This document shows positions 1 through 64,000 of a stretch of DNA of 64,000 nucleotides, one piece after another. This DNA comes from Halobacterium jilantaiense (GTDB lineage: Archaea; Halobacteriota; Halobacteria; Halobacteriales; Halobacteriaceae), in NCBI RefSeq assembly GCF_900110535.1, contig NZ_FOJA01000001.1, forward strand, positions 620,001 through 684,000. Direction: 5' to 3'. The position numbers were made by a program, and so were the translations under genes. How positions within the stretch are numbered: the first letter of the stretch is position 1; each line of letters starts with the position of its first letter. Below the pieces are notes generated by a model. That model saw nothing but the letters and a program-made list of their open reading frames with translations. It was not told where the DNA came from and did no database searches.

Positions 1-392
1 ACGCCGAACCGACCGACGACGGCGTCGAGCTGTCGGTCGACGGCGACCGGCTCGTGCTCTCCCGGGCTGCCGCCGCCGAACTGCGGTCGGCGGTCGGTGA
101 CGCGCTGACCGAGCGCCAGTCGTTCGGTCGGACGACCGGCGTCTACCGGTCGGACGGCAGCTACGTGGTCGAACGCCGCGCGGCCGAGACCACGGGGAAC
201 TCGACGGTCTTCGAGTCCTTCGATGACCTGTGGCGCGTCTTCGACGGCCTGCCCGAGCGTTTCGTCGCGGACGACCTGGACTGCGTCACCGGCTCGCGAC
301 GCCACATGCTCGTCTGGCACTTCGTCGAACACCCGGGGTTCCCCGCGTCACTGGCGGTCCAGCGTCCGCTGACCGCAGAGAAGGGACCGTGA
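1..392 (+). CDS. hypothetical protein, 3' part (gene starts before the window)
   Basis: The reading frame is open from base 3 to a TGA at 390-392, so this is the C-terminal 129 codons of a longer gene whose start lies outside the window. The visible part is acidic and soluble, with no membrane segment and no Cys clusters; near its end it has the aromatic run LVWHFVEHPGF. I do not recognise the family. An internal GTG at 54 could be read as a start, but the same codon style continues to the edge, so a truncated gene is more likely. The next gene follows 46 bp downstream with its own TATA-like box, so it is probably transcribed separately. Confidence 0.7.
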   Translation, partial: AEPTDDGVELSVDGDRLVLSRAAAAELRSAVGDALTERQSFGRTTGVYRSDGSYVVERRAAETTGNSTVFESFDDLWRVFDGLPERFVADDLDCVTGSRRHMLVWHFVEHPGFPASLAVQRPLTAEKGP

Positions 393-438
393 GCGAAGGG
401 GCCCGAACGCTTTTCCGACGCCGCAGCGGTTCTGGGGT

Positions 439-1131
439 GTGTCCCTCCACACGACCGGTCGCCCGCTCGACGCGCACGGTGAGCCGACTGCCGGCCCCGC
501 TCTGGAACTCGACCCGGAGAGCCGCGCTGCCGACCTGCTACGGGAGTCGCCACACGCACTCGCGTCGGCCCCCGGGAGCCGGACGTGGTCCGTGCTGCTC
601 GACGACCCGGACGCCGACCGCCCCGAGATGGTGCTCTGGCTCGGCCCGGACGCCACTGTCCTGCCGCCCCACGTCCACCGCACTCGCGACGAGACGTTCG
701 AAGCACTGCGGGGCGAACTGACCGTCACCGTCGACGGCGACCCGCGGACGCTCGGGCCCGGCGAGTCGTACACCGTCGACCCGGGCGTGCCGCACAACTT
801 CGCGAACGAGACCGACGGCGTCGTCGCGTTCCGCGTCGAGCCGCCGTGGGCGAAGACGGTCCTGACGCAGTACACGGTCTCCGGGCTCGACCACGAGGGC
901 ACGTTCGGTTCCGACGACAAGTACGGCGAACCGGGACCGCTGTACGCACTCGTGTCGAGTGAAGCCCTCAGTGCAGAGACCAGACTACAGGTCGCGCCGC
1001 ACGTCGTCCAGCGCGTGCTGTGGGCGACAGTGGGCCGAGTCGCGAAGCTGCTCGGACACCGGGCGGTACGGGAGGAGTACGTCTCCGACGCCTACTGGAG
1101 GGAGACCGTCGAGCAGCCCACGTTCAGTTGA
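439..1131 (+). CDS. cupin-domain protein
   Basis: A 230-residue protein with a single cupin beta-barrel at about residues 60-135. The first cupin motif has His78, His80 and Glu85, and the second has PGVPHNF with His119, so all four usual metal ligands are present. A C-terminal stretch of about 95 residues lies outside the barrel and has no motif I recognise. Cupins of this size bind a small ligand or a metal, but the substrate cannot be read here. The start is GTG at 439, 22-31 bp after the TATA-like ACGCTTTTCC (408-417), which suits a leaderless transcript. The 3' end overlaps the converging PhoU-like gene by 8 bp. Confidence 0.8.
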   Translation: MSLHTTGRPLDAHGEPTAGPALELDPESRAADLLRESPHALASAPGSRTWSVLLDDPDADRPEMVLWLGPDATVLPPHVHRTRDETFEALRGELTVTVDGDPRTLGPGESYTVDPGVPHNFANETDGVVAFRVEPPWAKTVLTQYTVSGLDHEGTFGSDDKYGEPGPLYALVSSEALSAETRLQVAPHVVQRVLWATVGRVAKLLGHRAVREEYVSDAYWRETVEQPTFS

Positions 1132-2152
1132 TGGTGGTGTGGTCGGACTGCTCGTTCAGCGCGAGGTTCGCGGCGATTTCGGCGTTCCGCATCGAGTACT
1201 GAGCGGACTGCTGGAGGCTCACCAGGACCTCGCGGACCTCCAAGAGGTCGTCGTTGCCCATCTCGGGGAGGTCGGCGAGAATCTCGGCCTCTCGGTCCTC
1301 GATTTCGGCGAACTGGTCGCGGACCTCGACGGTCGCGTCGTAGTCGCGGTCGACGGCCGCAGCGACCGCGTTCGCCGTCACGTCGTCGACCTTGTCGGTG
1401 AACTCGCGGATGCGCCGCATCGTCCCCTGGTCGACGTCGAGCGTGTGGCCGTCGGCCTCCATCACGATCTCCGCGATGTCCTCGGCGTTGTCCGCGACCA
1501 GTTCGAGGTTCTTCGCGACGCTCCGGTAGCCGATGAGCGGGAAGCCGTCGTCGAGGCCCACTGCCCGAGCGAGGCTCGGGTCGTCGAACGCGGTGAAGAT
1601 GAGCCGCAGCAGCAGGACGAAAATCTTGTTCGCCTGGCGTTCGCGGTTGAGCGCGCGCTGCGCGAGGTCAGGGTTGCCGTGGGCGAGCGCCTTCACGGCC
1701 TCGCCGCGCATCGTCGAGCCCGTGTTCTCGAGGCGTTCGAGGAGGTTGTCGAGGTCGAAGTCCTCGGGGTCGACCGAGCACCGGATTGTGATGCGGTTCG
1801 GTGTCTCCTCGACGACGCCGAGACCCATGAGCTGGGTTTCGGCCTTGTAGACGGCGTTGATGTGCGCGGAGTCGAGGGCGTCCTCGCTCTCGACGTGGAT
1901 GACGCGTCGGCCGAGCACGTACTGCCCGACGATAGCTCGTTCGACGGCGCTGGCGTCGAAGTTCTCGGCGTGGATGGTCGCCTCGGTGTCCTCGCCGTGT
2001 GCGGACTCGGGCGTGACCGCGAGTGAGCCTTTCCCGCTCTCTCGGACGGTGACCTCGTCGCCCTTCTCGACATCCTGTTTGCGCGCCCACTCCGCCGGCA
2101 GCGTCATGGCGAGCGTCGACGGTCCGAGCCGCTGGACCTTCCGTGTCTCCAT
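1124..2152 (-). CDS. PhoU-family regulator with N-terminal SpoVT/AbrB domain
   Basis: A 342-residue protein. Residues about 1-45 form an AbrB/SpoVT-like swapped-hairpin domain (METRKVQRLGPSTLAMTLP, then EKGDEVTV). Residues about 120-335 are helical PhoU-type repeats with acidic E/D-rich motifs such as DNAEDIAEI. Archaeal proteins with this architecture are annotated as phosphate-uptake regulators. They are thought to join DNA or protein binding through AbrB to PhoU sensing of phosphate transport. No pst gene is adjacent; the nearest phosphate-type transporter is the PiT permease at 9.2 kb. A TATA-like AAAAACTAAG on the minus strand (2178-2187) precedes the ATG. Confidence 0.85.
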   Translation of the reverse strand: METRKVQRLGPSTLAMTLPAEWARKQDVEKGDEVTVRESGKGSLAVTPESAHGEDTEATIHAENFDASAVERAIVGQYVLGRRVIHVESEDALDSAHINAVYKAETQLMGLGVVEETPNRITIRCSVDPEDFDLDNLLERLENTGSTMRGEAVKALAHGNPDLAQRALNRERQANKIFVLLLRLIFTAFDDPSLARAVGLDDGFPLIGYRSVAKNLELVADNAEDIAEIVMEADGHTLDVDQGTMRRIREFTDKVDDVTANAVAAAVDRDYDATVEVRDQFAEIEDREAEILADLPEMGNDDLLEVREVLVSLQQSAQYSMRNAEIAANLALNEQSDHTTIN

Positions 2153-2261
2153 GTGTCACCCGACGAGACCCCACACCTTAGTTTTTCCCACGAGACCTTA
2201 TACACGGACAAGGGCGCTGGAATGCGGCGTACTTTTCCGTGGGCCGCGCCTGGGGTCGAGT

Positions 2262-2432
2262 ATGGGTTTTGGTAGCTACGACGAGTCCGAACAGAAGGAC
2301 CAGAGCGTGGACACGGACGACGACCGAGGGGTCAGCGTCCACGAGAACGACCACGACGGGGAGATCTCCTTCGACTCCGAGGCCGACAGCGACGAACTCA
2401 TCGACCAGCTGCAGTCGATGAAAGACGACTAG
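2262..2432 (+). CDS. small acidic haloarchaeal protein (DUF5786-like)
   Basis: A 56-residue, extremely acidic protein that starts MGFGSYDESEQ and ends LIDQLQSMKDD. From memory this matches the haloarchaeal DUF5786 family, whose function is unknown. There are no Cys and no membrane segment. The ATG at 2262 is preferred over a longer frame reaching back to 1857, because that extension is antisense to the PhoU-like gene and the conserved MGFGSYDES start is at 2262. The gene ends 10 bp before the converging ATP-NAD kinase gene. Confidence 0.75.
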   Translation: MGFGSYDESEQKDQSVDTDDDRGVSVHENDHDGEISFDSEADSDELIDQLQSMKDD

Positions 2433-2442
2433 CGGCGGCAGC

Positions 2443-3525
2443 TCAGACGACTTTCACCATTCGTTCTTCGAAGCGACCGACTCGCACGTTCGTCCAGCCG
2501 CGTAGCGACTCGTCGACGCCCTCGTCGCCCGTGTCCACGCGCAGCACGCCCGTCTCGTCGAGTTTGCGGGGCGAGGCGACGACCCGGACCTCGCTGCGCT
2601 CGATGACCGCGGGCGATATCTGGTGGTTCCCGCGGCCGAACACGAACCCCTGGCCGCCGATGGGGGAGACGTAGACGACGTTCTCGTCGCCGAGCGCCCC
2701 GAGAATCTCGTTCTCGCTGCCGTCCTGCACGACGAGTTCACCGTCCCGGTAGACGTCCACGCCCAGCGGCGAGCCGTCGACGCCCAGTTCCTCGGCGATT
2801 CGGCCGACGGTCCCGCCCGGACCGAGCACGTACGTCACGCCGTCCTCGACGCTCGCCGCGACCCCTGCAGCGAGCGCGCCCGTGCTCCCGGAGTGGACCT
2901 GCTTGGCGGACTGGAGGTCCTCCGCGACCGGCACCTCGACGACGCCCCGGAGACGGGTCCGGACCTCGCCGTCCCGGTACGCGTCCTCGTCGATGTCACT
3001 CACCTCTCGGGTCTCCGTCTCCTCGAAGGTGGCCGCCACGCGACCGGCCGCCTCGGGCCGCACCGCGAACACGGACGAGTACACCTTCACTCCCGCCGGG
3101 ACGCCCAGCACGGGGACGTCCGCGTCGAGGTCGTCGAGCGCCTGGGCGACGTCCGTCGCGGTTCCGTCGCCGCCCACGAACAGGACCAGGTCGGCTCCGC
3201 GGTCGACGAACGCCGCGACGGCCGCCCGGGTGTCCTCGGCGGTCGTCTCCGCGGCAGTGTCCGGCGCGCGCGCTGGCTCACCGACGACGTCTGGGTCGAA
3301 GCCCGCCGCCCGCGCCTCGGCGGCCCCCATCGGGTCGCCGAACGTCAAGAGGCGCGTCTCGGGCGCGTGGTCGCGCAGTGCCACGAGTGCGGCCCGTGCG
3401 CGCTCGGGAGCCCGCGGCTCTGCACCGCGCTCGCGGGCCGCCGCGACCTTCCCGTCCGTTCCCTTCAGGCCGACCCGGCCGCCCATCCCGGCGATGGGGT
3501 TGACGACGACGCCGACAGTACGCAT
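2443..3525 (-). CDS. ATP-NAD kinase family protein
   Basis: A 360-residue protein of the NAD-kinase/diacylglycerol-kinase fold. It starts with MRTVGVVVNPIAGMGG, a typical first strand and loop, and carries the GGDGT nucleotide-binding signature at residues 118-122. Relatives are listed as ATP-NAD kinases, but this branch is longer than NadK and its substrate is uncertain. I chose the ATG at 3525: the frame stays open to 3780, but the extra 85 residues are Arg-rich antisense-type sequence, and MRTVGVVVNPIAG is the natural N terminus. It is divergent from the small gene at 3609. Confidence 0.82.
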   Translation of the reverse strand: MRTVGVVVNPIAGMGGRVGLKGTDGKVAAARERGAEPRAPERARAALVALRDHAPETRLLTFGDPMGAAEARAAGFDPDVVGEPARAPDTAAETTAEDTRAAVAAFVDRGADLVLFVGGDGTATDVAQALDDLDADVPVLGVPAGVKVYSSVFAVRPEAAGRVAATFEETETREVSDIDEDAYRDGEVRTRLRGVVEVPVAEDLQSAKQVHSGSTGALAAGVAASVEDGVTYVLGPGGTVGRIAEELGVDGSPLGVDVYRDGELVVQDGSENEILGALGDENVVYVSPIGGQGFVFGRGNHQISPAVIERSEVRVVASPRKLDETGVLRVDTGDEGVDESLRGWTNVRVGRFEERMVKVV

Positions 3526-3608
3526 ACCCGAGAGTCGGACTGCGGGCCGAAAAGCCACGCGGTCGTCGCGGTCGAAACCGTGAAAGGGCTCCCGGGGAGT
3601 CTGGCAGT

Positions 3609-3977
3609 ATGGCTGGGATTGCGACCGAGCTCGTCGACGCACTCCACGACCACGTCGGCGACTCACTCCGAACCGTCGGCCACCACAGCGCCGACGAGTG
3701 GACCTTCGACTACGTGCGCGACGAACTCCAGGACGCCTACGACGAGGGCGACCTCGACGCCATCGCCGAAGAGCTCGCACTGAACGAACTGGAGAGCGAC
3801 TACCAGGAGCGGCTCTACGAACTCGGTGACCTGGGCGCGACCGTTCGGCTGTTCGACCGGGGGTCTGTCGTTCACGTGCCGACCGCGCCAGCCACCGGCT
3901 ACCTCGTCTCTCTGGACGACGACGCCGACGTGAACGCCCGAGACATCATCGCGCTCGTCCACGAACACGACGCGTGA
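3609..3977 (+). CDS. conserved haloarchaeal protein, DUF7522-like
   Basis: A 122-residue soluble acidic protein of unknown function. It shares a pattern with the protein at 13482-13931: an N-terminal helix, a DD/DE-W/Y-x-[FV] strand, a helix with ELALNELESDYQ (here) or LVLKGLDDGFEQ (there), then G-x-L-x-ATVR-x-F and a [VL]-VS-x-D-x-D strand. The two are clearly paralogues. From memory the family is the haloarchaeal DUF7522 group. The ATG at 3609 gives MAGIATELVDALHDHVG and matches the family start. Confidence 0.7.
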   Translation: MAGIATELVDALHDHVGDSLRTVGHHSADEWTFDYVRDELQDAYDEGDLDAIAEELALNELESDYQERLYELGDLGATVRLFDRGSVVHVPTAPATGYLVSLDDDADVNARDIIALVHEHDA

Positions 3978-4038
3978 CGGGGCCGCCCGGCGCTGCCGGA
4001 ACCAAGCGTTAAAGACCGAGCCGTCGGAACGAACGCGT

Positions 4039-4152
4039 ATGTTCACGCCACTCGAAGCGAGTTCGTCGCTCCCACCGAACCTCACTGGCTGGGTCGTCAC
4101 GGTTCTCGGCCTCGTACTGACTGTCGGCTGGATGGCGTACCTCTACCGCTGA
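4039..4152 (+). CDS. 37-residue single-pass membrane protein
   Basis: A small reading frame from ATG 4039 to TGA 4152. The N-terminal half is Ser/Pro-rich (FTPLEASSSLPPN). It is followed by one hydrophobic segment (GWVVTVLGLVLTVGWMAYL, residues about 17-35) and ends YR. A TATA-like TTAAAG (4009-4014) lies 25-30 bp before the ATG, which supports a real leaderless gene. It sits between a DUF7522-like gene and the converging cinA-like gene. The function is unknown, and because it is so short the call rests on promoter spacing and the clean TM segment. Confidence 0.6.
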   Translation: MFTPLEASSSLPPNLTGWVVTVLGLVLTVGWMAYLYR

Positions 4153-4171
4153 GCGCCGCAGCGTCGTCGCG

Positions 4172-4858
4172 TCACTCCTCCTGAACGCGCTCCTCGAACC
4201 AGTCCGCGGCAGCCCGCGCCGTCTCGGCGTCCGGGTGCTGTATCTTCACGCGCACCTCCTCGCCCGGATAGCTGCCGACTGTCACGTCGAACTCCGCCCG
4301 GAGCTCCGCGACAGCGTCGATGAGTGAACTCTCCGGCGCGTCCACGACCACCTCCTCGACGTGCGTGCCCTCGCCGGCGAACTCCCCGGCGACCGTCTCG
4401 AACATCCCCTTCATCTCGTCGGGGACGCCCGGCAGCACGTAGACGTTCTCCACGACCGCGCCCGGTGCCACGCCGGCCGGGTTCTCCAGCAGCCGCGCGT
4501 CCTCGGGGAGGTGAGTCGTCCCCTCAGTGAGGTCCTCGGCGGCGTACGTGTCGTGGCGGTCGAAGTACGCGAGCGCCTCCTCGTGCTCGCCCACCTGTCG
4601 GTCGAACGCTGCGGCGACGCCGTCCATCGTCATGTCGTCGTGGGTCGGGCCGACGCCGCCGGTGACGAGCACGGCGTCGTAGCGCTCCGAGAGCCGGCTC
4701 ACTTCCTCGCGGATGGCGTCCACGTCGTCCGGCACGACGACCGTCCGGCCGACGGTGACGCCGCGCTCGCCGAGTCGTTCGCCGAGCCACGCCGCGTTCG
4801 TGTTCACCGTGTCGCCGGCGAGCAACTCGTCACCGACCGTCACCAGCGCCACTTGCAT
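4172..4858 (-). CDS. CinA-like molybdopterin-binding domain protein
   Basis: A 228-residue protein with the MoaB/Mog fold of the CinA N-terminal domain. GDELLAGDTVNTNA is at residues 9-22 and the TGGVGPTHDD loop at about 66-75. These are the signature elements of competence/damage-inducible protein A and of archaeal stand-alone homologues. Bacterial CinA also carries a C-terminal nicotinamide-nucleotide amidase domain, which is absent here. Possible roles are nucleotide (ADP-ribose) hydrolysis or a molybdopterin-related function; the sequence does not decide. The gene ends 20 bp from the small membrane gene converging from the left. Confidence 0.85.
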   Translation of the reverse strand: MQVALVTVGDELLAGDTVNTNAAWLGERLGERGVTVGRTVVVPDDVDAIREEVSRLSERYDAVLVTGGVGPTHDDMTMDGVAAAFDRQVGEHEEALAYFDRHDTYAAEDLTEGTTHLPEDARLLENPAGVAPGAVVENVYVLPGVPDEMKGMFETVAGEFAGEGTHVEEVVVDAPESSLIDAVAELRAEFDVTVGSYPGEEVRVKIQHPDAETARAAADWFEERVQEE

Positions 4859-4892
4859 GCCCCGCCGTTGGGGCTCCCGGGAGAAAAGCCCC

Positions 4893-5609
4893 CTACTTCT
4901 CGAGGTCGAGGCCGGCGTCCTCGCGTTCGTCCTCCAGCCGCCGGATGCGCAGCCGGTAGTAGACGACGCCGAGGACCGCCACGAGCCCGAGGACGGCCGC
5001 AGCGCCGCCGAACAGCAGGAGGTCGCGGTCGAGGTAGTACCGCGTGTCGATACTGCGGGCGTCCACCGACTCCCAGCGCACGTTGACGCGGTTGTCCTCG
5101 ACGGACTTCTCGAAGCCGCCGGGCTCCACGTACCCGAGAACCGGGAAGGACACGCGCATCCCCGGCGGCAGCACGAGTTCGTGCGAGCCCTCGAAGCCGA
5201 CCTGCACGGTCGCCTTTCGGCTGCCCGCCGGCGACGTGTACGCGAACGTTCCGTTGTCCTGCGGGAACGTCACGACGGTCCGGGCGTCCTTCGTCGACAC
5301 GTCGATGTCCTCGCTGTCGACCACGGTGCCGTTCGGGTACCGGAACTGTACGGCGGAAATCGGCAGCGGGTTCCGGCCACCGAAGCCGCCCCTGCGGGTG
5401 AACCGCACCTTGCTCTTGTTGTCGACGCCCGCGACGACGGCGTACTGGCCGTCGGTGACGTTCACGTGGACGTCCACGGTCTGGTTCCACTCGTAGGTCG
5501 CGTTCTCGGCGAGCCGTTCGTCGGACGGCCCGCCACCGCCGCCAGCGCCGAGACACCCGGCGCTGACCGCGAGCGCGACGACCGCGAGAGCGACCCAGAC
5601 CTTCCTCAT
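4893..5609 (-). CDS. membrane-anchored lipoprotein (DUF5803-like)
   Basis: A 238-residue exported protein. The N terminus (MRKVWVALAVVALAVSAGC) is a lipoprotein signal peptide with a lipobox ending at Cys19, followed by a Gly-rich linker. The ectodomain (about 25-190) is beta-rich with several N-x-T/S sites. One membrane segment near the C terminus (LLLFGGAAAVLGLVAVLGVVYY) is followed by a charged cytoplasmic tail. From memory this is the haloarchaeal DUF5803 family; the function is unknown. The start overlaps the 3' end of the DUF2110 gene by 4 bp (ATGA), so it is probably the third cistron of the tfe operon. Confidence 0.82.
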   Translation of the reverse strand: MRKVWVALAVVALAVSAGCLGAGGGGGPSDERLAENATYEWNQTVDVHVNVTDGQYAVVAGVDNKSKVRFTRRGGFGGRNPLPISAVQFRYPNGTVVDSEDIDVSTKDARTVVTFPQDNGTFAYTSPAGSRKATVQVGFEGSHELVLPPGMRVSFPVLGYVEPGGFEKSVEDNRVNVRWESVDARSIDTRYYLDRDLLLFGGAAAVLGLVAVLGVVYYRLRIRRLEDEREDAGLDLEK

Positions 5610-6277
5610 GGAACGACTGCGAGCAGCTCCGACCGGAGGTGCTCGCCGACGGCGGCGAGCAGCCCCGGCGGGTCCGTCGAGTCCTTGCAGACGACGCTCT
5701 GCTCGAGGAGACCGAGGCGTTCGACGGTCACGATGTCCTGAGCGTGGCCGGCTCGGTTCACCGTCGCCCGCACCTGGCCGCGGGTCGCGCTGTTCACGTT
5801 CAGGCGGCCCGAGCCGCGCGTCCAGTCGTAGAGCCGGTCGCGCTCCGCGTCGGCCAGCGACGACGAGTCGTCGCCGCCGTACTCGAAGGTCATCGGCACG
5901 TGCTGCACGAGCCCGAAGCGCTCCCGAATCTGGCTCGGCGACCCCGGCCCGAGGTCGAGTTCGTCCGCGGGGATGCGGACGTCACGGCCCGCGTCCAGCA
6001 CGAAGCCGTCGTCGTCCCAGGACTCCAAGGTGCCGACGTAGGTCTCGCCCGCCTCGAACTCGGGCGTGATTTCGCCCCACGTCTCCGCGAGGACGTTCCG
6101 CGCCGCCACCTCGTCGGGGCCGTCCAGCGTCACCGTCGGGAAGTCGTCGTGTCGGACTCCGAGTTCGACGTCCACGTCGAGGTCGCCGACGTCGTTGTTC
6201 ACCAGCGACCGCAGGCCGTCGAGCGCACTCTCCCGGGCGTCGCCCGAGACGTACAGCTTCGTCGCGAGAACGACCAT
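5606..6277 (-). CDS. DUF2110 family protein
   Basis: A 223-residue archaeal protein of the DUF2110 family. It has an N-terminal alpha/beta part (MVVLATKLYVSGDARESAL), then an S1/OB-like strand region (GETYVGTLESWDDDGFVLDAG), and a C-terminal region with TRGQVRATVNRAGH. Its biochemical role is not established. It starts at ATG 6277, which overlaps the TGA of tfe by one base (TGATG), so the two are translationally coupled. Linkage of this family to tfe suggests a role in transcription or RNA metabolism; this is inference. Confidence 0.82.
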   Translation of the reverse strand: MVVLATKLYVSGDARESALDGLRSLVNNDVGDLDVDVELGVRHDDFPTVTLDGPDEVAARNVLAETWGEITPEFEAGETYVGTLESWDDDGFVLDAGRDVRIPADELDLGPGSPSQIRERFGLVQHVPMTFEYGGDDSSSLADAERDRLYDWTRGSGRLNVNSATRGQVRATVNRAGHAQDIVTVERLGLLEQSVVCKDSTDPPGLLAAVGEHLRSELLAVVP

Positions 6278-6795
6278 CAGGCCTCCACCGCAAGCTCGGA
6301 CCGGAGGTCCTCGATGCGTTCGTCCATCGCCTCGACGAGGTCCGTGTTCTCCATCGCCTCGACCGCGGAGCCACACTCCGGACACTCGAAGCCGAGGTCC
6401 ATCGCCTCGCCGAACTCGAAGCGAATCGAGCACACCTCACAGAGGTAGAACTCGTTGTCGAGTTCGTACTGGCGGCGCTCGACGAGCGCCTCCAGCAGTC
6501 GGTCCATCTCCTCCCGGAGGTTCCCGGGGACGTTCTCGTACTCGAACGTCCAGAGGTAGGTGAGCCAGCCGGAGTCCTCGTCGCGGACCCGGCGGTAGGT
6601 CGCCAGGTCGTTCTCGTAGAGGATGAACAGCGCGCGCCGCACGTCGTTGAGCTCCAGGCCGAGTCGCTCGGCGAGCTCCTCGTCCGTCACCTCGCCGTCG
6701 GGCGGGGACACCGCTACCGGCATCCCCTTCGGGCCGACCAGCTCGTGGAGGTACTTCTGCACCACGGGGTCGTCGAGTAGGTCCTCAAAAGCCAT
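6277..6795 (-). CDS. tfe: transcription initiation factor TFE (TFIIE alpha homologue)
   Basis: A 172-residue archaeal TFE, of usual length. Residues about 1-80 are the extended winged helix (FEDLLDDPVVQKYLHELVG; ELAERLGLELNDVRRALF-type). Residues about 118-145 are a zinc ribbon with CEVC and CPEC pairs. TFE stabilises the open promoter complex with RNA polymerase, TBP and TFB. The ATG at 6795 is chosen over an upstream in-frame start because a TATA-like CTTAAT on the minus strand (6821-6826) lies 26-31 bp away. It is the first gene of an overlapping operon with DUF2110 and the lipoprotein. Confidence 0.93.
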   Translation of the reverse strand: MAFEDLLDDPVVQKYLHELVGPKGMPVAVSPPDGEVTDEELAERLGLELNDVRRALFILYENDLATYRRVRDEDSGWLTYLWTFEYENVPGNLREEMDRLLEALVERRQYELDNEFYLCEVCSIRFEFGEAMDLGFECPECGSAVEAMENTDLVEAMDERIEDLRSELAVEA

Positions 6796-6820
6796 TGTTC
6801 GAAACGGCGGCCGGCGCGCC

Positions 6821-6826
6821 ATTAAG
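6821..6826 (-). promoter_or_regulatory. TATA-like box of the tfe operon
   Basis: CTTAAT read on the minus strand, 26-31 bp upstream of the tfe ATG, in an otherwise GC-rich gap. The spacing suits a leaderless or nearly leaderless transcript. Confidence 0.55.
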
Positions 6827-6904
6827 TCTTGTCACTCCGGGGGCGTTCGCGGTCGCTGCGAGCCCACGAACGGCTTTAGTGGCCGGTTCCCGTTTAGTGT
6901 CACT

Positions 6905-7642
6905 GTGACCGGGTTCCTCGCCGCCGCGTACCGTGACGGCACCCTCCGACGGACGGCGGTTGCCGCCGTCGTCCTCGCCGTTGTGTTCCGTTTCGCGTTC
7001 GGAGAGTCCTGGCCGATGACTGTCGCGGTGGTCGTCGCCGCGTCGGGGACGACGCTTGCCACCGACTACGCCGACCACCGCGGGACACCCACTGCCGTCC
7101 GCCACCTCGCCTTCGGTGCGGCGTTCGTCGCCGTCGGCGGCTGGTGGTGGGCTCTCGCGGGCGTCGGCTCCGCTCCACCGCCGCTGGCTGTCGTCGCGTT
7201 CGTCGCGGGGCCGTGGTTCCTCCTCGACGGCTGGACGGCGCGTCGCGCCGGCCATCCCGACGCGAGTGAGTCGCCGGGAGACGACACAGCCGACGAGCTA
7301 GCAGGCCTCGCCGACGGCGGGTTCGCGTCCGAGTTGCGGGCGTTCCGGAGTCTCGGCGAAGTCGGGCGAGCGATAGACGACGGAGCGACCACGCCGGAAG
7401 CGATTGCTGCCGAGCTCGACCGGCCCGTGGCGTCCGTCGAGGACGACCTCGACGCGCTGGAGACAGCGGGCGTCGTCGATGCAGTCGGCGACGAACCCAC
7501 TGACCCAGACAATGCTCACAAGCGACGCTACCGGCGCAGCGACGGCGAGTGGTCGGCGACCGATTCTGTGGTGTCGTGGCCACGGCGCGCGCTCTCGCGT
7601 CTGCTGCGACCACTCCGTCTGCTGACCGCGGGCGGCAGCTAA
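6905..7642 (+). CDS. membrane protein with C-terminal helix-turn-helix-like domain
   Basis: A 245-residue protein. The N-terminal half has about four hydrophobic segments (TAVAAVVLAVVFRFAF; MTVAVVVAASG; HLAFGAAFVAVGGWWWAL; LAVVAFVAGPWFLL). The C-terminal part (about 140-205) reads as a winged-helix-like module: FRSLGEVGRAIDDGATTPEAI followed by DRPVASVEDDLDALETAGVV. A basic tail follows. Such membrane-anchored HTH proteins may sense the membrane, but no target is known. The GTG start at 6905 is 26-31 bp after the TATA-like CTTTAG (6874-6879). The stop overlaps the converging trm56 gene by 4 bp. Confidence 0.72.
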   Translation: MTGFLAAAYRDGTLRRTAVAAVVLAVVFRFAFGESWPMTVAVVVAASGTTLATDYADHRGTPTAVRHLAFGAAFVAVGGWWWALAGVGSAPPPLAVVAFVAGPWFLLDGWTARRAGHPDASESPGDDTADELAGLADGGFASELRAFRSLGEVGRAIDDGATTPEAIAAELDRPVASVEDDLDALETAGVVDAVGDEPTDPDNAHKRRYRRSDGEWSATDSVVSWPRRALSRLLRPLRLLTAGGS

Positions 7643-8217
7643 TCGCCGCCGTCGGTGGCCCCACTATCAGCGGCGTCCTCGTCCCCGACGTCGACGACGT
7701 GCTTCCCGAGTTCCTCGGGGACGACGCGCCGCTCGGCGTTCTCGTAGTCCTGTTCGAGTTCGCGGCCGTCGAACAGTCGGTCGAGGAACACCGCGAGCCC
7801 CGCGACCTCGCTGTGGGGCTGGTTTGTCACGCCGACGTTCCAGTCGGCGGCCTCGTACACGTCCCCGGGCACCTTCTCGCCGCCGACGACGACCAGCAGG
7901 GGCTCGTTCCGGTGAGCGTCACGCACGTCGCCTTCCACGTCCTGGACGCGCTCGCCGTACATCGTGAGGTGGACGACGACGCCGCCCCAGTTCTCGACGG
8001 TCGCGTTCAGTTCCCCGGTGAGTTCCACGTCGAACGGGCCGCCGAACCGGCCGGTGATGTCCCGGACGGTCTCCGCGGACTGGGTGGCGTTGTCCGGGAA
8101 CAGCACTCGGTCGGCTCCGAGCGCGCGCGCAGTGAGCCCGACGTGGGTCGTCATACGGTCGTCGCGACCCGGCCGGTGGCCGTACCGCAGCACCGCGACT
8201 TCGGGTTCGCCTTTCAT
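7639..8217 (-). CDS. trm56: tRNA (cytidine(56)-2'-O)-methyltransferase
   Basis: A 192-residue SPOUT-class enzyme of the archaeal Trm56 family, which methylates the ribose of C56 in the tRNA T-loop. Diagnostic stretches are VLRYGHRPGRDDRMTTHVGL near the N terminus, DRVLFPDN, then VVGGEKVPGDVYEAADWNVG and VTNQPHSEVAGLAVFLDRL, the knotted SAM-binding region. The frame continues far upstream (to 9495), but that extension is antisense to the repeat protein. The ATG at 8217 gives the family's normal start. It converges with the membrane HTH gene, with a CTAA serving both stops. Confidence 0.92.
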   Translation of the reverse strand: MKGEPEVAVLRYGHRPGRDDRMTTHVGLTARALGADRVLFPDNATQSAETVRDITGRFGGPFDVELTGELNATVENWGGVVVHLTMYGERVQDVEGDVRDAHRNEPLLVVVGGEKVPGDVYEAADWNVGVTNQPHSEVAGLAVFLDRLFDGRELEQDYENAERRVVPEELGKHVVDVGDEDAADSGATDGGD

Positions 8218-8383
8218 GGCTTCGAGGTGTCGGTCTGTCGGGGTACGCGTTTCGGATGCCGTCCACCCCATCGGAATCACTATCCCACTCGGGATGGTAT
8301 CTGGCAACAACATTGTCGCCGAGTACGTCACATCGCCGCTTGCAACGGGTCTCGCACGAGACAGGTGCGGGAGTGGTGGTATC

Positions 8384-9196
8384 GTGAATCCGAGTCGCGT
8401 CGACAGCCTGACCGACCTCGCGTACGGGGTGTTGCTGTTCGCGGCCGTCGGCCTGATTCTGCAGGTCGGCACCCAGACGGGGCTGGCGTTCGGGTTCGGG
8501 GTGCTGATCGCGTACGTCCTCCACATCGCGTGGAAGATGGCGCGCTTCGACCCCGAGTGGATGACCCGGGCCGTCGACGAGACGGTCAGTGAGACTGTCG
8601 AGGAGACCGTCAACGAGACTGTCGGGGAGACGGTCGAGCAGACAGTCGACGAGACAGTCACCGAAACTGTCGAACAGACCGTGGACGAGACTGTCGGGGA
8701 GACGGTCGAGCAGACGGTGAGCGAGACCGTCGAGGAAACCGTCGGTGAGACGGTCGAACAGACAGTCGACGAGACAGTGAGCGAGACCGTCGAGGAATCG
8801 GTTAAGGAGTCTGTGGACGAGACGGTGAGCGAGACCGTCGAAGAGACAGTCGACGAGACGGTCGGCGAGACCGTGGAGCAGACTGTGGACGAGACAGTGA
8901 GCGAGACCGTCGAGGAGTCCGTCAAGGAGTCTGTCGAGGAGTCCATGAAGGAGTCCGTCGAAGAATCGGTCAAGGAATCTGTCGAGGAGTCCATGAAGGA
9001 GTCCGTCGAAGAATCGGTCAAGGAATCTGTCGAGAAGCAGGTCGAGGAGTCCGTCGAGAAGCAGGTCGAGGAGACCGTGAGCGAGACCGTCGAGAAGCAA
9101 GTCGAGGAGACTGTCGACGAACGCCTCGCTGAAGCGGAGCACAGCGACGACGAAGACGACGAGGACGACGACGCCAGCAGCGAGGTGGCGTCGTGA
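8384..9196 (+). CDS. two-TM protein with a 45-unit tetrapeptide repeat tail
   Basis: A 270-residue protein starting at GTG 8384. Two hydrophobic segments form a hairpin (about 12-30 and 33-50). They are followed by 45 uninterrupted four-residue units (residues 65-244) of the form x-E-T-V: D/S/E/N/G/T/K at position 1, E/Q at 2, T/S/Q at 3, and always V or M at 4. The first two thirds are DETV, SETV, GETV and EQTV units. The last third has EESV, KESV, ESMK-phase and EKQV units. The tail ends in an Asp/Glu run (residues 251-265). A strict four-residue period is not a heptad coiled coil. It probably makes a long, highly charged helix with one hydrophobic stripe. The function is unknown. It lies 33 bp upstream of the PiT permease. 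Confidence 0.82.
   Translation: MNPSRVDSLTDLAYGVLLFAAVGLILQVGTQTGLAFGFGVLIAYVLHIAWKMARFDPEWMTRAVDETVSETVEETVNETVGETVEQTVDETVTETVEQTVDETVGETVEQTVSETVEETVGETVEQTVDETVSETVEESVKESVDETVSETVEETVDETVGETVEQTVDETVSETVEESVKESVEESMKESVEESVKESVEESMKESVEESVKESVEKQVEESVEKQVEETVSETVEKQVEETVDERLAEAEHSDDEDDEDDDASSEVAS
8576..9115 (+). repeat. 12-bp-period coding repeat array (45 units)
   Basis: A degenerate 12-bp period, each unit coding one x-E-T-V-like tetrad, runs 540 bp without a frame break or missing unit. Synonymous codons vary widely (GTC/GTG, GAG/GAA, ACC/ACT/ACG/ACA), so most units are old. It is a coding repeat, not a CRISPR: there are no spacers. Confidence 0.9.
8933..9028 (+). repeat. perfect 48-bp tandem duplication within the repeat array
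   Basis: Bases 8933-8980 and 8981-9028 are identical, each coding the same four-tetrad block (through EESMKESV and EESVKES). Identity extends to every synonymous codon, unlike the rest of the array, so this is the most recent expansion and shows that the array length still changes. Confidence 0.93.
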
Positions 9197-9229
9197 CCGG
9201 ACCCGTCACCCGGGCACGGAGGCCCCAGC

Positions 9230-10408
9230 ATGGTTAGCGTCCTCCTCGTCGCTGGACTCGTGGTCGCGGTGTTCGTCGGCTTCAACGTCGGCGGGTCGAC
9301 GACGGGGCCCGCGTTCGGCCCCGCGGTCGGCGCGGACGCGCTGTCGAAGCCCGCCGCAGCCGGCCTGATGACGGTGTTCTTCTTCATCGGGGCGTGGACG
9401 CTCGGCCGGCGAGTCGTCGACACGCTCGGGTCGGACCTCGTCAGCCAGCCCGGCATCTTCACGCTGGAGGCGAGCATCGGCGTGCTGTTCTTCATCGGGC
9501 TGGCGCTGTTCGTCGGGAACTACGCGGGTGTGCCGGCCTCCACGTCGATGACGGCCGTCGGCGCAATCGCGGGCCTCGGGCTCGCCCGGGACGCCCTCAA
9601 CGTCGCCGTGATGGGCGAAATCGCCATCTGGTGGGTGGTCGCGCCGGTCATCGGGTTCTGGGTGTCGCTCATCATCGGCCGGTACTTCTACGCTCGCCTG
9701 CACCGCCGGGTCGCGATGGAGCGCAGCGACCCGCCGCTGCTGGAGGTCGACCGCTCCGGCGCGATTCCGGTTCCTCGGGCGGAGGAGACGACGAACCGCC
9801 GAGAGCTGTACGGCGTCATCACGGTCATCAGCATCGGCTGCCTGATGGCGTTCTCCTCGGGCACGTCGAACATCGCGAACGCCATCGCGCCGCTGGTCGG
9901 CAGCGGCGTCATCGAGATGAACCCCGCCATCCTCATCGGCTGCGCGGCGGTCGGGCTCGGCGCGTTCACCATCGCCCGCCGCACGCTGGAGACGATGGGC
10001 AGCGACATCACGGAACTCCCGCTCACGGCGGCCATCGTGGTGGCGTCGGTGAGCGCGACGCTGGTCATCTTCCTGTCGGCAATCGGCATCCCGGCGAGCT
10101 TCGTCGTCATCGCGACGGTGAGCATCGTCGGCCTCGGCTGGGGGCGGGCGACCCGGCCCGTCAGCGTACAGGGCGTGATGCAGGGCGACTCGGACGTACA
10201 GGTGTCGGTCGGCGGGCTGGCCGCCGACGACGCGGACGAGGAAGTGCCCGCCATCGGCGAGGAGGACGCCGCCGACATCCCGAGTGCGGGCGACCTCTTC
10301 GACCCCGGGACGACGGTCCGAGTCATCGCGATGCAGAACCTCGTTCCGCTGGTCGGCACGGTCGGCGCGTACCTCGCGTTCCGCTTCCTCCCCATCTGGG
10401 GATTCTGA
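9230..10408 (+). CDS. PiT-family inorganic phosphate/anion permease
   Basis: A 392-residue integral membrane protein with two inverted repeats of the PiT family. The first is FNVGGSTTGPAFGPAVGA near the N terminus. The second is SGTSNIANAIAPLVGSG in the middle, close to the canonical GxNDxANA motif. About ten TM segments are split by a charged loop (YARLHRRVAMERSDPP and following), with a second acidic loop near 320-355 (DDADEEVPAIGEEDAADI). It probably takes up phosphate, driven by H+ or Na+. The first repeat lacks the Asp of the classic motif, as far as I recall a trait of haloarchaeal members, so anion specificity is open. It is the second gene after the repeat protein and is followed by a UspA gene. 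Confidence 0.87.
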   Translation: MVSVLLVAGLVVAVFVGFNVGGSTTGPAFGPAVGADALSKPAAAGLMTVFFFIGAWTLGRRVVDTLGSDLVSQPGIFTLEASIGVLFFIGLALFVGNYAGVPASTSMTAVGAIAGLGLARDALNVAVMGEIAIWWVVAPVIGFWVSLIIGRYFYARLHRRVAMERSDPPLLEVDRSGAIPVPRAEETTNRRELYGVITVISIGCLMAFSSGTSNIANAIAPLVGSGVIEMNPAILIGCAAVGLGAFTIARRTLETMGSDITELPLTAAIVVASVSATLVIFLSAIGIPASFVVIATVSIVGLGWGRATRPVSVQGVMQGDSDVQVSVGGLAADDADEEVPAIGEEDAADIPSAGDLFDPGTTVRVIAMQNLVPLVGTVGAYLAFRFLPIWGF

Positions 10409-10445
10409 CGCGCTAGTTTATCCCTCGTCAGACAGTACCACGGCC

Positions 10446-10865
10446 ATGGTTCGACGCGTCCTGGTGCCGGTCGACGGTTCGGAGCTCGCGACCCGCGCGC
10501 TAGAGTACGCGCTCGACGTCCACGGCGACGACGACATCACGCTCCTGTACGTCGCCGGGGAGGCGTCCCCGATGATGGGGTCCGCGGCGAAACTCGCACT
10601 CGAAGACGACCTCGACGAGGCCATCCTCGAGGAAGCCGAGGAAGTGTTCGGTCCCGCCCGCGAACTCGCCGACGAGTGCGGCGTCAGCGCGGACGCCGAA
10701 ATCGGCCTCGGGAAGCCGGCGAGCGTCATCGTCGAGCACGCCGAGAACCACGACGTGGTCGTGCTCGGCAGCCACAGCAGCAGTCTCCGCGAGCGGCTGC
10801 TCGTGGGGAACGTCGCGACGAAGGTCGTGGAGAACGCGCCCGTGCCGGTGACAGTCGTCCGGTAG
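10446..10865 (+). CDS. universal stress protein (UspA family)
   Basis: A 139-residue single Usp domain. It has an N-terminal MVRRVLVPVDGSELA strand-loop and a C-terminal nucleotide-loop variant GSHSSSLRERLLVGNVATKV, ending VPVTVVR. The loop resembles the ATP-binding G-x2-G-x9-G-S/T pattern only partly. The ATG at 10446 lies 23-31 bp after a TATA-like AGTTTATCC (10415-10423), so it has its own promoter, though it sits directly behind the permease. A role in stress or membrane transport tuning is inferred only from context. Confidence 0.88.
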   Translation: MVRRVLVPVDGSELATRALEYALDVHGDDDITLLYVAGEASPMMGSAAKLALEDDLDEAILEEAEEVFGPARELADECGVSADAEIGLGKPASVIVEHAENHDVVVLGSHSSSLRERLLVGNVATKVVENAPVPVTVVR

Positions 10866-10925
10866 CCGGCGCTCGGCGGTACCACGGAGCGGGGGTTTGA
10901 CCACCCCCGAGCCGAAGGCGTACGT

Positions 10926-11828
10926 ATGCGACCGGAAGACGGAGCGAGCGTCCGGCACCGCGACCTCACCGGCCAGACGGTCCTCGTCACGGGTGCGACG
11001 GGCGGCGTCGGCCGCGAGGTCGCGCTCTCGCTCGGCCGCCTGGGCGCTGACGTGTTCGTGCACGGCCGCGACCGCGACCGGGGCGAAGCGGTCGCGAATC
11101 AGCTCCGCGATCTGGGGGTCGACAGCGAGTTCCTGCGAGCGGACTTCGCCGACCTCGACGCCGCCGCGGACCTCGCAGAGGCCGTCCGCGACCGGACCGA
11201 CGAACTCGACGTGCTCGTGAACAACGCCGGCGCGCACTTCGACGACGGGTGGCTGACGGACGCCGGCGTCGAGGCGACGCTCCACGTCAACCACCTCGCG
11301 CCGTTCGCTCTGACTACCGCGCTTCGGGACCACCTCACTGGCGGCGGACGCGTCGTCACCGTCTCGTCAGAGGTCCACCGGCGCGCCGACCTCGACGTCG
11401 ACGAACTCGATTCGCTGGCCGACTACGACGGGTTCGCGGCGTACTCGCGGTCGAAGCTCGCGAACGCCCTGTTCATCCGAGCGCTCGCCCGACGCCTCGA
11501 CGGGCCCGACGCGGTCGCCTGCCACCCGGGGTTCGTGCCGGACAGCGGGCTCTGGCGGAACAGCTCGCTGCCCGTCCGCGCCGTCATGCGCGTCTTCTCG
11601 CTGCTGCCCCGGCCGCTGACCTTCGGGAGAGTCGACTCGGCCGCGTCGGCCGCCGTCACCCCGACGTTCCTCGCGGCCGCCGAGACGGTCGAGAGCGGCG
11701 CGTACTACCGGGACTGCCGGCCGGTCGACCCCGCAGAGCCGGCCCGCGACGACGGCCTCGCTGCGGACCTCTGGGCGTGGAGCGAGGAGCGTGTCAGTCA
11801 GTCGCTGGACCGGCGCGTCGGCCAGTAA
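10926..11828 (+). CDS. short-chain dehydrogenase/reductase
   Basis: A 300-residue classical SDR. It has the Rossmann motif TGATGGVG (22-29), NNAG (99-102), the catalytic Ser (VSSE, about 147) and YSRSK (173-177). Its overall pattern resembles the retinol-dehydrogenase/WW-oxidoreductase-like branch of SDRs, which use NADP(H). The substrate is unknown. The start ATG (10926) is preceded by GGGGGTTTGACC about 25-35 bp upstream. It is followed after 37 bp by a second NAD-dependent enzyme, and the two may be co-transcribed. Confidence 0.9.
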   Translation: MRPEDGASVRHRDLTGQTVLVTGATGGVGREVALSLGRLGADVFVHGRDRDRGEAVANQLRDLGVDSEFLRADFADLDAAADLAEAVRDRTDELDVLVNNAGAHFDDGWLTDAGVEATLHVNHLAPFALTTALRDHLTGGGRVVTVSSEVHRRADLDVDELDSLADYDGFAAYSRSKLANALFIRALARRLDGPDAVACHPGFVPDSGLWRNSSLPVRAVMRVFSLLPRPLTFGRVDSAASAAVTPTFLAAAETVESGAYYRDCRPVDPAEPARDDGLAADLWAWSEERVSQSLDRRVGQ

Positions 11829-11865
11829 CCAGAACGCACTTTCGGGCTGGCGTAGACCCCCCGGT

Positions 11866-12807
11866 ATGGAACTCTCGGACAAGCGCGTCGTCGTCACGGG
11901 TGCCGCGGGGCTCGTCGGCAGCCACCTCGCGGACGCGCTCGCCGACGACAACGACGTGCTCGCCGTGGACAATCTCTCGAAGGGCAGCCGCGAGGCCGTC
12001 CCGGACGGTGTCGAGTTCGCCGAGCGGGACGTCCGTGACGAGGACGACGTTGCCGCGGTCATCACGGAAGACGTCGACGCCGTCTTCCACTTCGCGGCGT
12101 ACACGGACACGAACTACGGCGACCCGCGACAGCTGTTCGAGGAGAACGGCGCGATGACGTACAACGTCCTCGAACGCATGCGCGAGGTCGGCGTCGACAA
12201 ACTGGCGTTCACGTCGTCGTCGACGGTGTACGGCGAAGCGCCGATGCCGACGCCCGAGGACTACGCGCCACTCGAACCGATCTCCGTCTACGGTTCGAGC
12301 AAACTCGCAGACGAGGGACTCGTCTCGACGTACGCCCACAGCTACGGCATCCAGTCGTGGGTGTACCGGTTCGCGAACATCGTCGGCCCCCGTCAGCGCG
12401 GCACTGTCGTCCCGGACTTCATCGAGAAGCTGCTGGACGACCCGGAGACCCTCGAAATCCTCGGAGACGGCCGCCAGGAGAAGTCCTACCTGCACGTCGA
12501 GGAGTGCATCGACGCGATGACGCACGTCGTCGAGCACGCCGACGACGACCTGAACATCTACAACCTCGGCACTCGCACGACGACGTCCGTGAACGCCATC
12601 GCCGACATCGTCGCCGACGTTCTCGGTCTCGACCCCGAGTACGAGTACACCGGCGGTGACCGCGGCTGGACCGGCGACGTGCCGAAGATGCGGCTCTCCA
12701 TCGAGAAGCTCGCCGCGCTCGGCTGGGAGCCCTCGCTGTCCAGCGACGAGGCCGTCCGGCGGGCGGCCGAGGGACTCGCCCCGGAGATTCGGGCGGAACG
12801 CGAGTAG
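11866..12807 (+). CDS. NAD-dependent epimerase/dehydratase (extended SDR)
   Basis: A 313-residue extended SDR similar to UDP-glucose 4-epimerases. It has TGAAGLVGSH (11-20), the Ser/Thr cluster TSSSTVYGE (116-124) and the catalytic YGSSK (142-146). The C-terminal substrate domain has GDGRQEKSYLHVEECIDAM. It probably acts on a nucleotide sugar for surface glycan or lipid synthesis; the exact sugar cannot be read. The start is placed at ATG 11866; an upstream extension to 11791 is only the tail of the SDR gene in another frame. Confidence 0.9.
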   Translation: MELSDKRVVVTGAAGLVGSHLADALADDNDVLAVDNLSKGSREAVPDGVEFAERDVRDEDDVAAVITEDVDAVFHFAAYTDTNYGDPRQLFEENGAMTYNVLERMREVGVDKLAFTSSSTVYGEAPMPTPEDYAPLEPISVYGSSKLADEGLVSTYAHSYGIQSWVYRFANIVGPRQRGTVVPDFIEKLLDDPETLEILGDGRQEKSYLHVEECIDAMTHVVEHADDDLNIYNLGTRTTTSVNAIADIVADVLGLDPEYEYTGGDRGWTGDVPKMRLSIEKLAALGWEPSLSSDEAVRRAAEGLAPEIRAERE

Positions 12808-12846
12808 TAGGCAATCCTTTTTCCGCCGGCCCGCGTACCCCGGGTC

Positions 12847-13488
12847 GTGACGGAGTACGACGTCGGCGACCAGCTACCGGTCGAGACGGTGCCAGCGGGC
12901 ACGAATCTCCTGGTAGCGGGGCCGCCACTGACGGGGAAGCGCGGGCTCGCTCGCTCGCTGCTCGCGGAAGGGTGCCGGCAGGGCGAGGGCGCGGCGGTCG
13001 TCGGCACCCGGGACTCCGTGAAGTCGCTGCGGCGACAGGCACCCGAAATCTGGGAGGCCGTTCAGGACGGCCGGGGCGGCATCGTCGACTGCGTGACCCG
13101 GCAGGGCGGCGAGCACGTCGAGAACGACGACCTGGTGAAGTACGTGCCGTCGCCGGGCGACGTCACCGAGATCGGCATCCGGCTCGGCGGCATCTTCCAG
13201 CACCTCCAACGGGAGGGCGTCCGAGCCCGGTTCGCCGTCTCCACCGTGTCCACGATGCTGATGTACGCCGACGTGCGTCGCGTCTACCGGTTCCTGCACG
13301 TGTACGCCGGGCACGTCGAACGCCTGGACTGGCTGGGCATCGGCGTCCTCGACAACAGCAACAGGGAGATGTTCGACCGGCTCGCACCGCTGTACGACGC
13401 GATGGTGCAGACGCGACGGGGCGACGACGGCACGCAGCTCCGCGTGGTCGGGCTCGGCTCGGGGCGGAGCGAGTGGGTCGACTACTGA
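12847..13488 (+). CDS. RecA-superfamily ATPase-like protein (DUF7504-like)
   Basis: A 213-residue protein with a RecA/KaiC-like core. The P-loop is GPPLTGKRG (25-33), then strand AAVVGTRD, a sensor-like region YVPSPGDVTEIGIRLGGI and RFAVSTVSTMLMYADV. The Walker A lacks the final Ser/Thr (GKR instead of GKS/T), which may weaken nucleotide hydrolysis. Haloarchaeal relatives are annotated as HTR-like or DUF7504 proteins and lie near signalling genes. The GTG start at 12847 fits the CCTTTTTCC tract about 25 bp upstream. The end overlaps the converging DUF7522-like gene by 7 bp. Confidence 0.72.
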   Translation: MTEYDVGDQLPVETVPAGTNLLVAGPPLTGKRGLARSLLAEGCRQGEGAAVVGTRDSVKSLRRQAPEIWEAVQDGRGGIVDCVTRQGGEHVENDDLVKYVPSPGDVTEIGIRLGGIFQHLQREGVRARFAVSTVSTMLMYADVRRVYRFLHVYAGHVERLDWLGIGVLDNSNREMFDRLAPLYDAMVQTRRGDDGTQLRVVGLGSGRSEWVDY

Positions 13489-13931
13489 CTGTCCTCGAAC
13501 TCGGCAGCGAACTCCTCGGCGACTTCTTCCGCGGTGCCGTCGCTCTCGGCACCGTCGTGGAACCCGTCTTCGAGGAACGCGAGAATCTCTTCGACGAGCG
13601 CGCTCGTGTCCGTGATGGAGTCGCGGTCGAAGGAGACGATGACGCCGCTCCAGTCGTCGAGGGGGACCTGGACCGCGACGACGCCGTGGAACCAGCGGAC
13701 AGTCGCGTCGAGGTGGCCGAACCGCGCGAACTCGGGCTGTTCGAAGCCGTCGTCGAGGCCCTTCAACACGAGGTGTTTCGCGACCTCCTCGTACTCGGCG
13801 TCCGTGAACTCCTCGTCGACGCGATTGGATTTGAAGACGACGTCGTAGTCGTCGCCGTCGTAGTGAACGACCGAACGGAGCTCGCCGGCATCCAGCGAGC
13901 GGATGTGGGCGGCGAGCGTCTCAGCGGACAT
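13482..13931 (-). CDS. conserved haloarchaeal protein, DUF7522-like (paralogue)
   Basis: A 149-residue acidic protein homologous along its length to the gene at 3609. It has ELRSVVHYDGDDYDVVFKSN, an EYEEVAKHLVLKGL helix, GHLDATVRWFHG and GVIVSFDRDS. It carries an extra acidic C-terminal tail (about 120-149). The function is unknown. The ATG at 13931 (MSAETLAAHIRSL) is preferred to an in-frame start at 13973, whose 14 extra residues do not match the paralogue. It faces the RecA-like gene. Confidence 0.72.
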   Translation of the reverse strand: MSAETLAAHIRSLDAGELRSVVHYDGDDYDVVFKSNRVDEEFTDAEYEEVAKHLVLKGLDDGFEQPEFARFGHLDATVRWFHGVVAVQVPLDDWSGVIVSFDRDSITDTSALVEEILAFLEDGFHDGAESDGTAEEVAEEFAAEFEDSQ

Positions 13932-13994
13932 ACGAGGTTCATCGGCCCCGGGTGCCGTGAATCTTCCGTCCATGCGGTCGAGGCGGACGCTGTC

Positions 13995-14303
13995 TCAGTC
14001 GGCTGTGAGCGTCTGTTCGTCGTCGACGATGTCGGAGAGGTACTGGTCCTCCCAGTCGCGCCGCGACCGGAGCTCGCGGTGGCCGCGGTCCGTCAGGAGG
14101 TAGCGGTTGGTCCGCTCGTCGGCCTTCGCCTTCTCCAGAAGCCCCTTCTCGACGAGCGTGTCGAGGTTCGGGTAGAGGCGGCCGTGGTTGATGTCTCCGG
14201 TGTAGTAGTCTTCGAGGTCGTCTTTGATGTCGAGGCCGTTGGGTTCGTCGAGGCCGGCCGCGACGACGAGTAGGTCTCGCTGGAATCCAGTGAGGTCGTC
14301 CAT
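13995..14303 (-). CDS. PadR-family transcriptional regulator
   Basis: A 102-residue PadR winged helix. It starts MDDLTGFQRDLLVVAAGLDEP; the recognition region is INHGRLYPNLDTLVEKGLLEK, followed by the wing TNRYLLTDRGHREL. This is a very conserved haloarchaeal type; the oxidative-stress regulator RosR of Halobacterium belongs to the same family, but orthology is not shown. The ATG at 14303 follows the TATA TTTAATATAG on the minus strand (14331-14340). A short inverted repeat lies between them, consistent with autoregulation. Confidence 0.88.
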   Translation of the reverse strand: MDDLTGFQRDLLVVAAGLDEPNGLDIKDDLEDYYTGDINHGRLYPNLDTLVEKGLLEKAKADERTNRYLLTDRGHRELRSRRDWEDQYLSDIVDDEQTLTAD

Positions 14304-14308
14304 CAGTC

Positions 14309-14340
14309 TAGTTATCGTAATTCGACTCAACTATATTAAA
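14309..14340 (-). promoter_or_regulatory. padR promoter with candidate operator
   Basis: On the minus strand a TATA element (14331-14340) is followed by TCGAATTACGA (14315-14325), an imperfect palindrome flanked by TAGTT/AACTA arms (14309-14313, 14329-14333). The outer arm overlaps the TATA box, the usual place for a repressor. Confidence 0.45.
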
Positions 14341-14378
14341 CGCTCTGGCGGAACGGATAAATAGGCGGCGCGTCCGCG

Positions 14379-15095
14379 TCAGGCCTCGACGCGGGGCGGC
14401 GTGAGGAGGTCGGAGTCCGCGAGTGCTCCGCACGCCCCTGCGATGGCGAGCACGCGCTCCTCCGTGAAGAAGTCGGGTTCGTGGGCCTCGGCGTCGATGA
14501 TGCCGACGACGTCGCCGCCGGCGAGAACGGGACAGCAGAACTCGCTCTGGACACTGTCGTCGCACTCGTAGTAGGGGCCGTCGTAGTCGTCGACGCTCTC
14601 CACGAGCACGGCGTCGCCCGATAGCCCGACGGTGGAGTTGTTCGACCGCTCGGCGAACGACTCCGTGAGCGGGAACTCCGCCCGGGACGGCTCGCCGACG
14701 TAGGCCTCCTTGACGAGCACTTCCTCGCCGTCGGGGTTGGTGGCGCGCCGGTAGACCCCGAGCCAGTCCGGGTCGGTCTCCGCAGCGAGCGACTCGACGG
14801 TGGACTGGAGCGCGACCAGACGTGCGGTGTTCGGGTGGTCGCGGAGGCGCTCGGGGTCGTACTCGAGGCCGCAGATTGGTGCGAGGTTGTAGGGGTCGTC
14901 CGCGAGACCGACGCCGCAGGTGCCGTCCTCGCCGAGTTCGGGGACGGGGTAGACGTACCGGTCTTCGACGGTCTCCAGTGAGACTGTCTCGTGGGGTGGC
15001 CGGGCCACCAGCGACGCGCCGCGGCGGGCGGCGTCGCTGGCGGCGTCGGCGTAGTCCGGGAGCCCGATGGCCCGGAGGTACGAGTCGTGGTCCAT
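14379..15095 (-). CDS. GAF-domain protein
   Basis: A 238-residue protein. The C-terminal two thirds (about 80-230) form a GAF domain: LVALQSTVESLAAETDPDWLGVYRR, a middle strand region with the conserved FPLTESFA, then SEFCCPVLAGGDVVGIIDAEAHEPDFFTEE. A CC pair (Cys about 197-198) lies in the strand where redox or ligand sensing could occur. No output domain is present. The ATG at 15095 is favoured over the GTG at 15134 because a TATA-like CCATAAGTG (minus strand, 15118-15126) sits 23-31 bp upstream of it. A PadR gene lies downstream on the same strand. Confidence 0.8.
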   Translation of the reverse strand: MDHDSYLRAIGLPDYADAASDAARRGASLVARPPHETVSLETVEDRYVYPVPELGEDGTCGVGLADDPYNLAPICGLEYDPERLRDHPNTARLVALQSTVESLAAETDPDWLGVYRRATNPDGEEVLVKEAYVGEPSRAEFPLTESFAERSNNSTVGLSGDAVLVESVDDYDGPYYECDDSVQSEFCCPVLAGGDVVGIIDAEAHEPDFFTEERVLAIAGACGALADSDLLTPPRVEA

Positions 15096-15145
15096 GTCGT
15101 CGCATTCGGACCGACCGCACTTATGGTCGTTCACTCCGGCAGCGT

Positions 15146-15700
15146 TCAGGCCTCCGCGACGACGAACAGCGTTTCGAGGCGGTCGGCAGCCTCCCGAACG
15201 GTGAACCCCGCGTCGGCGAGCAGGGACTCGGCGTCCGCGGCGTCGTAGCGCTCCGCGACGGGCGGCCCGTCCTCGCCGCTGCCGGTCGCCGTCCAGTCGG
15301 CGACGACGAGGCGAGCGCCGGGCTCCAGTACGCGGTGGAGTTCGGCGAGCGAGTCGGGCGTGGCGAACTCGTGGAACGTCATCGTGGACGCCGCGCCGTC
15401 GAGGGCGTCGGCGGCGAACGGGAGGTCGGCGACGTCCGCGGTGACCTGCGAAACGTTCGCCGGGCGGCCGTACTCGCGGAGCAACTCGTGCATCTCGGCC
15501 TGAACGTCGACGGCTTCGACGGTGTCGACGAGCGGTGCGAGCTCCCGCGTGTAGAAACCGGTGCCGCTGCCGAGGTCGGCGATTCGGTCGTCCGGGTTCG
15601 GGTCGAGGCCGGCGAGCAACTCCTCCCGGGAGCAGAAGCGGAATCGGTCGGGGTCCTCGAGCTTGGCGGCGCGGTCGGCGTCGAAGGTGTGGAAGCCCAT
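15146..15700 (-). CDS. class I SAM-dependent methyltransferase
   Basis: A 184-residue Rossmann methyltransferase. Motif I is IADLGSGTGFYTREL (about 39-53), the acidic end of strand 2 is EAVDVQAEM, and motif III is ADVADLPFAADALDGAAS. It resembles UbiE/Methyltransf_11 proteins. The substrate is unknown. The ATG at 15700 gives MGFHTFDADRAAKLEDP, a known start for this group. A TATA-like TTTTCG stretch lies about 28-37 bp upstream on the minus strand. Confidence 0.88.
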   Translation of the reverse strand: MGFHTFDADRAAKLEDPDRFRFCSREELLAGLDPNPDDRIADLGSGTGFYTRELAPLVDTVEAVDVQAEMHELLREYGRPANVSQVTADVADLPFAADALDGAASTMTFHEFATPDSLAELHRVLEPGARLVVADWTATGSGEDGPPVAERYDAADAESLLADAGFTVREAADRLETLFVVAEA

Positions 15701-16071
15701 CGGGTCGGCGTTGCGTCGCCGCCGCGAAAAGCGTTGCTCGGTCGTCGCTGCGACCGTGAAGTCGGGACAGCCTACCGGGAGGCGGCGCTCTCGTCGGAGT
15801 TTACTTTTGATACACGCGCCTGCAAGGGCGCGACTGGTGGGGCTCCGTGCCGTCTAGTCGACCCGGAAATGTCCGGACGGACTGGCGATTGTCGGTCGAG
15901 CGCGTCCGAGCCCGTCGTCTATGTGGTGTGCCAACAGGCGACGAGCTTTTACGCTAGCAATGACCAATGTAATAGTAGTGCCGGTGTACCGCCCGGCGGC
16001 CGTCCCCTGTCGCTGACCCCTGACGACCCGGTTGCACGCCCGGGTGTGGCACCGAGACACACACAACCAAC
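15701..16071. other. 371-bp intergenic region, leader of the prkA cluster
   Basis: There is no convincing ORF. The left part holds the minus-strand promoter of the methyltransferase. On the plus strand there are two T-rich promoter-like elements, TTACTTTTGAT (15801-15811) and GAGCTTTTACG (about 15944-15953). Small inverted repeats lie at 15815-15832, 15980-15997 and 16026-16045. If the first element is used, the prkA transcript has a leader of about 230 nt. No tRNA or known riboswitch pattern was recognised. Confidence 0.55.
15815..15832 (+). promoter_or_regulatory. hairpin just downstream of promoter-like element
   Basis: CGCGCC (15815-15820) and GGCGCG (15827-15832) form a perfect 6-bp stem with a 6-nt loop, beginning 4 bp after the TTTTGAT element. 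It could be an operator or the 5' end structure of a leader RNA. Confidence 0.4.
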
Positions 16072-18126
16072 ATGACGGAAACCCTCGACCGACTGAGCGA
16101 GCAGTACGAAGCGTCGGTGCCCTCTGACCTCCGCGACAGCCGGAGCTTCGAGTGGTACCTAGAAACGCTGTACGAGGACCCCAAGGTCGCCCGCAACGCC
16201 CACCAGCGGCTCGCGGACATGTTCGACCACTACGGCACCACCACCGAGGACGGGGTCGTCGAGTACGAACTCGCATCCGAGGACCCGCTGGGCGAGGGTG
16301 CGAACACCTTCTTCGGACGGGAGGTCCACGAGTCCATCCACGAGTTCGTCAACAAGGTCAAAAGCGGGGCTCGCGGGCTTGGCCCGGAGAAGCGCATCAT
16401 CCTCCTCCTCGGGCCGGTCGGCTCGGGGAAGTCCGACGTCGACCGGCAGGTCCGGCGGTACTACGAGGACTACACCGCCCGAGACGAGGGCCGGCTGTAC
16501 ACCTTCCGCTGGACGGACCTCTGCTCGGTCATCGACGACCAGGACCCCAACGACGACACCGTCGTCTCCCCGATGCACCAGGACCCGCTGGTGTTGCTGC
16601 CGCAGGAACAGCGCCAGCAGGTCATCGACGACCTGAACGAGGAGCTCGACGCCCCCTACTCGCTGCGCAACGAGCAGGCCCTCGACCCCGAGAGCGAGTT
16701 CTACATGGACGAGCTACTCGCGCACTACGACGACGACCTGCAGGCCGTCCTCGAGAACCACGTCGAGGTGACCCGCCTCGTCGCGAGCGAGAACCGCAGA
16801 GACTGCATCGAGACGTTCGAGCCCAAGGACAAGAAGAACCAGGACGAGACCGAGCTCACCGGGGACGTCAACTACTCGAAGCTCGCCGTCTACGGCGAGA
16901 GCGACCCGCGGGCGTTCGACTACGCGGGTGCGTTCTGCAACGCCAACCGCGGCATCTTCTCCGGCGAGGAGCTACTCAAGCTCCAGCGGGAGTTCCTCTA
17001 CGACTTCCTGCACGCCACCCAGGAGCAGACCATCAAGCCGAAGAACAACCCCCGAATCGACATCGACCAGGTCATCCTCGGGCGCACGAACATGCCCGAG
17101 TACCGGGACAAGCGCGCCGACGAGAAGATGGAGGCGTTCAACGACCGCACGAAGCGCGTCGACTTCCCGTACGTCCTGGAGTACGAGCAGGAGGCCAACA
17201 TCTACGACAAGCTCCTGTCGAACGCGGACGTGCCGGATGTCCACGTCGAACCGCACACGCTCGACATGGCGGGGCTGTTCGGCGTGCTGACCCGCGTCCG
17301 GGAGCCGGACACCGACAACATCGGGCTGCTGGAGAAGGCGAAGGCGTACAACGGCGAGCTGGACGACGTCGAAGACGTCGACCCGGAGAAGCTCCGAGAG
17401 GAGGCCGAGGACGCCGGCGACCGCGAAGGCATGGCCGGCGTGAGTCCGCGGTTCGTCGGCGACGAAATCGCGGCCGCCATCATGGAGTCGATGGACCGCG
17501 AGCGCGGGTTCCTGTCGCCGCTGACGGTGTTCAACCGCCTCGAGGACAACCTCCCCCAGCACGGCTCCATCCCCGAGGAGAAGGTCGAGGACTACCAGCG
17601 CGTCCTCGAACTCGTCCGCGAGGAGTACAAGGAGCGCGCCATCGAGGATGTCCGGCACGCGCTCGCCTACGACTTAGACGAAATCCAGCGGCAGGGCGAG
17701 AAGTACATGGACCACGTGATGGCGTACATCGACGACGACACCGTCGCCGACGAGCTCACGGGCCGCGAGCAGGACCCGGACGAGACGTTCCTGCGCGCCG
17801 TCGAGGAGCAGCTCGGCGTCCCCCGCGACCGCAAAGACGACTTCCGGCAGGAGGTCTCGAACTGGGTGAGCCGGCGCGCCCGCGAGGGCGAGCCCTTCGA
17901 CCCCCAGGACAACGACCGCCTGCGGCGCGCGCTGGAGCGCAAGCTCTGGGAGGACAAGAAGCACAACATCAACTTCTCGGCACTGGTGTCGAACGCCGAC
18001 GTCGACGAGGAACAGGACAACGAGTGGGTGGCGGCGCTCGTGGACCGCGGGTACAGCGAGGACGGCGCTCGCGAGGTCCTGGAGTTCGCCGGTGCCGAGG
18101 TGGCGAAAGCGGAACTGGAGTCGTGA
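16072..18126 (+). CDS. prkA: PrkA-family AAA+ protein, first copy
   Basis: A 684-residue PrkA homologue. The N-terminal AAA+ domain has Walker A GPVGSGKS (114-121), a long helical insertion, ANRGIFSGEELLKLQ as the Walker B region and VILGRTNMPEYRDK as sensor 1. The C-terminal third holds the PrkA 'kinase-like' domain with helical repeats and ends in an acidic helix. Bacterial PrkA was described as a serine kinase and more recently as an AAA+ protease; the activity here is not decided. It overlaps the next gene by 4 bp (GTGA), and the cluster continues with DUF444 and SpoVR, the classic PrkA-YeaH-YcgB stress set. Confidence 0.9.
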   Translation: MTETLDRLSEQYEASVPSDLRDSRSFEWYLETLYEDPKVARNAHQRLADMFDHYGTTTEDGVVEYELASEDPLGEGANTFFGREVHESIHEFVNKVKSGARGLGPEKRIILLLGPVGSGKSDVDRQVRRYYEDYTARDEGRLYTFRWTDLCSVIDDQDPNDDTVVSPMHQDPLVLLPQEQRQQVIDDLNEELDAPYSLRNEQALDPESEFYMDELLAHYDDDLQAVLENHVEVTRLVASENRRDCIETFEPKDKKNQDETELTGDVNYSKLAVYGESDPRAFDYAGAFCNANRGIFSGEELLKLQREFLYDFLHATQEQTIKPKNNPRIDIDQVILGRTNMPEYRDKRADEKMEAFNDRTKRVDFPYVLEYEQEANIYDKLLSNADVPDVHVEPHTLDMAGLFGVLTRVREPDTDNIGLLEKAKAYNGELDDVEDVDPEKLREEAEDAGDREGMAGVSPRFVGDEIAAAIMESMDRERGFLSPLTVFNRLEDNLPQHGSIPEEKVEDYQRVLELVREEYKERAIEDVRHALAYDLDEIQRQGEKYMDHVMAYIDDDTVADELTGREQDPDETFLRAVEEQLGVPRDRKDDFRQEVSNWVSRRAREGEPFDPQDNDRLRRALERKLWEDKKHNINFSALVSNADVDEEQDNEWVAALVDRGYSEDGAREVLEFAGAEVAKAELES

Positions 18127-20390
18127 CCGACTACGTCGCGCGGGCGGACCGCACGCTGCGGGACGCCTACGACGAGCCGATGAGCCTCGCGGAGTACGTC
18201 GACCGCGCGTTCGAGGAGCCGCTGGCGGCCGCCCACGCCAGCCGCTACCTGCTCGCTGCCGTCGAGAGCGAGGGGACCCGGACAGTCGTGGAGAACGGCG
18301 AGGAACTGGAGCGGTACCGGTTCTTCGACGACCCGCACAACGACGGCGAGCACGCCGTCCTCGGGAACACCGCGACCCTGAACGCGTTCGTGGACGACCT
18401 GCGGGCCATCGCGGCGGGCCGGGGGAAGGCCGAGACCATCCTCTGGTTCGCCGGCCCCACCGCCACCGGGAAGTCCGAGCTGAAACGGTGCCTCGTCAAC
18501 GGCCTCCGTGAGTTCTCGAAGACTCCGGAGGGCCGCCGGTACACCGTGGAGTGGAACATCTCGGACGCCGAAGCGTCCCCGGGACTCACGTACGGCGAGG
18601 AGCCCGTCGACCGGGAGGAGGACTGGTACGAGAGCCCCGTGCAGGCGGCACCGCTGTCCGTGTTCCCCGCGGAAGTCCGGAAGGAACTGCTCGCGGACCT
18701 GAACGAACACCGGGGCGAGACCGACGAACTCCGGGCCGACGCGGACCTGCCGCCGTTCTCGCGGGAGGCCTACGACTACCTCGAAGAGCAGTACCGCCGC
18801 GAGGGCGTCGAGGACCTGTTCGCCGCGGTCACGGACCCGAGCCACCTGCGCGTGAAGAACTACGTCGTCGACCGCGGGCAGGGTGTCGGCGTGTTGCACT
18901 CGGAGGACGCCGGCAGCCCGAAGGAACGGCTCGTCGGCTCCTGGGTCGCGGGTCTGCTGGGCAAGCTCGACTCGAAGGGTCGGAAGAACCCCCAGGCGTT
19001 CAGTTACGACGGCGTGCTCTCACAAGGCAACGGCTGTCTGACCGTCGTGGAGGACGCCAGCCAGCACGCCGACCTGCTCCAGAAGCTGCTGAACGTCCCC
19101 GACGAGCGCCGCGTCAAACTCGACAAGGGCATCGGGATGGACCTCGACACCCAGCTGGTCGTCATCTCGAACCTCGACCTGGAGGCCCAGTTGAACAAGC
19201 ACGACGACCGGCAGGGGTTCGACCCCCTGAAGGCGCTCAAGCGTCGGCTCTCCAAACACGAGTTCGGCTACCTCACTTCGGTCAGCCTCGAAGCGCAGCT
19301 CCTCCGGCGCGAGCTCACGGGCGACTCCGAAGTGTGGACGACGACGGACCCGGACGTGCTCGCGGAGCGCGTGCGCGAGCCGGTGACCGTCTCGGTGCGT
19401 GACGAGGACGGGCCGACCGACCGCGAACTCGCACCGCACGCCATCGAGGCGGCCGCGATGTACAGCGTCGTGACGCGCCTCGACGCCGAGGACCGCCCGG
19501 AGGACCTCACACTCGTGGAGAAGGCGCTGGTGTTCGACCGGGGGTTCGTCGGGCGCGGTGAGGACCGCCGCGAGGCCGACGAGTTCGACTTCGACGGCGA
19601 CGACGACGGCGGGAACGGCATCCCCGTGACGTACACGCGGGACGTGCTCGCGGACCTCCTGCACGCCGACGCCGACCGCTCGCACCCCGAACTGGCCGTC
19701 GAGCGCGTCGTCACGCCAGACGACGTCCTCGACGAACTGGTCGCGGGGCTCGCCGACGCGCCCGTGTTCTCGGAGGCCGAACGCGGCGAGTTCGAGCAGC
19801 GCCTGCGCGCCGTCACGGCTCACGTCCACGACCGTCAGGAGGTCGATGTCCTCGAAGCCATCCTCTCGGAGGAGGGAGCCAGCGAGAGTGAGGTCGAGGA
19901 GTACGTCGATCACGTCCACGCGTGGGCGACCGACGACACTGTCGAGAACGCCCGCGGCGAGCAGGAGGAGCCGGACGCGCTCGCGATGAAGGTCTTCGAG
20001 ACGGAGACGCTGGGCCGCTTCGACGACGGCGACTACCTCGGGAACGACCCCGGCGAGGCCGTCCGCGAGTTCCGCGAGGACACCGTGATGACCTCGGTCA
20101 CCCGCCACGCGTGGGAGCACCGCGACGACGAGTTCCACGCCCACGACGTCGACCTCTCGACGGTGCCCGTGCTGCGGGACGTGCTCGCGGGCAACGACTG
20201 GGACGACGTCCGGCGCGTCCACCCGGACTTCGACCCCGCGCAGTGGCCGGACCCCCCGGAGGGCACGGAGACGGCCGCGGTGAAGGACCGAACCATCGAG
20301 TACCTCGTCGAGGAGCGCGACTACTCGCCGGCGAGCGCCGAACTGGCGTCCCGGACGGTGGTCGCGGAGGTGGCCGACGGATGGGACTGA
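18123..20390 (+). CDS. prkA: PrkA-family AAA+ protein, second, divergent copy
   Basis: A 755-residue second PrkA homologue, translated from GTG 18123 overlapping the stop of the first. Walker A is GPTATGKS (111-118), Walker B is within [12 protein letters not shown] and sensor 1 is [11 protein letters not shown]. It is longer than its partner and has an acidic insertion ([12 protein letters not shown]) in the C-terminal half. The two copies are clearly diverged, so the pair probably forms a hetero-complex or has separate targets. The 3' end overlaps the DUF444 gene by 10 bp. Confidence 0.88.
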
Positions 20391-21679
20391 GAGAAGACCT
20401 CGAACGCTTCCGGGAGGTCGGCGAGGAGCGCCGGCAGGACCTCGCGGAGTTCATCCAGTACGGCGACCTCGGCGGCAGCGGCCCGGACTCGGTCCGCGTC
20501 CCCATCAAGCTCGTCGACCTCCCCGAGTTCCAGTACGACAAACTCGACCGGGGCGGCGTCGGGCAGGGCGACGCCGAGCCCGGCGACCAGGTCGGCGAAC
20601 CCGAGGACGGCGACGGAGACGGGGACGAAGCGGGGGACGAGTCCGGCGACCACGAGTACTACGAGATGGACCCCGAGGAGTTCGCCCAGGAACTCGACGA
20701 CCGCCTCGGCCTCGACCTCGACCCGAAGGGCAAGAAGGTCGTCGAGGAGACGGAGGGCGCGTTCAACGACACCGCCCGCCGCGGCCCCCGCGGGACGCTG
20801 GACTTCGCGCACCTCTACAAGCAGGGCCTGAAGCGCAAGATCGCGATGGACTTCGACGAGGACTACGTCGCCGAGGCGCTCCGCGTCCGAGACTGGGGCG
20901 TCGACGAGGTGTTCGAGTGGGCGCGCGAGCAGAACGTGCCGGTCTCGCGCGCCTGGCTGGCGGAGCGCGAACGGAGCGTCGACGACCCCGACCACTGGGC
21001 GTCCATCGAGGAGATGGAGGCCGAACTCGACGCCGAACCGACGCAGGCGCGCATCCGCCGCGGCGGTGCCGGGAAGGTGCCGCTGCGCCGCGAGGACGAG
21101 CGCTTCCGGCACCCGAAGATGGTGGAGCGCCGCGAGCGCAACGTCGTCGTCGTGAACATCCGGGACGTCTCCGGGTCGATGCGGGAAGCCAAGCGCGAGC
21201 TCGTCGAACGCACGTTCACCCCGCTGGACTGGTATCTCACGGGGAAGTACGACAACGCCGAGTTCGTCTACATCGCTCACGACGCCGACGCCTGGGAGGT
21301 CGAACGCAGCGAGTTCTTCGGCATCCGGTCCGGCGGCGGCACCCGCATCTCGACGGCCTACGACCTCGCCGAGGAGGTCCTCGACGACTACCCGTTCTCG
21401 GAGTGGAACCGGTACGTGTTCGCGGCCGGCGACGGCGAGAACAGCCACGACGACACGGAGGAGAACGTCATCCCCCTGATGCGGGACATCGACGCGAACC
21501 TCCACGCGTACGTCGAGACACAGCCCACCGACGGCGTCCAGACGGGCACCCACGCGGGGAAGCTCCGGGACGCCTTCGGCGAGGGCGACGGCGTCGCCGT
21601 CACCACGGTCACGGAGCCCGGGGACGTGATGGACGCCATCGAGACCATCCTGAGCACCGAGGACAATGACGAGACCTGA
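20381..21679 (+). CDS. DUF444 / YeaH-YhbH family VWA-like protein
   Basis: A 432-residue DUF444 protein. The N-terminal part (1-100) is charged with a disordered acidic stretch ([18 protein letters not shown]). The C-terminal half is a von Willebrand A-like domain with a MIDAS-type DVSGSM (about 262-267) followed by [15 protein letters not shown]. In bacteria YeaH works with PrkA (YeaG) under nutrient and acid stress, and the gene order here supports the same pairing. It overlaps prkA copy 2 by 10 bp and spoVR by 14 bp. Confidence 0.9.
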
Positions 21680-23648
21680 ACCAGAGAAGCGGGAGACGGC
21701 CACCGAACTCGCCGAGCCCGCCCGGGAGGCGAACGCGCTCGCCCGGAAGCTCGGCCTCGACCCCTACGACGTCCAGTACTGGGTCGTGGACCACGATGAG
21801 ATGAACGAACTCATCGCGTACGACGGCTTCCAGACCCGGTACCCGCACTGGCGGTGGGGGATGAAGTACGAGCAGCAACGCAAGCAGACGCAGTTCCTCG
21901 GCGGCAAGGCGTTCGAAATCGTGAACAACGACGACCCCTCGAACGCCTTCCTGCAGGTGAGCAACGACCTCGCCGACCAGAAGGCCGTCATCACGCACGT
22001 CGAGGCGCACGCGGACTTCTTCAACAACAACCGCTGGTTCGGGCTGTTCGCGGACGGCGACGGCCCGAACGCGGCGGCGATGCTGGAGCGACACGCGACC
22101 CGCGTCGAGGACTTCCTCGAAGACCCCGACATCGGCCGGGAGGCGGTCGAGCGGTTCGTCGACACCGTGCTCACCATCGAGGACAACATCGAGTACCGGC
22201 GGGCGTTCGAGCGCGACCCCGAGGGCAGCGACCCGGACGCGCTCGCGGACACGCTGGCGTCGCTCGGCGTCAGCGACGAGGTCCGCGACGAGGTGTTCAC
22301 GGAGGACTGGCTGGAGGGCGTCGACGAGGTCGACGGCGATATCCGGTTCCCCGAGGAGCCCGAGTACGATCTCCTGGCGTTCCTCCGCGAGCACGGCCGG
22401 ACGTTCGACGAGGACGCCGAGAAGGCCGTCGAGTTCGAGGACTGGCAGCGCGAACTCGTGGAGATGCTGCGGCGGGAGGCGTACTACTTCGCGCCCCAGC
22501 GCACGACGAAAGTGATGAACGAGGGCTGGGCGGCGTACTGGGAGTCGATGATGATGGGCGAGGAGGCGTTCGCGGACGCCGAGGAGTTCCTCGACTACGC
22601 CGACCACCAGGCCCGCGTCCTGAACAGCCCGGGGTTCAACCCCTACAAGCTCGGGAAGGAGCTCTGGGAGTACGTGGAGAACCGCGCGAACCGCCGGGAG
22701 GTCCTCGAACGGCTGCTGCGCGTGGAGGGCGTGACGTGGCGGAACTTCCACGACACAGTCGACTTCGAGGCGGTGGCGGACGCGCTGGAGCCGCCCGCGG
22801 CGCTCGCGGCAGTCGACCCCGACGACCTAGACGCAGTCGAGTCGCTGCCCGGCGAGTACGTCGACTTCGGCGCGCTGGCGGCCGCTCGCGAGCGCGAGCT
22901 GGACGTCGAGCGCTCCCCCTGGAAGCTGTTCACCTACGAGGGGCTGGCGAGACGGCACTACTCGCTCGCGAAACCACAGTACCGCGGGTTCCTGGGGCGC
23001 GTGACCCGGGACGAACTGGAGTCCGTGAGCCGCTACCTCTTCGAGACCGAGCGGTACGCGACCGTCGAGGACGCGCTCGCGGAGGTGGACTTCGCGGCGG
23101 GCTGGGACCGCATGTACGCGGTCCGGGAGAGCCACAACGACGTGACGTTCGTCGACGAGTTCCTCACACAGGAGTTCGTCGACGCCAATGACTACTTCGC
23201 CTACGAGTTCAGCCAGACCCGCGGCGACTTCCGGGCGACAAGCACGGCCGCCGAGGACGTGAAACGCAAGCTACTGCTCCGGTTCACGAACCTCGGGAAG
23301 CCGACCATCGCGGTGTACGACGCGAACCACGAGAACCGGGGGGAGCTGTTGCTCGGCCACGAGTACAACGGCGTGATGCTCGACCTCGACCAGGCGGAGG
23401 CGACGCTCGAACGCGTCTTCGAGCTGTGGGGGCGGCCCGTCGTGTTGCACACGGTTACCAAGCGCGTGACGGACGCCGAGCGGAAGCGCGCGCGCCGCAA
23501 CGACCGCGAGCCCGAGCCGGAAGAAGTCGGACTGAAGCTCCGGTACGACGGCGAGGAAGTCGAGCACTCGGAACTCGACTGGGGAGAGGTCGACCACCTC
23601 GCCGCGGACGACCTCGACTACGATACGAAGCCCGAGGAGTGGCTGTGA
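21666..23648 (+). CDS. SpoVR family protein
   Basis: A 660-residue SpoVR/YcgB homologue. Conserved blocks visible are [50 protein letters not shown] and [20 protein letters not shown], the last including His/Glu candidates for a metal site. The C-terminal 150 residues hold the domain with [17 protein letters not shown]. In Bacillus SpoVR affects spore cortex formation; archaea have no spores, so the role must be general stress physiology. It is the last gene of the four-gene overlapping cluster and is followed by a strong hairpin. Confidence 0.92.
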
Positions 23649-23686
23649 GCCGGCGGGCGACGCGGCGACACCTGAACCGGCCGTCG

Positions 23687-23727
23687 CGCTGTCGCTGACG
23701 GTCCGGGCGGTTCGTCAGGTCACAGCG
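23687..23727. terminator. nested hairpin between convergent spoVR and uspA
   Basis: CGCTGT (23687-23692) pairs with ACAGCG (23722-23727), and inside it CTGACG (23695-23700) pairs with CGTCAG (23713-23718). This makes a 12-bp stem with a small internal loop. It lies between two convergent genes, so it could end or protect both transcripts. There is no T-run beside it; a processing or stability role is equally possible. Confidence 0.5.
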
Positions 23728-23762
23728 AGAGTTGCTCCCTGTGTCTCGAACGTCGGGAAGAA

Positions 23763-24209
23763 TCAGGTCGTGACGACGGTGACCGCGCCGTCGAACTCGA
23801 GGATGATGCGCTGGGTGACGTCCCCGAAGATGGCTTTCCCGGTGGGAGAGCGTTTGCGGCCCGCGAGGAAGATGTGGTCGGCGTCGGTGCTGTCGGCGAA
23901 CTGGAGAATCTCGTCGCCCTTCTCGCCGACCCGGCCGGCGGCCTCCGGCTCGATGTCGACATCGCCGAGGACGTCCCGCCCGATGTCCTTCGCGAACGTC
24001 CGGGCACCGTCCTGGGCTTCGTCGATGGTGTAGTTGACGTTCAGGTCGGGGATGCTCGCCATCGACTCGCGGCGGTCGCTGTACTCGTCTTCGGTTGTGA
24101 CGTGCAGCAAGACGAGTTCCGCATCCACACCGGCTGCGAGTTCACCCGCCTCTCGGACCAGCTCTTTCGCGGAGTCGCTGGCCTCGACGACTGCAATCGC
24201 TCGTTCCAT
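23763..24209 (-). CDS. universal stress protein (UspA family)
   Basis: A 148-residue Usp protein with a complete nucleotide-binding loop AGRKRSPTGKAIFGDVTQRI and ending AVTVVTT. The N terminus MERAIAVVEASDSAKELV is slightly atypical. A helical insert EDEYSDRRESMASIP sits in the middle. The ATG at 24209 lies 24-31 bp from the TATA TTTTATTG (minus strand, 24233-24240). It converges on the spoVR cluster, and the stress theme is shared. Confidence 0.9.
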   Translation of the reverse strand: MERAIAVVEASDSAKELVREAGELAAGVDAELVLLHVTTEDEYSDRRESMASIPDLNVNYTIDEAQDGARTFAKDIGRDVLGDVDIEPEAAGRVGEKGDEILQFADSTDADHIFLAGRKRSPTGKAIFGDVTQRIILEFDGAVTVVTT

Positions 24210-24232
24210 ACCCGGGACGGCGGAACCCACGA

Positions 24233-24240
24233 CAATAAAA
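24233..24240 (-). promoter_or_regulatory. TATA box of uspA
   Basis: TTTTATTG on the minus strand, 24-31 bp before the ATG: one of the clearest leaderless promoters in the window. It is back-to-back with the promoter of the DICT genes (GCATTTGTAGG, about 24271-24281). Confidence 0.6.
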
Positions 24241-24301
24241 GGTGGTGCGCCAGTCGTAGACATGAACAACGCATTTGTAGGGGTAGGGAGAAGTGCCGTC
24301 G

Positions 24302-25000
24302 ATGAGTCTCCGGCGTCTGATTGCAGAGGTTCGGGGGCGGGAGAAGACCCTCACCGTCTACGCCCCGGCCGAAGCGGACGTGGTGGACGCGGTCCGGGAG
24401 TACTTCGCGTCCCAGCACGTCACCGTCCGGCACGAGCGGACGGACAGCGGCCCGCGAGCCGTGCTCTCGGACGACGGCGAAGAGCTGGCGTCGGTCGATG
24501 CCGACGCGCTCCGCAAGCTGACTTCCCGGGACCTCCACGAGGTCGGGGAGGCAGCACCGTACAGCCCGCTGCTCGCGTGCCTCGACCGGACGACGTTCAC
24601 GTCCTACGACCGCCGCCAGATGACACAGGCGTCCCGCGAGATAGAGGACCGCGCGTGGCGGGCGAATCAGGGCGAACTCCACACGGGGTTCCAGGCGCTC
24701 TCGAACGTCGTGACCGAGCGAGAGACCTACGAGCAGTTGGCGACCAGTGGGCTGGACGTCAACGTCTACGGGGTGCCGGACGAGGACCTGGGAGCGACGC
24801 CGTTCTCGGTGTTCGGTATCGACACCGAGGAGGTGGCAAAGACCTGGTTCGTGGTGTTCGACGGCGGCGGGAACCGCGAGCAGTCCTCGGCGCTGCTCGC
24901 CGAGGAGCGCGGCGAGGGATTCTACGGCCTCTGGACGTACGAGCCGGACCTCGTCGAGCGCGCGCTCGGCGTGCTGGGCGAGTTCCGTGAGCGGGCGTGA
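24302..25000 (+). CDS. DICT-domain sensory protein, copy 1
   Basis: A 232-residue stand-alone DICT-domain protein. The conserved parts are MSLRRLIAEVRGREKTLTVYAP, the EYFASQHVTVRHE helix-strand, then FTSYDRRQMTQASREIEDRAWR, HTGFQALSN and VNVYGVPD. DICT domains accompany diguanylate cyclases and two-component proteins in bacteria and are taken as sensors; here there is no output domain. The ATG at 24302 gives the conserved MSLR start; a GTG nine bases upstream is less likely. The stop overlaps the second copy (TGATG). Confidence 0.85.
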   Translation: MSLRRLIAEVRGREKTLTVYAPAEADVVDAVREYFASQHVTVRHERTDSGPRAVLSDDGEELASVDADALRKLTSRDLHEVGEAAPYSPLLACLDRTTFTSYDRRQMTQASREIEDRAWRANQGELHTGFQALSNVVTERETYEQLATSGLDVNVYGVPDEDLGATPFSVFGIDTEEVAKTWFVVFDGGGNREQSSALLAEERGEGFYGLWTYEPDLVERALGVLGEFRERA

Positions 25001-25740
25001 TGGCCGGCTTCCGAAGCTATTTCCGTGACGCTGGGAGAGATTTCGACGTGACGGGGTTTCGGGAGGTGGTCGCGGACATCGGGGGGCGGAATCGGGTTCT
25101 CACCGTCTACGCCGAGGGCGCACGCGAACTGGTTGCGGCCGCTCGGTCGTACTTCGCGTCCCAGAGCGTGACAGTCGCGGAGGAGTCGACCGGCGACGAG
25201 CGGGTCGTGCTGTCCGATCCGGACGGGACAGAGCTCGTGACCGTCGGTCTCGACGCGCTCAGAGACCTGACGCGGGGGTTCGAACGCGGCGTCGGCGACG
25301 GCGCGTCGTACACCGAACTGCTCTCGCACCTCGACCAGACGACGTTCGTGTCCTACGACCGCCGCCAGATGCTTCAGGCGACCCGGGAGGTCGAGGACCG
25401 CGCGTGGCGGCTGGGGGACGGCAGCCTGTACGCCGGATTCCAGCGGCTGTCGAAGCTCCGCGACCAGCGTCGGGTGTACGAGCGGCTGGCGGGCACCGAC
25501 CTCGACGTTCACGTGTACGGGCAGCGTGACGCGGCGGTGTCCCTGCCGTCGTCGCTGACGGTTCACGAGCGAGAGTCGGCGGCGTTCCTCGATACCTGGT
25601 TCGTGCTGTTCGACGCCGACGAGGCGGGCGAGTCGGCGATGCTGCTGGCGGTCGAGGAGTCGGACGGATTCGAGGGGTTCTGGACGTTCGACGACGATCT
25701 GGTGGCGGACGGATTGGCGGCGCTGCGGGCGGAGACGTAA
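25000..25740 (+). CDS. DICT-domain sensory protein, copy 2
   Basis: A 246-residue paralogue of the upstream gene with the same core motifs: VVADIGGRNRVLTVYA, SYFASQSVTVAEE, FVSYDRRQMLQATREVEDRAWR, YAGFQRLS and VHVYGQRD. It has a longer N terminus (MAGFRSYFRDAGRDFDVTGF) than its partner. ATG 25000 overlaps the TGA of copy 1 by one base. The pair arose by tandem duplication and is translationally coupled, so a heterodimer is plausible. Confidence 0.85.
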   Translation: MAGFRSYFRDAGRDFDVTGFREVVADIGGRNRVLTVYAEGARELVAAARSYFASQSVTVAEESTGDERVVLSDPDGTELVTVGLDALRDLTRGFERGVGDGASYTELLSHLDQTTFVSYDRRQMLQATREVEDRAWRLGDGSLYAGFQRLSKLRDQRRVYERLAGTDLDVHVYGQRDAAVSLPSSLTVHERESAAFLDTWFVLFDADEAGESAMLLAVEESDGFEGFWTFDDDLVADGLAALRAET

Positions 25741-25775
25741 CCAACGCTTTTCTTGCGGGCCCCCGACCCGCCGGT

Positions 25776-26999
25776 ATGCGAGTGTTCGACACGGGACGGC
25801 TGGTAGACGGGCGACGCGACGACGCCGTCGAGGACGCGCGGCTGGTGGTCGACGACGGCGAAGTCGTCGACGCGGGGCCACGCGAGCACGTCGACGCGCC
25901 CGCGGACGCAGACAGGGAATCGCTCCCGGACGCGACCATCGTCCCGGGGTTCGTGGACGCGCACGTCCACTTGCAGGGTGCCCGCTCGATGAACATCGAG
26001 GACTGGCTGGCGACGCCGGACTCGGAGGCCGCGGCGCGCGCGACCACAGACCTCCGGCGGCTGGTCGACGCCGGGTTCACGAGCGCCCGCGACCTCGGGA
26101 GCTCCGTCGGCCTGGGGCTGCGCGCCGCCGTCCGGGACGGCGAGGTGCCGGGGCCGCGGGTGTTCACGAGCGGGCGAGCAATCTCCCAGACCGCGGGCCA
26201 CGGCGACGTACACGGCGTCCCCCACGAGCGCGTGGCCGACGGCACGCCGCTGTCGACGCTGGCCGACGGGCCGGCTGAGTGCCGGAAGGAAGCCCGGAAG
26301 CGCCTCCGCGAAGGGGTCGACTGCCTGAAAGTCATGACGACGGGCGGCGTGCTCAGCCAGCGCGACACCCCGGACGTCCGCCAGTTCACGGACGACGAGA
26401 TTGCGGCGATGACACAGGAGGCCGAGCGCGTCGGCGTGCAGGTCGCCTCGCACGCGCAGGGTGCCGACGGCATCGTGGCCGCGCTCCGGAACGGCGTCGA
26501 CACCATCGAGCACGGGTTCCACCTCGACGACCGGGGCCTCGACCTGCTGGCCGAGCGAGACGCGACGTTCGTGCCGACGCTCGCAATCATGCACCGCATC
26601 ACCGAGCGCGGCGACGACTACGGCGTCCCCGAGTGGGGGCTGGAGAAGTCGCGAGCGGCCCGCGAGTCGCACCTCGACGCCGTCGAGCGAGCCTACGAGG
26701 CCGGCGTCCCCGTCGCGGCCGGCACGGACTTCATGGGGCCCGAACTGGTTCCCCACGGGGAGAACGCCCTGGAGATGGAGCTGTTCGTCGACGAGATCGG
26801 GATGACCGAGATGGAGGCCATTCAGGCGGGAACGCGCGTGTCGGCGCGCACGCTCCCGCGAGACGACGTGGGGACCCTGGAAGCGGACCAGCGCGCGGAC
26901 TTCGCCGTGCTGTCTGGGGACCCGCTGGCGGACATCTCCGCGGTGCGGGACGTCGAGGCCACGTACGTGGACGGCGAGCGCGTCGACGGCTACTCGTAG
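25776..26999 (+). CDS. amidohydrolase family metal-dependent hydrolase
   Basis: A 407-residue amidohydrolase of the imidazolonepropionase/prolidase-like type. The first metal motif is VDAHVHLQG (His63, His65). A Lys-containing strand is CLKVMTTGGV, HAQG and IEHGFHLD supply further His ligands, and AAGTDFMGPE gives the final Asp. C-terminal beta-domain segments match the composite-barrel fold. The substrate is probably a cyclic amide, peptide or urea-like compound and cannot be specified. The ATG at 25776 follows a TATA-like CTTTTC about 22-29 bp upstream. It ends 10 bp inside the converging membrane gene. Confidence 0.9.
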   Translation: MRVFDTGRLVDGRRDDAVEDARLVVDDGEVVDAGPREHVDAPADADRESLPDATIVPGFVDAHVHLQGARSMNIEDWLATPDSEAAARATTDLRRLVDAGFTSARDLGSSVGLGLRAAVRDGEVPGPRVFTSGRAISQTAGHGDVHGVPHERVADGTPLSTLADGPAECRKEARKRLREGVDCLKVMTTGGVLSQRDTPDVRQFTDDEIAAMTQEAERVGVQVASHAQGADGIVAALRNGVDTIEHGFHLDDRGLDLLAERDATFVPTLAIMHRITERGDDYGVPEWGLEKSRAARESHLDAVERAYEAGVPVAAGTDFMGPELVPHGENALEMELFVDEIGMTEMEAIQAGTRVSARTLPRDDVGTLEADQRADFAVLSGDPLADISAVRDVEATYVDGERVDGYS

Positions 27000-27292
27000 G
27001 CGCGAGTGCGCCACGCCGTCGCAATCGCGATGCAGAGCACGACCACGCCGTAGGTCGCGACGACCACGACGGAGTTCCGGCCGGCCGCCTGCACGGCGGC
27101 GAACGCGAGCGTCGCGACGCCGAAGGCAGTCAGCGAGAGCGCGAGCACGACCGCGAGCGCCGCCGGGTCGGTCGCTGCCTCGGCGTCGTACAGGGGCAGC
27201 ACCTCGACCGAGCCGGCGCTGTACAGCACCCACCCGCCGGTGAACAGCGCCGCCGCGAGCGCGAGGTAGGGCGCGGCCGCGACCAGTTCCAT
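26990..27292 (-). CDS. small membrane protein, three TM segments
   Basis: A 100-residue hydrophobic protein with three predicted segments: PYLALAAALFTGGWVLYS, LAVVLALSLTAFGVATLAF and SVVVVATYGVVVLCIAIAT. No motif or family is recognised. A TATA-like GATTAAGAC (about 27314-27322 on the minus strand) lies 22-30 bp before the ATG. The 3' end overlaps the amidohydrolase by 10 bp on the opposite strand. Confidence 0.7.
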   Translation of the reverse strand: MELVAAAPYLALAAALFTGGWVLYSAGSVEVLPLYDAEAATDPAALAVVLALSLTAFGVATLAFAAVQAAGRNSVVVVATYGVVVLCIAIATAWRTRAYE

Positions 27293-27404
27293 ACAGAGTC
27301 CTGCGGCACGTCGGTCTTAATCCTTCCCCACGGCCGGCGACGGAGGGTAGCGAGCGCGCACGGCGCGGCCTAGGATTCAGGACACTCCCGGCCCTATCGA
27401 GTCT

Positions 27405-28031
27405 ATGCGCGACCTCTCGCAGGACCTGACCGCCGGCCAGCCCTACCCCGGTGACCCGCCGGTGCGCGTGACGCCGCACGCGACGATGACCGAGGACGGC
27501 TACCGGGTCGCCGAACTCGCCTGCAGCACGCACTCGGGGACGCACGTGGACGCGCCGAGCCACCTGTGCGAGGACGGCGCTTCGCTCGGCGCGTTCGACG
27601 TCGCGGACTTCCGATTCGACGCGCGCGTCCTCGATTGTACAGACTTCGGGGACCGCGAGCCGGTTCCCTCCGAGCGCGTCCCGGACACGGACGCCGACCT
27701 CCTCCTCGTTCACACGGGATTCGCGACTTACTGGGGCACAGACGAGTACCTCGACCACCCCTACCTCTCGGCGGCGGCCGCCGAGCGCTGCGCGAGCCAG
27801 GGGTGCGCCGTCGGCCTCGATGCGCCGAGCGTGGACCCGTCTCCGTCACCGAACGCGAGCGACGACGAGCCAGCCGGCTACCCCGCCCACCACGCGCTGC
27901 TCGGTGCCGGCCTGCCGATTCTGGAGAATCTGACGAATCTGGCCGGGCTGCCGGAGCGCGTCACCGTCCACGCGTACCCGCTGCCGGTCGACGCGGACGG
28001 TGCCCCCGCCAGGGTCGTCGCCGAGCCCTGA
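27405..28031 (+). CDS. cyclase family protein (kynurenine formamidase-like)
   Basis: A 208-residue protein of the metal-dependent cyclase/formamidase family. The signature HSGTHVDAPSH (43-53) carries the Zn-binding His and Asp residues, followed by LLLVHTGFATYWG, DHPYLSAAAAE and VGLDAPSVD. Relatives hydrolyse N-formylkynurenine or related amides; the substrate here is open. It starts at ATG 27405. The neighbours on both sides are small membrane proteins on the opposite strand. Confidence 0.87.
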   Translation: MRDLSQDLTAGQPYPGDPPVRVTPHATMTEDGYRVAELACSTHSGTHVDAPSHLCEDGASLGAFDVADFRFDARVLDCTDFGDREPVPSERVPDTDADLLLVHTGFATYWGTDEYLDHPYLSAAAAERCASQGCAVGLDAPSVDPSPSPNASDDEPAGYPAHHALLGAGLPILENLTNLAGLPERVTVHAYPLPVDADGAPARVVAEP

Positions 28032-28043
28032 GCGGAGCCCCGG

Positions 28044-28274
28044 TCACTCCTCGACGGTGCCCTGGCTGCGGATGAATCCGGACTTGAAGCCGATCCAGCC
28101 GAGGACGCTGATGAACAGAATCGGCGGGAAGATGACGAACCCCCACAGCGGGTTCAGGCCCCACTTGAGGAGGAGTACGATGTCGGCGATGCCGAGCAGC
28201 AGGAACGGCAGGATGGCGAGGCCCGCCTGTTTGCGGCTACCCGAGCCCCCGTCCGTCGGCGTCGGCACGTCCAT
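28044..28274 (-). CDS. small two-TM membrane protein
   Basis: A 76-residue protein. It has a polar N-terminal 25 residues (DVPTPTDGGSGSRKQ), then two hydrophobic segments (AGLAILPFLLLGIADIVLLL and PLWGFVIFPPILFISVLGWIG) and a short tail. No family is recognised. The ATG at 28274 is chosen over the GTG at 28301 because a TATA-like GCTTTTGC (about 28299-28307, minus strand) overlaps the latter and is 25-33 bp from the former. Confidence 0.68.
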   Translation of the reverse strand: MDVPTPTDGGSGSRKQAGLAILPFLLLGIADIVLLLKWGLNPLWGFVIFPPILFISVLGWIGFKSGFIRSQGTVEE

Positions 28275-28532
28275 ACACGGCGATTCGCGGGCCACCAGCA
28301 AAAGCCAACCGGCTCCCGTCGAACAGCCGTCTCGTTTCCCGTATCACATTCCGTATACGGTGTCGGTTCGGGAGTGGTTCTGAGACGACGCGTCTGTCGG
28401 CGTTGAGTCCCCTCAACGCGGCGGTCTCTCGAGCGGACGCGAGCGGTCGTGTTCGCCTCGAGTTTGAAACCGGAGTCCGGCCCGGAACTCGACCCAGCCC
28501 TCTTCCGTGCAGCGCCCGATGGGGCGAATAGA
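28275..28532. other. 258-bp divergent intergenic region rich in inverted repeats
   Basis: No ORF is supported. It contains a 10-bp perfect palindrome CCGTATACGG (28351-28360). It also contains an 8-bp perfect stem with a TCCC loop (28400-28419) and a pair of CTCGAG sites (28428-28433, 28457-28462). The features lie between divergent starts, so they are not simple terminators. Confidence 0.6.
28400..28419. ncRNA. perfect 8-bp stem-loop, possible structured RNA
   Basis: GCGTTGAG (28400-28407) and CTCAACGC (28412-28419) are exact reverse complements with a 4-nt loop. A second small stem AGACG/CGTCT lies just upstream (about 28383-28395). Whether it is an RNA or an operator cannot be told; the ncRNA label is tentative. 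Confidence 0.25.
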
Positions 28533-28835
28533 ATGTCCTGGTTCGACTCGGACTCCTCGACCGCGACCGGTGCGGAATCAGAGGTCGTCCAGGGGCTTCG
28601 AGGCGCAACTAGACTCTTCGAGCGGTACGAACTCGCCATCAAGACGGCGCTGGTGTTCACCCTCACGACGGCGTTCGGGCTGGCGTGGCACTCGGTCGCC
28701 ACCCAGCAGATCGGCAACAACATGAGCGCGCTCCTCGTGTGGTTCTCGCTCATCTTCGCGGCGGGGGCCGCTATCCTCGGCGGCACGGTCAAGCTCTGGG
28801 CAGCCGTCCAGGACCGCCGCCGCGACTGGACGTAG
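28533..28835 (+). CDS. small membrane protein, two TM segments
   Basis: A 100-residue protein. It has an acidic N terminus (SWFDSDSSTATGAES), then IKTALVFTLTTAFGLAWH and NNMSALLVWFSLIFAAGAAILGG as membrane segments, and a basic tail DRRRDWT. No family is recognised. The ATG at 28533 is preferred to the in-frame GTG at 28449, because the 28 extra residues lie in the palindrome-rich spacer and look noncoding. The promoter is not obvious. Confidence 0.65.
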   Translation: MSWFDSDSSTATGAESEVVQGLRGATRLFERYELAIKTALVFTLTTAFGLAWHSVATQQIGNNMSALLVWFSLIFAAGAAILGGTVKLWAAVQDRRRDWT

Positions 28836-28879
28836 ACGGGACCGCGAGCGTTTTCACCGACGCGCTCGGAGTAGGGCGC

Positions 28880-29314
28880 GTGAGCGAGTACGTCACCCAC
28901 GAGAGCCTGCTATCGGTCGTGGGCACGGTCGAGCGCGCGGGCGGCACGCGCCGTCTGGAGGTCCGGCTGCCAGCTGACAGCGACGCGTCGTTCCCGGTCG
29001 GAGACGTGGTTCGAGTCGTTCTCGGCGGCAGCGAGCATCGGGCGCGCGTCGACCAGACTGCCGACGGGACGCCCGTGTTCAGGGGAGCCTACGACACGCC
29101 GAGTCAGGCCCGCGACCCGGGCGCTGCGACGAACCGGCTCGGCGAGTGGGTCGAGGACGTGGGTCTGGAAGCCGGTCGGTCGGTCCACGTCGACGTCGTC
29201 GAGGCGGAGTTCAAGTACGGCGTACGGGCACCGGGCGCAGACGCGACCTACGAGTCGACCGGCCGGCCCGACCCCGGACTGGCGGACATCGCGGCGTCGC
29301 TCGACGACGAGTAG
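28880..29314 (+). CDS. conserved haloarchaeal protein (DUF7112-like)
   Basis: A 144-residue soluble protein. Typical stretches are RLEVRLPADSDASFPVGDVVRVVL, the middle FRGAYDTPSQARDPG, then NRLGEWVEDVGLEAGRSVHVD and FKYGVRAPG. From memory this is DUF7112, a haloarchaeal family of unknown function. The first half looks like an AbrB-type or small beta-barrel. The start GTG 28880 is 44 bp after the upstream membrane gene; the GTGAGCGAG start context supports it over a long N-terminal extension. Confidence 0.7.
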   Translation: MSEYVTHESLLSVVGTVERAGGTRRLEVRLPADSDASFPVGDVVRVVLGGSEHRARVDQTADGTPVFRGAYDTPSQARDPGAATNRLGEWVEDVGLEAGRSVHVDVVEAEFKYGVRAPGADATYESTGRPDPGLADIAASLDDE

Positions 29315-29326
29315 CTGCGGCGTCGG

Positions 29327-31252
29327 TCAGTCGAGGATACTGGCCTCAGTGACCTCGAAGCGCGCGCCGCGGTCGCCGTCGGTCGGCACCGCGTCGACCC
29401 GCCAGTCGTGGGCTTCGGCGATTTCCCGGACGATGGCCAGCCCGAAGCCCGTGCCGTCGTCCGTGGACGTGAACCCGCGTTCGAAGACGTTGTCCAGAGA
29501 GTCCTCGGGGATGCCCGGTCCGTCGTCTTCGACCGCGAAACCGTCCGGTAGCGCGGAGACGGTAACGGTGACGCCGTCACTCCCGTCTCCGACGGCGTCT
29601 GGGCGGGCCTGCGAGTCAGGACTCGTCGAGCCGTGCTCGACGGCGTTCCGGAAGAGATTCTCGAAGAGTTCCAGGAGGCGGCCGTGGTCGGCCTCGACGC
29701 GCGCGCTGTCGACCTCGAAGCGGACGGTCGACTCCGGCGCGTCCACAGAGCTCCAGGCGTCGCTGGCGGCGTCCGCGAGTGACACCGGCTCGGTCTCGTC
29801 GACGAGGCGGCCCTGGCGGGCGAGCGCGAGCACGTCCTCGACGAGCGAATTCATGCGGTCCAGAGCGTTCGCCGCCCGGTCGAAGTGCTCCGGGTCACCG
29901 GTCTCTCGCGCCAGGTCGAGGCTCCCCGAGGCGACGTTCAGGGGGCTGCGGAGGTCGTGGCTGACGACGCCCGCGAACTGGTCGAGGCGCTCGTTCTGGC
30001 GTTCGAGTTCCCGCTCGCGCTCCTTGCGTTCGGTGATGTCGCGGATGGACGCCAGCACGGCTGGCTCCCCCTGGTAGGTGATGATTGTCGTGGAGAACTC
30101 ACAGTGACGGACATCGCCGTCGGGCCGCTGGACGCGCGCCTCGAACGTCTCCTGGTCGCCGACCTCCGCCGCGCCGTCGGCGACCGTCGTGAGCTTCTCG
30201 TGGTCACCGGGGTGGACGACGTCACGGACGTCGATATCGAGGATGGTGTCCTCGTCGCGACCGAACAGCTCGGTGCCACGCGGGTTCACGAAGTCGTAGC
30301 CGTCGTCGCGGTGGATGGTGACGGCGTCGTGGCTCTGCTCGATGACGGTCCGGTACTTCTGTTCGCTCTCCCGGAGCGCCTGGTCGGACCAGAGCCGGCT
30401 GAGTGTCTCCCCGACGTGGGACATCAGGAGTTCGGCGAGTTCGGCGTCCCGCTCGGAGAACGCGGCTTCGCGCTCGGCGGCCGCCTGGAACACGCCGATG
30501 CCCTGAATCGGGACGCTGAGCAGCGACCGGTAGGCGTCGTTGGCGGGTTCGGCGACCTCGTGGTCGGTCACGTCGTCGACGATGATGCGCTTGTCGTCCT
30601 GATAGGTCTGTCCGGCGATACCCTCGTCGTCCGGCCGCCGGATGGAGTCCTCGGAGTCCAGTCCGGTCGAGAGTGCGACCGGGACGAGATAGCCGTCGCG
30701 CGCCACGTCGATGCCACAGATGTCGAACTCGAGGATGTTCTCCGCGGCGTCGATGGCGAGATGGTAGATGGACTGTTCTTCCTCGCAGCCGACCATCTGA
30801 GCGGCGATGCTGTGGAGTTTGCGGAACTGGCGGCGTTCGACTTCGAGGTCCGCGTCCAGGTCGCGGTTGTCGGCCTCTGCCTCGAGTTTCCCGGCGGCGA
30901 GCGCGACCGTGCTGCCGACGGCGAGGAGGGTGTCGGTGTCCGACGAGTCGACGGAGTCGTCCGCAGCGAATGCGAGCGTGCCGTGGCGGTCGTCGCCGTC
31001 GCTCAGGGGGACGTGGTATTCGCGGCCCGGGTCTGCGTCGACTGTCTCGACGTGCTCCGCGTCCGGCGGCGTTTCCGGCGGGTCTGGGTCCTCGATACCC
31101 GCCGTGGCCTCGACGCCGGGTCCGTAGACGTACGCGTAGTCGGGGCCGCTGTCGACGACCGCACGGCAGACCGCCTCGTGTAACCCAGTGACACAGTCGG
31201 CCCTGTGGGCCGCCCCGCGAACGTTCGAGAGCAAGCGCCGTTCGTGAGTCAT
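29327..31252 (-). CDS. histidine kinase (GAF-PAS-HisKA-HATPase)
   Basis: A 641-residue soluble sensor kinase. A degenerate GAF-like N-terminal domain (about 1-120) and a clear GAF domain (about 145-290, RKLHSIAAQMVGCEEEQSIY) come first. A PAS domain follows (about 293-410, KYRTVIEQSHDAVTIHRDDG). HisKA carries the phospho-acceptor in VVSHDLRSPLN (His about 432). HATPase_c carries the N-box ENLFRNAVEHG, G1 VEDDGPGIP and G2 GTGFGLAIV. There are no membrane segments. It lies 4 bp downstream of a HalX response regulator, its likely partner. Confidence 0.93.
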   Translation of the reverse strand: MTHERRLLSNVRGAAHRADCVTGLHEAVCRAVVDSGPDYAYVYGPGVEATAGIEDPDPPETPPDAEHVETVDADPGREYHVPLSDGDDRHGTLAFAADDSVDSSDTDTLLAVGSTVALAAGKLEAEADNRDLDADLEVERRQFRKLHSIAAQMVGCEEEQSIYHLAIDAAENILEFDICGIDVARDGYLVPVALSTGLDSEDSIRRPDDEGIAGQTYQDDKRIIVDDVTDHEVAEPANDAYRSLLSVPIQGIGVFQAAAEREAAFSERDAELAELLMSHVGETLSRLWSDQALRESEQKYRTVIEQSHDAVTIHRDDGYDFVNPRGTELFGRDEDTILDIDVRDVVHPGDHEKLTTVADGAAEVGDQETFEARVQRPDGDVRHCEFSTTIITYQGEPAVLASIRDITERKERERELERQNERLDQFAGVVSHDLRSPLNVASGSLDLARETGDPEHFDRAANALDRMNSLVEDVLALARQGRLVDETEPVSLADAASDAWSSVDAPESTVRFEVDSARVEADHGRLLELFENLFRNAVEHGSTSPDSQARPDAVGDGSDGVTVTVSALPDGFAVEDDGPGIPEDSLDNVFERGFTSTDDGTGFGLAIVREIAEAHDWRVDAVPTDGDRGARFEVTEASILD

Positions 31253-31256
31253 TCGG

Positions 31257-31844
31257 TCAGTCGCTGCCGGTCTGGCCGTTCGGGAGGTCGCGGAACGCCA
31301 CCCGGAAGTCGTCGTGGCCGAAGTCGGTCACCGTCTCGTTGATTTGCTCGCGGAGGTTCTCGATGCGGTCGACGAGGTTGTCGTAGGAGTCGTCGAGTTG
31401 GACGCTGCCGTCCTCCGCTTCCGATTCGAGGAGGGCGCGCTTCGACATCAGGGAGTACAGCTCCTGGAGTTTGTCGTCGTACTTCGAGCGGTCGAGTAAG
31501 GTCTCGACGGTGGCCTTGAGGTCCTCGCGGTCGACCGGTTTCAGCAGGTACTCGTCGAAGCCGAGTTCGACGACGTCCGTGTTCGGACGGACGCCGGTAA
31601 CCATCGCGACACGGCACTCGTACTCCGCGTTCCGGATGCGTTCGAGGACATCTTCCCCGGAGAGCCCAGGCATGCGACGGTCGAGTAAAACTACGTCGAC
31701 GTCGTCAGTGTCGAGGGTGTCGAGCGCCACGGTACCCGTCGTAGCAGTCACGACGTTGTACTCGTCGCCAAGCCACGCTGCGTAGACGTCCGTGAGCGCC
31801 TCGTCGTCGTCCACCACCAAAACTTCCGCCACTTCGTCGGTCAT
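31257..31844 (-). CDS. response regulator with C-terminal HalX domain
   Basis: A 195-residue protein. The receiver domain (about 1-120) has the acidic pair VVDDDE, the phospho-acceptor Asp in VVLLDRRMPG, a Thr in MVTGV and a Lys in YLLKPVD. The C-terminal HalX domain (about 125-190) is a helical haloarchaeal module of unknown mechanism (DDKLQELYSLMSKRALLE). There is no DNA-binding domain. The ATG at 31844 has a TATA-like CTTTAACT (minus strand, 31881-31888) 37-44 bp upstream. It precedes the histidine kinase in one operon. Confidence 0.92.
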   Translation of the reverse strand: MTDEVAEVLVVDDDEALTDVYAAWLGDEYNVVTATTGTVALDTLDTDDVDVVLLDRRMPGLSGEDVLERIRNAEYECRVAMVTGVRPNTDVVELGFDEYLLKPVDREDLKATVETLLDRSKYDDKLQELYSLMSKRALLESEAEDGSVQLDDSYDNLVDRIENLREQINETVTDFGHDDFRVAFRDLPNGQTGSD

Positions 31845-32049
31845 ACAAGCGGTTCCTTGCGATACGTGTCGAACCTGCCAAGTTAAAGGTTTCTCCCTGA
31901 GTCTCAGTTCGTCGGACGTGGCGGTCACGACGGAGCGGTACCACCCGAGAATTAAGTTAAAAGGCTTTCGCTGATTGGGGTTACCTGAACGTAATCCTTT
32001 GGCTGGCCAAAAAACCCATTAATCGTGTAGAATAGCTCCTATCAGACGC

Positions 32050-32066
32050 GTTCTCGGCATGAGAAC
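32050..32066. promoter_or_regulatory. perfect inverted repeat upstream of the tfb promoter
   Basis: GTTCTC and GAGAAC are exact reverse complements around a GGCAT spacer and end 14 bp before the BRE. This position is typical of an activator site or an upstream repressor in archaea. The protein that binds is unknown. Confidence 0.5.
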
Positions 32067-32080
32067 TAACCACACGACCG

Positions 32081-32095
32081 CGAAACATTTATATG
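32081..32095 (+). promoter_or_regulatory. BRE and TATA box of tfb
   Basis: CGAAAC (BRE, 32081-32086) is followed by TTTATATG (32088-32095), the best match to the archaeal core promoter in this window. Transcription should start near 32116-32120, leaving a 5' leader of about 46-50 nt. Confidence 0.75.
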
Positions 32096-32124
32096 CTTGT
32101 CGCTATTACTTTGCATCACAACGA

Positions 32125-32153
32125 GCCGGGCGGGGAGTCGGTTGTTGCCCGGC
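32125..32153 (+). promoter_or_regulatory. 5'-leader hairpin of tfb
   Basis: GCCGGGC (32125-32131) pairs exactly with GCCCGGC (32147-32153); two further G-T pairs can extend it inward. It fills most of the predicted leader and ends 12 nt before the ATG. No Shine-Dalgarno is visible. Confidence 0.55.
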
Positions 32154-32165
32154 GCTTCAACCATA

Positions 32166-33140
32166 ATGAGTGACAGTACAATCCGAACCTACAGCAGTGA
32201 CCAGCGCCAGACAGAGAACGAATCCACGTCGACGACCGACGAGAGCGTCCTGACCTGCCCCGAGTGCGGCGGGCAGGTCGTCGACGACGAGGAGCACGGC
32301 GAATCAGTCTGCGTCGAGTGCGGGCTGGTCGTCGAGGAGGACGGCATCGACCGCGGGCCGGAGTGGCGCGCGTTCGATTCCAAAGAGAAAGACCAGAAGT
32401 CCCGCGTGGGCGCGCCGACGACGAACATGATGCACGACAAGGGGCTGTCGACGAACATCGGCTGGCAGGACAAAGACGCCTACGGCAACAGCCTCTCGTC
32501 CAACCAGCGTCAGAAGATGCAGCGGCTGCGCAAGTGGAACGAGCGCTTCCGCACCCGCAACAGCAAGGAACGCAACCTCAAGCAGGCCCTCGGCGAAATC
32601 GAACGCATGGCCTCCGCGCTCGGCCTCCCGAAGGAGGTACGCGAGACGGCGTCGGTCATCTACCGCCGCGCGCTCTCCGAGGACCTCCTCCCCGGCCGCA
32701 GCATCGAGGGCGTCGCCACGGCTGCCCTCTACGCGTCGGCCCGCCAGCTGCAGACGCCGCGCTCCATCGACGAGGTGGCGAACGTCAGCCGCATCGACGA
32801 GATGGAGTTCAAGCGCACGTACCGCTACATCGTGCGCGAGCTGAGCCTTGAGGTCGCGCCCGCGGACCCCTCGCAGTACGTCCCGCGGTTCGCCAGCGAA
32901 CTCGACCTCCCGGACGAGGTCGAGCGTCGCTCCCGGGAACTCCTCGAGAACGCCCAGAAGGACGGCGTCACGTCCGGGAAGTCCCCGGTCGGCCTCGCCG
33001 CGGCGGCCATCTACGCGTCCAGCCTGCTCACCAACCACAAGGTGACCCAGAGCGAGGTCAGCGACGTCACGGACGTCAGCGAGGTCACCATCCGGAACCG
33101 CTACCAGGAGCTCCTGGAAGCGACCGAAGCGGCCGCCTAG
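32166..33140 (+). CDS. tfb: transcription initiation factor TFB (TFIIB homologue)
   Basis: A 324-residue TFB. The N-terminal zinc ribbon has Cys31, Cys34, Cys49 and Cys52 (CPEC, CVEC). The B-finger/B-reader region follows (RGPEWRAFDSKEKDQKSR), then two cyclin repeats (about 125-215 and 220-310) with SVIYRRAL and the C-terminal recognition helix VTQSEVSDVTDVSEVTIR. TFB binds BRE-TATA-TBP and recruits RNA polymerase. Haloarchaea carry several tfb genes with partly distinct roles; which one this is cannot be told. The ATG at 32166 is supported by the promoter. Confidence 0.95.
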   Translation: MSDSTIRTYSSDQRQTENESTSTTDESVLTCPECGGQVVDDEEHGESVCVECGLVVEEDGIDRGPEWRAFDSKEKDQKSRVGAPTTNMMHDKGLSTNIGWQDKDAYGNSLSSNQRQKMQRLRKWNERFRTRNSKERNLKQALGEIERMASALGLPKEVRETASVIYRRALSEDLLPGRSIEGVATAALYASARQLQTPRSIDEVANVSRIDEMEFKRTYRYIVRELSLEVAPADPSQYVPRFASELDLPDEVERRSRELLENAQKDGVTSGKSPVGLAAAAIYASSLLTNHKVTQSEVSDVTDVSEVTIRNRYQELLEATEAAA

Positions 33141-33212
33141 AACCGTGTCGAGCGCTCTACTCGGTACACTCGTCTAATTCTCTCTACGCCGGACGCCGCC
33201 ACGCAGCGACAG

Positions 33213-33761
33213 CTACGCGTAGTTCCGTTCGCCGGCCTCGACAGCGACGGGTACGTGGTTGTCCGACGGAGGCACTGCACACGCGAAGTTGTCGCTGTAC
33301 GCGCAGAAGGGGTTGTACGCGAGGTTGAAGTCCAGCGCGATGGGGTCGCCGTCGTCGGCGTCCGCTGGGTCGACGTCCAGGTATCGGCCGCGGTCGTAGG
33401 TCGCGTCATCGTTCGTTGCGTCCGTGAACGGGACGAAGAGCGTGTCTTCGCCCTCGACGTGGAACGCCGTCAGGGTGTAGTGGTCGCCGTCGAGGTCGAA
33501 GCCGAGGACGGCGGCCCGCGTGTACTCCGCGGGCGGCCCCTGCGTCGTCTCCAGTTCGACGGACTCGGTGTCCGTGACCGCGCTGTACTTCGCCGTCACT
33601 CGGAACTCGGGGTCGGGGTCGAAGTAGTCGAGGCCGTCGAAGCCCTCGCGGTCCTCGGGCGGAATCGGCGACTGGTCGTGGCTGCCGAAGAAGTCGTCTT
33701 TCTCCGCGCGGAACTCGCGGACGCGCTCCCGCCACTCGGCCTCGTCGAAGTCCTCGTTCAT
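33213..33761 (-). CDS. DUF1684 family protein
   Basis: A 182-residue DUF1684 protein. Signature parts are [56 protein letters not shown] and, most telling, [18 protein letters not shown] followed by [11 protein letters not shown]. The family is widespread in bacteria and archaea with no settled function. The ATG at 33761 gives [10 protein letters not shown]; the frame is open to 33812 but that part runs into the rtcA promoter. It is divergent from rtcA. Confidence 0.88.
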
Positions 33762-33843
33762 GGGTGCAGTGTCTCGGCCGACCACCCTAACTGTGGCGAC
33801 GCGGACGGACACCCTTTTGACTGGTCCAGTCCCTGGTGTAGGT

Positions 33844-34857
33844 ATGCACGTTCTCGACGGGAGTTCCGGTGGCGGTCAACTCGTCCGCACGGCGCTGTCG
33901 TGCGCGGCGGTCTCCGGAGAGCCCTTCCGGATGCGGTACGTGCGGCGCGCCCGGTCGAACCCCGGGCTGCAGGCCCAGCACTGCGCCGCTATTGAGGCCG
34001 TCGCCGACATCTGTGACGCAGCGACAGAGGGAGTCGAAGTCGGCTCGGAGGCGTTCACATTCGAGCCGCGTGTGGCAGCCGAAGAGGCCGACGAGGAGGA
34101 GCCAGTACTCGGCGGGTCGACGAGCGTCGAGGTCGGAACGGCGGGCTCCGTCCCGCTGGTGTTCGACGCGCTGCTGCCGGTGGCGACCGCCCTCGAGGAG
34201 CCGATCGAGGCGTCGCTCACGGGCGGGACGGACGCGAAGTGGGCTCCGCCGTTCGACTACTTCCGGCACGTGAAGCTGCCGCTGCTCCGCGAGCACGGCC
34301 TCGAAGCCGAGGTCTCGGTCGACCGCCGCGGGTTCTATCCGCGCGGCGGCGGCGAGGCGACGTTGACGGTCCATCCCTCGGAGTTCGCCCCGCTCTCGCT
34401 CACGGAGCGCGGCGCTCGCGAGTCCCTGACCGCGTACTCCGTGGCGGAGGCGTCGCTGGCCGAAGACGACGTCGCGGAGCGGCAGGCCGAGGCGGCCGCG
34501 CCGGACGCGACTCACGAAATCGAGTACGCAGAGGCGGACTCGGTCGGGTCGGCCGTCGTGCTCGCCGCGGAGTACGAGCAGTCCCGCGCGGGCTTCACGG
34601 GTCTCGGCGACCGCACGACGTCCGCCGAGGAAGTCGGTGAGGCGGCCGCCGAGGCGTTCGCCGAGTTCGAGGACGGCGACGCCGCGGTCGACGGCCACCT
34701 CGCAGACCAGCTCGTCCCGATTCTCGCGGTCGCCGGCGGCGAGGTGCGTGCGCCCGAGGTGACGACACACGTGGAGACGGTTGTCGACCTGCTCGGGGAG
34801 TTCGGCTACGACGTGACTGTCGAGGACGACGGCGACGCGGTCGTCATCTCGGCCTGA
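33844..34857 (+). CDS. rtcA: RNA 3'-terminal phosphate cyclase
   Basis: A 337-residue RtcA, which converts RNA 3'-phosphate to a 2',3'-cyclic phosphate through an adenylated His. Family blocks are [18 protein letters not shown] at the N terminus, [24 protein letters not shown]-type [14 protein letters not shown] and [17 protein letters not shown] with the likely nucleophile His285. The ATG at 33844 lies 25-32 bp after CCCTTTTGA (about 33812-33819). No rtcB is in the window. Confidence 0.93.
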
Positions 34858-34884
34858 CGCGCGGCCGACGCTTCGCGGACGCTC

Positions 34885-35355
34885 TCAGAGGAACAGCGAC
34901 GCCAGTCCAGCGGTCGCGCCGGCGACGGCGAGCCAGCCGGCGAAGTTCCACCAGGGGACACCCCGGTAGGCCGGCCCGCCGAGGTCGGTGTGGTACGTCC
35001 AGTGGCCGTCCGCGACGCCCTTGGGGTCGGCGGCGACGTCGTAGCCGGTCGCGAGCACGGCAGCGAGTGCGACCGCGAGCCAGCCCTCGACCGCGAGCAG
35101 CGCGAACCGGTAGGCGACGTAGACGGTGCCGGTCCAGCCGGCGAGCACGTACAGCGGCACGCCGAGCAGCTTCGGACCGACGTGGTGTTCCAGCCAGCCG
35201 AGCTGAATCACGACGAGTTCCGCGGCGTACGCGACTGCTGCGCCGCCGACGAACAGCGCGAGCGTCGCGTCCAGCGGCCACGTGACGACGGCGGTGGCGA
35301 GCGCGACGGCCCAGAGGGCGAGCACGCTCGCGACGAAGGTGCGCGTGTTCGGCAT
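34885..35355 (-). CDS. short carotenoid-biosynthesis (CruF/DUF422-like) membrane protein
   Basis: A 156-residue membrane protein with about five segments. It ends with DPKGVADGHWTYHTDLGGP and YRGVPWWNFAGWLAV, the DUF422 signature known from CruF, the hydratase of bacterioruberin synthesis. Haloarchaeal CruF is considerably longer, so this is a short paralogue or the C-terminal half only. No other carotenoid gene is nearby. The ATG at 35355 (MPNTRTFVAS) is favoured over the frame extension to 35376. Confidence 0.75.
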   Translation of the reverse strand: MPNTRTFVASVLALWAVALATAVVTWPLDATLALFVGGAAVAYAAELVVIQLGWLEHHVGPKLLGVPLYVLAGWTGTVYVAYRFALLAVEGWLAVALAAVLATGYDVAADPKGVADGHWTYHTDLGGPAYRGVPWWNFAGWLAVAGATAGLASLFL

Positions 35356-35397
35356 ACGGGAACGGCGTCGGCCCACGCTAAAAGTCGGTCGGTGCGC

Positions 35398-36309
35398 TCA
35401 CTGGGTGAGCGTGTCGTTGCCGGGTGCGTCCTCGGGCGCGAGCGCGACCGGGGACTCGTAGGTCACCGACGACCGGTGGACCGTGACGTCGACGGTGGCA
35501 CGGTAGATGGCGGGCCGCGTGGTCGGGGCGTCCGTCGCGAAGGCTCCGAGTTCGCGGTCGACGAACAGCTGGTAGCGGCCGGTCGCCCGGTCGCCGTCGC
35601 TGACGGTCACGTCGAAGGGGGCGTCGACGCCGGCGGCGAACGTGACGCCGGCGTCCGACCCGTTCACCGTCCCCTCGGTGAGGTCGACGGCGACGGTAGC
35701 GTCGTCGTGGGGGATAGTGACGGTGCTGCCGTTCTCGGTGACGGTGACGGTGGCGTCGCCGGAGCCGTCGTCGGCCACGTCGACGCGCCAGTAGTCGCCG
35801 TCGCCGTCCGAGACGTTGACCGACACCGGTGAGGTCGAGGCAGGGTCGGCGACCACGACGAACCGACGGACGCCGGAGACGTCGCCAGCGACCATCCACG
35901 CGGTGGCACCGTCGTCGGCGGTGAACGCTCCCGCAGTCTCCTGAACGATGCGGGTGCCGTTGGTCGCGGCACGCAGTTCGACGGCGGTCACCGTTCCGTC
36001 CGCGGCAGTGAGGCGGCTGGCGTTCGCGTCCCACGCGACGACGCCGGCCCGGAGCGCATCGTCCAGCGTGGCGTAGTCGGTGTCGTTGTGCCGGTTCGTC
36101 TCGGCGAGGAGGCCGCCGACGCCCTCGGTGACCGCGCCCTCGAAGGCGAGCGCGTCGTCGGCGGCGTCGGGGTTCCGCGTAGCGAGGTTCTCCGTGAACA
36201 CGACGGCGTTGAGGACGAGCGCGAGCGCGACGAACGCGACGGCGAGGCCGAGCGCCGCGACGAGCAGCATCTGGCCGCGGTCCCCGTCGCGGTCGTCCCC
36301 CTGAGGCAT
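35398..36309 (-). CDS. pilin-like exported protein (DUF7261-like)
   Basis: A 303-residue protein. The N terminus (DDRDGDRGQMLLVAALGLAV, then a further hydrophobic run to about 40) looks like the H-domain of haloarchaeal type IV pilin-like proteins. A large Thr/Asp-rich extracellular part follows with many N-x-T/S sites (NDTDY, NASRL, NVSDG, NGSTV). From memory it belongs to the DUF7261 family, normally encoded beside other pseudopilins, but none is present here. The ATG at 36309 starts MPQGDDRDG. Confidence 0.75.
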   Translation of the reverse strand: MPQGDDRDGDRGQMLLVAALGLAVAFVALALVLNAVVFTENLATRNPDAADDALAFEGAVTEGVGGLLAETNRHNDTDYATLDDALRAGVVAWDANASRLTAADGTVTAVELRAATNGTRIVQETAGAFTADDGATAWMVAGDVSGVRRFVVVADPASTSPVSVNVSDGDGDYWRVDVADDGSGDATVTVTENGSTVTIPHDDATVAVDLTEGTVNGSDAGVTFAAGVDAPFDVTVSDGDRATGRYQLFVDRELGAFATDAPTTRPAIYRATVDVTVHRSSVTYESPVALAPEDAPGNDTLTQ

Positions 36310-36463
36310 GCCCGGTGGGAGGCTCTACGGGGGGAAAAGCGTTACCGCGCTCGCGGCGAGCCTTCTGGTGTCGTCTCGGGGAGCCGTCCAGACGGCTGCC
36401 GTCGCCCGCGCGCCGGCCTCCACGACCCCACCACTATTTGTGCGGGCTGGCGTAGGCCGGGGC

Positions 36464-37378
36464 ATGCACGTGGTGGTACAGGGGTCGGGGTCGCTGGGGT
36501 CGCTGGTCGGTGGGCTGCTCGCCGCGGCCGGCGAGGACGTGACGCTGCTCGGGCGACCGGGCGACCACTTGGAGCGGGTCGCTGCCGAGGGGCTGGTCGT
36601 CGAACACCCGGACGGCGGCGAGACGACGACCCGTCCGGCCACCGCGACGGACCCGGCGGCCGCGGCGGACGCCGACCTCGTGGTCGTCTGCGTGAAGAGC
36701 TACGACACGGACACGGCCGCCGAGGCGCTCGCGGGCCACCTGACCGGGGGCGCGGTCCTGACTCTCCAGAACGGCCTCGGGAACGCCGAGGCGCTCGCCG
36801 AGTCCGTCGGGGACGCCGCCGTCCTCGCGGGGACGACGACCCACGGTGCCGTCCTCGAAGCGCCCGGGGTCGTCCGGCACGCGGGCGAGGGCGAGACGAC
36901 CGTCGGCCGGTACGCCGGCGCGACCGACGCGTTCGTGCGCCGAGTCGCCGACGCGCTCTCGGCGGCCGGTCTGGACGCGTCGGTGACCGACGACCCGGAG
37001 CGCGCGGTCTGGACGAAGGTGCTGGTGAACGCCGGCATCAACGCGGCGACGGCGCTCGCTCGCGTGCCGAACGGCGCGCTCGTCGGGGACGAAGCGGGCG
37101 AGCGGCTGCTGGAGCGCGCCGTCACCGAGGGTGTCGCCGTGGCGCGGGCCGAGGGCGTCGACGTTCCCGGGGACGTCGTCGAGCAGACCCGGTCGGTGGC
37201 GCGGCGGACGGCGTCGAATCACTCCTCGATGCGCCAGGACCTCGACCGCGGCTCCCGGACCGAGGTCGAGGCGCTGCACGGCGCGCTCGCTGCTCGGGCG
37301 CGCGAGCACGGCGTCGATGCGCCCGTCCTCCGGACGCTCGCTGACCTCGTCCGGCTCGCAGAAGGGAACGAGAACTAG
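36464..37378 (+). CDS. panE: ketopantoate reductase family protein (2-dehydropantoate 2-reductase)
   Basis: A 304-residue NADP-dependent reductase. It has the Rossmann motif GSGSLGSLVGGLLAAAG at the N terminus, VVCVKSYDT, LQNGLGNAEAL and WTKVLVNAGINAAT with the catalytic Lys. The C-terminal helical domain has SSMRQDLDRGSRTEVEAL, the usual substrate-binding Ser/Asp region. It makes pantoate for coenzyme A. The ATG at 36464 lies 25-32 bp after CACTATTTGTG (about 36431-36441). Confidence 0.9.
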   Translation: MHVVVQGSGSLGSLVGGLLAAAGEDVTLLGRPGDHLERVAAEGLVVEHPDGGETTTRPATATDPAAAADADLVVVCVKSYDTDTAAEALAGHLTGGAVLTLQNGLGNAEALAESVGDAAVLAGTTTHGAVLEAPGVVRHAGEGETTVGRYAGATDAFVRRVADALSAAGLDASVTDDPERAVWTKVLVNAGINAATALARVPNGALVGDEAGERLLERAVTEGVAVARAEGVDVPGDVVEQTRSVARRTASNHSSMRQDLDRGSRTEVEALHGALAARAREHGVDAPVLRTLADLVRLAEGNEN

Positions 37379-37387
37379 TCGGCGGCG

Positions 37388-38011
37388 TCAGCTCGTCTCC
37401 AGGTCGACTTCCGCGGGACGCGGGCAGTCGTACGTGTCTCGGACGGTGTCCGCGAGCACGGAGTCCCGGTGGAGCACGAGGTAGACGACGACGAAGTCGT
37501 GGTCGATGGGGTCGAAGACGAACACCTCGTGGGCGTCGTCGTCCTCCTCGTCGAGCCGGTCTATCAGCGGCTCGACGGGGAGCGCACCCGTCCGTATCTC
37601 GTCGAAAACGTCGCGCTCGCCGGGCTGCTGGGCGAACGCGTAGACCGCGCCGTTCGGCTCGTTGTCGGTGCTGAACGTCGGGCGACCGGTGACGCCGAGG
37701 CCCTCCTGGTGGGCTTCCTCCATCGTCTCCAGCGCGGCCTCGAAGAGCCCGGAGACGCCCCGGGCGAACGTGAACAGCGTGCGCTTCTGGACGTCCACGG
37801 ACTCGAATCGCGCGTCGCCGTCGTCCCAGACGAGTGTCGCGTCGACGAGGTAGCCGGGTCGGAGCGCGGCGACAGCGTCGGCGAGGTCGCCGTCGTAGCC
37901 GTCGGCGGCGACCCGTACTGGCTCGTGGTCGGCGCGGTCCAGCAACAGGAAGCCGTCGCGGTCGGGCGCGTCACCGAGTACCCGGTGTTGACCGGCCGTC
38001 GTGGTCTGCAT
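37388..38011 (-). CDS. conserved haloarchaeal protein (DUF6663-like)
   Basis: A 207-residue acidic protein of unknown function. It has an N-terminal beta part (QHRVLGDAPDRDGFLLLDRAD) and the central LRPGYLVDATLVWDDGDARF. The conserved EEAHQEGLGVTGRPTFSTDN and PNGAVYAFAQQPGERDVFDE follow, then a C-terminal HEVFVFDPIDHDFVVVYLVL. From memory this matches DUF6663, found only in haloarchaea. It starts at ATG 38011 and converges with panE. Confidence 0.72.
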   Translation of the reverse strand: MQTTTAGQHRVLGDAPDRDGFLLLDRADHEPVRVAADGYDGDLADAVAALRPGYLVDATLVWDDGDARFESVDVQKRTLFTFARGVSGLFEAALETMEEAHQEGLGVTGRPTFSTDNEPNGAVYAFAQQPGERDVFDEIRTGALPVEPLIDRLDEEDDDAHEVFVFDPIDHDFVVVYLVLHRDSVLADTVRDTYDCPRPAEVDLETS

Positions 38012-38104
38012 ACTCCGTGATAGCGCGGGCGTGGGGAAAAGGCCGTCCGTCCGCTCGCGCCGGCGTGCCTCTGACAGCCGCCATCTTTGGTTCGGGCGAC
38101 TGAC

Positions 38105-38157
38105 GTAAACGGCTCTGGCTACCGGAAACAGTTTCCTTGTTTACAACCGAGTATAAC
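38105..38157 (+). promoter_or_regulatory. nested inverted repeats and TATA box upstream of lhgO
   Basis: GGAAAC-A-GTTTCC (38124-38136) is a perfect 13-bp palindrome. It sits inside GTAAAC (38105-38110) ... GTTTAC (38139-38144), also exact reverse complements. GTATAAC (38151-38157) follows as the TATA element. The layout suggests a dimeric or tetrameric regulator bound just upstream of the core promoter. Confidence 0.5.
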
Positions 38158-38206
38158 AACTCCGTGGTCCGTAACGTACTCCACGCCGGCGTGCGACACG
38201 GCGACC

Positions 38207-39406
38207 ATGGAACACGACGTCGTGGTCGTCGGCGGCGGCTGTGTCGGCGTCTCGACGGCCTACCACGTCGCCGGGAGAACCGACCTCGACGTCGCGCTGG
38301 TGGAGAAAGAACACCGCCTCGCGGCCCACCAGAGCGGCCGGAACTCGGGTGTCCTCCACCCGGGGTTCAACTACGAGCCCGGCACCCGGAAAGCAGAGTT
38401 CGCCGTCGAGGGCACGCGCCGGATGAAGGCGTTCTGCGACGAGCACGGCGTCCCCTGCGAGGAGGTCGGCGTGGTCGTCGCGGCGCGCTCCGACGCCGAG
38501 GTGCGTCGGCTCGACGACCTCGCCGCGCAGGCCGACGCGAACGGCGTCGACGCGACCGTCGTGGACGGCGAGCGCCTCCGCGAACTGGAGCCGCACGCGG
38601 CCGGTCGCGAGGCCCTGCACTGTCCCGAGGCGGCGTCCGTCGACGCCCAGCAGTACGTCTACGCGCTCGCCCGGGAGGCCCGCGAGCGCGGCGTCACGCT
38701 CCACCTCGACACCGAAGTCGCGTCGCTGGACCGGACCGCGGGCGGGTACAGCGTTCGCACGGACTCGGGCACCATCGACGCCGGCGTGGTCGTGAACGCC
38801 GCGGGCCTGCACGCCGACCGGCTGGCGCACTCGGTCGGCGTCGGCGAGCGGTACCACGTCGTGCCGTTCCGCGGCGAATACTACGAGCTTCCGCCGGACC
38901 GCCGGGACCTGGTGAACTCGATGGTGTACCCGACGCCGGACCCAGAGTTGCCGTTCCTCGGCGTCCACTACACGCGCCGGACGGACGGCTCGGTTATCGT
39001 CGGCCCGAACGCCGTCCTCGCGTTCGGCCGGGAGGCCTACGAGAACACTGACGTGGACCTCGACGACCTCCGCGACGCGCTCTCCTACGAGGGGTTCTGG
39101 CGGCTGTTCGCCTCCCCGAAGATGCTGCGGGTCGCCGCCGCCGAACTCGGCACGTCGTTCTCGAAGGCGCGGTTCGCGGCGGCGGCGAGAAAGCTCGTTC
39201 CGGCTGTCACCGAATCCGACCTCGCGCCGAGCTACGCGGGCGTCCGAGCGCAGGTCGTCTCCCGGGGCGGCGACCTCGTGAAGCAGCCGGTGTTCGTCGA
39301 GGACGACGACCGCGGCGTCCACGTCCTGAACGCCGTCTCGCCGGGGCTAACGTGTTCGCTGCCGTTCGGCGACCACCTCGCCGAGCGCGTCGAAGCGATG
39401 GCGTGA
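38207..39406 (+). CDS. lhgO: L-2-hydroxyglutarate oxidase family FAD enzyme
   Basis: A 399-residue FAD-dependent oxidoreductase of the DAO/LhgO family. The FAD Rossmann motif is VVVGGGCVGVSTAYHVA at the N terminus; LAAHQSGRNSGVLHPGFNY is the diagnostic LhgO stretch. PFRGEYYEL, LGVHYTRRTDGSVIVGPNA and a C-terminal APSYAGVRAQ follow. It oxidises L-2-hydroxyglutarate to 2-oxoglutarate and passes electrons to the membrane. The ATG at 38207 is preceded by a 195-bp spacer with a striking palindrome (38105-38157). Confidence 0.9.
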   Translation: MEHDVVVVGGGCVGVSTAYHVAGRTDLDVALVEKEHRLAAHQSGRNSGVLHPGFNYEPGTRKAEFAVEGTRRMKAFCDEHGVPCEEVGVVVAARSDAEVRRLDDLAAQADANGVDATVVDGERLRELEPHAAGREALHCPEAASVDAQQYVYALAREARERGVTLHLDTEVASLDRTAGGYSVRTDSGTIDAGVVVNAAGLHADRLAHSVGVGERYHVVPFRGEYYELPPDRRDLVNSMVYPTPDPELPFLGVHYTRRTDGSVIVGPNAVLAFGREAYENTDVDLDDLRDALSYEGFWRLFASPKMLRVAAAELGTSFSKARFAAAARKLVPAVTESDLAPSYAGVRAQVVSRGGDLVKQPVFVEDDDRGVHVLNAVSPGLTCSLPFGDHLAERVEAMA

Positions 39407-39430
39407 CCGCACTCGCCGGGACCACGCCGA

Positions 39431-39862
39431 CTACTGCGAGAGCCGTCCAGACAGCGCCCGGAGACAATACCGGATCGGACCGTGCCTGAACCGGCCAGCG
39501 ACCGCTGCGGCGGCGTCGGGGTCCGGAGCCGCGGGGTCGAGGCCGCCCTCGCGAATCGACCGGTCGACGGCCGCGAGGAGCGACTCGGTGGCGGCCACCG
39601 CCGCGTCGAGCGACCGGCTCGTGTCCGCGAGGAACGTCTGCTCGGCGTCGCACGCCACGACGAGCAGTAGGCGGTAGACGACCCCCGTCTCGGGTCCGTT
39701 ATCTTCGCCGCTCGCGGCCTCGGCGTCGGCCGAGTCGCCGCGAAGCCGGACTAGCAGCGGGTCGTCCGCGGACCGCGCGAACTCCGCGCAGAGCGTCTCC
39801 CGTCGCCCCCGCGACGCCTGCGTCGACCAGCCGACGGGCAGGCTGACGGTGGCCGCAGTCAT
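39431..39862 (-). CDS. hypothetical protein, last gene of the tetR-MATE operon
   Basis: A 143-residue soluble protein with no recognised family. It has a region TGVVYRLLLVVACDAEQTFLADT followed by a helix-rich ATESLLAAVDRSIREGG, and a C-terminal RHGPIRYCLRALSGRL. It starts at ATG 39862, overlapping the stop of the prenyl-synthase-like gene by 4 bp (ATGA), so it is the fourth cistron of the operon. The function may be linked to that protein, since the two are coupled; nothing more can be said. Confidence 0.65.
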   Translation of the reverse strand: MTAATVSLPVGWSTQASRGRRETLCAEFARSADDPLLVRLRGDSADAEAASGEDNGPETGVVYRLLLVVACDAEQTFLADTSRSLDAAVAATESLLAAVDRSIREGGLDPAAPDPDAAAAVAGRFRHGPIRYCLRALSGRLSQ

Positions 39863-40680
39863 CGCTGCGGGCTGCTCGCCGCCGCGTGCCGGTCGCTCGC
39901 CCGCGCGAGGCGTCGCACGCCCTCGGCGTCGATGTCCGTGCGGAGTTCGCGGAGCCGGCGGCTGGCCTCCGCGTGCCGGTCGTCGGCCGCCTCGCGGAGT
40001 GCGGCGTCGTCGACCCGGAACGGGAACTCGACGCTCGTCTGGTGGACCGCGTCTCGGAACTGCCTGAGCCCCCGGGCCGTGGCGAAGTCGCGAGCGGCCG
40101 CCGCGAGGCTGTCGGCCGCGTCGTGGTCGGTACCGCTCAGCGAGACGCCGAGGCGTACCGCCGCGTCGGCGACGCTACCGACCGTCTGCTCGACGAGCGC
40201 GGTCGGGCCGGTGTCGGAGTCGACTGGGCCGGCGAACGCCGAACTGAAGCCAGCGCGAATCGACTCCAGGGCGTCGGTGAGGACCGTGACTCCGTCGTCG
40301 GGGGCGGACCGGGGCAGCGACTGGAGTTCGAGGAACGCCATCGCGTGGAGGTAGTCCCCGGCCAGCAGCGCGGCCGACTGGTTCGTGGCATCGAGCGTCG
40401 TCCGGTCGTCCGGCCGGTCCGCCAGGAGCGAGGCGCGCAGCCGGCAGTACCCCCGGAGCAGCTCCACCGAGACCGCCGCTGGCAGCACGGCGTCAGAGCG
40501 AGGGGGGTCGGCCACGGCGTCGTGGCTGACCGCGACGAGGCGTCCGTACCACCGGTCGCCGAGGTCCTCGACGGACCGCCGGGCGACAGACAGGCACTCG
40601 CCGCTGGCGTCGGCCAGCGCGTCCGCGACGCCGTCGTCGACGGCTGCTCGCCCGAGCGCCCCGCGGGGGCGTCCCGTCAT
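39859..40680 (-). CDS. prenyl-synthase-like protein lacking catalytic DDxxD motifs
   Basis: A 273-residue, mainly helical protein. Residues about 70-120 resemble polyprenyl synthases: VSVELLRGYCRLRASLL, then NQSAALLAGDYLHAMAFLEL, where LAGDYLHAxAF is the conserved segment after the first Asp-rich motif. The first DDxxD is replaced (DRPDDRTTLDA), and no second DDxxD is present, so it should not make prenyl diphosphates. It may bind an isoprenoid or act as a partner, as inactive subunits do. Its ATG overlaps the MATE stop by one base (TGATG). Confidence 0.65.
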   Translation of the reverse strand: MTGRPRGALGRAAVDDGVADALADASGECLSVARRSVEDLGDRWYGRLVAVSHDAVADPPRSDAVLPAAVSVELLRGYCRLRASLLADRPDDRTTLDATNQSAALLAGDYLHAMAFLELQSLPRSAPDDGVTVLTDALESIRAGFSSAFAGPVDSDTGPTALVEQTVGSVADAAVRLGVSLSGTDHDAADSLAAAARDFATARGLRQFRDAVHQTSVEFPFRVDDAALREAADDRHAEASRRLRELRTDIDAEGVRRLARASDRHAAASSPQR

Positions 40681-42176
40681 CAGTCACCCCCGGCCGGCTG
40701 TTCGGTGCCGGTGTCGCCCGATTCGATGTCAGGCCCGCCGGCGTCGTCGGTGAGGTCGGTGTCCCGCCACGTCCCCCGGCGGTAGAGGCCGTAGGCGACG
40801 ACCGCTCCGACGACGTTCGAGACGCCGAACGACAGCCAGATGCCGGTCTCGCCGAGCGGCCCGGCGGTGAGCCACGCGACCGGGAACCGGACGATGCCGA
40901 GCGTGAACACCGAGATGGCGGCCGCCGTCAGCGTCTTGCCGGCACCCCGGAAGCTCCCGGTGTAGGCCCGCATGATGCCGATGAAGCCGAACGTCAGTGC
41001 GACGTACCGGAGGAACTGCGCGCCCACCTCGACGACGCGGGCGGTGTCCGCCTGCCCGGCACCGACGAACACCGACACGATGGGCTCGGGGTACGCGAAC
41101 ACGACGAGGCCGGCGACGGCGAGCACGGCGAACAGCACCTTCGCGGCGAGGCCGGCGGCGCGTTCGGCCCGCTCCGGCTTGCCGGCCCCCATGTTCTGCC
41201 CGGTCATCGTCTCGACGCCCCGGGCGACCGCGATCGCCGGCAGGAAGACGACCGAGAACACGCGCGTGCCGATGCCGTAGGCGGCGACCACGGGGTCGGG
41301 GAACGAGGCGACGATGAACAGCAGGAGGTTCATCGAGAGCGCGCGCCCCGTCCCCTCGATGGAGGCGGGGAGGCCGATGCGGGCGATTCGCTTGAGCGCG
41401 CCGAACTCCGGCACCATGTCGCGGAGGCGGAGCTGGACGCCGCGGGTGCCCCGGAACATGACGACGAGCCCGACGACTAGCGCCACCGCGCGGGAGAACA
41501 CGGTGGCGATTGCGGCCCCCTGAATGCCGAGTTCGGGGAACGAGACGGTGCCGACCAGCGGCGCGTTCTCGACGACGGTCCACCCGAAGATGAGGAACGG
41601 GTCGATGACGATGTTCAGGACGACGGAGCCGAACATCACGAGCATCGGCGTGATGGTATCGCCGTAGCCACGCATCAGCGCGACGAACACCGCGAACCCG
41701 AACATCGCCGCGAGCCCGAGCGAGACGACTTCCATGTAGTCCGTCGCCAGCGGCAGGACGTCGGCGCTCGCCCCCATCAGCGAGAGGAAGTCCTCGACGA
41801 AGACGTAGCCGACGCCGCCGAGCAGCAGCGACGCCAGCACGGAGAACGTCACCGTCTGGGAGGCTGCGTGGTCGGCTTTCCGTTCCTCGCCAGCGCCCGT
41901 GTACTGGGCGACGAGGACGCTGCCGGCGACGGAGATGCCCATGCCCAGCGAGATGAGCAGGAAGACCATCGGGAACGCGAAGCTGATGGCGGCGAGCGCG
42001 TCGGTGCTGTACTGCCCTAGCCAGAAGGTGTCCGCGAGGTTGTACGCGGTCTGGAAGAGGTTGGTGACGACGATGGGCATCGCCAGGAAGAACAGCGGCT
42101 TCCCGATGCCGCCCGAGGTCAGGTCGAACTCCTCCGGGCCCTTGAACAGCGCGCTGACGCGGCTTCGGAGCCCCAT
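40680..42176 (-). CDS. MATE family efflux transporter
   Basis: A 498-residue MATE exporter with twelve TM segments in two halves. It starts GGIGKPLFFLAMPIVVTNLFQTAYNLADTFWLGQY, the typical first helices, and the second half begins GLPASIEGTGRALSMNLLLF with TMTGQNMGAGKPERAER as the inter-helix loop. Such proteins expel cationic or amphipathic compounds using H+ or Na+ gradients. The C-terminal cytoplasmic tail is acidic. Start and stop overlap the neighbouring genes by one base each (TGATG), so it belongs to the tetR operon. Confidence 0.92.
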   Translation of the reverse strand: MGLRSRVSALFKGPEEFDLTSGGIGKPLFFLAMPIVVTNLFQTAYNLADTFWLGQYSTDALAAISFAFPMVFLLISLGMGISVAGSVLVAQYTGAGEERKADHAASQTVTFSVLASLLLGGVGYVFVEDFLSLMGASADVLPLATDYMEVVSLGLAAMFGFAVFVALMRGYGDTITPMLVMFGSVVLNIVIDPFLIFGWTVVENAPLVGTVSFPELGIQGAAIATVFSRAVALVVGLVVMFRGTRGVQLRLRDMVPEFGALKRIARIGLPASIEGTGRALSMNLLLFIVASFPDPVVAAYGIGTRVFSVVFLPAIAVARGVETMTGQNMGAGKPERAERAAGLAAKVLFAVLAVAGLVVFAYPEPIVSVFVGAGQADTARVVEVGAQFLRYVALTFGFIGIMRAYTGSFRGAGKTLTAAAISVFTLGIVRFPVAWLTAGPLGETGIWLSFGVSNVVGAVVAYGLYRRGTWRDTDLTDDAGGPDIESGDTGTEQPAGGD

Positions 42177-42775
42177 CAGTGGACCGCCTCCGTTGCGTCG
42201 TCGGCCGTGAGGTGGGCTTCGACGTACTCGACTGTCGCCGCCGTGAGGCGATCCCGGGAGCAGTCGGTGGCCGTGCTGCGGGCGTGGACGCCGACGGCCG
42301 CCGTCACGAGGGCGTCGGCGGCGGCATCCGGGTCGACGCTGTCGGCGAACGCGCCGGTGTCGACGCCGTCGGCGACGGCGTCGCGGACGTGCGCGGTGAG
42401 CGCGTCCTCGAACCGGTGAAGTTGGGCGCGGACGTCGGCGTCGTACGGGGCTTGCGCGCTCACTTCGAGCATCGCGAGGCAGAACGCCCGGTCGCGTCCG
42501 TCTCGGTCGCCGGCGGCGCTCGCGTCGAACAGCGCCCGGATGTGTTCGATGGGCGTCTGTCCGTCGGCCGCGTCGAGGCGGTCGGTGTACTCGTCGTAGA
42601 GGTGGTCGAGGAGCGCAGCGAACAGCGTCTCGCGGTCGTCGTAGTGGTAGTGAATCGACGCCTTGCTGCGGTTCGCTTCCGCGGCCACGTCCCGGAGCGT
42701 GAGGTCGGCGTACCCGTGCCGGCAGAGCGCCCGGTACGTCGCGTCGAGGAGGTCGGTCGCTGGGTCGTCGTGCAT
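42176..42775 (-). CDS. TetR/AcrR-family regulator, first gene of the MATE operon
   Basis: A 199-residue TetR repressor. The N-terminal HTH is at about 24-45 (LTLRDVAAEANRSKASIHYHYDD), and the C-terminal ligand domain resembles that of the second TetR at 42952. Ligand binding would release the repressor and induce the exporter. The promoter contains an 18-bp inverted repeat (42791-42808) located 16 bp before the ATG, consistent with autorepression of the four-gene operon. Confidence 0.9.
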   Translation of the reverse strand: MHDDPATDLLDATYRALCRHGYADLTLRDVAAEANRSKASIHYHYDDRETLFAALLDHLYDEYTDRLDAADGQTPIEHIRALFDASAAGDRDGRDRAFCLAMLEVSAQAPYDADVRAQLHRFEDALTAHVRDAVADGVDTGAFADSVDPDAAADALVTAAVGVHARSTATDCSRDRLTAATVEYVEAHLTADDATEAVH

Positions 42776-42790
42776 GACGGTGCTTGGTCT

Positions 42791-42808
42791 ACTTACTGAT
42801 TAGTAAGT
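42791..42808. promoter_or_regulatory. TetR-type operator, site A
   Basis: ACTTACT and AGTAAGT, exact reverse complements around GATT, lie between the TATA-like GCTTTTGACT (minus strand, 42805-42814) and the tetR start. Site B at 43990-44007 has the same arms and the same distance from its TATA element. Confidence 0.75.
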
Positions 42809-42951
42809 CAAAAGCCTTTGGCTCCGGGAACCGAGTAGATTCGACGTTCGAGCGCGCTGTGGCGACGAAAGCGGCTGAACGCCGCGTACACTTGAGCGGG
42901 GACTGACCACGTTCAAAACCGTTATCTGACCGCGGGCGAACTCGGTACACA

Positions 42952-43542
42952 ATGGGCGACCCCTCGAACGAGGAGTTCTCCGAGGCCGAAGCGGAGGTGA
43001 TGCGGGCCACCTACCGGGCGCTCCGCGAACACGGGTACGCCGAGCTGACTGTCAAGCGCATCGCCGAGGAGTACGGGAAGTCGACCGCGGCTATCCACTA
43101 CCACTACGACACGAAAGAAGACCTGCTGGCGGCGTTCCTCGATTTCATCCTCGACCAGTTCGTCGAGACGATTCGGGACGTCGAGACCACCGACCCCGAG
43201 GAACGGCTGACGCTGCTGCTGGACGAACTGCTCGTCAAACCCCAGTCGAACCAGGACCTCTCGGTCGCGCTGCTGGAGATGCGGAGTCAGGCACCGTACA
43301 AGGAGGCGTTCCGGGAGCGCTTCCGCCAGAACGACGAGTACGTCCGGTTCATGCTGAAGGCGGTCGTCAACCACGGCATCGACGAGGGCGTGTTCCGGGA
43401 CGTCGACGCCGACCGGGTGACGCGCTCGCTGATGACCATCGTCGACGGGGCACGCACGCGAGCGGTCGTCCTCGGCGACCCGTCGGCGCTGGAGACCGCC
43501 AGAGAGACCGCCAGCGAGTACGTCGACGCGGTACTCCGGTAG
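42952..43542 (+). CDS. TetR/AcrR-family regulator, second copy
   Basis: A 196-residue TetR regulator with HTH TVKRIAEEYGKSTAAIHYHYDTKEDLL (about 33-60). Its ligand domain (LLEMRSQAPYKEAFRERFRQNDEYV) is alignable with the first TetR (LEVSAQAPYDADVRAQLHRFEDAL), so the two are paralogues. It is divergent from the tetR-MATE operon. No copy of the ACTTACT repeat precedes it, so it may be constitutive and could itself bind the two sites. The ATG at 42952 follows TTCAAAACCGTTATC about 25-40 bp upstream. Confidence 0.88.
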   Translation: MGDPSNEEFSEAEAEVMRATYRALREHGYAELTVKRIAEEYGKSTAAIHYHYDTKEDLLAAFLDFILDQFVETIRDVETTDPEERLTLLLDELLVKPQSNQDLSVALLEMRSQAPYKEAFRERFRQNDEYVRFMLKAVVNHGIDEGVFRDVDADRVTRSLMTIVDGARTRAVVLGDPSALETARETASEYVDAVLR

Positions 43543-43551
43543 CGGGCTGGG

Positions 43552-43983
43552 TTACCGAGACTCGTCGTCGAGTTGGGGCGCTGCGTGCGCGTCCTCGTCC
43601 GGTAGTTCCGCCGTACACCAGTGGCAGAACTCCAGGTCCGTGTCCACTTCTTTCCCGCAGTTCGGACAGTGCGAGAGTTCGCCGTCGGGGGTGACGGTGG
43701 CCTTGGCGACAGCGTTGTGGACGTACGCGAGCAGGTACGCGTCGGCGACGCTGAGCGAGGTGACGACGAGGACCGGCAGGAGTTCGACGAGGTCGAACGC
43801 CTCGCCCGATGCGGCGGCGTCCAGTGCCGCGGGGTCGACGAGGAAGTAACTCACACCGAGTACGACCGCCAACCACCCGAGGGCGCGCCGCCACCGGCGG
43901 AGGTAGAGGTGGCCGAGTCCGGTGGCGAGCACCGACAGCAGTGCCGCCAGCCACGGCCGTTTCTGTGACAGCGTTCGGTTCAC
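43552..43983 (-). CDS. membrane protein with C-terminal zinc ribbon (DUF7575-like)
   Basis: A 143-residue protein with two to three TM segments (LAALLSVLATGLGHLYL; LGWLAVVLGVSYFLV; LLPVLVVTSLSVADAYLLAY). They are followed by a zinc ribbon CPNCGK ... FCHWC (about 107-125) and an acidic tail. The family occurs in haloarchaea and resembles DUF7575; its function is unknown. The GTG start at 43983 is 23-30 bp after the TATA CTTATTA (44006-44013, minus strand), with an operator (43990-44007) overlapping that promoter. It should therefore respond to the same signal as the MATE operon. Confidence 0.8.
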   Translation of the reverse strand: MNRTLSQKRPWLAALLSVLATGLGHLYLRRWRRALGWLAVVLGVSYFLVDPAALDAAASGEAFDLVELLPVLVVTSLSVADAYLLAYVHNAVAKATVTPDGELSHCPNCGKEVDTDLEFCHWCTAELPDEDAHAAPQLDDESR

Positions 43984-43989
43984 AATTCT

Positions 43990-44007
43990 ACTTACTGGTT
44001 AGTAAGT
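43990..44007. promoter_or_regulatory. TetR-type operator, site B
   Basis: ACTTACT-GGTT-AGTAAGT: the same arms as site A with a one-base change in the spacer. It overlaps the TATA region of the zinc-ribbon membrane gene and ends 7 bp before its GTG start. Confidence 0.75.
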
Positions 44008-44072
44008 AATAAGCCTTCTTCCCGGTTCTCGACGCGCACGGGACGACCAGACAGTGCCGGCGGCCCGGCCAG

Positions 44073-45005
44073 TCAGACAGTCGCGGTGCGGTCGCCGTCA
44101 GAGCCACAGCGGCGTTCGGTGTCGACGACGCGGAGGTCGCCGTCGAGCGTGACCGTCAGCGTCTCGTCGCCGAGCGTGATGCCGACCACGGCCCGGTCTC
44201 GGTCGGGGTCGTAGCTGGTCGTCTCGTCGGTCACGCACCACGGCAGCGTCCAGTGGACGGTGCTGGTGAGGTCGACGCCGTGGTCCGCGTGGAACGCCAC
44301 GACGGTCGAGTCGTCGAGCAGCGAGAGGCCGACGGGCGAGGAAACGGTGTGCTGGCACTGCTCGCAGGTGTGGTCGACGCGCACGTCGAGGTCGAGGCGG
44401 TCCTCGTCGTCGGGCGTGATGTCGGTCGCCATCCGGCCGCCGCACTCGGGGCAGACGCCGTCGGCGGCGAGGCAGTGGAGGTGGCGGACGCGCTGGTCGA
44501 ACGCGCTCGCGACCTCGGCGTCCGTGCGGTCCCGCAGGCCCCCCGGCGGGAACGCGTACCGGCCGTAGGTCGTCCCGCAGGCCGAACACCGGACACCGAG
44601 CCGCTCGTCGCTGTACCGGCCTTCGAGGGCTGCGCCGCAGTCGAAGCACTCGCCGTCGACGGGGAATTCCAGGCTCACTCGGTCGGTGAAGGTGCCCGCG
44701 AGGATGGCGCGGACGACCTTCTCGCCGGCGTACTGGAACTCGTAGCCGTCGTCGGTCGAGCGCACGAAGTGGTCGGTGAGCTTCGAGAGGTGGTAGTTGA
44801 ACTGCGCGGAGTCCCGCATGCCGACGCGCTTGCGCAGCGCGGAGAACGCCACCGGCTGCTCGGGGGCGCGCCAGAGCGCCTGCAGGATGTCGATTCGGGT
44901 CTCGTTCCCGAGGAGGGCGAACGCCTCGGCCGGCGGCAGTCCGTCTTCGGGGTCGGGGACGGCCGCCGACAGGTCGGCCTCGGGCGTCTGCTCTGAACCG
45001 CTCAT
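44073..45005 (-). CDS. ArsR-like winged-helix protein with zinc ribbons
   Basis: A 310-residue regulator. The winged helix is at about 25-100 (AFALLGNETRIDILQALWR; RDSAQFNYHLSKL). Two zinc-ribbon-like segments follow: CFDCGAALEGRYSDERLGVRCSAC split over about 118-142, and CPECGGRM ... CEQCQ (about 185-218). A beta-rich C-terminal domain closes the protein. From memory this is the haloarchaeal DUF7347/DUF7351 architecture. The target is unknown. The TATA-like CATTATCC (minus strand, 45029-45036) is 24-31 bp upstream of the ATG. Confidence 0.85.
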   Translation of the reverse strand: MSGSEQTPEADLSAAVPDPEDGLPPAEAFALLGNETRIDILQALWRAPEQPVAFSALRKRVGMRDSAQFNYHLSKLTDHFVRSTDDGYEFQYAGEKVVRAILAGTFTDRVSLEFPVDGECFDCGAALEGRYSDERLGVRCSACGTTYGRYAFPPGGLRDRTDAEVASAFDQRVRHLHCLAADGVCPECGGRMATDITPDDEDRLDLDVRVDHTCEQCQHTVSSPVGLSLLDDSTVVAFHADHGVDLTSTVHWTLPWCVTDETTSYDPDRDRAVVGITLGDETLTVTLDGDLRVVDTERRCGSDGDRTATV

Positions 45006-45047
45006 GCCCGAACTGTGGTGAGCGCGCCGGATAATGGTTCCCGCAAA

Positions 45048-45065
45048 CGAATTTCTGTAAGTTCG
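45048..45065. promoter_or_regulatory. imperfect inverted repeat upstream of the ArsR-like gene
   Basis: CGAATTT ... AAGTTCG around CTGT: six of the outer nine positions pair. It lies 12 bp upstream of the TATA element, so it may be an activator or autoregulatory site. Weak evidence. Confidence 0.3.
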
Positions 45066-45107
45066 CTGTTACGAGAAGGCAGTTCTCTGGCCACCGATAG
45101 ACGGTCG

Positions 45108-45365
45108 TCAGTCACCGCCGAACACCAGCGCGACGCCGACCACGGCCGCCGCGACGTACGCCGGGTGCACGGTCGCGTAGGTCGCCAGTTCGGGCATCGC
45201 GCCCGTGAGATTCCCCTGCCCGAGCGCGTCGGCGAACTGGCCGCCGGGACCGGCACCCTCGGTCCAGGCCGCGAAGTGCGTGACGCCAGCGAGCGCGAGC
45301 ACGACGCCCACGAGCGCGAGCGGTCGGTCCGCCACCACGTCGCCGATTCGTCCTGTGAAACTCAT
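45108..45365 (-). CDS. small membrane protein, two TM segments
   Basis: An 85-residue protein with hydrophobic segments LALVGVVLALAGVTHFAAW and HPAYVAAAVVGVALVFG, joined by a short polar loop (GAGPGGQFADALGQGNL). No family is recognised. The ATG at 45365 (MSFTGRIGDVV) is preferred to the GTG at 45392. It stands alone between an ArsR-like gene and the divergent NosD-like gene. Confidence 0.65.
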   Translation of the reverse strand: MSFTGRIGDVVADRPLALVGVVLALAGVTHFAAWTEGAGPGGQFADALGQGNLTGAMPELATYATVHPAYVAAAVVGVALVFGGD

Positions 45366-45536
45366 CGTCGAGGGTAGGGAGCCAACGGGCATAAGCGTGG
45401 GCAGTAGACGACGACCAGTCGGCGACAGTCGGTCACTATCCGGCAGACAGCCGGGCGCTTCGGTCCCCGGAGCCGGCGGTTCGCGGCCCCAAGACGGACG
45501 ATAGGACGACGTGCCTCTTCCCCGTCATGACAGGTC

Positions 45537-47201
45537 ATGCACGGTCCAACCAGTCGCGGCCAGGTGGTCGCGGCAGTCGGCGTGTTGCTCGTCGTCGTCG
45601 CCCCGCTGAGTGCCGTCTCCGTCCCGCCGTCCGTTCTCGGCGCGACGCAGCCGGCCGAACAGGTCGACTCGTGTCGCACCATCGACGAGCCGGGCGCGTA
45701 CGAGCTCGCCGGCGACGTGTCAGGGACCGCGGCGGACGCCTGCATCCGCGTCGCGGCGAGCGACGTCGTCCTCGACGGGAACGGCCACACCGTCGCCGGC
45801 AGGAACGCCAGCGCCACCGGCGTGCTGGTCGCCCGCGGCGAGACCGCCAGTGCCACCGCCGAGGGCGCGCTGACGAACGTCACCGTTCGGAACCTCACGG
45901 CGGCGAACTGGTCCGACGGCGTCGCGCTCGGCACGCTCGACGGCGGCGGCTCGGACCTCCGAGTGGCCGATATCGCGGTTCGAGAGAACCGGCGCGCGGG
46001 CCTGCGGCTGTCGAACGCCGAGAACGTCACGGCCAGAAACGTCACGGCGACGGGCAACGGCGACGGCGTGACGCTCTGGGAGACCCGGAACTCGACGCTT
46101 CGGACCGTGGCAGCAGCCGGGAACGGGGAGTACGGCGTGTCGGTGCTCACCGTCTCCCGAGAGAACACCCTCCGAAACGTCACGGCCACCGGGAACGGCG
46201 GCGACGCCGACCGCGGGGCGGGCGTCTACTTCTCGACTGACACCGGCGACAACGTCCTCGTCGACGCCCGCGTCGGCGACAACCGCGGGACCGGCGTCCG
46301 GTTCTCGGACAGCTTCGGGAACACCGTCCGTGACGGCGTGGTCGCCGGCAACGACGACGCGGGCGTCTTCGGCGTGCCGTCCTACGAGGACGCGCTCCGG
46401 AACGTCACGGCCACCGGGAACGGCGGTCCGGCAGTCGGTCACGAGCCCTCCGAGTCCGCCAGCGCGTTCGTCGCGGAGCGCCTCCGCCTCGGCGACGCGG
46501 CGTCGGTGTCGTTCGACGCCGGGCCGGTGGGCGTCGAGCGCGCGGACGCCACCGACCTCCCGGAGCCGCCGCGCCCGCTCGCGAGCGAGGACGGCGTCTC
46601 GCTGTCGGGCGTCGAGTCCGGCGTCACGACCACGCTGTCCGTCGATGACGCGGCCGACAGCAGCCTCTGGCGGTACGACGGCACCGACTGGGCGCAGGTC
46701 GCCGGCGCGAGCGCGGACGGGGACAGCGGGACAGTCTCCGGGACCGTGACGGGCGACGGAACCGTTGTCGCGCTGGACGGGACGGCACCGAGCGGCCCGG
46801 AGAGCGAGGACGGCCAGTCCGGACCGAGCGACGAGTCCGAGCAGCGCGGGCAGGACGAAGAGCGCGACGAGACTCGGGAGACGGATGGCGAGACCCCGGG
46901 CGACGGGACGCTGGTCGTGCAGGCGACGACGGACGACGACTTCAGCTACCTGTTCGTCGTGGACGGCGACGCCGAGGGCGTCGAGACCGACGACGTGGCC
47001 GCCGACAGCGGCGACAGCGTCGTCGACAACGGCGACGGCACCGTCACGGTCGTCGGGTCGACGGGGAGCAACGCCGGCGACGCCTTCGAGGTGGACGGCG
47101 AGGTCGTGGAGTTCTACACGCCCGCGTCGGCCGCCGACTACGTTCTGGAACTGGACGGCGAGGACGTGACCGACGAGATTCCGGAGCCAAACGAGGAGTA
47201 G
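45537..47201 (+). CDS. secreted NosD/pectate-lyase-like right-handed beta-helix protein
   Basis: A 554-residue exported protein. A signal segment (QVVAAVGVLLVVVAPLSAVSV) leads into parallel beta-helix repeats (about 75-300) of the NosD/PbH1 type, with recurring NVTATGNG and N-x-T sequons likely glycosylated. A Ser/Glu-rich linker (about 415-460) joins a small C-terminal beta domain (TTDDDFSYLFVVDGDAEGVE and after). No C-terminal anchor is visible, so it may be free or bound by the S-layer. Within the gene a 26-bp stretch is repeated exactly at 46176-46201 and 46401-46426, marking repeat duplication. The start is ATG 45537. Confidence 0.82.
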   Translation: MHGPTSRGQVVAAVGVLLVVVAPLSAVSVPPSVLGATQPAEQVDSCRTIDEPGAYELAGDVSGTAADACIRVAASDVVLDGNGHTVAGRNASATGVLVARGETASATAEGALTNVTVRNLTAANWSDGVALGTLDGGGSDLRVADIAVRENRRAGLRLSNAENVTARNVTATGNGDGVTLWETRNSTLRTVAAAGNGEYGVSVLTVSRENTLRNVTATGNGGDADRGAGVYFSTDTGDNVLVDARVGDNRGTGVRFSDSFGNTVRDGVVAGNDDAGVFGVPSYEDALRNVTATGNGGPAVGHEPSESASAFVAERLRLGDAASVSFDAGPVGVERADATDLPEPPRPLASEDGVSLSGVESGVTTTLSVDDAADSSLWRYDGTDWAQVAGASADGDSGTVSGTVTGDGTVVALDGTAPSGPESEDGQSGPSDESEQRGQDEERDETRETDGETPGDGTLVVQATTDDDFSYLFVVDGDAEGVETDDVAADSGDSVVDNGDGTVTVVGSTGSNAGDAFEVDGEVVEFYTPASAADYVLELDGEDVTDEIPEPNEE

Positions 47202-47257
47202 CCCCTCGGCTCGTCCGCCTCGGTGGGATTGAAGGCGAACCGACGCGAGACTGTGGT

Positions 47258-48364
47258 ATGAGCGTCTTCGAGACACGCACGCGAGACTGCCAGCGGCGAC
47301 TTCAGGACGCCGGCGCGGCGGGCGTCGTCCTGTTCCCGAGCCCGAACCTCTCCTACCTCGGCGGCTTCGACGAGACGCCGTCGGAGCGCCACCTCGTGCT
47401 GTTCGTGCCCAGCGAGGGCGACCCGGCGTTCGTCGCGCCCGCACTCTACGCGGAGCAGCTCCGGGAGGAGACGTGGGTCGCGGACGTCCGCACGTACACG
47501 GACAGCGAGGACCCCGAGTCGCTCGTCGCGGACGCGGCTGCCGACCTCGATATGGACGAGGGCGAACTGCTGGTCGACCCGACGATGTGGGCGCGGTTCA
47601 CGCAGTCGCTGCGGGAGACGCTGCCAGACGCCACCTGGGGGCTGGCCGACGAGGTACTCGCGCCGCTGCGCGTGCGGAAGGACGACGCCGAACTCGACGC
47701 GCTCCGGCGCTCCGGCGCGGCCGCCGACGCCGCGATGGACGACGTCCGGGGCCTCGGCGCGGACGCCGTCGGGATGACCGAGCGCGAACTCGCGGACTTC
47801 GTCGCCGACCGCCTCGCCGCCCACGGCGGCACCGGCGTCTCCTTCGAGGTCATCACGGGGAGCGGGCCGAACGGCGCGAAGCCCCACCACACGCACGGCG
47901 ACCGCGAAATCGAGGCCGGCGACCCCGTGGTCTGTGACTTCGGGACGCGCGTCGACGGCTACCCGAGCGACCAGACCCGGACCGTCGTGTTCGCCGGCGA
48001 CCCGGCGGCGGACTTCGAGAGCGTCCACGAGGTCGTCCGGGAGGCCCAGCAGGCCGCCGTCGAGGCGGTCGAGCCCGGGGTGACCGCGGGCGAGGTCGAC
48101 GCCGCCGCGCGGTCCGTCATCGAGGAGGCGGGCTATGGCGACGAGTTCGTCCACCGGACCGGCCACGGCGTCGGCCTGGAGGTCCACGAAGAGCCCTACA
48201 TCGTCTCGGACAACGACCGAGAACTGCACGAAGGCATGGTGTTCTCGATAGAACCGGGCGTCTACCTCTCCGGCGAGTTCGGCGTCCGCATCGAGGACCT
48301 CGTGGTGGTCACGGCCGACGGCTGCGAGCGCCTCAACGACTCGGACCACGGCTGGCGAGCCTGA
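47258..48364 (+). CDS. M24 family metallopeptidase (Xaa-Pro aminopeptidase-like)
   Basis: A 368-residue two-domain enzyme. The N-terminal creatinase-like domain (1-135) has VVLFPSPNLSYLGGFDETPSE. The pita-bread catalytic domain (about 145-365) has metal ligands in CDFGTRVDGYPSDQTRT (two Asp), HRTGHGVGLEVHE (His), SIEPGVYL (Glu) and VRIEDLVVV (Glu). All five usual ligands are present, so it should be an active Xaa-Pro dipeptidase or aminopeptidase. It starts at ATG 47258. Confidence 0.92.
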   Translation: MSVFETRTRDCQRRLQDAGAAGVVLFPSPNLSYLGGFDETPSERHLVLFVPSEGDPAFVAPALYAEQLREETWVADVRTYTDSEDPESLVADAAADLDMDEGELLVDPTMWARFTQSLRETLPDATWGLADEVLAPLRVRKDDAELDALRRSGAAADAAMDDVRGLGADAVGMTERELADFVADRLAAHGGTGVSFEVITGSGPNGAKPHHTHGDREIEAGDPVVCDFGTRVDGYPSDQTRTVVFAGDPAADFESVHEVVREAQQAAVEAVEPGVTAGEVDAAARSVIEEAGYGDEFVHRTGHGVGLEVHEEPYIVSDNDRELHEGMVFSIEPGVYLSGEFGVRIEDLVVVTADGCERLNDSDHGWRA

Positions 48365-48464
48365 AGCCGACGGGGGTCGGCGAAGCGACGGTGAAACGCG
48401 TTAGAGGTGTTTCGTTCCGAAATGGTTGCGTTTTTGTCCGTCCCTCTCGGACGAAGGCGTACTC

Positions 48465-49895
48465 GTGGTCCCCAACCCGTTCAGCTGGCTGCTTCGCGCG
48501 GTCGGCGTCGCCATCGCGCGGCTCGGACTCATCTCCGAGGAGCGCGCACGCCGGACCTCCGAGCTGGCGTGGCCGCGCATCGTCACTGGCGTCGCGCGCA
48601 TGTCGAAGAGCGCGACGGACGTGGCGATGGTCGGCGTCGCGCTGGGGTCGACCGCCATCGCCGGCGTCGGGTACGCGGGACCGTACTGGGGCGCGGCGTT
48701 CAGCATCGGCGGCGGGCTCGCCGCCGGCACCATCGCGCTCGTCTCCCAGCGCTTCGGCGCGGACGCGTTCGACGAGCTCGGGCAGGCCATCCGGTCGAGC
48801 GCCGCGCTCACTGTCGCCGCCACGCTCCCGGTCGCCGCCGCGTTCTACCTCTACCCCGAGTTCCTCATCGGCCTGCTCACCGACAGCCAGCAGTCCACCC
48901 AGTACGGCGCGGACTACCTCCGCGTGCTCGCGTTCGGCGTGCCGTTCGCGGGCCTGAATCTCGTCGGCAGCCGCGCGCTCATCGGAGCCGACGACGCCTA
49001 CACCGCGATGCTGCTGCGTGGCGGCGGCGCGGTCATCAACATCGGGCTGAACGCCGTCTTCATCTTCGGCCTCGGCATGGGCGTGGTCGGTGCCGGCCTC
49101 GGCACCGTCGTCAGCAACGTCGTCGTCACGGGCGCGTTCGTCGTCGGGCTGGCCCGCGGCGGCCTCCCGCTCGTCGGCGCGTTCCCCGTCACCGTCTCGC
49201 CGTTCGGCGCGTACTGGGTGCGCGAGGAGTGCCGGGACGTCGTCGAAATCGGGCTGCCCGTCGTCGGCCGAAACTCCGTCTGGACGGCGGCGCGCTTCCC
49301 GCTGCTCGCGTTCATGGCGCTGCTCGGCGAACCGGTGGTCGCCGCCTACGTCGTCGCGCGCCGCATCTTCGGCATCATGAACACGCCCGGCTGGGGGTTC
49401 GGACTCGCCGCGTCCAGCCTCGTCGGCCAGGAACTCGGGCAGGGCGAGGAGAACACCGCTGCCGCCTACGGCCGTGAAATCACGCTGTTCTCGGTCGCGA
49501 CCTACGTCCTGTTCGCGGCCGTCGTCGGGGTGTTCGCGACCGACATCGTCGTGCTGTTCGTGGAGTCCCCCTCGGACCCGAGCGTTCCCATCGCCGTCGA
49601 CCTCGTCTACGTCGCCGCGCTCGCGGTGATTCCGCAGGGCATCAGCGCCGCCGCTGCGGGCGCACTCGACGCCACGGGCGACACCCGGTGGCCGTTCTAC
49701 TCCCGGATTCTGGGGATGTTCGGTGGTGCCATCCCGCTGGTCTATCTCGGTGCGACCACAGAGCTCGGGATGCTCGGCGTCTACCTCTCGCTGTTCGCGG
49801 AGACCTGCGTTCCCGCGGTCGTCAACTACTACCGGTTCGGCACCGGGAAGTGGCGGGCCATCAGCCGCGAGTATCGGCCGGACGCCGCGGACTGA
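48465..49895 (+). CDS. MATE family efflux transporter, second copy
   Basis: A 476-residue MATE transporter with about twelve TM segments. Blocks include SKSATDVAMVGVALGSTAIAG, GTIALVSQRFGA, the second-half start GLPVVGRNSVWTAARFPLLAF and ASSLVGQELGQGEENTA. It is clearly divergent from the copy at 40.7 kb. The GTG at 48465 (VVPNPFSWLLRAVG) is taken as start; the frame extends to a TTG at 48426 with no membrane sequence gained. It is followed after 34 bp by a HAD phosphatase. The substrate is unknown. Confidence 0.88.
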   Translation: MVPNPFSWLLRAVGVAIARLGLISEERARRTSELAWPRIVTGVARMSKSATDVAMVGVALGSTAIAGVGYAGPYWGAAFSIGGGLAAGTIALVSQRFGADAFDELGQAIRSSAALTVAATLPVAAAFYLYPEFLIGLLTDSQQSTQYGADYLRVLAFGVPFAGLNLVGSRALIGADDAYTAMLLRGGGAVINIGLNAVFIFGLGMGVVGAGLGTVVSNVVVTGAFVVGLARGGLPLVGAFPVTVSPFGAYWVREECRDVVEIGLPVVGRNSVWTAARFPLLAFMALLGEPVVAAYVVARRIFGIMNTPGWGFGLAASSLVGQELGQGEENTAAAYGREITLFSVATYVLFAAVVGVFATDIVVLFVESPSDPSVPIAVDLVYVAALAVIPQGISAAAAGALDATGDTRWPFYSRILGMFGGAIPLVYLGATTELGMLGVYLSLFAETCVPAVVNYYRFGTGKWRAISREYRPDAAD

Positions 49896-49929
49896 GAACC
49901 CCTAAGGGCGCGTGGCGACGACTCGGAGT

Positions 49930-50610
49930 ATGGCCGAAGACCCGCCGCTGGCCGTGGACATCGACGGCACGCTCAGCCGCGAGGACCGCTCCATCGACAG
50001 CCGCGTCATGGACGTGCTCCGCGAGTGGGACGCGCCGGTCGTGATTGCGACCGGGAAGGCCCTGCCGTACCCCATCGCGCTCTGCCAGTTCGTCGGCGTC
50101 GAGGAGTGCGTCGTCGCCGAGAACGGCGGCGTCGCGTACGTCGACGACGAACTCGTCTACTTCGGGGACCGCCGCGCCGCCGACCAGGTCGCCGCGGAGT
50201 TCGAGGACGCCGGCCACGACCTCGGCTGGGGCGACGCCGACCTGACGAACCGCTGGCGGGAGACCGAACTCGCCGTCCGCCGCGACAGGCCGCTGGACGT
50301 ACTCTCGGAGATTGCCGAGCGCCACGGCCTCCACGTCGTCGACACCGGCTTCGCGTACCACGTCAAGAGCGACGGGATGAGCAAGGGCGACGCGCTCCCC
50401 GCGGTCGCCGAGCGCCTCGGCGTCGACGTCGCCGAGTTCGCGGCCGTCGGCGACTCCGCAAACGACGTCGAACTGTTCGAGACGGTCGGGGAGTCCTACG
50501 CCGTCGGGAACGCCGACGAACACGCCAAAGCGGCGGCCGGCGAAGTTCTGGCGGAGACGTACGGCGACGGCTTCCTCGCGGCCGTCGAGCGGATTCGCTC
50601 GCCGCAGTAG
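49930..50610 (+). CDS. HAD-superfamily phosphoglycolate phosphatase
   Basis: A 226-residue HAD enzyme of the archaeal phosphoglycolate phosphatase/sucrose-phosphatase-like type (C2B cap). Motif I is AVDIDGTLSRED with the nucleophile Asp, motif II is VIATGKALPYP, motif III Lys is in SKGDAL, and motif IV is VGDSANDVELFETVG. It dephosphorylates 2-phosphoglycolate or similar small phosphates. ATG 49930 gives MAEDPPLAVDIDG, preferred over the codon at 49912. Confidence 0.9.
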   Translation: MAEDPPLAVDIDGTLSREDRSIDSRVMDVLREWDAPVVIATGKALPYPIALCQFVGVEECVVAENGGVAYVDDELVYFGDRRAADQVAAEFEDAGHDLGWGDADLTNRWRETELAVRRDRPLDVLSEIAERHGLHVVDTGFAYHVKSDGMSKGDALPAVAERLGVDVAEFAAVGDSANDVELFETVGESYAVGNADEHAKAAAGEVLAETYGDGFLAAVERIRSPQ

Positions 50611-50724
50611 TCACTCGACGCCGTTGTTCGGCCGCTCAACTCCCGCTTGTCTGGCAGACCCTCGGCTTCGCGCACACGAGAATGCCCGTCGGGGTTTATC
50701 AGACGACGAGGCGACGGACTCGCT

Positions 50725-50919
50725 ATGGGATTGCTAGACGACTACGCGGAGATGGTGGCTCTGGAGCTGAAATTCAGCTTGCTAACGCTCCCAACGATAA
50801 TCGCGTTCAGCTTCGGCATGTTCATCGGTGGCAAACACTTAGGCGTGGAAGCCGGTGTCGTCATCGGTCTCGTGCTCGCAGCCGGGACGCTCTACGGAAT
50901 TCTGAAGGTGTTCTTCTGA
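50725..50919 (+). CDS. 64-residue membrane protein
   Basis: A small protein MGLLDDYAEMVALELKFSLL with two hydrophobic segments (LLTLPTIIAFSFGMFIGG; GVEAGVVIGLVLAAGTLYGIL) and ending KVFF. The codon use is less GC-biased than the neighbours. A TATA TTTATC (50695-50700) is 25-30 bp before the ATG, a clean leaderless promoter. No family is recognised. Confidence 0.72.
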   Translation: MGLLDDYAEMVALELKFSLLTLPTIIAFSFGMFIGGKHLGVEAGVVIGLVLAAGTLYGILKVFF

Positions 50920-51099
50920 GGGCTCGACAACCACTCCGGCGTTCCCGCCCGAACTCGGCGTGACCGATGCGGCCCGCTCGGGTTCGGCTCCGAGCCCTCG
51001 CGAGAGCCGCCTTCGTGGGTCGTCGAGGATCGGCGTCTCCAGGCCCTGCCCTCTCGTAGATGCCCGACGCAGCCAGTGTCTGGTCGGCTGTGTTTGTCG
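50920..51099. other. 180-bp spacer between convergent genes
   Basis: No ORF is supported. A 6-bp inverted repeat GCTCGG (50976-50981)/CCGAGC (50990-50995) and the palindrome CTCGCGAG lie near its centre; these may act in transcript ending. Confidence 0.4.
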
Positions 51100-52122
51100 T
51101 CAGTCGTCGGCGGGGTCCGACACGCGAACGACCTGCTTGCCGATGTTGTCGCCGGAGAACAGCCCGAGGAAGGCGTCGGGTGCGTTGTCGAGCCCCTCCA
51201 CGACCGTCTCGCGGTGGCCGAGTTCGCCGGTCGCGACCCACTCGCCGAGCTGCTCGCTGGCTTCCTCGAAGCGCGTCACGTAGTCGCCGACCAGCAGTCC
51301 CTTGACTTTCGCCCGCGACGCGATGAGCTGCGGGAGCTTCCGGGGGCCTGTCGGAACGCCCTCGTCGTTGTAGTGGGCAATCTGGCCGCAGACGGCGACG
51401 CGAGCGTCCACGTTCAGCCGCGGGAACACGGCGTCAGTGATGGGGCCGCCGACGTTGTCGAAGTAGACATCGACGCCGCCGGGGGCCGCGTCGTCCAGCG
51501 CCGCGCCGTAGTCGTCGACCTGCTTGTAGTTGACGGCGGCGTCGAAGCCGAGGTCGTCGGTGAGCCACTCGACCTTCTCGTCGGTGCCCGCGAACCCGAC
51601 GACGCGGCAGCCGTTCAGTTTCGCAATCTGGCCGACGACGGAGCCGACCGCGCCCGCCGCGCCGGACACGACCACCGTGTCGCCGGGCTTCGGCTCGCCG
51701 ACCTCCAGCAGCCCGAAGTACGCCGTGCGGCCCGGCATTCCGAGGACGCCGAGGTACGCCGGGAGGTCCGCAATCGACGGGTCGACAGGGGCGACGCTGT
51801 CGGCGTCGAGCACGCTGTAGTCGCCCCACGTACCGTTGCCCGTCACGACATCGCCCGCGTCGTAGTCGTCGCTTCGGCTCTCGACGACTTCGCCGACGAC
51901 TGCGCCCGCCATCACGTCGCCGACGCTCCACGGCTCGGCGTACGACTCGGCGTCCCGCATCCGACCGCGCATGTAGGGGTCGACGGAGAGGTACCGCACG
52001 CGAACGAGCAACTGGCCGTACTCCGGCTCGGGCACGTCCGATTCGCGGAGTTCGAAGCTGTCCATGTCCGGTTCGCCGTCGGGGCGCTGTGCGAACACCC
52101 ACTCTCGGTTAGCGTCGCGCAT
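51100..52122 (-). CDS. NADP-dependent medium-chain oxidoreductase (MDR, curcumin-reductase-like)
   Basis: A 340-residue zinc-free MDR of the leukotriene B4 dehydrogenase/CurA type. The N-terminal GroES-like domain has YLSVDPYMRGRMRDAESYA. The Rossmann domain has VVVSGAAGAVGSVVGQIAKL and VVGFAGTDEKVEWL, then VDVYFDNVGGPITDAV. The usual catalytic zinc Cys are absent. It reduces double bonds of enones with NADPH; the substrate is open. It starts at ATG 52122. Confidence 0.9.
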   Translation of the reverse strand: MRDANREWVFAQRPDGEPDMDSFELRESDVPEPEYGQLLVRVRYLSVDPYMRGRMRDAESYAEPWSVGDVMAGAVVGEVVESRSDDYDAGDVVTGNGTWGDYSVLDADSVAPVDPSIADLPAYLGVLGMPGRTAYFGLLEVGEPKPGDTVVVSGAAGAVGSVVGQIAKLNGCRVVGFAGTDEKVEWLTDDLGFDAAVNYKQVDDYGAALDDAAPGGVDVYFDNVGGPITDAVFPRLNVDARVAVCGQIAHYNDEGVPTGPRKLPQLIASRAKVKGLLVGDYVTRFEEASEQLGEWVATGELGHRETVVEGLDNAPDAFLGLFSGDNIGKQVVRVSDPADD

Positions 52123-52247
52123 ACCCCTGCTCGCACTCCCGGACGGAGACCGGTTGTGCTTCCAGCAGCGCCTTCCGGGTGCGGACGGACGACACGCTAC
52201 TCGACAGAATCACGAGACGCCGAGACGAAGCCCCCCGGCGACCGCGG

Positions 52248-52571
52248 TCAGGACACCAGCGACCGCAGCCAGGAGACGATGCCGCCGCTCTGGGTCCGTT
52301 CGCGCTCGAACTCGGGGTACAGGGCGTCGAGGAACTCGCGGCGCGTCTCGAACTCGCTGCGGCCCGTGCGCTCGACGACCGCGGAGAGCGCGACGGTGGG
52401 GCCGTTCGGCCCGCACTTCACCTCGGGGTCGCCGAGTGCAGCGACCACGTCCTCCCCGGTGGCGGGGAACGAGACCCCGGCATCGCGGAGGTGCTTGTCG
52501 ACGGTGGCGATACCGAACACGACCGGCTCGGCGTCTCCGTCGTCGTCTCCCGTCGGTGGACGCGCTGCCAT
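52248..52571 (-). CDS. hypothetical haloarchaeal protein
   Basis: A 107-residue protein with an acidic N terminus (MAARPPTGDDDGDAEP), a helical middle (TVDKHLRDAGVSFPATGEDVVAALGD) and a C-terminal FLDALYPEFERERTQSGGIV with SWLRSLVS. No family is recognised. The ATG at 52571 is taken as the start; the frame is open much further, but that part is antisense to the histidine kinase. It lies 93 bp from the divergent kinase start. Confidence 0.65.
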   Translation of the reverse strand: MAARPPTGDDDGDAEPVVFGIATVDKHLRDAGVSFPATGEDVVAALGDPEVKCGPNGPTVALSAVVERTGRSEFETRREFLDALYPEFERERTQSGGIVSWLRSLVS

Positions 52572-52664
52572 GGCCGGGCGTTGTGCCCTGCTGGACAAAA
52601 ACCCACGGCACCTGCGAGCAGGGGGCAGACTTACGCCCGTGGGGACCAATCGTCTGGCATCCGA

Positions 52665-54278
52665 ATGAGTGACAGCCTGCCGGGGAGCGAACCCCCTCCC
52701 TCCGAGCGCTCGCTGCTCCGGGAGTTCGCGGACCTCCTCTACGGCTCGAAGACGTGCTACGCGGGCGTTCTGTCGCCGGACGGCAGTCTGGAGTACGCGA
52801 ACGCCGCTGCCCGGAGTCTCGTGGACGCGTCCGGGGCGGACGTCGAGGGCGCGCTCTTCTGGGAGACGCCGTGGTTCGACCACGACCCCGAGGTTCAGGC
52901 CGCCGTCCGCCAGCACGTCGCGGCGGCCGTCGGTGGCGAGCGCCGGCAGTTCACGACGACCCACGAGGCGAGCGACGGCGAGACGGTGACTGTCGACCTC
53001 GACCTCCAGCCGCTGCCCGCGCCCGCAGTCGCGGACGCCGGCACCCGAAAGGACGTGTTCGCGGTGGCGGTGACCGGGCACCGCGAGACGGCGACGGACG
53101 ACGGCGAGGCCGAGGCGACGCTGGACGCGCTGGCGGCGCTGTACGACTCGACGACGGACGACGAGGACAGCTTCGGGGAGCGCGTGCAGACCGTGCTCGA
53201 ACTCGGCAGTGACCACCTCGGACTCGACGTGGGGTTCTACACGAAAATCGACGGCGGCGTCCAGCTGGTTCGGGCGTCCGTCGGCGACCACCCGCTGCTG
53301 CAGCCGGGCGAGCAGGCCGACCTCGGAGACGCCTACTGCAAGGAGACCATCGCGGAGTCGTCACCGACGGTGATGGAAGACGTCTGGCAGACGCCGTTCG
53401 CGGACGACCCTGCGTACGACGTGTTCGGACTGGAGTGTTACATCGGCGCGGAGATACGGCTGGGAGACACCACGCACGGGACGCTGTGTTTCGCCGACCG
53501 GGAGCCCCGCGCCGCGCCGATTACGGAGTCCGACGAGGCGTTCGTGTCGGCGCTCGCGGGCTGGCTGGAGCACGAACTCGAACACGAACGCGAACGCGAA
53601 CAGCTCGCCCGGCAGGCCGACCGCCTAGAGGAGTTCGCGGGCGTCGTCGCTCACGACCTCCGGAATCCCCTGAACGTCGCGTCCGGACACCTGGACCTGG
53701 CGGCGACACAAATCGCGGCCGGCGACTCGGGTGCCGAGGCCGTGGCAGACGCGCAGTCCGCGGTCGACCGCATGGCGGAACTCGTCGAGGACGTCCGCAG
53801 CCTCGCGAGCGAGGGCGCGGTCGTCGGCAACCCAGAAACCGTCTCGCTGCGGGAGGTCGCGGAGGAAGCCGCGTCGACCGCACTCCCCGAGACGGCGACG
53901 CTGACCGTGGAAACGGACGCGGGCGAGTATCTGTCGGCGGACCCGGAGCGCCTGCGCACCGTCTTCGAGAACTTCTTCCGGAACTCCCGTGAGCACGGCG
54001 GCGACGACATCGCAGTCACCGTGACGAGCGTCGACCCGCAGGCGGGTGGCGGCGACGCCGGCTTCAGCGTCGTCGACGACGGCCCGGGGTTCGGTGACAT
54101 CGAGACGGCGCAGGTGTTCGAGCAGGGGTACACGACCCGACCGGAGGGCACCGGGTACGGCCTGAGCATCGTCGAGGCAATCGTCGACGCCCACGGCTGG
54201 ACGGTGTCGGCCGCCGACGCGGAGGGCGGCGGTGCGCGCTTCGACGTCCGCGGCGTGGAGTTCGAGCCCGAACTCTAG
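52665..54278 (+). CDS. histidine kinase (PAS-GAF-HisKA-HATPase)
   Basis: A 537-residue soluble sensor kinase. A PAS-like domain is at about 15-130 ([21 protein letters not shown]). A GAF domain follows at about 150-310 ([20 protein letters not shown]), with [24 protein letters not shown]. HisKA has [19 protein letters not shown]. HATPase_c has [21 protein letters not shown] and [12 protein letters not shown]. The kinase core is very like that of the one at 29.3 kb. No response regulator is adjacent, so it is an orphan kinase. The stop shares a CTAG with the thiC stop. Confidence 0.92.
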
Positions 54279-55750
54279 TCGTCGTCGCCGCTGGCCTGCG
54301 AGTGGTCGACCGGTGACTCCTCGGGGAGGTCGGCGTCGTCGTGCGTCCCGGTCGGCGGGAGGTTCACTTCCGCGGCGGCGGACGTGTCGAGGTCAGTCGA
54401 CCCCGTCAGTCCGGTCATGCCGGCGGACTCGCTGTCCTCGCTTGCGTCCGTCTCGGCGTCGTCGTTCTCAATGGCGCGGGCGTCCTGGTCGATGCGCATC
54501 GAGCAGAACTCGACGCCGCACATCGAGCAGAACCGGGCGTCCTTGTAGTTGTCACCGGGCAGCGTCTGGTCGTGGTAGTCCTGCGCGCGCTCGGGGTCGA
54601 GCGAGAGGTCGAACTGGCGCTCCCAGTCGAAGTTGTACCGGGCTTCGGAGACGGCGTCGTCCCAGTCGCGGGCCCCCGGGAGGTCGTTGGCGACGTCGCC
54701 GGCGTGGGCGGCGATGCGGTAGGCGGCCATGCCCTCGCGGACGTCCTCGGCGTCGGGCAGCCCGAGGTGTTCTTTCGGCGTGACGTAACAGAGCATCGCC
54801 GCGCCCGCGCGGGCGGCCTCCGTGGCACCGATGGAGCTCGTGATGTGGTCGTAGCCGGGCGCGACGTCGGTGACGAGCGGCCCGAGGACGTAGAACGGCG
54901 CGCCGTCACAGACCTCCTGCTGGCGTTCGACGTTCTCCCGAATCTCGTCCATCGGCACGTGGCCGGGGCCCTCGACCATCACCTGTACGCCGTGGTCCCA
55001 GGCGCGCCGCGTGAGGTCGCCGAGCGTGTCGAGTTCGGCGAACTGCGCGTCGTCGCTGGCGTCGGCGAGCGACCCGGGGCGGAGGCCGTCCCCGAGCGAG
55101 ATGGTCACGTCGTGTTCGCGGAGAATCTCGCAGAGTTCGTCGTAGTGCGTGAACAGGGGGTTCTGCTCGCCGTGTTCCTCCATCCACTGCGCGAGGATGG
55201 AGCCGCCGCGGGAGACGATGCCGGTGGTGCGGCCGTCCGTGAGCGGGAGGTGTTCGGCGAGCACGCCGGCGTGCAGCGTCATGTAGTCGACGCCCTGTTC
55301 GGCCTGCTTCTCGACGACGTCGAGCAGGAGGTCGGCAGTGATGTCGACGACGTCGTCGACGCGCGTGACGGCCTCGTAGATGGGGACGGTGCCCACGGGG
55401 ACCGGCGAGTGGTCGACGTTCGCCGTGCGAATCTCGTCGAGGTTGTCGCCGGTGGAGAGGTCCATGACCGTGTCCGCGCCGAAGTGGACGGCGGTGTGGA
55501 GCTTCTCGAGTTCCTCGTCGAGCCCGCCCGTGGTCTCGCTGTTCCCGATGTTGGCGTTGACCTTGGTGGCGAGTTCGCGACCGATGCCCATCGGGTCGAG
55601 GGCGTCGTGGTGGTGGTTCGCGGGAATCACGACCTGTCCGTCCGCGACCTGCTCGCGGACGAACTCGGGGTCGCGGTTCTCGCGGTCGGCGACGCGCTGC
55701 ATGGCGTCGGTGACGGTTCCGTCTCGGGCGTGTTCGAGCTGTGTCGGCAT
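54275..55750 (-). CDS. thiC: phosphomethylpyrimidine synthase ThiC
   Basis: A 491-residue radical-SAM enzyme that turns aminoimidazole ribotide into HMP phosphate for thiamine. Visible blocks are [61 protein letters not shown] and [13 protein letters not shown]. The C-terminal cluster [14 protein letters not shown] gives the CxxCxxxxC iron-sulphur site. A further acidic tail of about 70 residues follows, unusual in length. The ATG at 55750 has a TATA 24-32 bp upstream and an inverted repeat between, so it is probably repressed by a protein and not by a TPP riboswitch. Confidence 0.95.
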
Positions 55751-55759
55751 GAATTAGCC

Positions 55760-55782
55760 AGTGATACCACTAGATAATAAAT
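55760..55782 (-). promoter_or_regulatory. thiC promoter with candidate operator
   Basis: On the minus strand ATTTATTAT (55774-55782) is the TATA box, 24-32 bp before the ATG. Directly downstream, AGTGGTATCACT (55760-55771) is a near-perfect 12-bp palindrome with one mismatched pair. ThiR-type repressors control thiC in several archaea; this is a possible site. Confidence 0.5.
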
Positions 55783-55828
55783 GGCGGTGGTCGCGCGGCT
55801 GCCGGCCGAAACAACCGCGAGAAGCCGC

Positions 55829-56581
55829 TCAGACGTGGGCCTCGAAGACGTCGCGGTGCAGCCGTTCCGCCACGTCGTCGAGAATCGTCTGGAGGTTCTG
55901 GGTGTCGTAGCGGTTGTACTCCACGAGCCGGTCGAGCGCCGCCTCGTCGTTGCGGTTCTCGTAGCGCCGCCAGAGCCGGACGGCCTCCCGGCCGTCGACG
56001 TCTTCGACGCCCTCTCGGGCCACGCCGAGGTCCTGCTCGACCTGCTTCAGCCCGCCGTCGAGGTCGAGGCGGCGGCAGGGGTACATCAGGTCGAGGTGCG
56101 GGGCGTCGACGGAGACGTCGAAGTTGTGCTCGAGGAACGGCGCGTCGAAGCGCTTCCCGTTGAACGACACCACCATCGGCGCGTCCAAGAGGTCGCCCAG
56201 TCGTTCGGCGGTGAGGTCGCTGCCGCGGACGAGCGTCGTCGTGTCGCCGCCGCGGTGGACGCTCACCGTCGTCACCTCGCTGGTCCGCTCGTCCAGCCCC
56301 GTGGTCTCGATGTCGAAGAACGCCGCGTCCTCGGCGACGTTCTCGTACAGCCGCCAGAGCTCGCCGTTCGGCAGGGCGTCCGCGAAGAACCCGGTGTCCC
56401 CGTCGTCGAGGGCGCGCCTGGCGTCGTCGATGAACGAGTAGATGTTCTCGGCGGTGGCGTCCCCGACGCCGGGGCCGTCGCCGTCGAAGTCGTCCCAGTG
56501 CGTGACCCCCGTCTGCCAGAGCCGGCGTTCGGTTCGCTCTCCCACGCCCGACGCGGGCAGGAAGGAGTTCTCGACGCGCAT
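55829..56581 (-). CDS. ribonuclease H-like DEDDh exonuclease (YprB-like)
   Basis: A 250-residue protein. The N-terminal part (1-80) has a helix-hairpin-helix-like FLPASGVGERTERRLWQTGV. The exonuclease domain (about 95-245) has FFDIETTGLDERTSEVTTVS (first Asp and Glu), VVSFNGKRFDAPFLEHNF and LVEYNRYDTQNLQTIL. It probably degrades or processes nucleic acid in a 3'-5' direction. The ATG at 56581 (MRVENSFLPASG) is chosen; a start at 56608 is possible but adds only nine residues. Confidence 0.85.
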   Translation of the reverse strand: MRVENSFLPASGVGERTERRLWQTGVTHWDDFDGDGPGVGDATAENIYSFIDDARRALDDGDTGFFADALPNGELWRLYENVAEDAAFFDIETTGLDERTSEVTTVSVHRGGDTTTLVRGSDLTAERLGDLLDAPMVVSFNGKRFDAPFLEHNFDVSVDAPHLDLMYPCRRLDLDGGLKQVEQDLGVAREGVEDVDGREAVRLWRRYENRNDEAALDRLVEYNRYDTQNLQTILDDVAERLHRDVFEAHV

Positions 56582-56658
56582 ACCCGAGTACTGGACGGGG
56601 CCGCACATAGGCGGCGCGGTCCCGAACTACCAAGCCCCCGCGCCCCGGAGTCTGTCGC

Positions 56659-56976
56659 ATGGTCAAGATGGTCCAGCTGCTCGTGAAGCGCGACGACTAC
56701 ACCCACGAGGAGTTCGTCGAGCGGTGGCGCGGCGAACACGCCGAGATGGCGAAAGACCTGCCGGGGCTCCAGAAGTACGTGACCGCGGTGCCGAACGACC
56801 CCGAGCGGTCGAGCCACGACGGCGTCGTCGAGCTGTCCTTCGAGGACATGGGCGCGCTCGCAGACGCCTTCGACTCGGAGGTCGGTCAGGCCGTGCAGGC
56901 GGACGCCGCCGAGTTCGCCGACATGGAGGCGGGCGAAACGCTGTACGTCGAGGAACAGGTCGAGTTCGAGGCCTGA
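56659..56976 (+). CDS. EthD family protein
   Basis: A 105-residue dimeric alpha/beta-barrel protein of the EthD family. It has VKMVQLLVKRDDYTHEEF, the family HAEMAKDLPGLQKYV with the conserved His, and DGVVELSFEDMGALADAF. EthD proteins act in degradation of ethers or aromatic compounds, often as small hydrolase- or reductase-like partners. It starts at ATG 56659. It is next to the phenylacetate region, but on the opposite strand and separated by a spacer. Confidence 0.85.
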   Translation: MVKMVQLLVKRDDYTHEEFVERWRGEHAEMAKDLPGLQKYVTAVPNDPERSSHDGVVELSFEDMGALADAFDSEVGQAVQADAAEFADMEAGETLYVEEQVEFEA

Positions 56977-57169
56977 GAATCGCGTAGCGGCACGCTGGAG
57001 AGTGTGAAAGTGGGCAGCCGTGGGCAGCGGCCGCCCGATGTCAGAGGCACGTCCACCGGGGCTGTAGAACTGCCGGTGAACACTACGGAGTTATCGTCCC
57101 CCATACCTCAATCTTCCCCCTTCGTGGTAAGGTGTGGGCTAGTATGGCTCGGACCGGGGTCGGCCGCGG

Positions 57170-57337
57170 TCACCCGAACTGCTCGAAGGGCTGCTCGCAG
57201 TTCCGGCAGAAGTGCATCGACCGGCAGAGCCCCGGGCCCTTCGGGTGGTCGCGCTCGGTGTCCGTCGAGCCGCAGTACGGACACGCCGCCGCTTCGTCCT
57301 CGCTGCCGGCCGACGCGCTCGGGTCGACACCCCTCAT
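57170..57337 (-). CDS. PaaD zinc-ribbon subunit (split from PaaD)
   Basis: A 55-residue protein with a zinc ribbon: CPYCGSTDTERDHPKGPGLC at about 22-41, then MHFCRNCEQPFEQFG. In bacteria this ribbon forms the C terminus of PaaD. Here it is a separate gene whose ATG (57337) overlaps the PaaD core stop by 4 bp (ATGA). It probably assembles with PaaD in cofactor insertion into the epoxidase. A frameshift splitting an original fusion is possible but unneeded, because the second ORF has its own start. Confidence 0.8.
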   Translation of the reverse strand: MRGVDPSASAGSEDEAAACPYCGSTDTERDHPKGPGLCRSMHFCRNCEQPFEQFG

Positions 57338-57726
57338 ACACTCAGTCCGAACTCCCGCAGCTGTTCTCTCCCGTCGTCGGTCACCATCTCGACGGACCAC
57401 GGCGGCGAGTACTGAATCGACACCGACGCCGTCTGGACGCCCGACGCCGTCAGCGCCGCGCACCTGACGTCGTTCGTCAGCATGTCCTTCGCCGGACAGC
57501 CGGTGTACGTCAGCGTCATCTCCACCGCGGCCTCGTCGCCGTCGACGCTCACGTCGTAGACCAGCCCCAGGTCCACGATGGAGACCGGCATCTCCGGGTC
57601 CTCGACCTCCCGGAGCGCCGCCCAGACCTCTGCTTCCGCGCCCGTCGCGCCCTCGCCCGTCCGGGGGAAGCCCGCCGGCACCTCGCCGTCCTCGTAGTCG
57701 GTGTACGCGCAGGCGTCGGAACTCAC
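57334..57726 (-). CDS. paaD: phenylacetyl-CoA epoxidase assembly factor PaaD (core domain)
   Basis: A 130-residue MIP18/SufT-family domain. It has EVWAALREVEDPEMPVSIVDLG (about 34-55), LVYDVSVDG, and TGCPAKDMLTNDV with the conserved Cys of metal-sulphur assembly factors. In Paa systems PaaD is thought to help mature the di-iron or FeS sites. The zinc ribbon present in bacterial PaaD is missing and lies in the next gene. GTG 57726 overlaps the PaaC stop (GTGA). Confidence 0.88.
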   Translation of the reverse strand: MSSDACAYTDYEDGEVPAGFPRTGEGATGAEAEVWAALREVEDPEMPVSIVDLGLVYDVSVDGDEAAVEMTLTYTGCPAKDMLTNDVRCAALTASGVQTASVSIQYSPPWSVEMVTDDGREQLREFGLSV

Positions 57727-58505
57727 GCGTTCTCACCCCGGAGTTCGGCGGGCTCGTCGAACCCGAGTTCGCGGTAGGTCGCGGTGACCTCGTCGTGGAG
57801 GTCGAACCAGTCGTCGGTGTGGCTGCCGTCCCTGCCGAGGGGCTCGGGCCGCACGACGTCGGCGGGGTCCGGAACCGCGACCCCCAGCGATTCGAGGTAC
57901 GGCACGACCTCGTCCAGCCAGTCCTCGCGGAGGTCGGCCAGCGACCGCGACCGGATGCCGGCGTCGAGAATCTCGTCCTCGTCGACGGTCGGCGCGAACA
58001 GCGTCATCGCGTGCGGGAACAGCCGGTCGACCGCGGCCTCGACGCGCTCCCGGGAGTCCGCGCTGTCGGTGAGGCGGTCCAGCCAGGACTGGGCGTGCTC
58101 GCGGTGGTACTCCTCCTCGCCCTGGACCTTCGGCACGCGGTCCGCGATGGGCTCGAACGAGGAGTCTTCGAGGGCGTCGAGCCGGAGCCGTTCGGCGACG
58201 TCGTAGAGGTAGCCCCGGACGACCGTGTCCGCCCAGTCGCCCTCGGGCGTCTCCAGTTCCACGAGGGTGCTGTGGACGAAATCCGCCGGGTCGCGCTCCC
58301 AGAGCAGGTCGGGCTCGTCGTAGCCGTACTCCGCCTCCAGGAGGTCGTACCAGAGCCGCGCGTGCCCGAACTCGTCCTGGGCGATGTTCGCGAGCGCGAG
58401 GTCCGACTCGGGGGTGGGCGCGAAAATCTGCCACTCCGCGTAGCGCTCCGCGAGCACGTACTCGTCGTCGGCCAGTCGGAAGAGCTCGGCCTCGGCTGGC
58501 TCCAT
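57723..58505 (-). CDS. paaC: phenylacetyl-CoA epoxidase subunit PaaC
   Basis: A 260-residue ferritin-like helical protein. It has LADDEYVLAERYAEWQIFAP, then IAQDEFGHARLWYDLLEAEYG with the ExxH element, and VVRGYLYDVAERLRLDALED. In the epoxidase PaaC is the structural partner of PaaA, with a degenerate di-iron site. The ATG at 58505 is chosen over a long upstream frame that is antisense-type. Its start overlaps the PaaB stop by one base, and its end overlaps paaD by 4 bp. Confidence 0.92.
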   Translation of the reverse strand: MEPAEAELFRLADDEYVLAERYAEWQIFAPTPESDLALANIAQDEFGHARLWYDLLEAEYGYDEPDLLWERDPADFVHSTLVELETPEGDWADTVVRGYLYDVAERLRLDALEDSSFEPIADRVPKVQGEEEYHREHAQSWLDRLTDSADSRERVEAAVDRLFPHAMTLFAPTVDEDEILDAGIRSRSLADLREDWLDEVVPYLESLGVAVPDPADVVRPEPLGRDGSHTDDWFDLHDEVTATYRELGFDEPAELRGENA

Positions 58506-58825
58506 CACGTCCCACCCCGCTTCTCGGCGTGTTCCTCCTGGTCGGCCTCCGATTCCGCGACCTCCTCGGCGAAGCTCGCGTCGATGTTGTTGTAGGTGAT
58601 CGCCCACCGGTAGGACTTGTCCGTCGTCCCGCCGAACTCGGTGTCCTCGGCGTCCACTTCCCCGATTTCCTCTTTCGGTGCGACCCACAGCGAGTTCGTC
58701 TGCATCCGGCGGCCGTGCTGGACCTGCGCGAACAGCGTCGCCATCTCCTTGTCGGGCGCGTGGACGTTCCCGCAGTGCGTGTGGCGGTCGCCGGCTTCCT
58801 CCTGGCGGAATACCTCCCAGATCAT
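58505..58825 (-). CDS. paaB: phenylacetyl-CoA epoxidase subunit PaaB
   Basis: A 106-residue small subunit. It has MIWEVFRQEEAGDRHTHCGN, then MATLFAQVQHGRRMQTNSLWV, typical PaaB sequence. PaaB bridges PaaAC heterodimers in the complex. The tail (VAESEADQEEHAEKRGGT) is acidic, an adaptation to salt. Both ends overlap neighbouring genes by one base (TGATG). Confidence 0.92.
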   Translation of the reverse strand: MIWEVFRQEEAGDRHTHCGNVHAPDKEMATLFAQVQHGRRMQTNSLWVAPKEEIGEVDAEDTEFGGTTDKSYRWAITYNNIDASFAEEVAESEADQEEHAEKRGGT

Positions 58826-59763
58826 CAGTCCGCCCCCGCGGCCGCCCGGCCGCTTCCGGTCTCCCAGTCGTCCATCGACTCACGGACCCACGCGACGGCG
58901 TTCTGGCGCTGGCGTCGGCTGCCGATCTGCTCCTCGCTGCCCGGGTAGTCGTTTTTCGCGATGGTCCAGAACTCGTCCCAGTCGAGGTCCTCCTCGCGGA
59001 CGGCCATCGTGCCGTCGTCGCGCTCGAAGATGCGGGGGTACTCGGGAATCTCCAGCCCGTACTTCTCGGCCTTCGGCACGTACATGTTCAGGAAGGAGTT
59101 CCGGAGTTCGTCGTTCGAGACGGTCTTCAGCCCGACCTGCTGGGCGAAGTCGTCGTGGTGGGACTCGTCGTTCGTCGGCCCGAAGAACTGGAGGATGCGC
59201 GGCCACCACCGCTCGAACACCTTCTGGGTGCGCTCCTGGTTGGCCTTCGAGGACCGCATCAGCTCTCGGAGGATGTCCTCGCCGTGCTTGACGTGGAACC
59301 CCTCCTCGAAGCAGACCTTGTCCATCGCGTGGGCGTACGGCTCCCAGGACGTGTTCTTCAGCGTGGCCTGCCGCCGCATCGCGCCGCCGTCCACGAAGAA
59401 GTCGATCATCGGCGCTTCGTACCACGAGTCGACGGGGTAGTGGAAGCAGTTCAGGAACTTCCCCTCCCCGTTCTGTAGCTCGTCCAGCATCTGCTCTCGC
59501 GATTTGACGCCGAGGCTCTCTGCCGCCCGGTAGAGCAGTTGGGCGTGCCCGATTTCGTCCTGGCACTTCGCCGTACACGCCAGCTTCCGGTCGAGGGACG
59601 GAGCCATTCGCGTGAACTCCTTGTCGAGGTAGCCACCCATCACTTCGCTGTTCGCGTGGAACTGAATCATGCGCGTGGCGGCCTCTCTGTACTCTCGCGG
59701 GAGGTCGTCGGCGGGGCTGAACTCCCGGGGGCCGGCTCGCTCCTTCACGGCTTCGATATTCAT
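58825..59763 (-). CDS. paaA: phenylacetyl-CoA epoxidase catalytic subunit PaaA
   Basis: A 312-residue di-iron oxygenase subunit. Metal ligand regions visible are NSEVMGGYLDKEFTRMAP, TAKCQDEIGHAQLLYRAAES and KVCFEEGFHVKHGEDILREL. The C-terminal half has DWDEFWTIAKNDYPGSEEQ. It forms the 1,2-epoxide on the ring of phenylacetyl-CoA using O2 and electrons from PaaE. No paaE is in the window, so the reductase must lie elsewhere or be replaced. The ATG at 59763 starts MNIEAVKERAG. Confidence 0.94.
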   Translation of the reverse strand: MNIEAVKERAGPREFSPADDLPREYREAATRMIQFHANSEVMGGYLDKEFTRMAPSLDRKLACTAKCQDEIGHAQLLYRAAESLGVKSREQMLDELQNGEGKFLNCFHYPVDSWYEAPMIDFFVDGGAMRRQATLKNTSWEPYAHAMDKVCFEEGFHVKHGEDILRELMRSSKANQERTQKVFERWWPRILQFFGPTNDESHHDDFAQQVGLKTVSNDELRNSFLNMYVPKAEKYGLEIPEYPRIFERDDGTMAVREEDLDWDEFWTIAKNDYPGSEEQIGSRRQRQNAVAWVRESMDDWETGSGRAAAGAD

Positions 59764-59802
59764 GTACGATTGTGAGGGACACACATGGGTAGTCGTTGAC
59801 CC

Positions 59803-59831
59803 GTCTATACGCGGGCTTCATAACGCGGGCT
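59803..59831. promoter_or_regulatory. divergent promoter of paaA and its likely regulator, with direct repeat
   Basis: The minus-strand TATA GTATAGAC (59803-59810) serves paaA, and the plus-strand CTTCATAAC (59816-59824) serves the regulator. The 9-bp word ACGCGGGCT occurs twice in the same orientation (59809-59817 and 59823-59831), 14 bp apart, overlapping both elements. Confidence 0.55.
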
Positions 59832-59846
59832 GCCGAACGTGGACCC

Positions 59847-60482
59847 GTGATCGGGGAGTGTCTGTTCGTGGAGTTCGCCGTCGCGGGCGACGACTGCCCG
59901 CTGGCCGACGCCACGCGAGCGACCGGCGCGAGCGTCGACGCCCGCCCGCCACAGCTCCGACAGGACGGCTACGCGCTCCTCCAGTTCTCGTCGACCGACG
60001 GCGACGGCCTCGCCGCCGCGCTGGACGGCGACGACCGCGTGCGATACCTCCACCTCGCCCGAGACGACGACCGGTACACGTACCGCTGCCTCTCCAAACA
60101 CCCCTGCGTCGTCCACGAGCTCACGGACGCCGGTCTGCTCGTAGACTCGCTGCACTACCGGGACGGCGACGCGAGCGTCGCCGGCGCGGTCGTCGGCCGT
60201 GACGTGCTCCAGGCGGTGCTGGCGGCCGCCGGCGACACGGTCGGCGTCACTCTCGAACGAACCTACCCCATCGGCGAGCGCGGCGACGCCGCCGTCGCGG
60301 AGCGCTGGGGGCTCACGCCCGCGCAGGCCGACGCCCTCCGCACCGCACACGGAATGGGCTACTTCTCGGTGCCGCGGGACGCCGACGCCGGCGACGTGGC
60401 CGCCGCGCTCGGCGTCTCGAAGTCCGCGTACCTCGAACGCCTCCGGCGCGGCCTCGACCGGCTGCTCGCCGGTGCCCTGTAG
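59847..60482 (+). CDS. Bat-type HTH regulator, probably of the paa operon
   Basis: A 211-residue regulator of the haloarchaeal HTH_10 (bacterioopsin-activator) type. The N-terminal 140 residues are a beta-rich sensor domain of unknown ligand (GECLFVEFAVAGDDCPLAD). The C terminus is the HTH: GLTPAQADALRTAHGMGYFS, VPRDADAGDVAAALGVSKSA and YLERLRRGLDRL. GTG 59847 lies 23-31 bp after the TATA CTTCATAAC. It is divergent from paaA with only 83 bp between starts, so it is the best candidate for its control. Confidence 0.85.
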   Translation: MIGECLFVEFAVAGDDCPLADATRATGASVDARPPQLRQDGYALLQFSSTDGDGLAAALDGDDRVRYLHLARDDDRYTYRCLSKHPCVVHELTDAGLLVDSLHYRDGDASVAGAVVGRDVLQAVLAAAGDTVGVTLERTYPIGERGDAAVAERWGLTPAQADALRTAHGMGYFSVPRDADAGDVAAALGVSKSAYLERLRRGLDRLLAGAL

Positions 60483-60494
60483 GTCGAGCGCCGC

Positions 60495-61172
60495 TCAGTC
60501 GCCGCGGTCGGCGAGAACCGCATTCAGCGCGTCGGTTCCCTCCTCGACGACGCCGCCGTGCTGGCAGAGCGTCGTGTCGAACTCCCGGGCGGCGAGTTCG
60601 CGCATCGACTCGACGGCGGTCGCCTCGTCCATCGGGAACCGAGGGCCGTCGAGGTCGCCCTCGGGGCAGTGGAGGGCGTCCCCGGACACGAGGAAGCCGG
60701 CCTCGGGGAAGTGGTACGAGACGTGGCCCGGGGCGTGGCCCGGCGTCTCCACGACCGCCATCGGACCGGCGTGCGTGTCGAAGCGCGCGCCGCCAGTGAC
60801 CTCGACGTGGACCGGTGCTGCGGGGAAGCGTCCGTTCTCCTCGGGAATCTTTACGGGCTGCTTCCGGCCGTCGACGTACGGCGCGCAGGTCGGGTGCGCG
60901 AACACGACGGGGTCGACGGCGTCGCTGATGGCGGCGAGGCCGCCGGCGTGGTCGGCGTCCTGATGTGTGAGCGCGACCCCCCAGACGTCGTCGAGGGCGA
61001 AGCCGGCGTCGGTGAGGTTCGTCCGCCACTGGTCGAGTTCGCCCGGGACACCGGTGTCGACGAGCAGGAGGCCGCGGTCCGTCTCCACCGCCGCGGGGTT
61101 GAACGTCGGGTCGGGCCGGTCGTCGAGTTCGAGCGTCTGCGGGCAGACGTGGACGTGTTCGGGGACTGGCAC
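60495..61172 (-). CDS. MBL-fold metallohydrolase
   Basis: A 225-residue metallo-beta-lactamase-fold protein. It has LLVDTGVPG, the metal motif LTHQDADHAGG (His-x-Asp-x-Asp-His, the Asp variant of the second His), ETPGHAPGHVSYH with His, and SGDALH with Asp. It may be a thioesterase or lactonase. GTG 61172 is favoured because CTTTTGTG (61196-61203, minus strand) lies 24-31 bp upstream; a start at 61217 would place that box inside the gene. Confidence 0.8.
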   Translation of the reverse strand: MPVPEHVHVCPQTLELDDRPDPTFNPAAVETDRGLLLVDTGVPGELDQWRTNLTDAGFALDDVWGVALTHQDADHAGGLAAISDAVDPVVFAHPTCAPYVDGRKQPVKIPEENGRFPAAPVHVEVTGGARFDTHAGPMAVVETPGHAPGHVSYHFPEAGFLVSGDALHCPEGDLDGPRFPMDEATAVESMRELAAREFDTTLCQHGGVVEEGTDALNAVLADRGD

Positions 61173-61369
61173 GCCCGCACTGTCCGAAGCACTCCACAAA
61201 AGTGTGTCCGTGGCCACCCGTTACCGCTCTGCCTGGGGCGAGCAGGCAGTTCCGATAGCGTGCCCGGCGTGCGAAGCCGCGTACCCGGAATACGTCACCG
61301 ACCGTGTCGCGCCTCAGCCCGGCAGCCTCGCCGGTTTTAACCCCCTGCCCCCCGGACCCAATCTCGAAC

Positions 61370-62290
61370 GTGCATCCCGGCTACACTCCGCACGACATCC
61401 TGACCGCGACCGAGACGGCCCGGGCTGGCAAGGCCGCCGGTAGCGCCCTCGTGCTGTTCGTGGTCCTCGTGGCACTCGGTTCGCCGTTGATATACCGGGG
61501 ATGGCAGGTTCGGGAGAAGTACCGCGCGCTGACCGACCTCCCAGTGCTGCCGTCGGCCACGGTCAGTGACGGCGAACTGGTGAAACTGTCTGGTCGAATA
61601 AGAGACACCGGCGGGACCATCACTTCGCCCGTCCAGTCCACGCAGTGCAAACTGGCCTTCTGGAAGATGGGGGTACTCCGCAGGTACGATAGTTTCAATG
61701 GCCGGTCCTACTGGTCCGTCGCAGGCATCGGAATCGACGCCGAGACTCTGGTGGTTGCGGGTGAGACCCGAGACATCCGAATCAGCGACGTCAGCAGAGA
61801 GAACGCGCTGAGTGCCACCGACGAACTCAAGCACTTGCTCGGGTCTATCGAGAACTCGGCTCTCGATTCGATTGCGAGGGCACTCGACCCGCCCGAGTTC
61901 GAGGACAGGCTGACTCCCAGCGAGGAGTGGCCAGAGGGCTACGACGAACTCGGGGCCCGGGTCGACTTCGAGGCGGAGACCACCGAGCAGCCGGGGTTGC
62001 TCGGTCGGCTCCTGAACGCCATCCGGACCCCGGAAGGAACGGTGCAGTTCCAGGAGACGACCGTGAGTGCGGGAGAGACCGTGACCGTGGTCGGGAGAGT
62101 CAGCGGGACCGAGAACGAGCGCGTGCGGTTACAGGGGACCGAATCGATCGACCCCGTCATCACCAGAGCCTCGCCGTCGGAGCTGGACAGCAGATACCGG
62201 CGCGCGTACCTGATACAGCTGTACGGCATCCCGCTCCTCGTTACGGCGCTCTGCTCGCTGGCTGGGGTCGGCGCGTTTCTCACCCCCTGA
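61370..62290 (+). CDS. membrane protein resembling the GIDE/BAM domain
   Basis: A 306-residue protein with a TM segment near each end (AAGSALVLFVVLVALGSPLIY and YGIPLLVTALCSLAGVGAFL). The middle (about 65-270) is a beta-rich domain with SATVSDGELVKLSGRIRDT, CKLAFWKMGVLRRYDSF and GETRDIRISDVSR. This layout resembles the GIDE domain of mitochondrial MUL1 between two TM helices, but there is no RING finger, so ubiquitin ligase activity is not implied. The GTG at 61370 follows TTTTAA (61335-61340). Codon use is somewhat less haloarchaeal than that of the neighbours. Confidence 0.65.
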   Translation: MHPGYTPHDILTATETARAGKAAGSALVLFVVLVALGSPLIYRGWQVREKYRALTDLPVLPSATVSDGELVKLSGRIRDTGGTITSPVQSTQCKLAFWKMGVLRRYDSFNGRSYWSVAGIGIDAETLVVAGETRDIRISDVSRENALSATDELKHLLGSIENSALDSIARALDPPEFEDRLTPSEEWPEGYDELGARVDFEAETTEQPGLLGRLLNAIRTPEGTVQFQETTVSAGETVTVVGRVSGTENERVRLQGTESIDPVITRASPSELDSRYRRAYLIQLYGIPLLVTALCSLAGVGAFLTP

Positions 62291-62444
62291 CAGAGCCCGG
62301 AGGGGTGACCGATGGTTTCGACTCGGTTGTCCGGCAGCGGGTCACGCGCAAGCTGAACGACCATCTGGAGTCAGAGCGATACGGTGTCGAGACACTCGTA
62401 GTCAGCCGCACAGAGTTATCAGCCTCCGCGGGGAACCCACGGGC

Positions 62445-63206
62445 GTGCACACCGAGACGACAGACGGCGTCCGCCGCATCACGTTCGACCGGCCGGACGT
62501 CATGAACGCGTTCACGACCGAAGTGGCAGCCGACCTCGCGGCCGAACTGGAAGCCGTCGACCCCGAGACCTACGACGCAGTCGTGCTCGCTGGCGAGGGC
62601 CCGGCGTTCTCCGCGGGCGGCGACGTGCAGACGATGGCGGAGCGCGACGGCACCGTTCGGGACTACTACGAGACCGTCGAGGACTCCTTCGGTCGGCTCG
62701 CCGAGGCCGCGATGGACGCCCGCGTCCCACTCGTCGCGAAGGTGGACGGGGACGCCGTCGGGGCCGGCCTCGCGCTCGTCGCGCTCTCGGACTTCGCGTA
62801 CGCCACCCCGGACACCCGGTTCTCGTGTGCGTTCGTCCGCGTGGGCCTGATTCCCGACACGGGCGGCAGCTACCTCCTCCCGAAGCTCGTCGGCCTGCGC
62901 GCGGCCAAGCGGCTGGCGTTCACGGCGGAGTTCGTCGACGCCGCCGAGGCCGCCGACCTCGGCCTCGTCAACGAGGCCGTCCCGGAGGACGAACTGGACG
63001 CCACAATCGAGGCCCTGCTCGACACGCTCCGAGCGCGCCCCACCGAGACCATCGGCATCATCCGGCAGGCGCTCCACGACAACCTCGGGAAGGAGTGGGG
63101 CGACGCCCTCGACCACGAGAATCTCCTCCAGAGCCACGCCTACGACACCGACGAACACGAGGAAGGTGTCTCGGCGTTCCTCAACGGTCGAGAACCGGAG
63201 TTCTGA
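62445..63206 (+). CDS. enoyl-CoA hydratase/isomerase, PaaG-like
   Basis: A 253-residue crotonase-fold protein. The oxyanion hole is in AFSAGGDVQTM, and GAGLALVALSDFAYA is the second. The stretch FVRVGLIPDTGGSYLLPKLVG has Asp (PDTGG) and lacks the first catalytic Glu of hydratases. This is the PaaG pattern (FSKLGLIPD-x-GG), the isomerase making oxepin-CoA from epoxyphenylacetyl-CoA. The neighbouring PaaABCD makes that assignment likely. GTG 62445 is 25-32 bp after AGAGTTATC. Confidence 0.82.
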   Translation: MHTETTDGVRRITFDRPDVMNAFTTEVAADLAAELEAVDPETYDAVVLAGEGPAFSAGGDVQTMAERDGTVRDYYETVEDSFGRLAEAAMDARVPLVAKVDGDAVGAGLALVALSDFAYATPDTRFSCAFVRVGLIPDTGGSYLLPKLVGLRAAKRLAFTAEFVDAAEAADLGLVNEAVPEDELDATIEALLDTLRARPTETIGIIRQALHDNLGKEWGDALDHENLLQSHAYDTDEHEEGVSAFLNGREPEF

Positions 63207-63225
63207 GCGAACCGTCGGGCCGTCG

Positions 63226-63810
63226 TCAGTCGCCGGCTGCCACCTGCCAACCCACCAGCACGGCGAGTCGACTGACGACGTAGGCGGCGACGAAACCGGA
63301 GACGGCTCCCCGAGCCCAGGTCAGAAGCGAGAGGAGCGAACCGAATGTGATTGTGTTCCCGACAAACTGGCCGGTCTGGGACCCCTCCAGCCGATGGAAG
63401 ACGATGTCTCTCTGGGCGAGGAGAGGAACGCCCGCTCCGAGGAACACACCCGGAAGAACGCTGAGCGCGGCCAGCGGTAGCGTCGGCGGGGGGCCAACGA
63501 GCGTCGCGACCGTCACCCAGTCGAACACCACCCAGAAGTACCCGAGTGTCACGGACGCGGCGCAGAAGATAGCGAGCTTGTACAGCGACGCGAAGAACGT
63601 CCTGCTCGACGAGCGGTCCACCTCCGTCGGAATCTCGTACAGGTACGCGTACCGGGGGACGAGCCGGTACCCGAGCACGCCGATGGAAGCGAGGCAGGCG
63701 AAAATCACAGCGAGGGTGTCGTACCCGACGACCAGTGCGAGCGCACCGCCGAGGAGGGCGAGCGGGACCACCGCAGCCATCGACAGCCTGGCTCTTCGAA
63801 CCTCGTTCAC
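63226..63810 (-). CDS. membrane protein, five to six TM segments
   Basis: A 194-residue hydrophobic protein. Segments include MAAVVPLALLGGALALVVGY, LAVIFACLASIGVLGYRL, LAIFCAASVTLGYFWVVF, LPLAALSVLPGVFLGAGVPL and GAVSGFVAAYVVSRLAVLV. A polar stretch RYAYLYEIPTEVDRSSSRT lies between the second and third. No family is recognised. A TATA-like TACTTACGG (about 63835-63842, minus strand) precedes the ATG at 63810. Confidence 0.75.
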   Translation of the reverse strand: MNEVRRARLSMAAVVPLALLGGALALVVGYDTLAVIFACLASIGVLGYRLVPRYAYLYEIPTEVDRSSSRTFFASLYKLAIFCAASVTLGYFWVVFDWVTVATLVGPPPTLPLAALSVLPGVFLGAGVPLLAQRDIVFHRLEGSQTGQFVGNTITFGSLLSLLTWARGAVSGFVAAYVVSRLAVLVGWQVAAGD

Positions 63811-63873
63811 GAGGGGTTCGACTCGACTGAGCCGTAAGTACGGTGTGGGTCGTTCGCGGGCGACGAGACCGCC

Positions 63874-64000
63874 CTACTCCAGCCCCTCCCCCAGCGCGCG
63901 CGCCACGGACTCGTCGACGAGTCCCTCGCGAATCAGGTCCGCGACCGTCTCCATCTCGCCGGCGAGCGAGCGGTCGACAGTCACGGGGTCCGACACCTCC
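63874..64000 (-). CDS. hypothetical protein, 3' end (gene starts beyond the window)
   Basis: An open frame on the minus strand runs from the right edge to a TAG at 63874-63876, encoding about 41 residues. They read TVDRSLAGEMETVADLIREG, then DESVARALGEGLE, an acidic helical C terminus. The family cannot be named from this fragment. Continuity to the edge and haloarchaeal composition support a real gene. Confidence 0.55.
   Translation of the reverse strand, partial: EVSDPVTVDRSLAGEMETVADLIREGLVDESVARALGEGLE

Follow-up and report, generated by a model that had tools for sequence, protein, structure and literature searches.

Phosphate transport by PiT-superfamily proteins depends on essential signature aspartates, and in Bacillus subtilis CysP these positions are occupied by G and N instead (PMC5840216). 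The E. coli member PitA is thought to be modulated by a small membrane protein, MgtS, and UspA genes occur in transporter operons, with no tested role given (PMC10710835). Long repeat-built rods have been described among the right-handed coiled coils, such as the hendecad (11/3), the pentadecad (15/4) and the YadA stalk (19/5); the accessible period of coiled coils is about 3.3-3.9 residues per turn, the expected limit being about 3.9 and the furthest known value 3.8 (PMC4786415).

The window analyzed here, a 64,000-nucleotide stretch of the Halobacterium jilantaiense genome, encodes a PiT-superfamily permease immediately downstream of a membrane-anchored repeat protein. The features are as follows.

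8384..9196, + strand: gene for a two-TM tetrapeptide-repeat protein (270 aa, GTG start)
8390..8545, + strand: two-TM hairpin anchor (residues 3-28 and 30-54 predicted helical by AlphaFold2, pLDDT about 68-81)
8522..8566, + strand: juxtamembrane motif HIAWKMARFDPEWMT, residues 47-61 (columns nearly invariant in alignments)
8576..9115, + strand: 45 unbroken tetrapeptide units x-E-T/S-V, residues 65-244 (sequence; tandem DNA periods)
9116..9193, + strand: acidic C-terminal tip, residues 245-270 (sequence; model pLDDT 45-60 in the last blocks)
9230..10408, + strand: PiT-superfamily permease, CysP-like, cassette partner, 34 nt downstream (PF01384 (PHO4), 147.6 bits)
9284..9319, + strand: N-half permease signature NVGGSTTGPAFG, with T at the Asp position (alignment with TmPiT, 6l85)
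9854..9892, + strand: C-half permease signature SSGTSNIANAIAP, with N at the Asp position (alignment with TmPiT, 6l85)
10446..10865, + strand: universal stress protein (Usp), minority partner (PF00582, 99.5 bits)

The GTG start of the repeat gene is backed by a conserved N-terminus (MNPxRVD) in the homologue alignment. Of the 45 units, none of which is missing, 43 have V at position 4 and the other 2 have M, and all 44 spacings between successive V/M residues equal 4; the longest run in 2000 shuffled controls of the same composition never exceeded 8 units. An earlier reading made from the sequence only had described these uninterrupted tetrads, and they stand, as does the change of the units from DETV/SETV towards EESV/KESV and EKQV before a poly-acidic end. 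Its statement that E or Q lies two residues before each V or M applies to 42 of the 45 units (E 37, Q 5) and fails in the three EKQV units, which have K. The 210-residue tail as a whole carries 78 D+E versus 11 K+R. A scan of this genome for further period-4 proteins, using one DNA pattern, matched this gene alone. The minus strand also has a 618-aa ORF (window positions 7639-9495) that runs antisense to the repeat and is continuous with the frame of Trm56; high G+C and the in-frame repeat probably account for the part opposite the repeat.

To determine how widespread the protein is, we searched a 64-residue profile of the anchor against 392 genomes of the order and a separate sample of the phylum. 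The anchor (motif HIxWKMARFDPxWMT) was detected in 248 of the 392 genomes, representing 70 of 95 genera, with Halobacterium and other haloarchaea among them, and in no genome of the phylum sample outside the order. The two-TM anchor is thus not peculiar to this genome: its mean column identity is 83% (64 columns, 16 homologues), and the core H-I/V-x-W-K-M-x-R-F-D-P-x-W-M recurs across homologue alignments. Between about 5 and 82 tetrads follow it, as counted in 80 loci studied in detail and in those from the same taxonomic family. Conservation of the anchor is far above that of the repeat number, which suggests that the anchor makes a specific contact. Strict periodicity, whose absence from homologues would have counted against the sequence-only reading, is kept in the homologues, where 2467 of 2622 hydrophobic spacings (94%; 79 sequences) are exactly 4 and the summed spectral peak lies at 4.00. 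In Halohasta (L065 and L073), two adjacent same-strand ORFs belong to this family's cluster and seem to represent a tandem duplication of the gene. Neither Pfam nor NCBIfam scans returned a model for the anchor, a single pattern-based scan of viral contigs found no relative, and no haloarchaeal tetrapeptide-repeat family is described in the open-licence literature searched. Overall, haloarchaea widely carry an undescribed membrane-anchored protein with a tail period of exactly four, in agreement with the original impression that no known family has this layout.

Several apparent matches to known proteins were rejected. The window protein passes the Pfam cut-off for CdrL_M (PF24252; 38.6 versus 27 bits) over an xETV-like stretch of about 29 residues. 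CdrL combines an N-terminal RHH with a C-terminal zinc-ribbon domain (PMC7439475), whereas residues 1-62 here form the two-TM anchor, the Pfam scan found neither an RHH nor a zinc-ribbon family in the protein, and the match is driven by the repeat only; when this genome was searched with the family, CdrL_M matched only once, at a different locus. DUF445 (PF04286) likewise shares a long periodic stretch, but the proteins align to it by the repeat tail only: the window protein falls short of the cut-off (24.3 versus 33.8 bits), and an 82-unit homologue (L005, 41.1 bits, over its repeats) is the only one to pass among the homologues scanned. Among PDB matches, TLP-4 (9ikm; E 0.0033) also has a four-residue repeat, but its chain is (TASX)n, with S/T composition driving the weak match and no V or E pattern; it was set aside, along with designed repeat proteins, as similar in composition only.

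The gene neighborhood offers a clue to function. A PiT-superfamily gene adjoins the repeat gene in 56 of the 80 loci (40 in tandem, with the PiT gene directly downstream, and 16 in divergent orientation), so that the synteny first noticed in the window extends across haloarchaea. In many tandem pairs, the two genes touch or share a few nucleotides. Of 125 genomes compared, 70 have both the anchor and the close PiT subfamily (defined by E at most 1e-140), 44 have neither, 3 have only the permease and 8 only the anchor (Fisher p ~7e-22, without correction for phylogeny). The two vary concordantly inside five genera (g12, g23, g26, g35 and g36), and locus arrangement tracks the clades of the anchor tree, which was built from few columns (8 changes versus 34 when shuffled). 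Halobacterium genome G009 carries a different PiT gene (50% identical) next to the repeat gene, and Trm56 and SDR remain the flanking genes. An apparent lack of the repeat gene in some Halobacterium was dismissed for at least one genome (G015), where a contig break falls inside the repeat; in another (G007), the PiT gene lies near the contig start. An adjacent PiT gene is absent in 24 of the 80 loci, mostly in particular clades (one Natrinema paralogue, Halorubrum) and in a few cases at contig ends. No natural fusion of the two proteins was noticed among the loci read. The link to the permease is nonetheless strong and, given that the repeat gene travels with an anion-permease gene, its product is probably an accessory part of the transporter.

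A second, paralogous family points the same way. Its anchor is distantly related to the first (hhalign E 1.3e-5), its tails have a period of 3.92-4.01 with a different sequence, and at six loci (L160, L161, L162, L168, L169 and L170) it lies directly beside PiT genes whose products are ~37-61% identical to the window permease. In some tails of this family (e.g. L165, L166), the repeat valine is followed by proline. One member (locus L166, G000:C1:2627299-2627574, minus strand) lies in the window's own genome, with no PiT gene nearby among the matches listed.

The neighbor had been called a phosphate permease, which is now doubtful. An Asp in both GANDVANA signatures marks a PiT phosphate symporter, and both are replaced here: among permease matches in the loci, the N-half position is T in 60 and S in 13, and the C-half position is N in 76 of 76. 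In this respect the protein resembles B. subtilis CysP, a PiT-superfamily member that has also lost both aspartates (PMC5840216). CysP is also its best NCBIfam match, but the model (NF053884) gives 167 bits against a cut-off of 400, and the T or S at the N-half position is G in CysP. The sole solved relative by sequence is TmPiT (6l85), at E 0.01. The loss of both aspartates makes sulfate or another anion a more likely substrate than phosphate, as judged from these residues. Four further PiT-superfamily matches in the genome (G000:C1:719133, 756735, 1833383 and 2717717) likewise have a signature without the canonical GAND Asp, as read from open frames at the loci.

The universal stress protein, which the sequence-only reading took as part of the synteny, is present in the window and has Usp counterparts near the repeat gene in about 16 of 80 loci, a minority pattern. 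As the genome holds 27 Usp matches in total, we regard Usp as a possible but minor third partner.

We put at roughly 50% the probability that the repeat protein is a membrane-anchored, self-associating accessory rod subunit of the CysP-like PiT-superfamily anion permease. Tandem and divergent linkage, co-occurrence, the replaced permease in G009, the second family and anchor conservation argue for this. A precedent by description rather than by sequence comes from MgtS, a small membrane protein whose proposed target is a PiT-family transporter, although the protein described here differs in having a two-TM anchor, a long repeat and a gene beside that of the permease. The hairpin and the WKMARFDPxWMT motif would be embedded in the membrane or lie on its surface and would touch the permease. 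The C-terminal side of TM2 contains K/R, consistent with a cytoplasmic tail, which would form a long acidic rod of mostly helical structure. Such rods might associate with one another through the valine stripe and thereby cluster or regulate permeases, the anchor providing the specific contact and the rod setting reach or clustering. Against an accessory role are the 24 loci without an adjacent PiT gene and the 8 genomes with the anchor but no close PiT.

These exceptions bear on the earlier suggestion of a membrane scaffold or spacer, in which anchored rods set distances or organize the membrane and the permease is a mere operon neighbor. Paralogues without PiT exist and the length is free to vary from ~5 to 82 units, as such a role would allow. 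On the other hand, both the within-genus concordance with one PiT subfamily and the second PiT-linked family exceed what chance neighborhood would give. The suggestion is still plausible, but we consider it unlikely, and an accessory subunit is the more specific proposal and the better fit to the linkage.

Some observations count against self-association of the tail. AlphaFold2, run with 35 sequences, predicts the TM hairpin (3-28, 30-54) followed by helices at 57-145 and 155-253, at a low mean pLDDT of 65.1 (56.6 for a short-tail homologue), and a PDB sequence search with the repeat found no solved relative. As in right-handed coiled coils, the hydrophobic spacing exceeds 3.63 per turn and, if helical, the stripe would drift right-handed; unlike them, the window tail takes only 4-residue steps, with no 3-residue step over 180 residues. 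The family peak of 4.00 lies outside the described range of ~3.3-3.9 (PMC4786415), which counts against association through the stripe. By simple geometry, a period-4.0 stripe would tilt the helices by ~32 degrees in a dimer and more in larger bundles, compared with 10-22 degrees at radii of 4.9-7.3 A in the heptad, pentadecad and 19/5 cases. At position 1 of successive units, cap-like (G/S/D/T/N) and helix-like residues show a mild tendency to alternate, which produces a weak super-period of eight residues. Overall, 48% of position-1 residues are cap-like, which does not favor a continuous helix. Together, the period and the tilt imply a new geometry, something other than a conventional coiled coil, or no stable helix. 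The right-handed superhelix put forward earlier is therefore not established, given low-confidence helices and the tilt a dimer would need. A stable helical rod that self-associates and has a true 4.0-residue period, either a tight right-handed superhelix or a regularly under-wound helix, is in our view doubtful and at most a tentative proposal for the tail.

The same low model confidence and cap-like residues, together with the strong negative charge and variable length of the tail, could instead reflect a polyelectrolyte brush. In that case, an unstructured or transiently helical acidic tail would concentrate cations or exclude anions where the permease opens to the cytoplasm, and the period would reflect composition and repeat turnover rather than fold. 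A brush needs neither V/M as every fourth residue across as many as 82 units despite silent-site divergence nor a second family that keeps the period with a different sequence, and we judge this improbable.

At the DNA level, the repeat has tandem periods of 24, 36, 48 and 72 nt (TRF), all multiples of 12, which indicates growth by in-frame tandem duplication. Valine is encoded by GTC (33), GTG (9) and GTT (1), threonine by all four codons, and position-4 differences between unit pairs are 339 synonymous versus 86 non-synonymous. Varied silent codons under a constant V argue for selection on the protein rather than just recent DNA expansion. Thus, neutral slippage of a low-complexity 12-nt unit behind a conserved anchor, although in keeping with the TRF periods and with differing repeat numbers in near relatives, is already disfavored and very improbable, because V is conserved despite synonymous diversity, the homologues read keep an open frame, and the period is shared by many genera and a divergent second family.

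The finding points to an undescribed accessory component of haloarchaeal PiT-superfamily permeases, and it raises the possibility that certain "phosphate" permeases of haloarchaea transport a different anion. If the period-4.0 rod is real, it would be a new structural class, a cytoplasmic rod of a permease complex across haloarchaea, with either a superhelix far tighter than in any described coiled coil or a regularly under-wound helix. The stated coiled-coil limit can be tested directly on natural, easily made sequences, graded from ~5 to 82 units.
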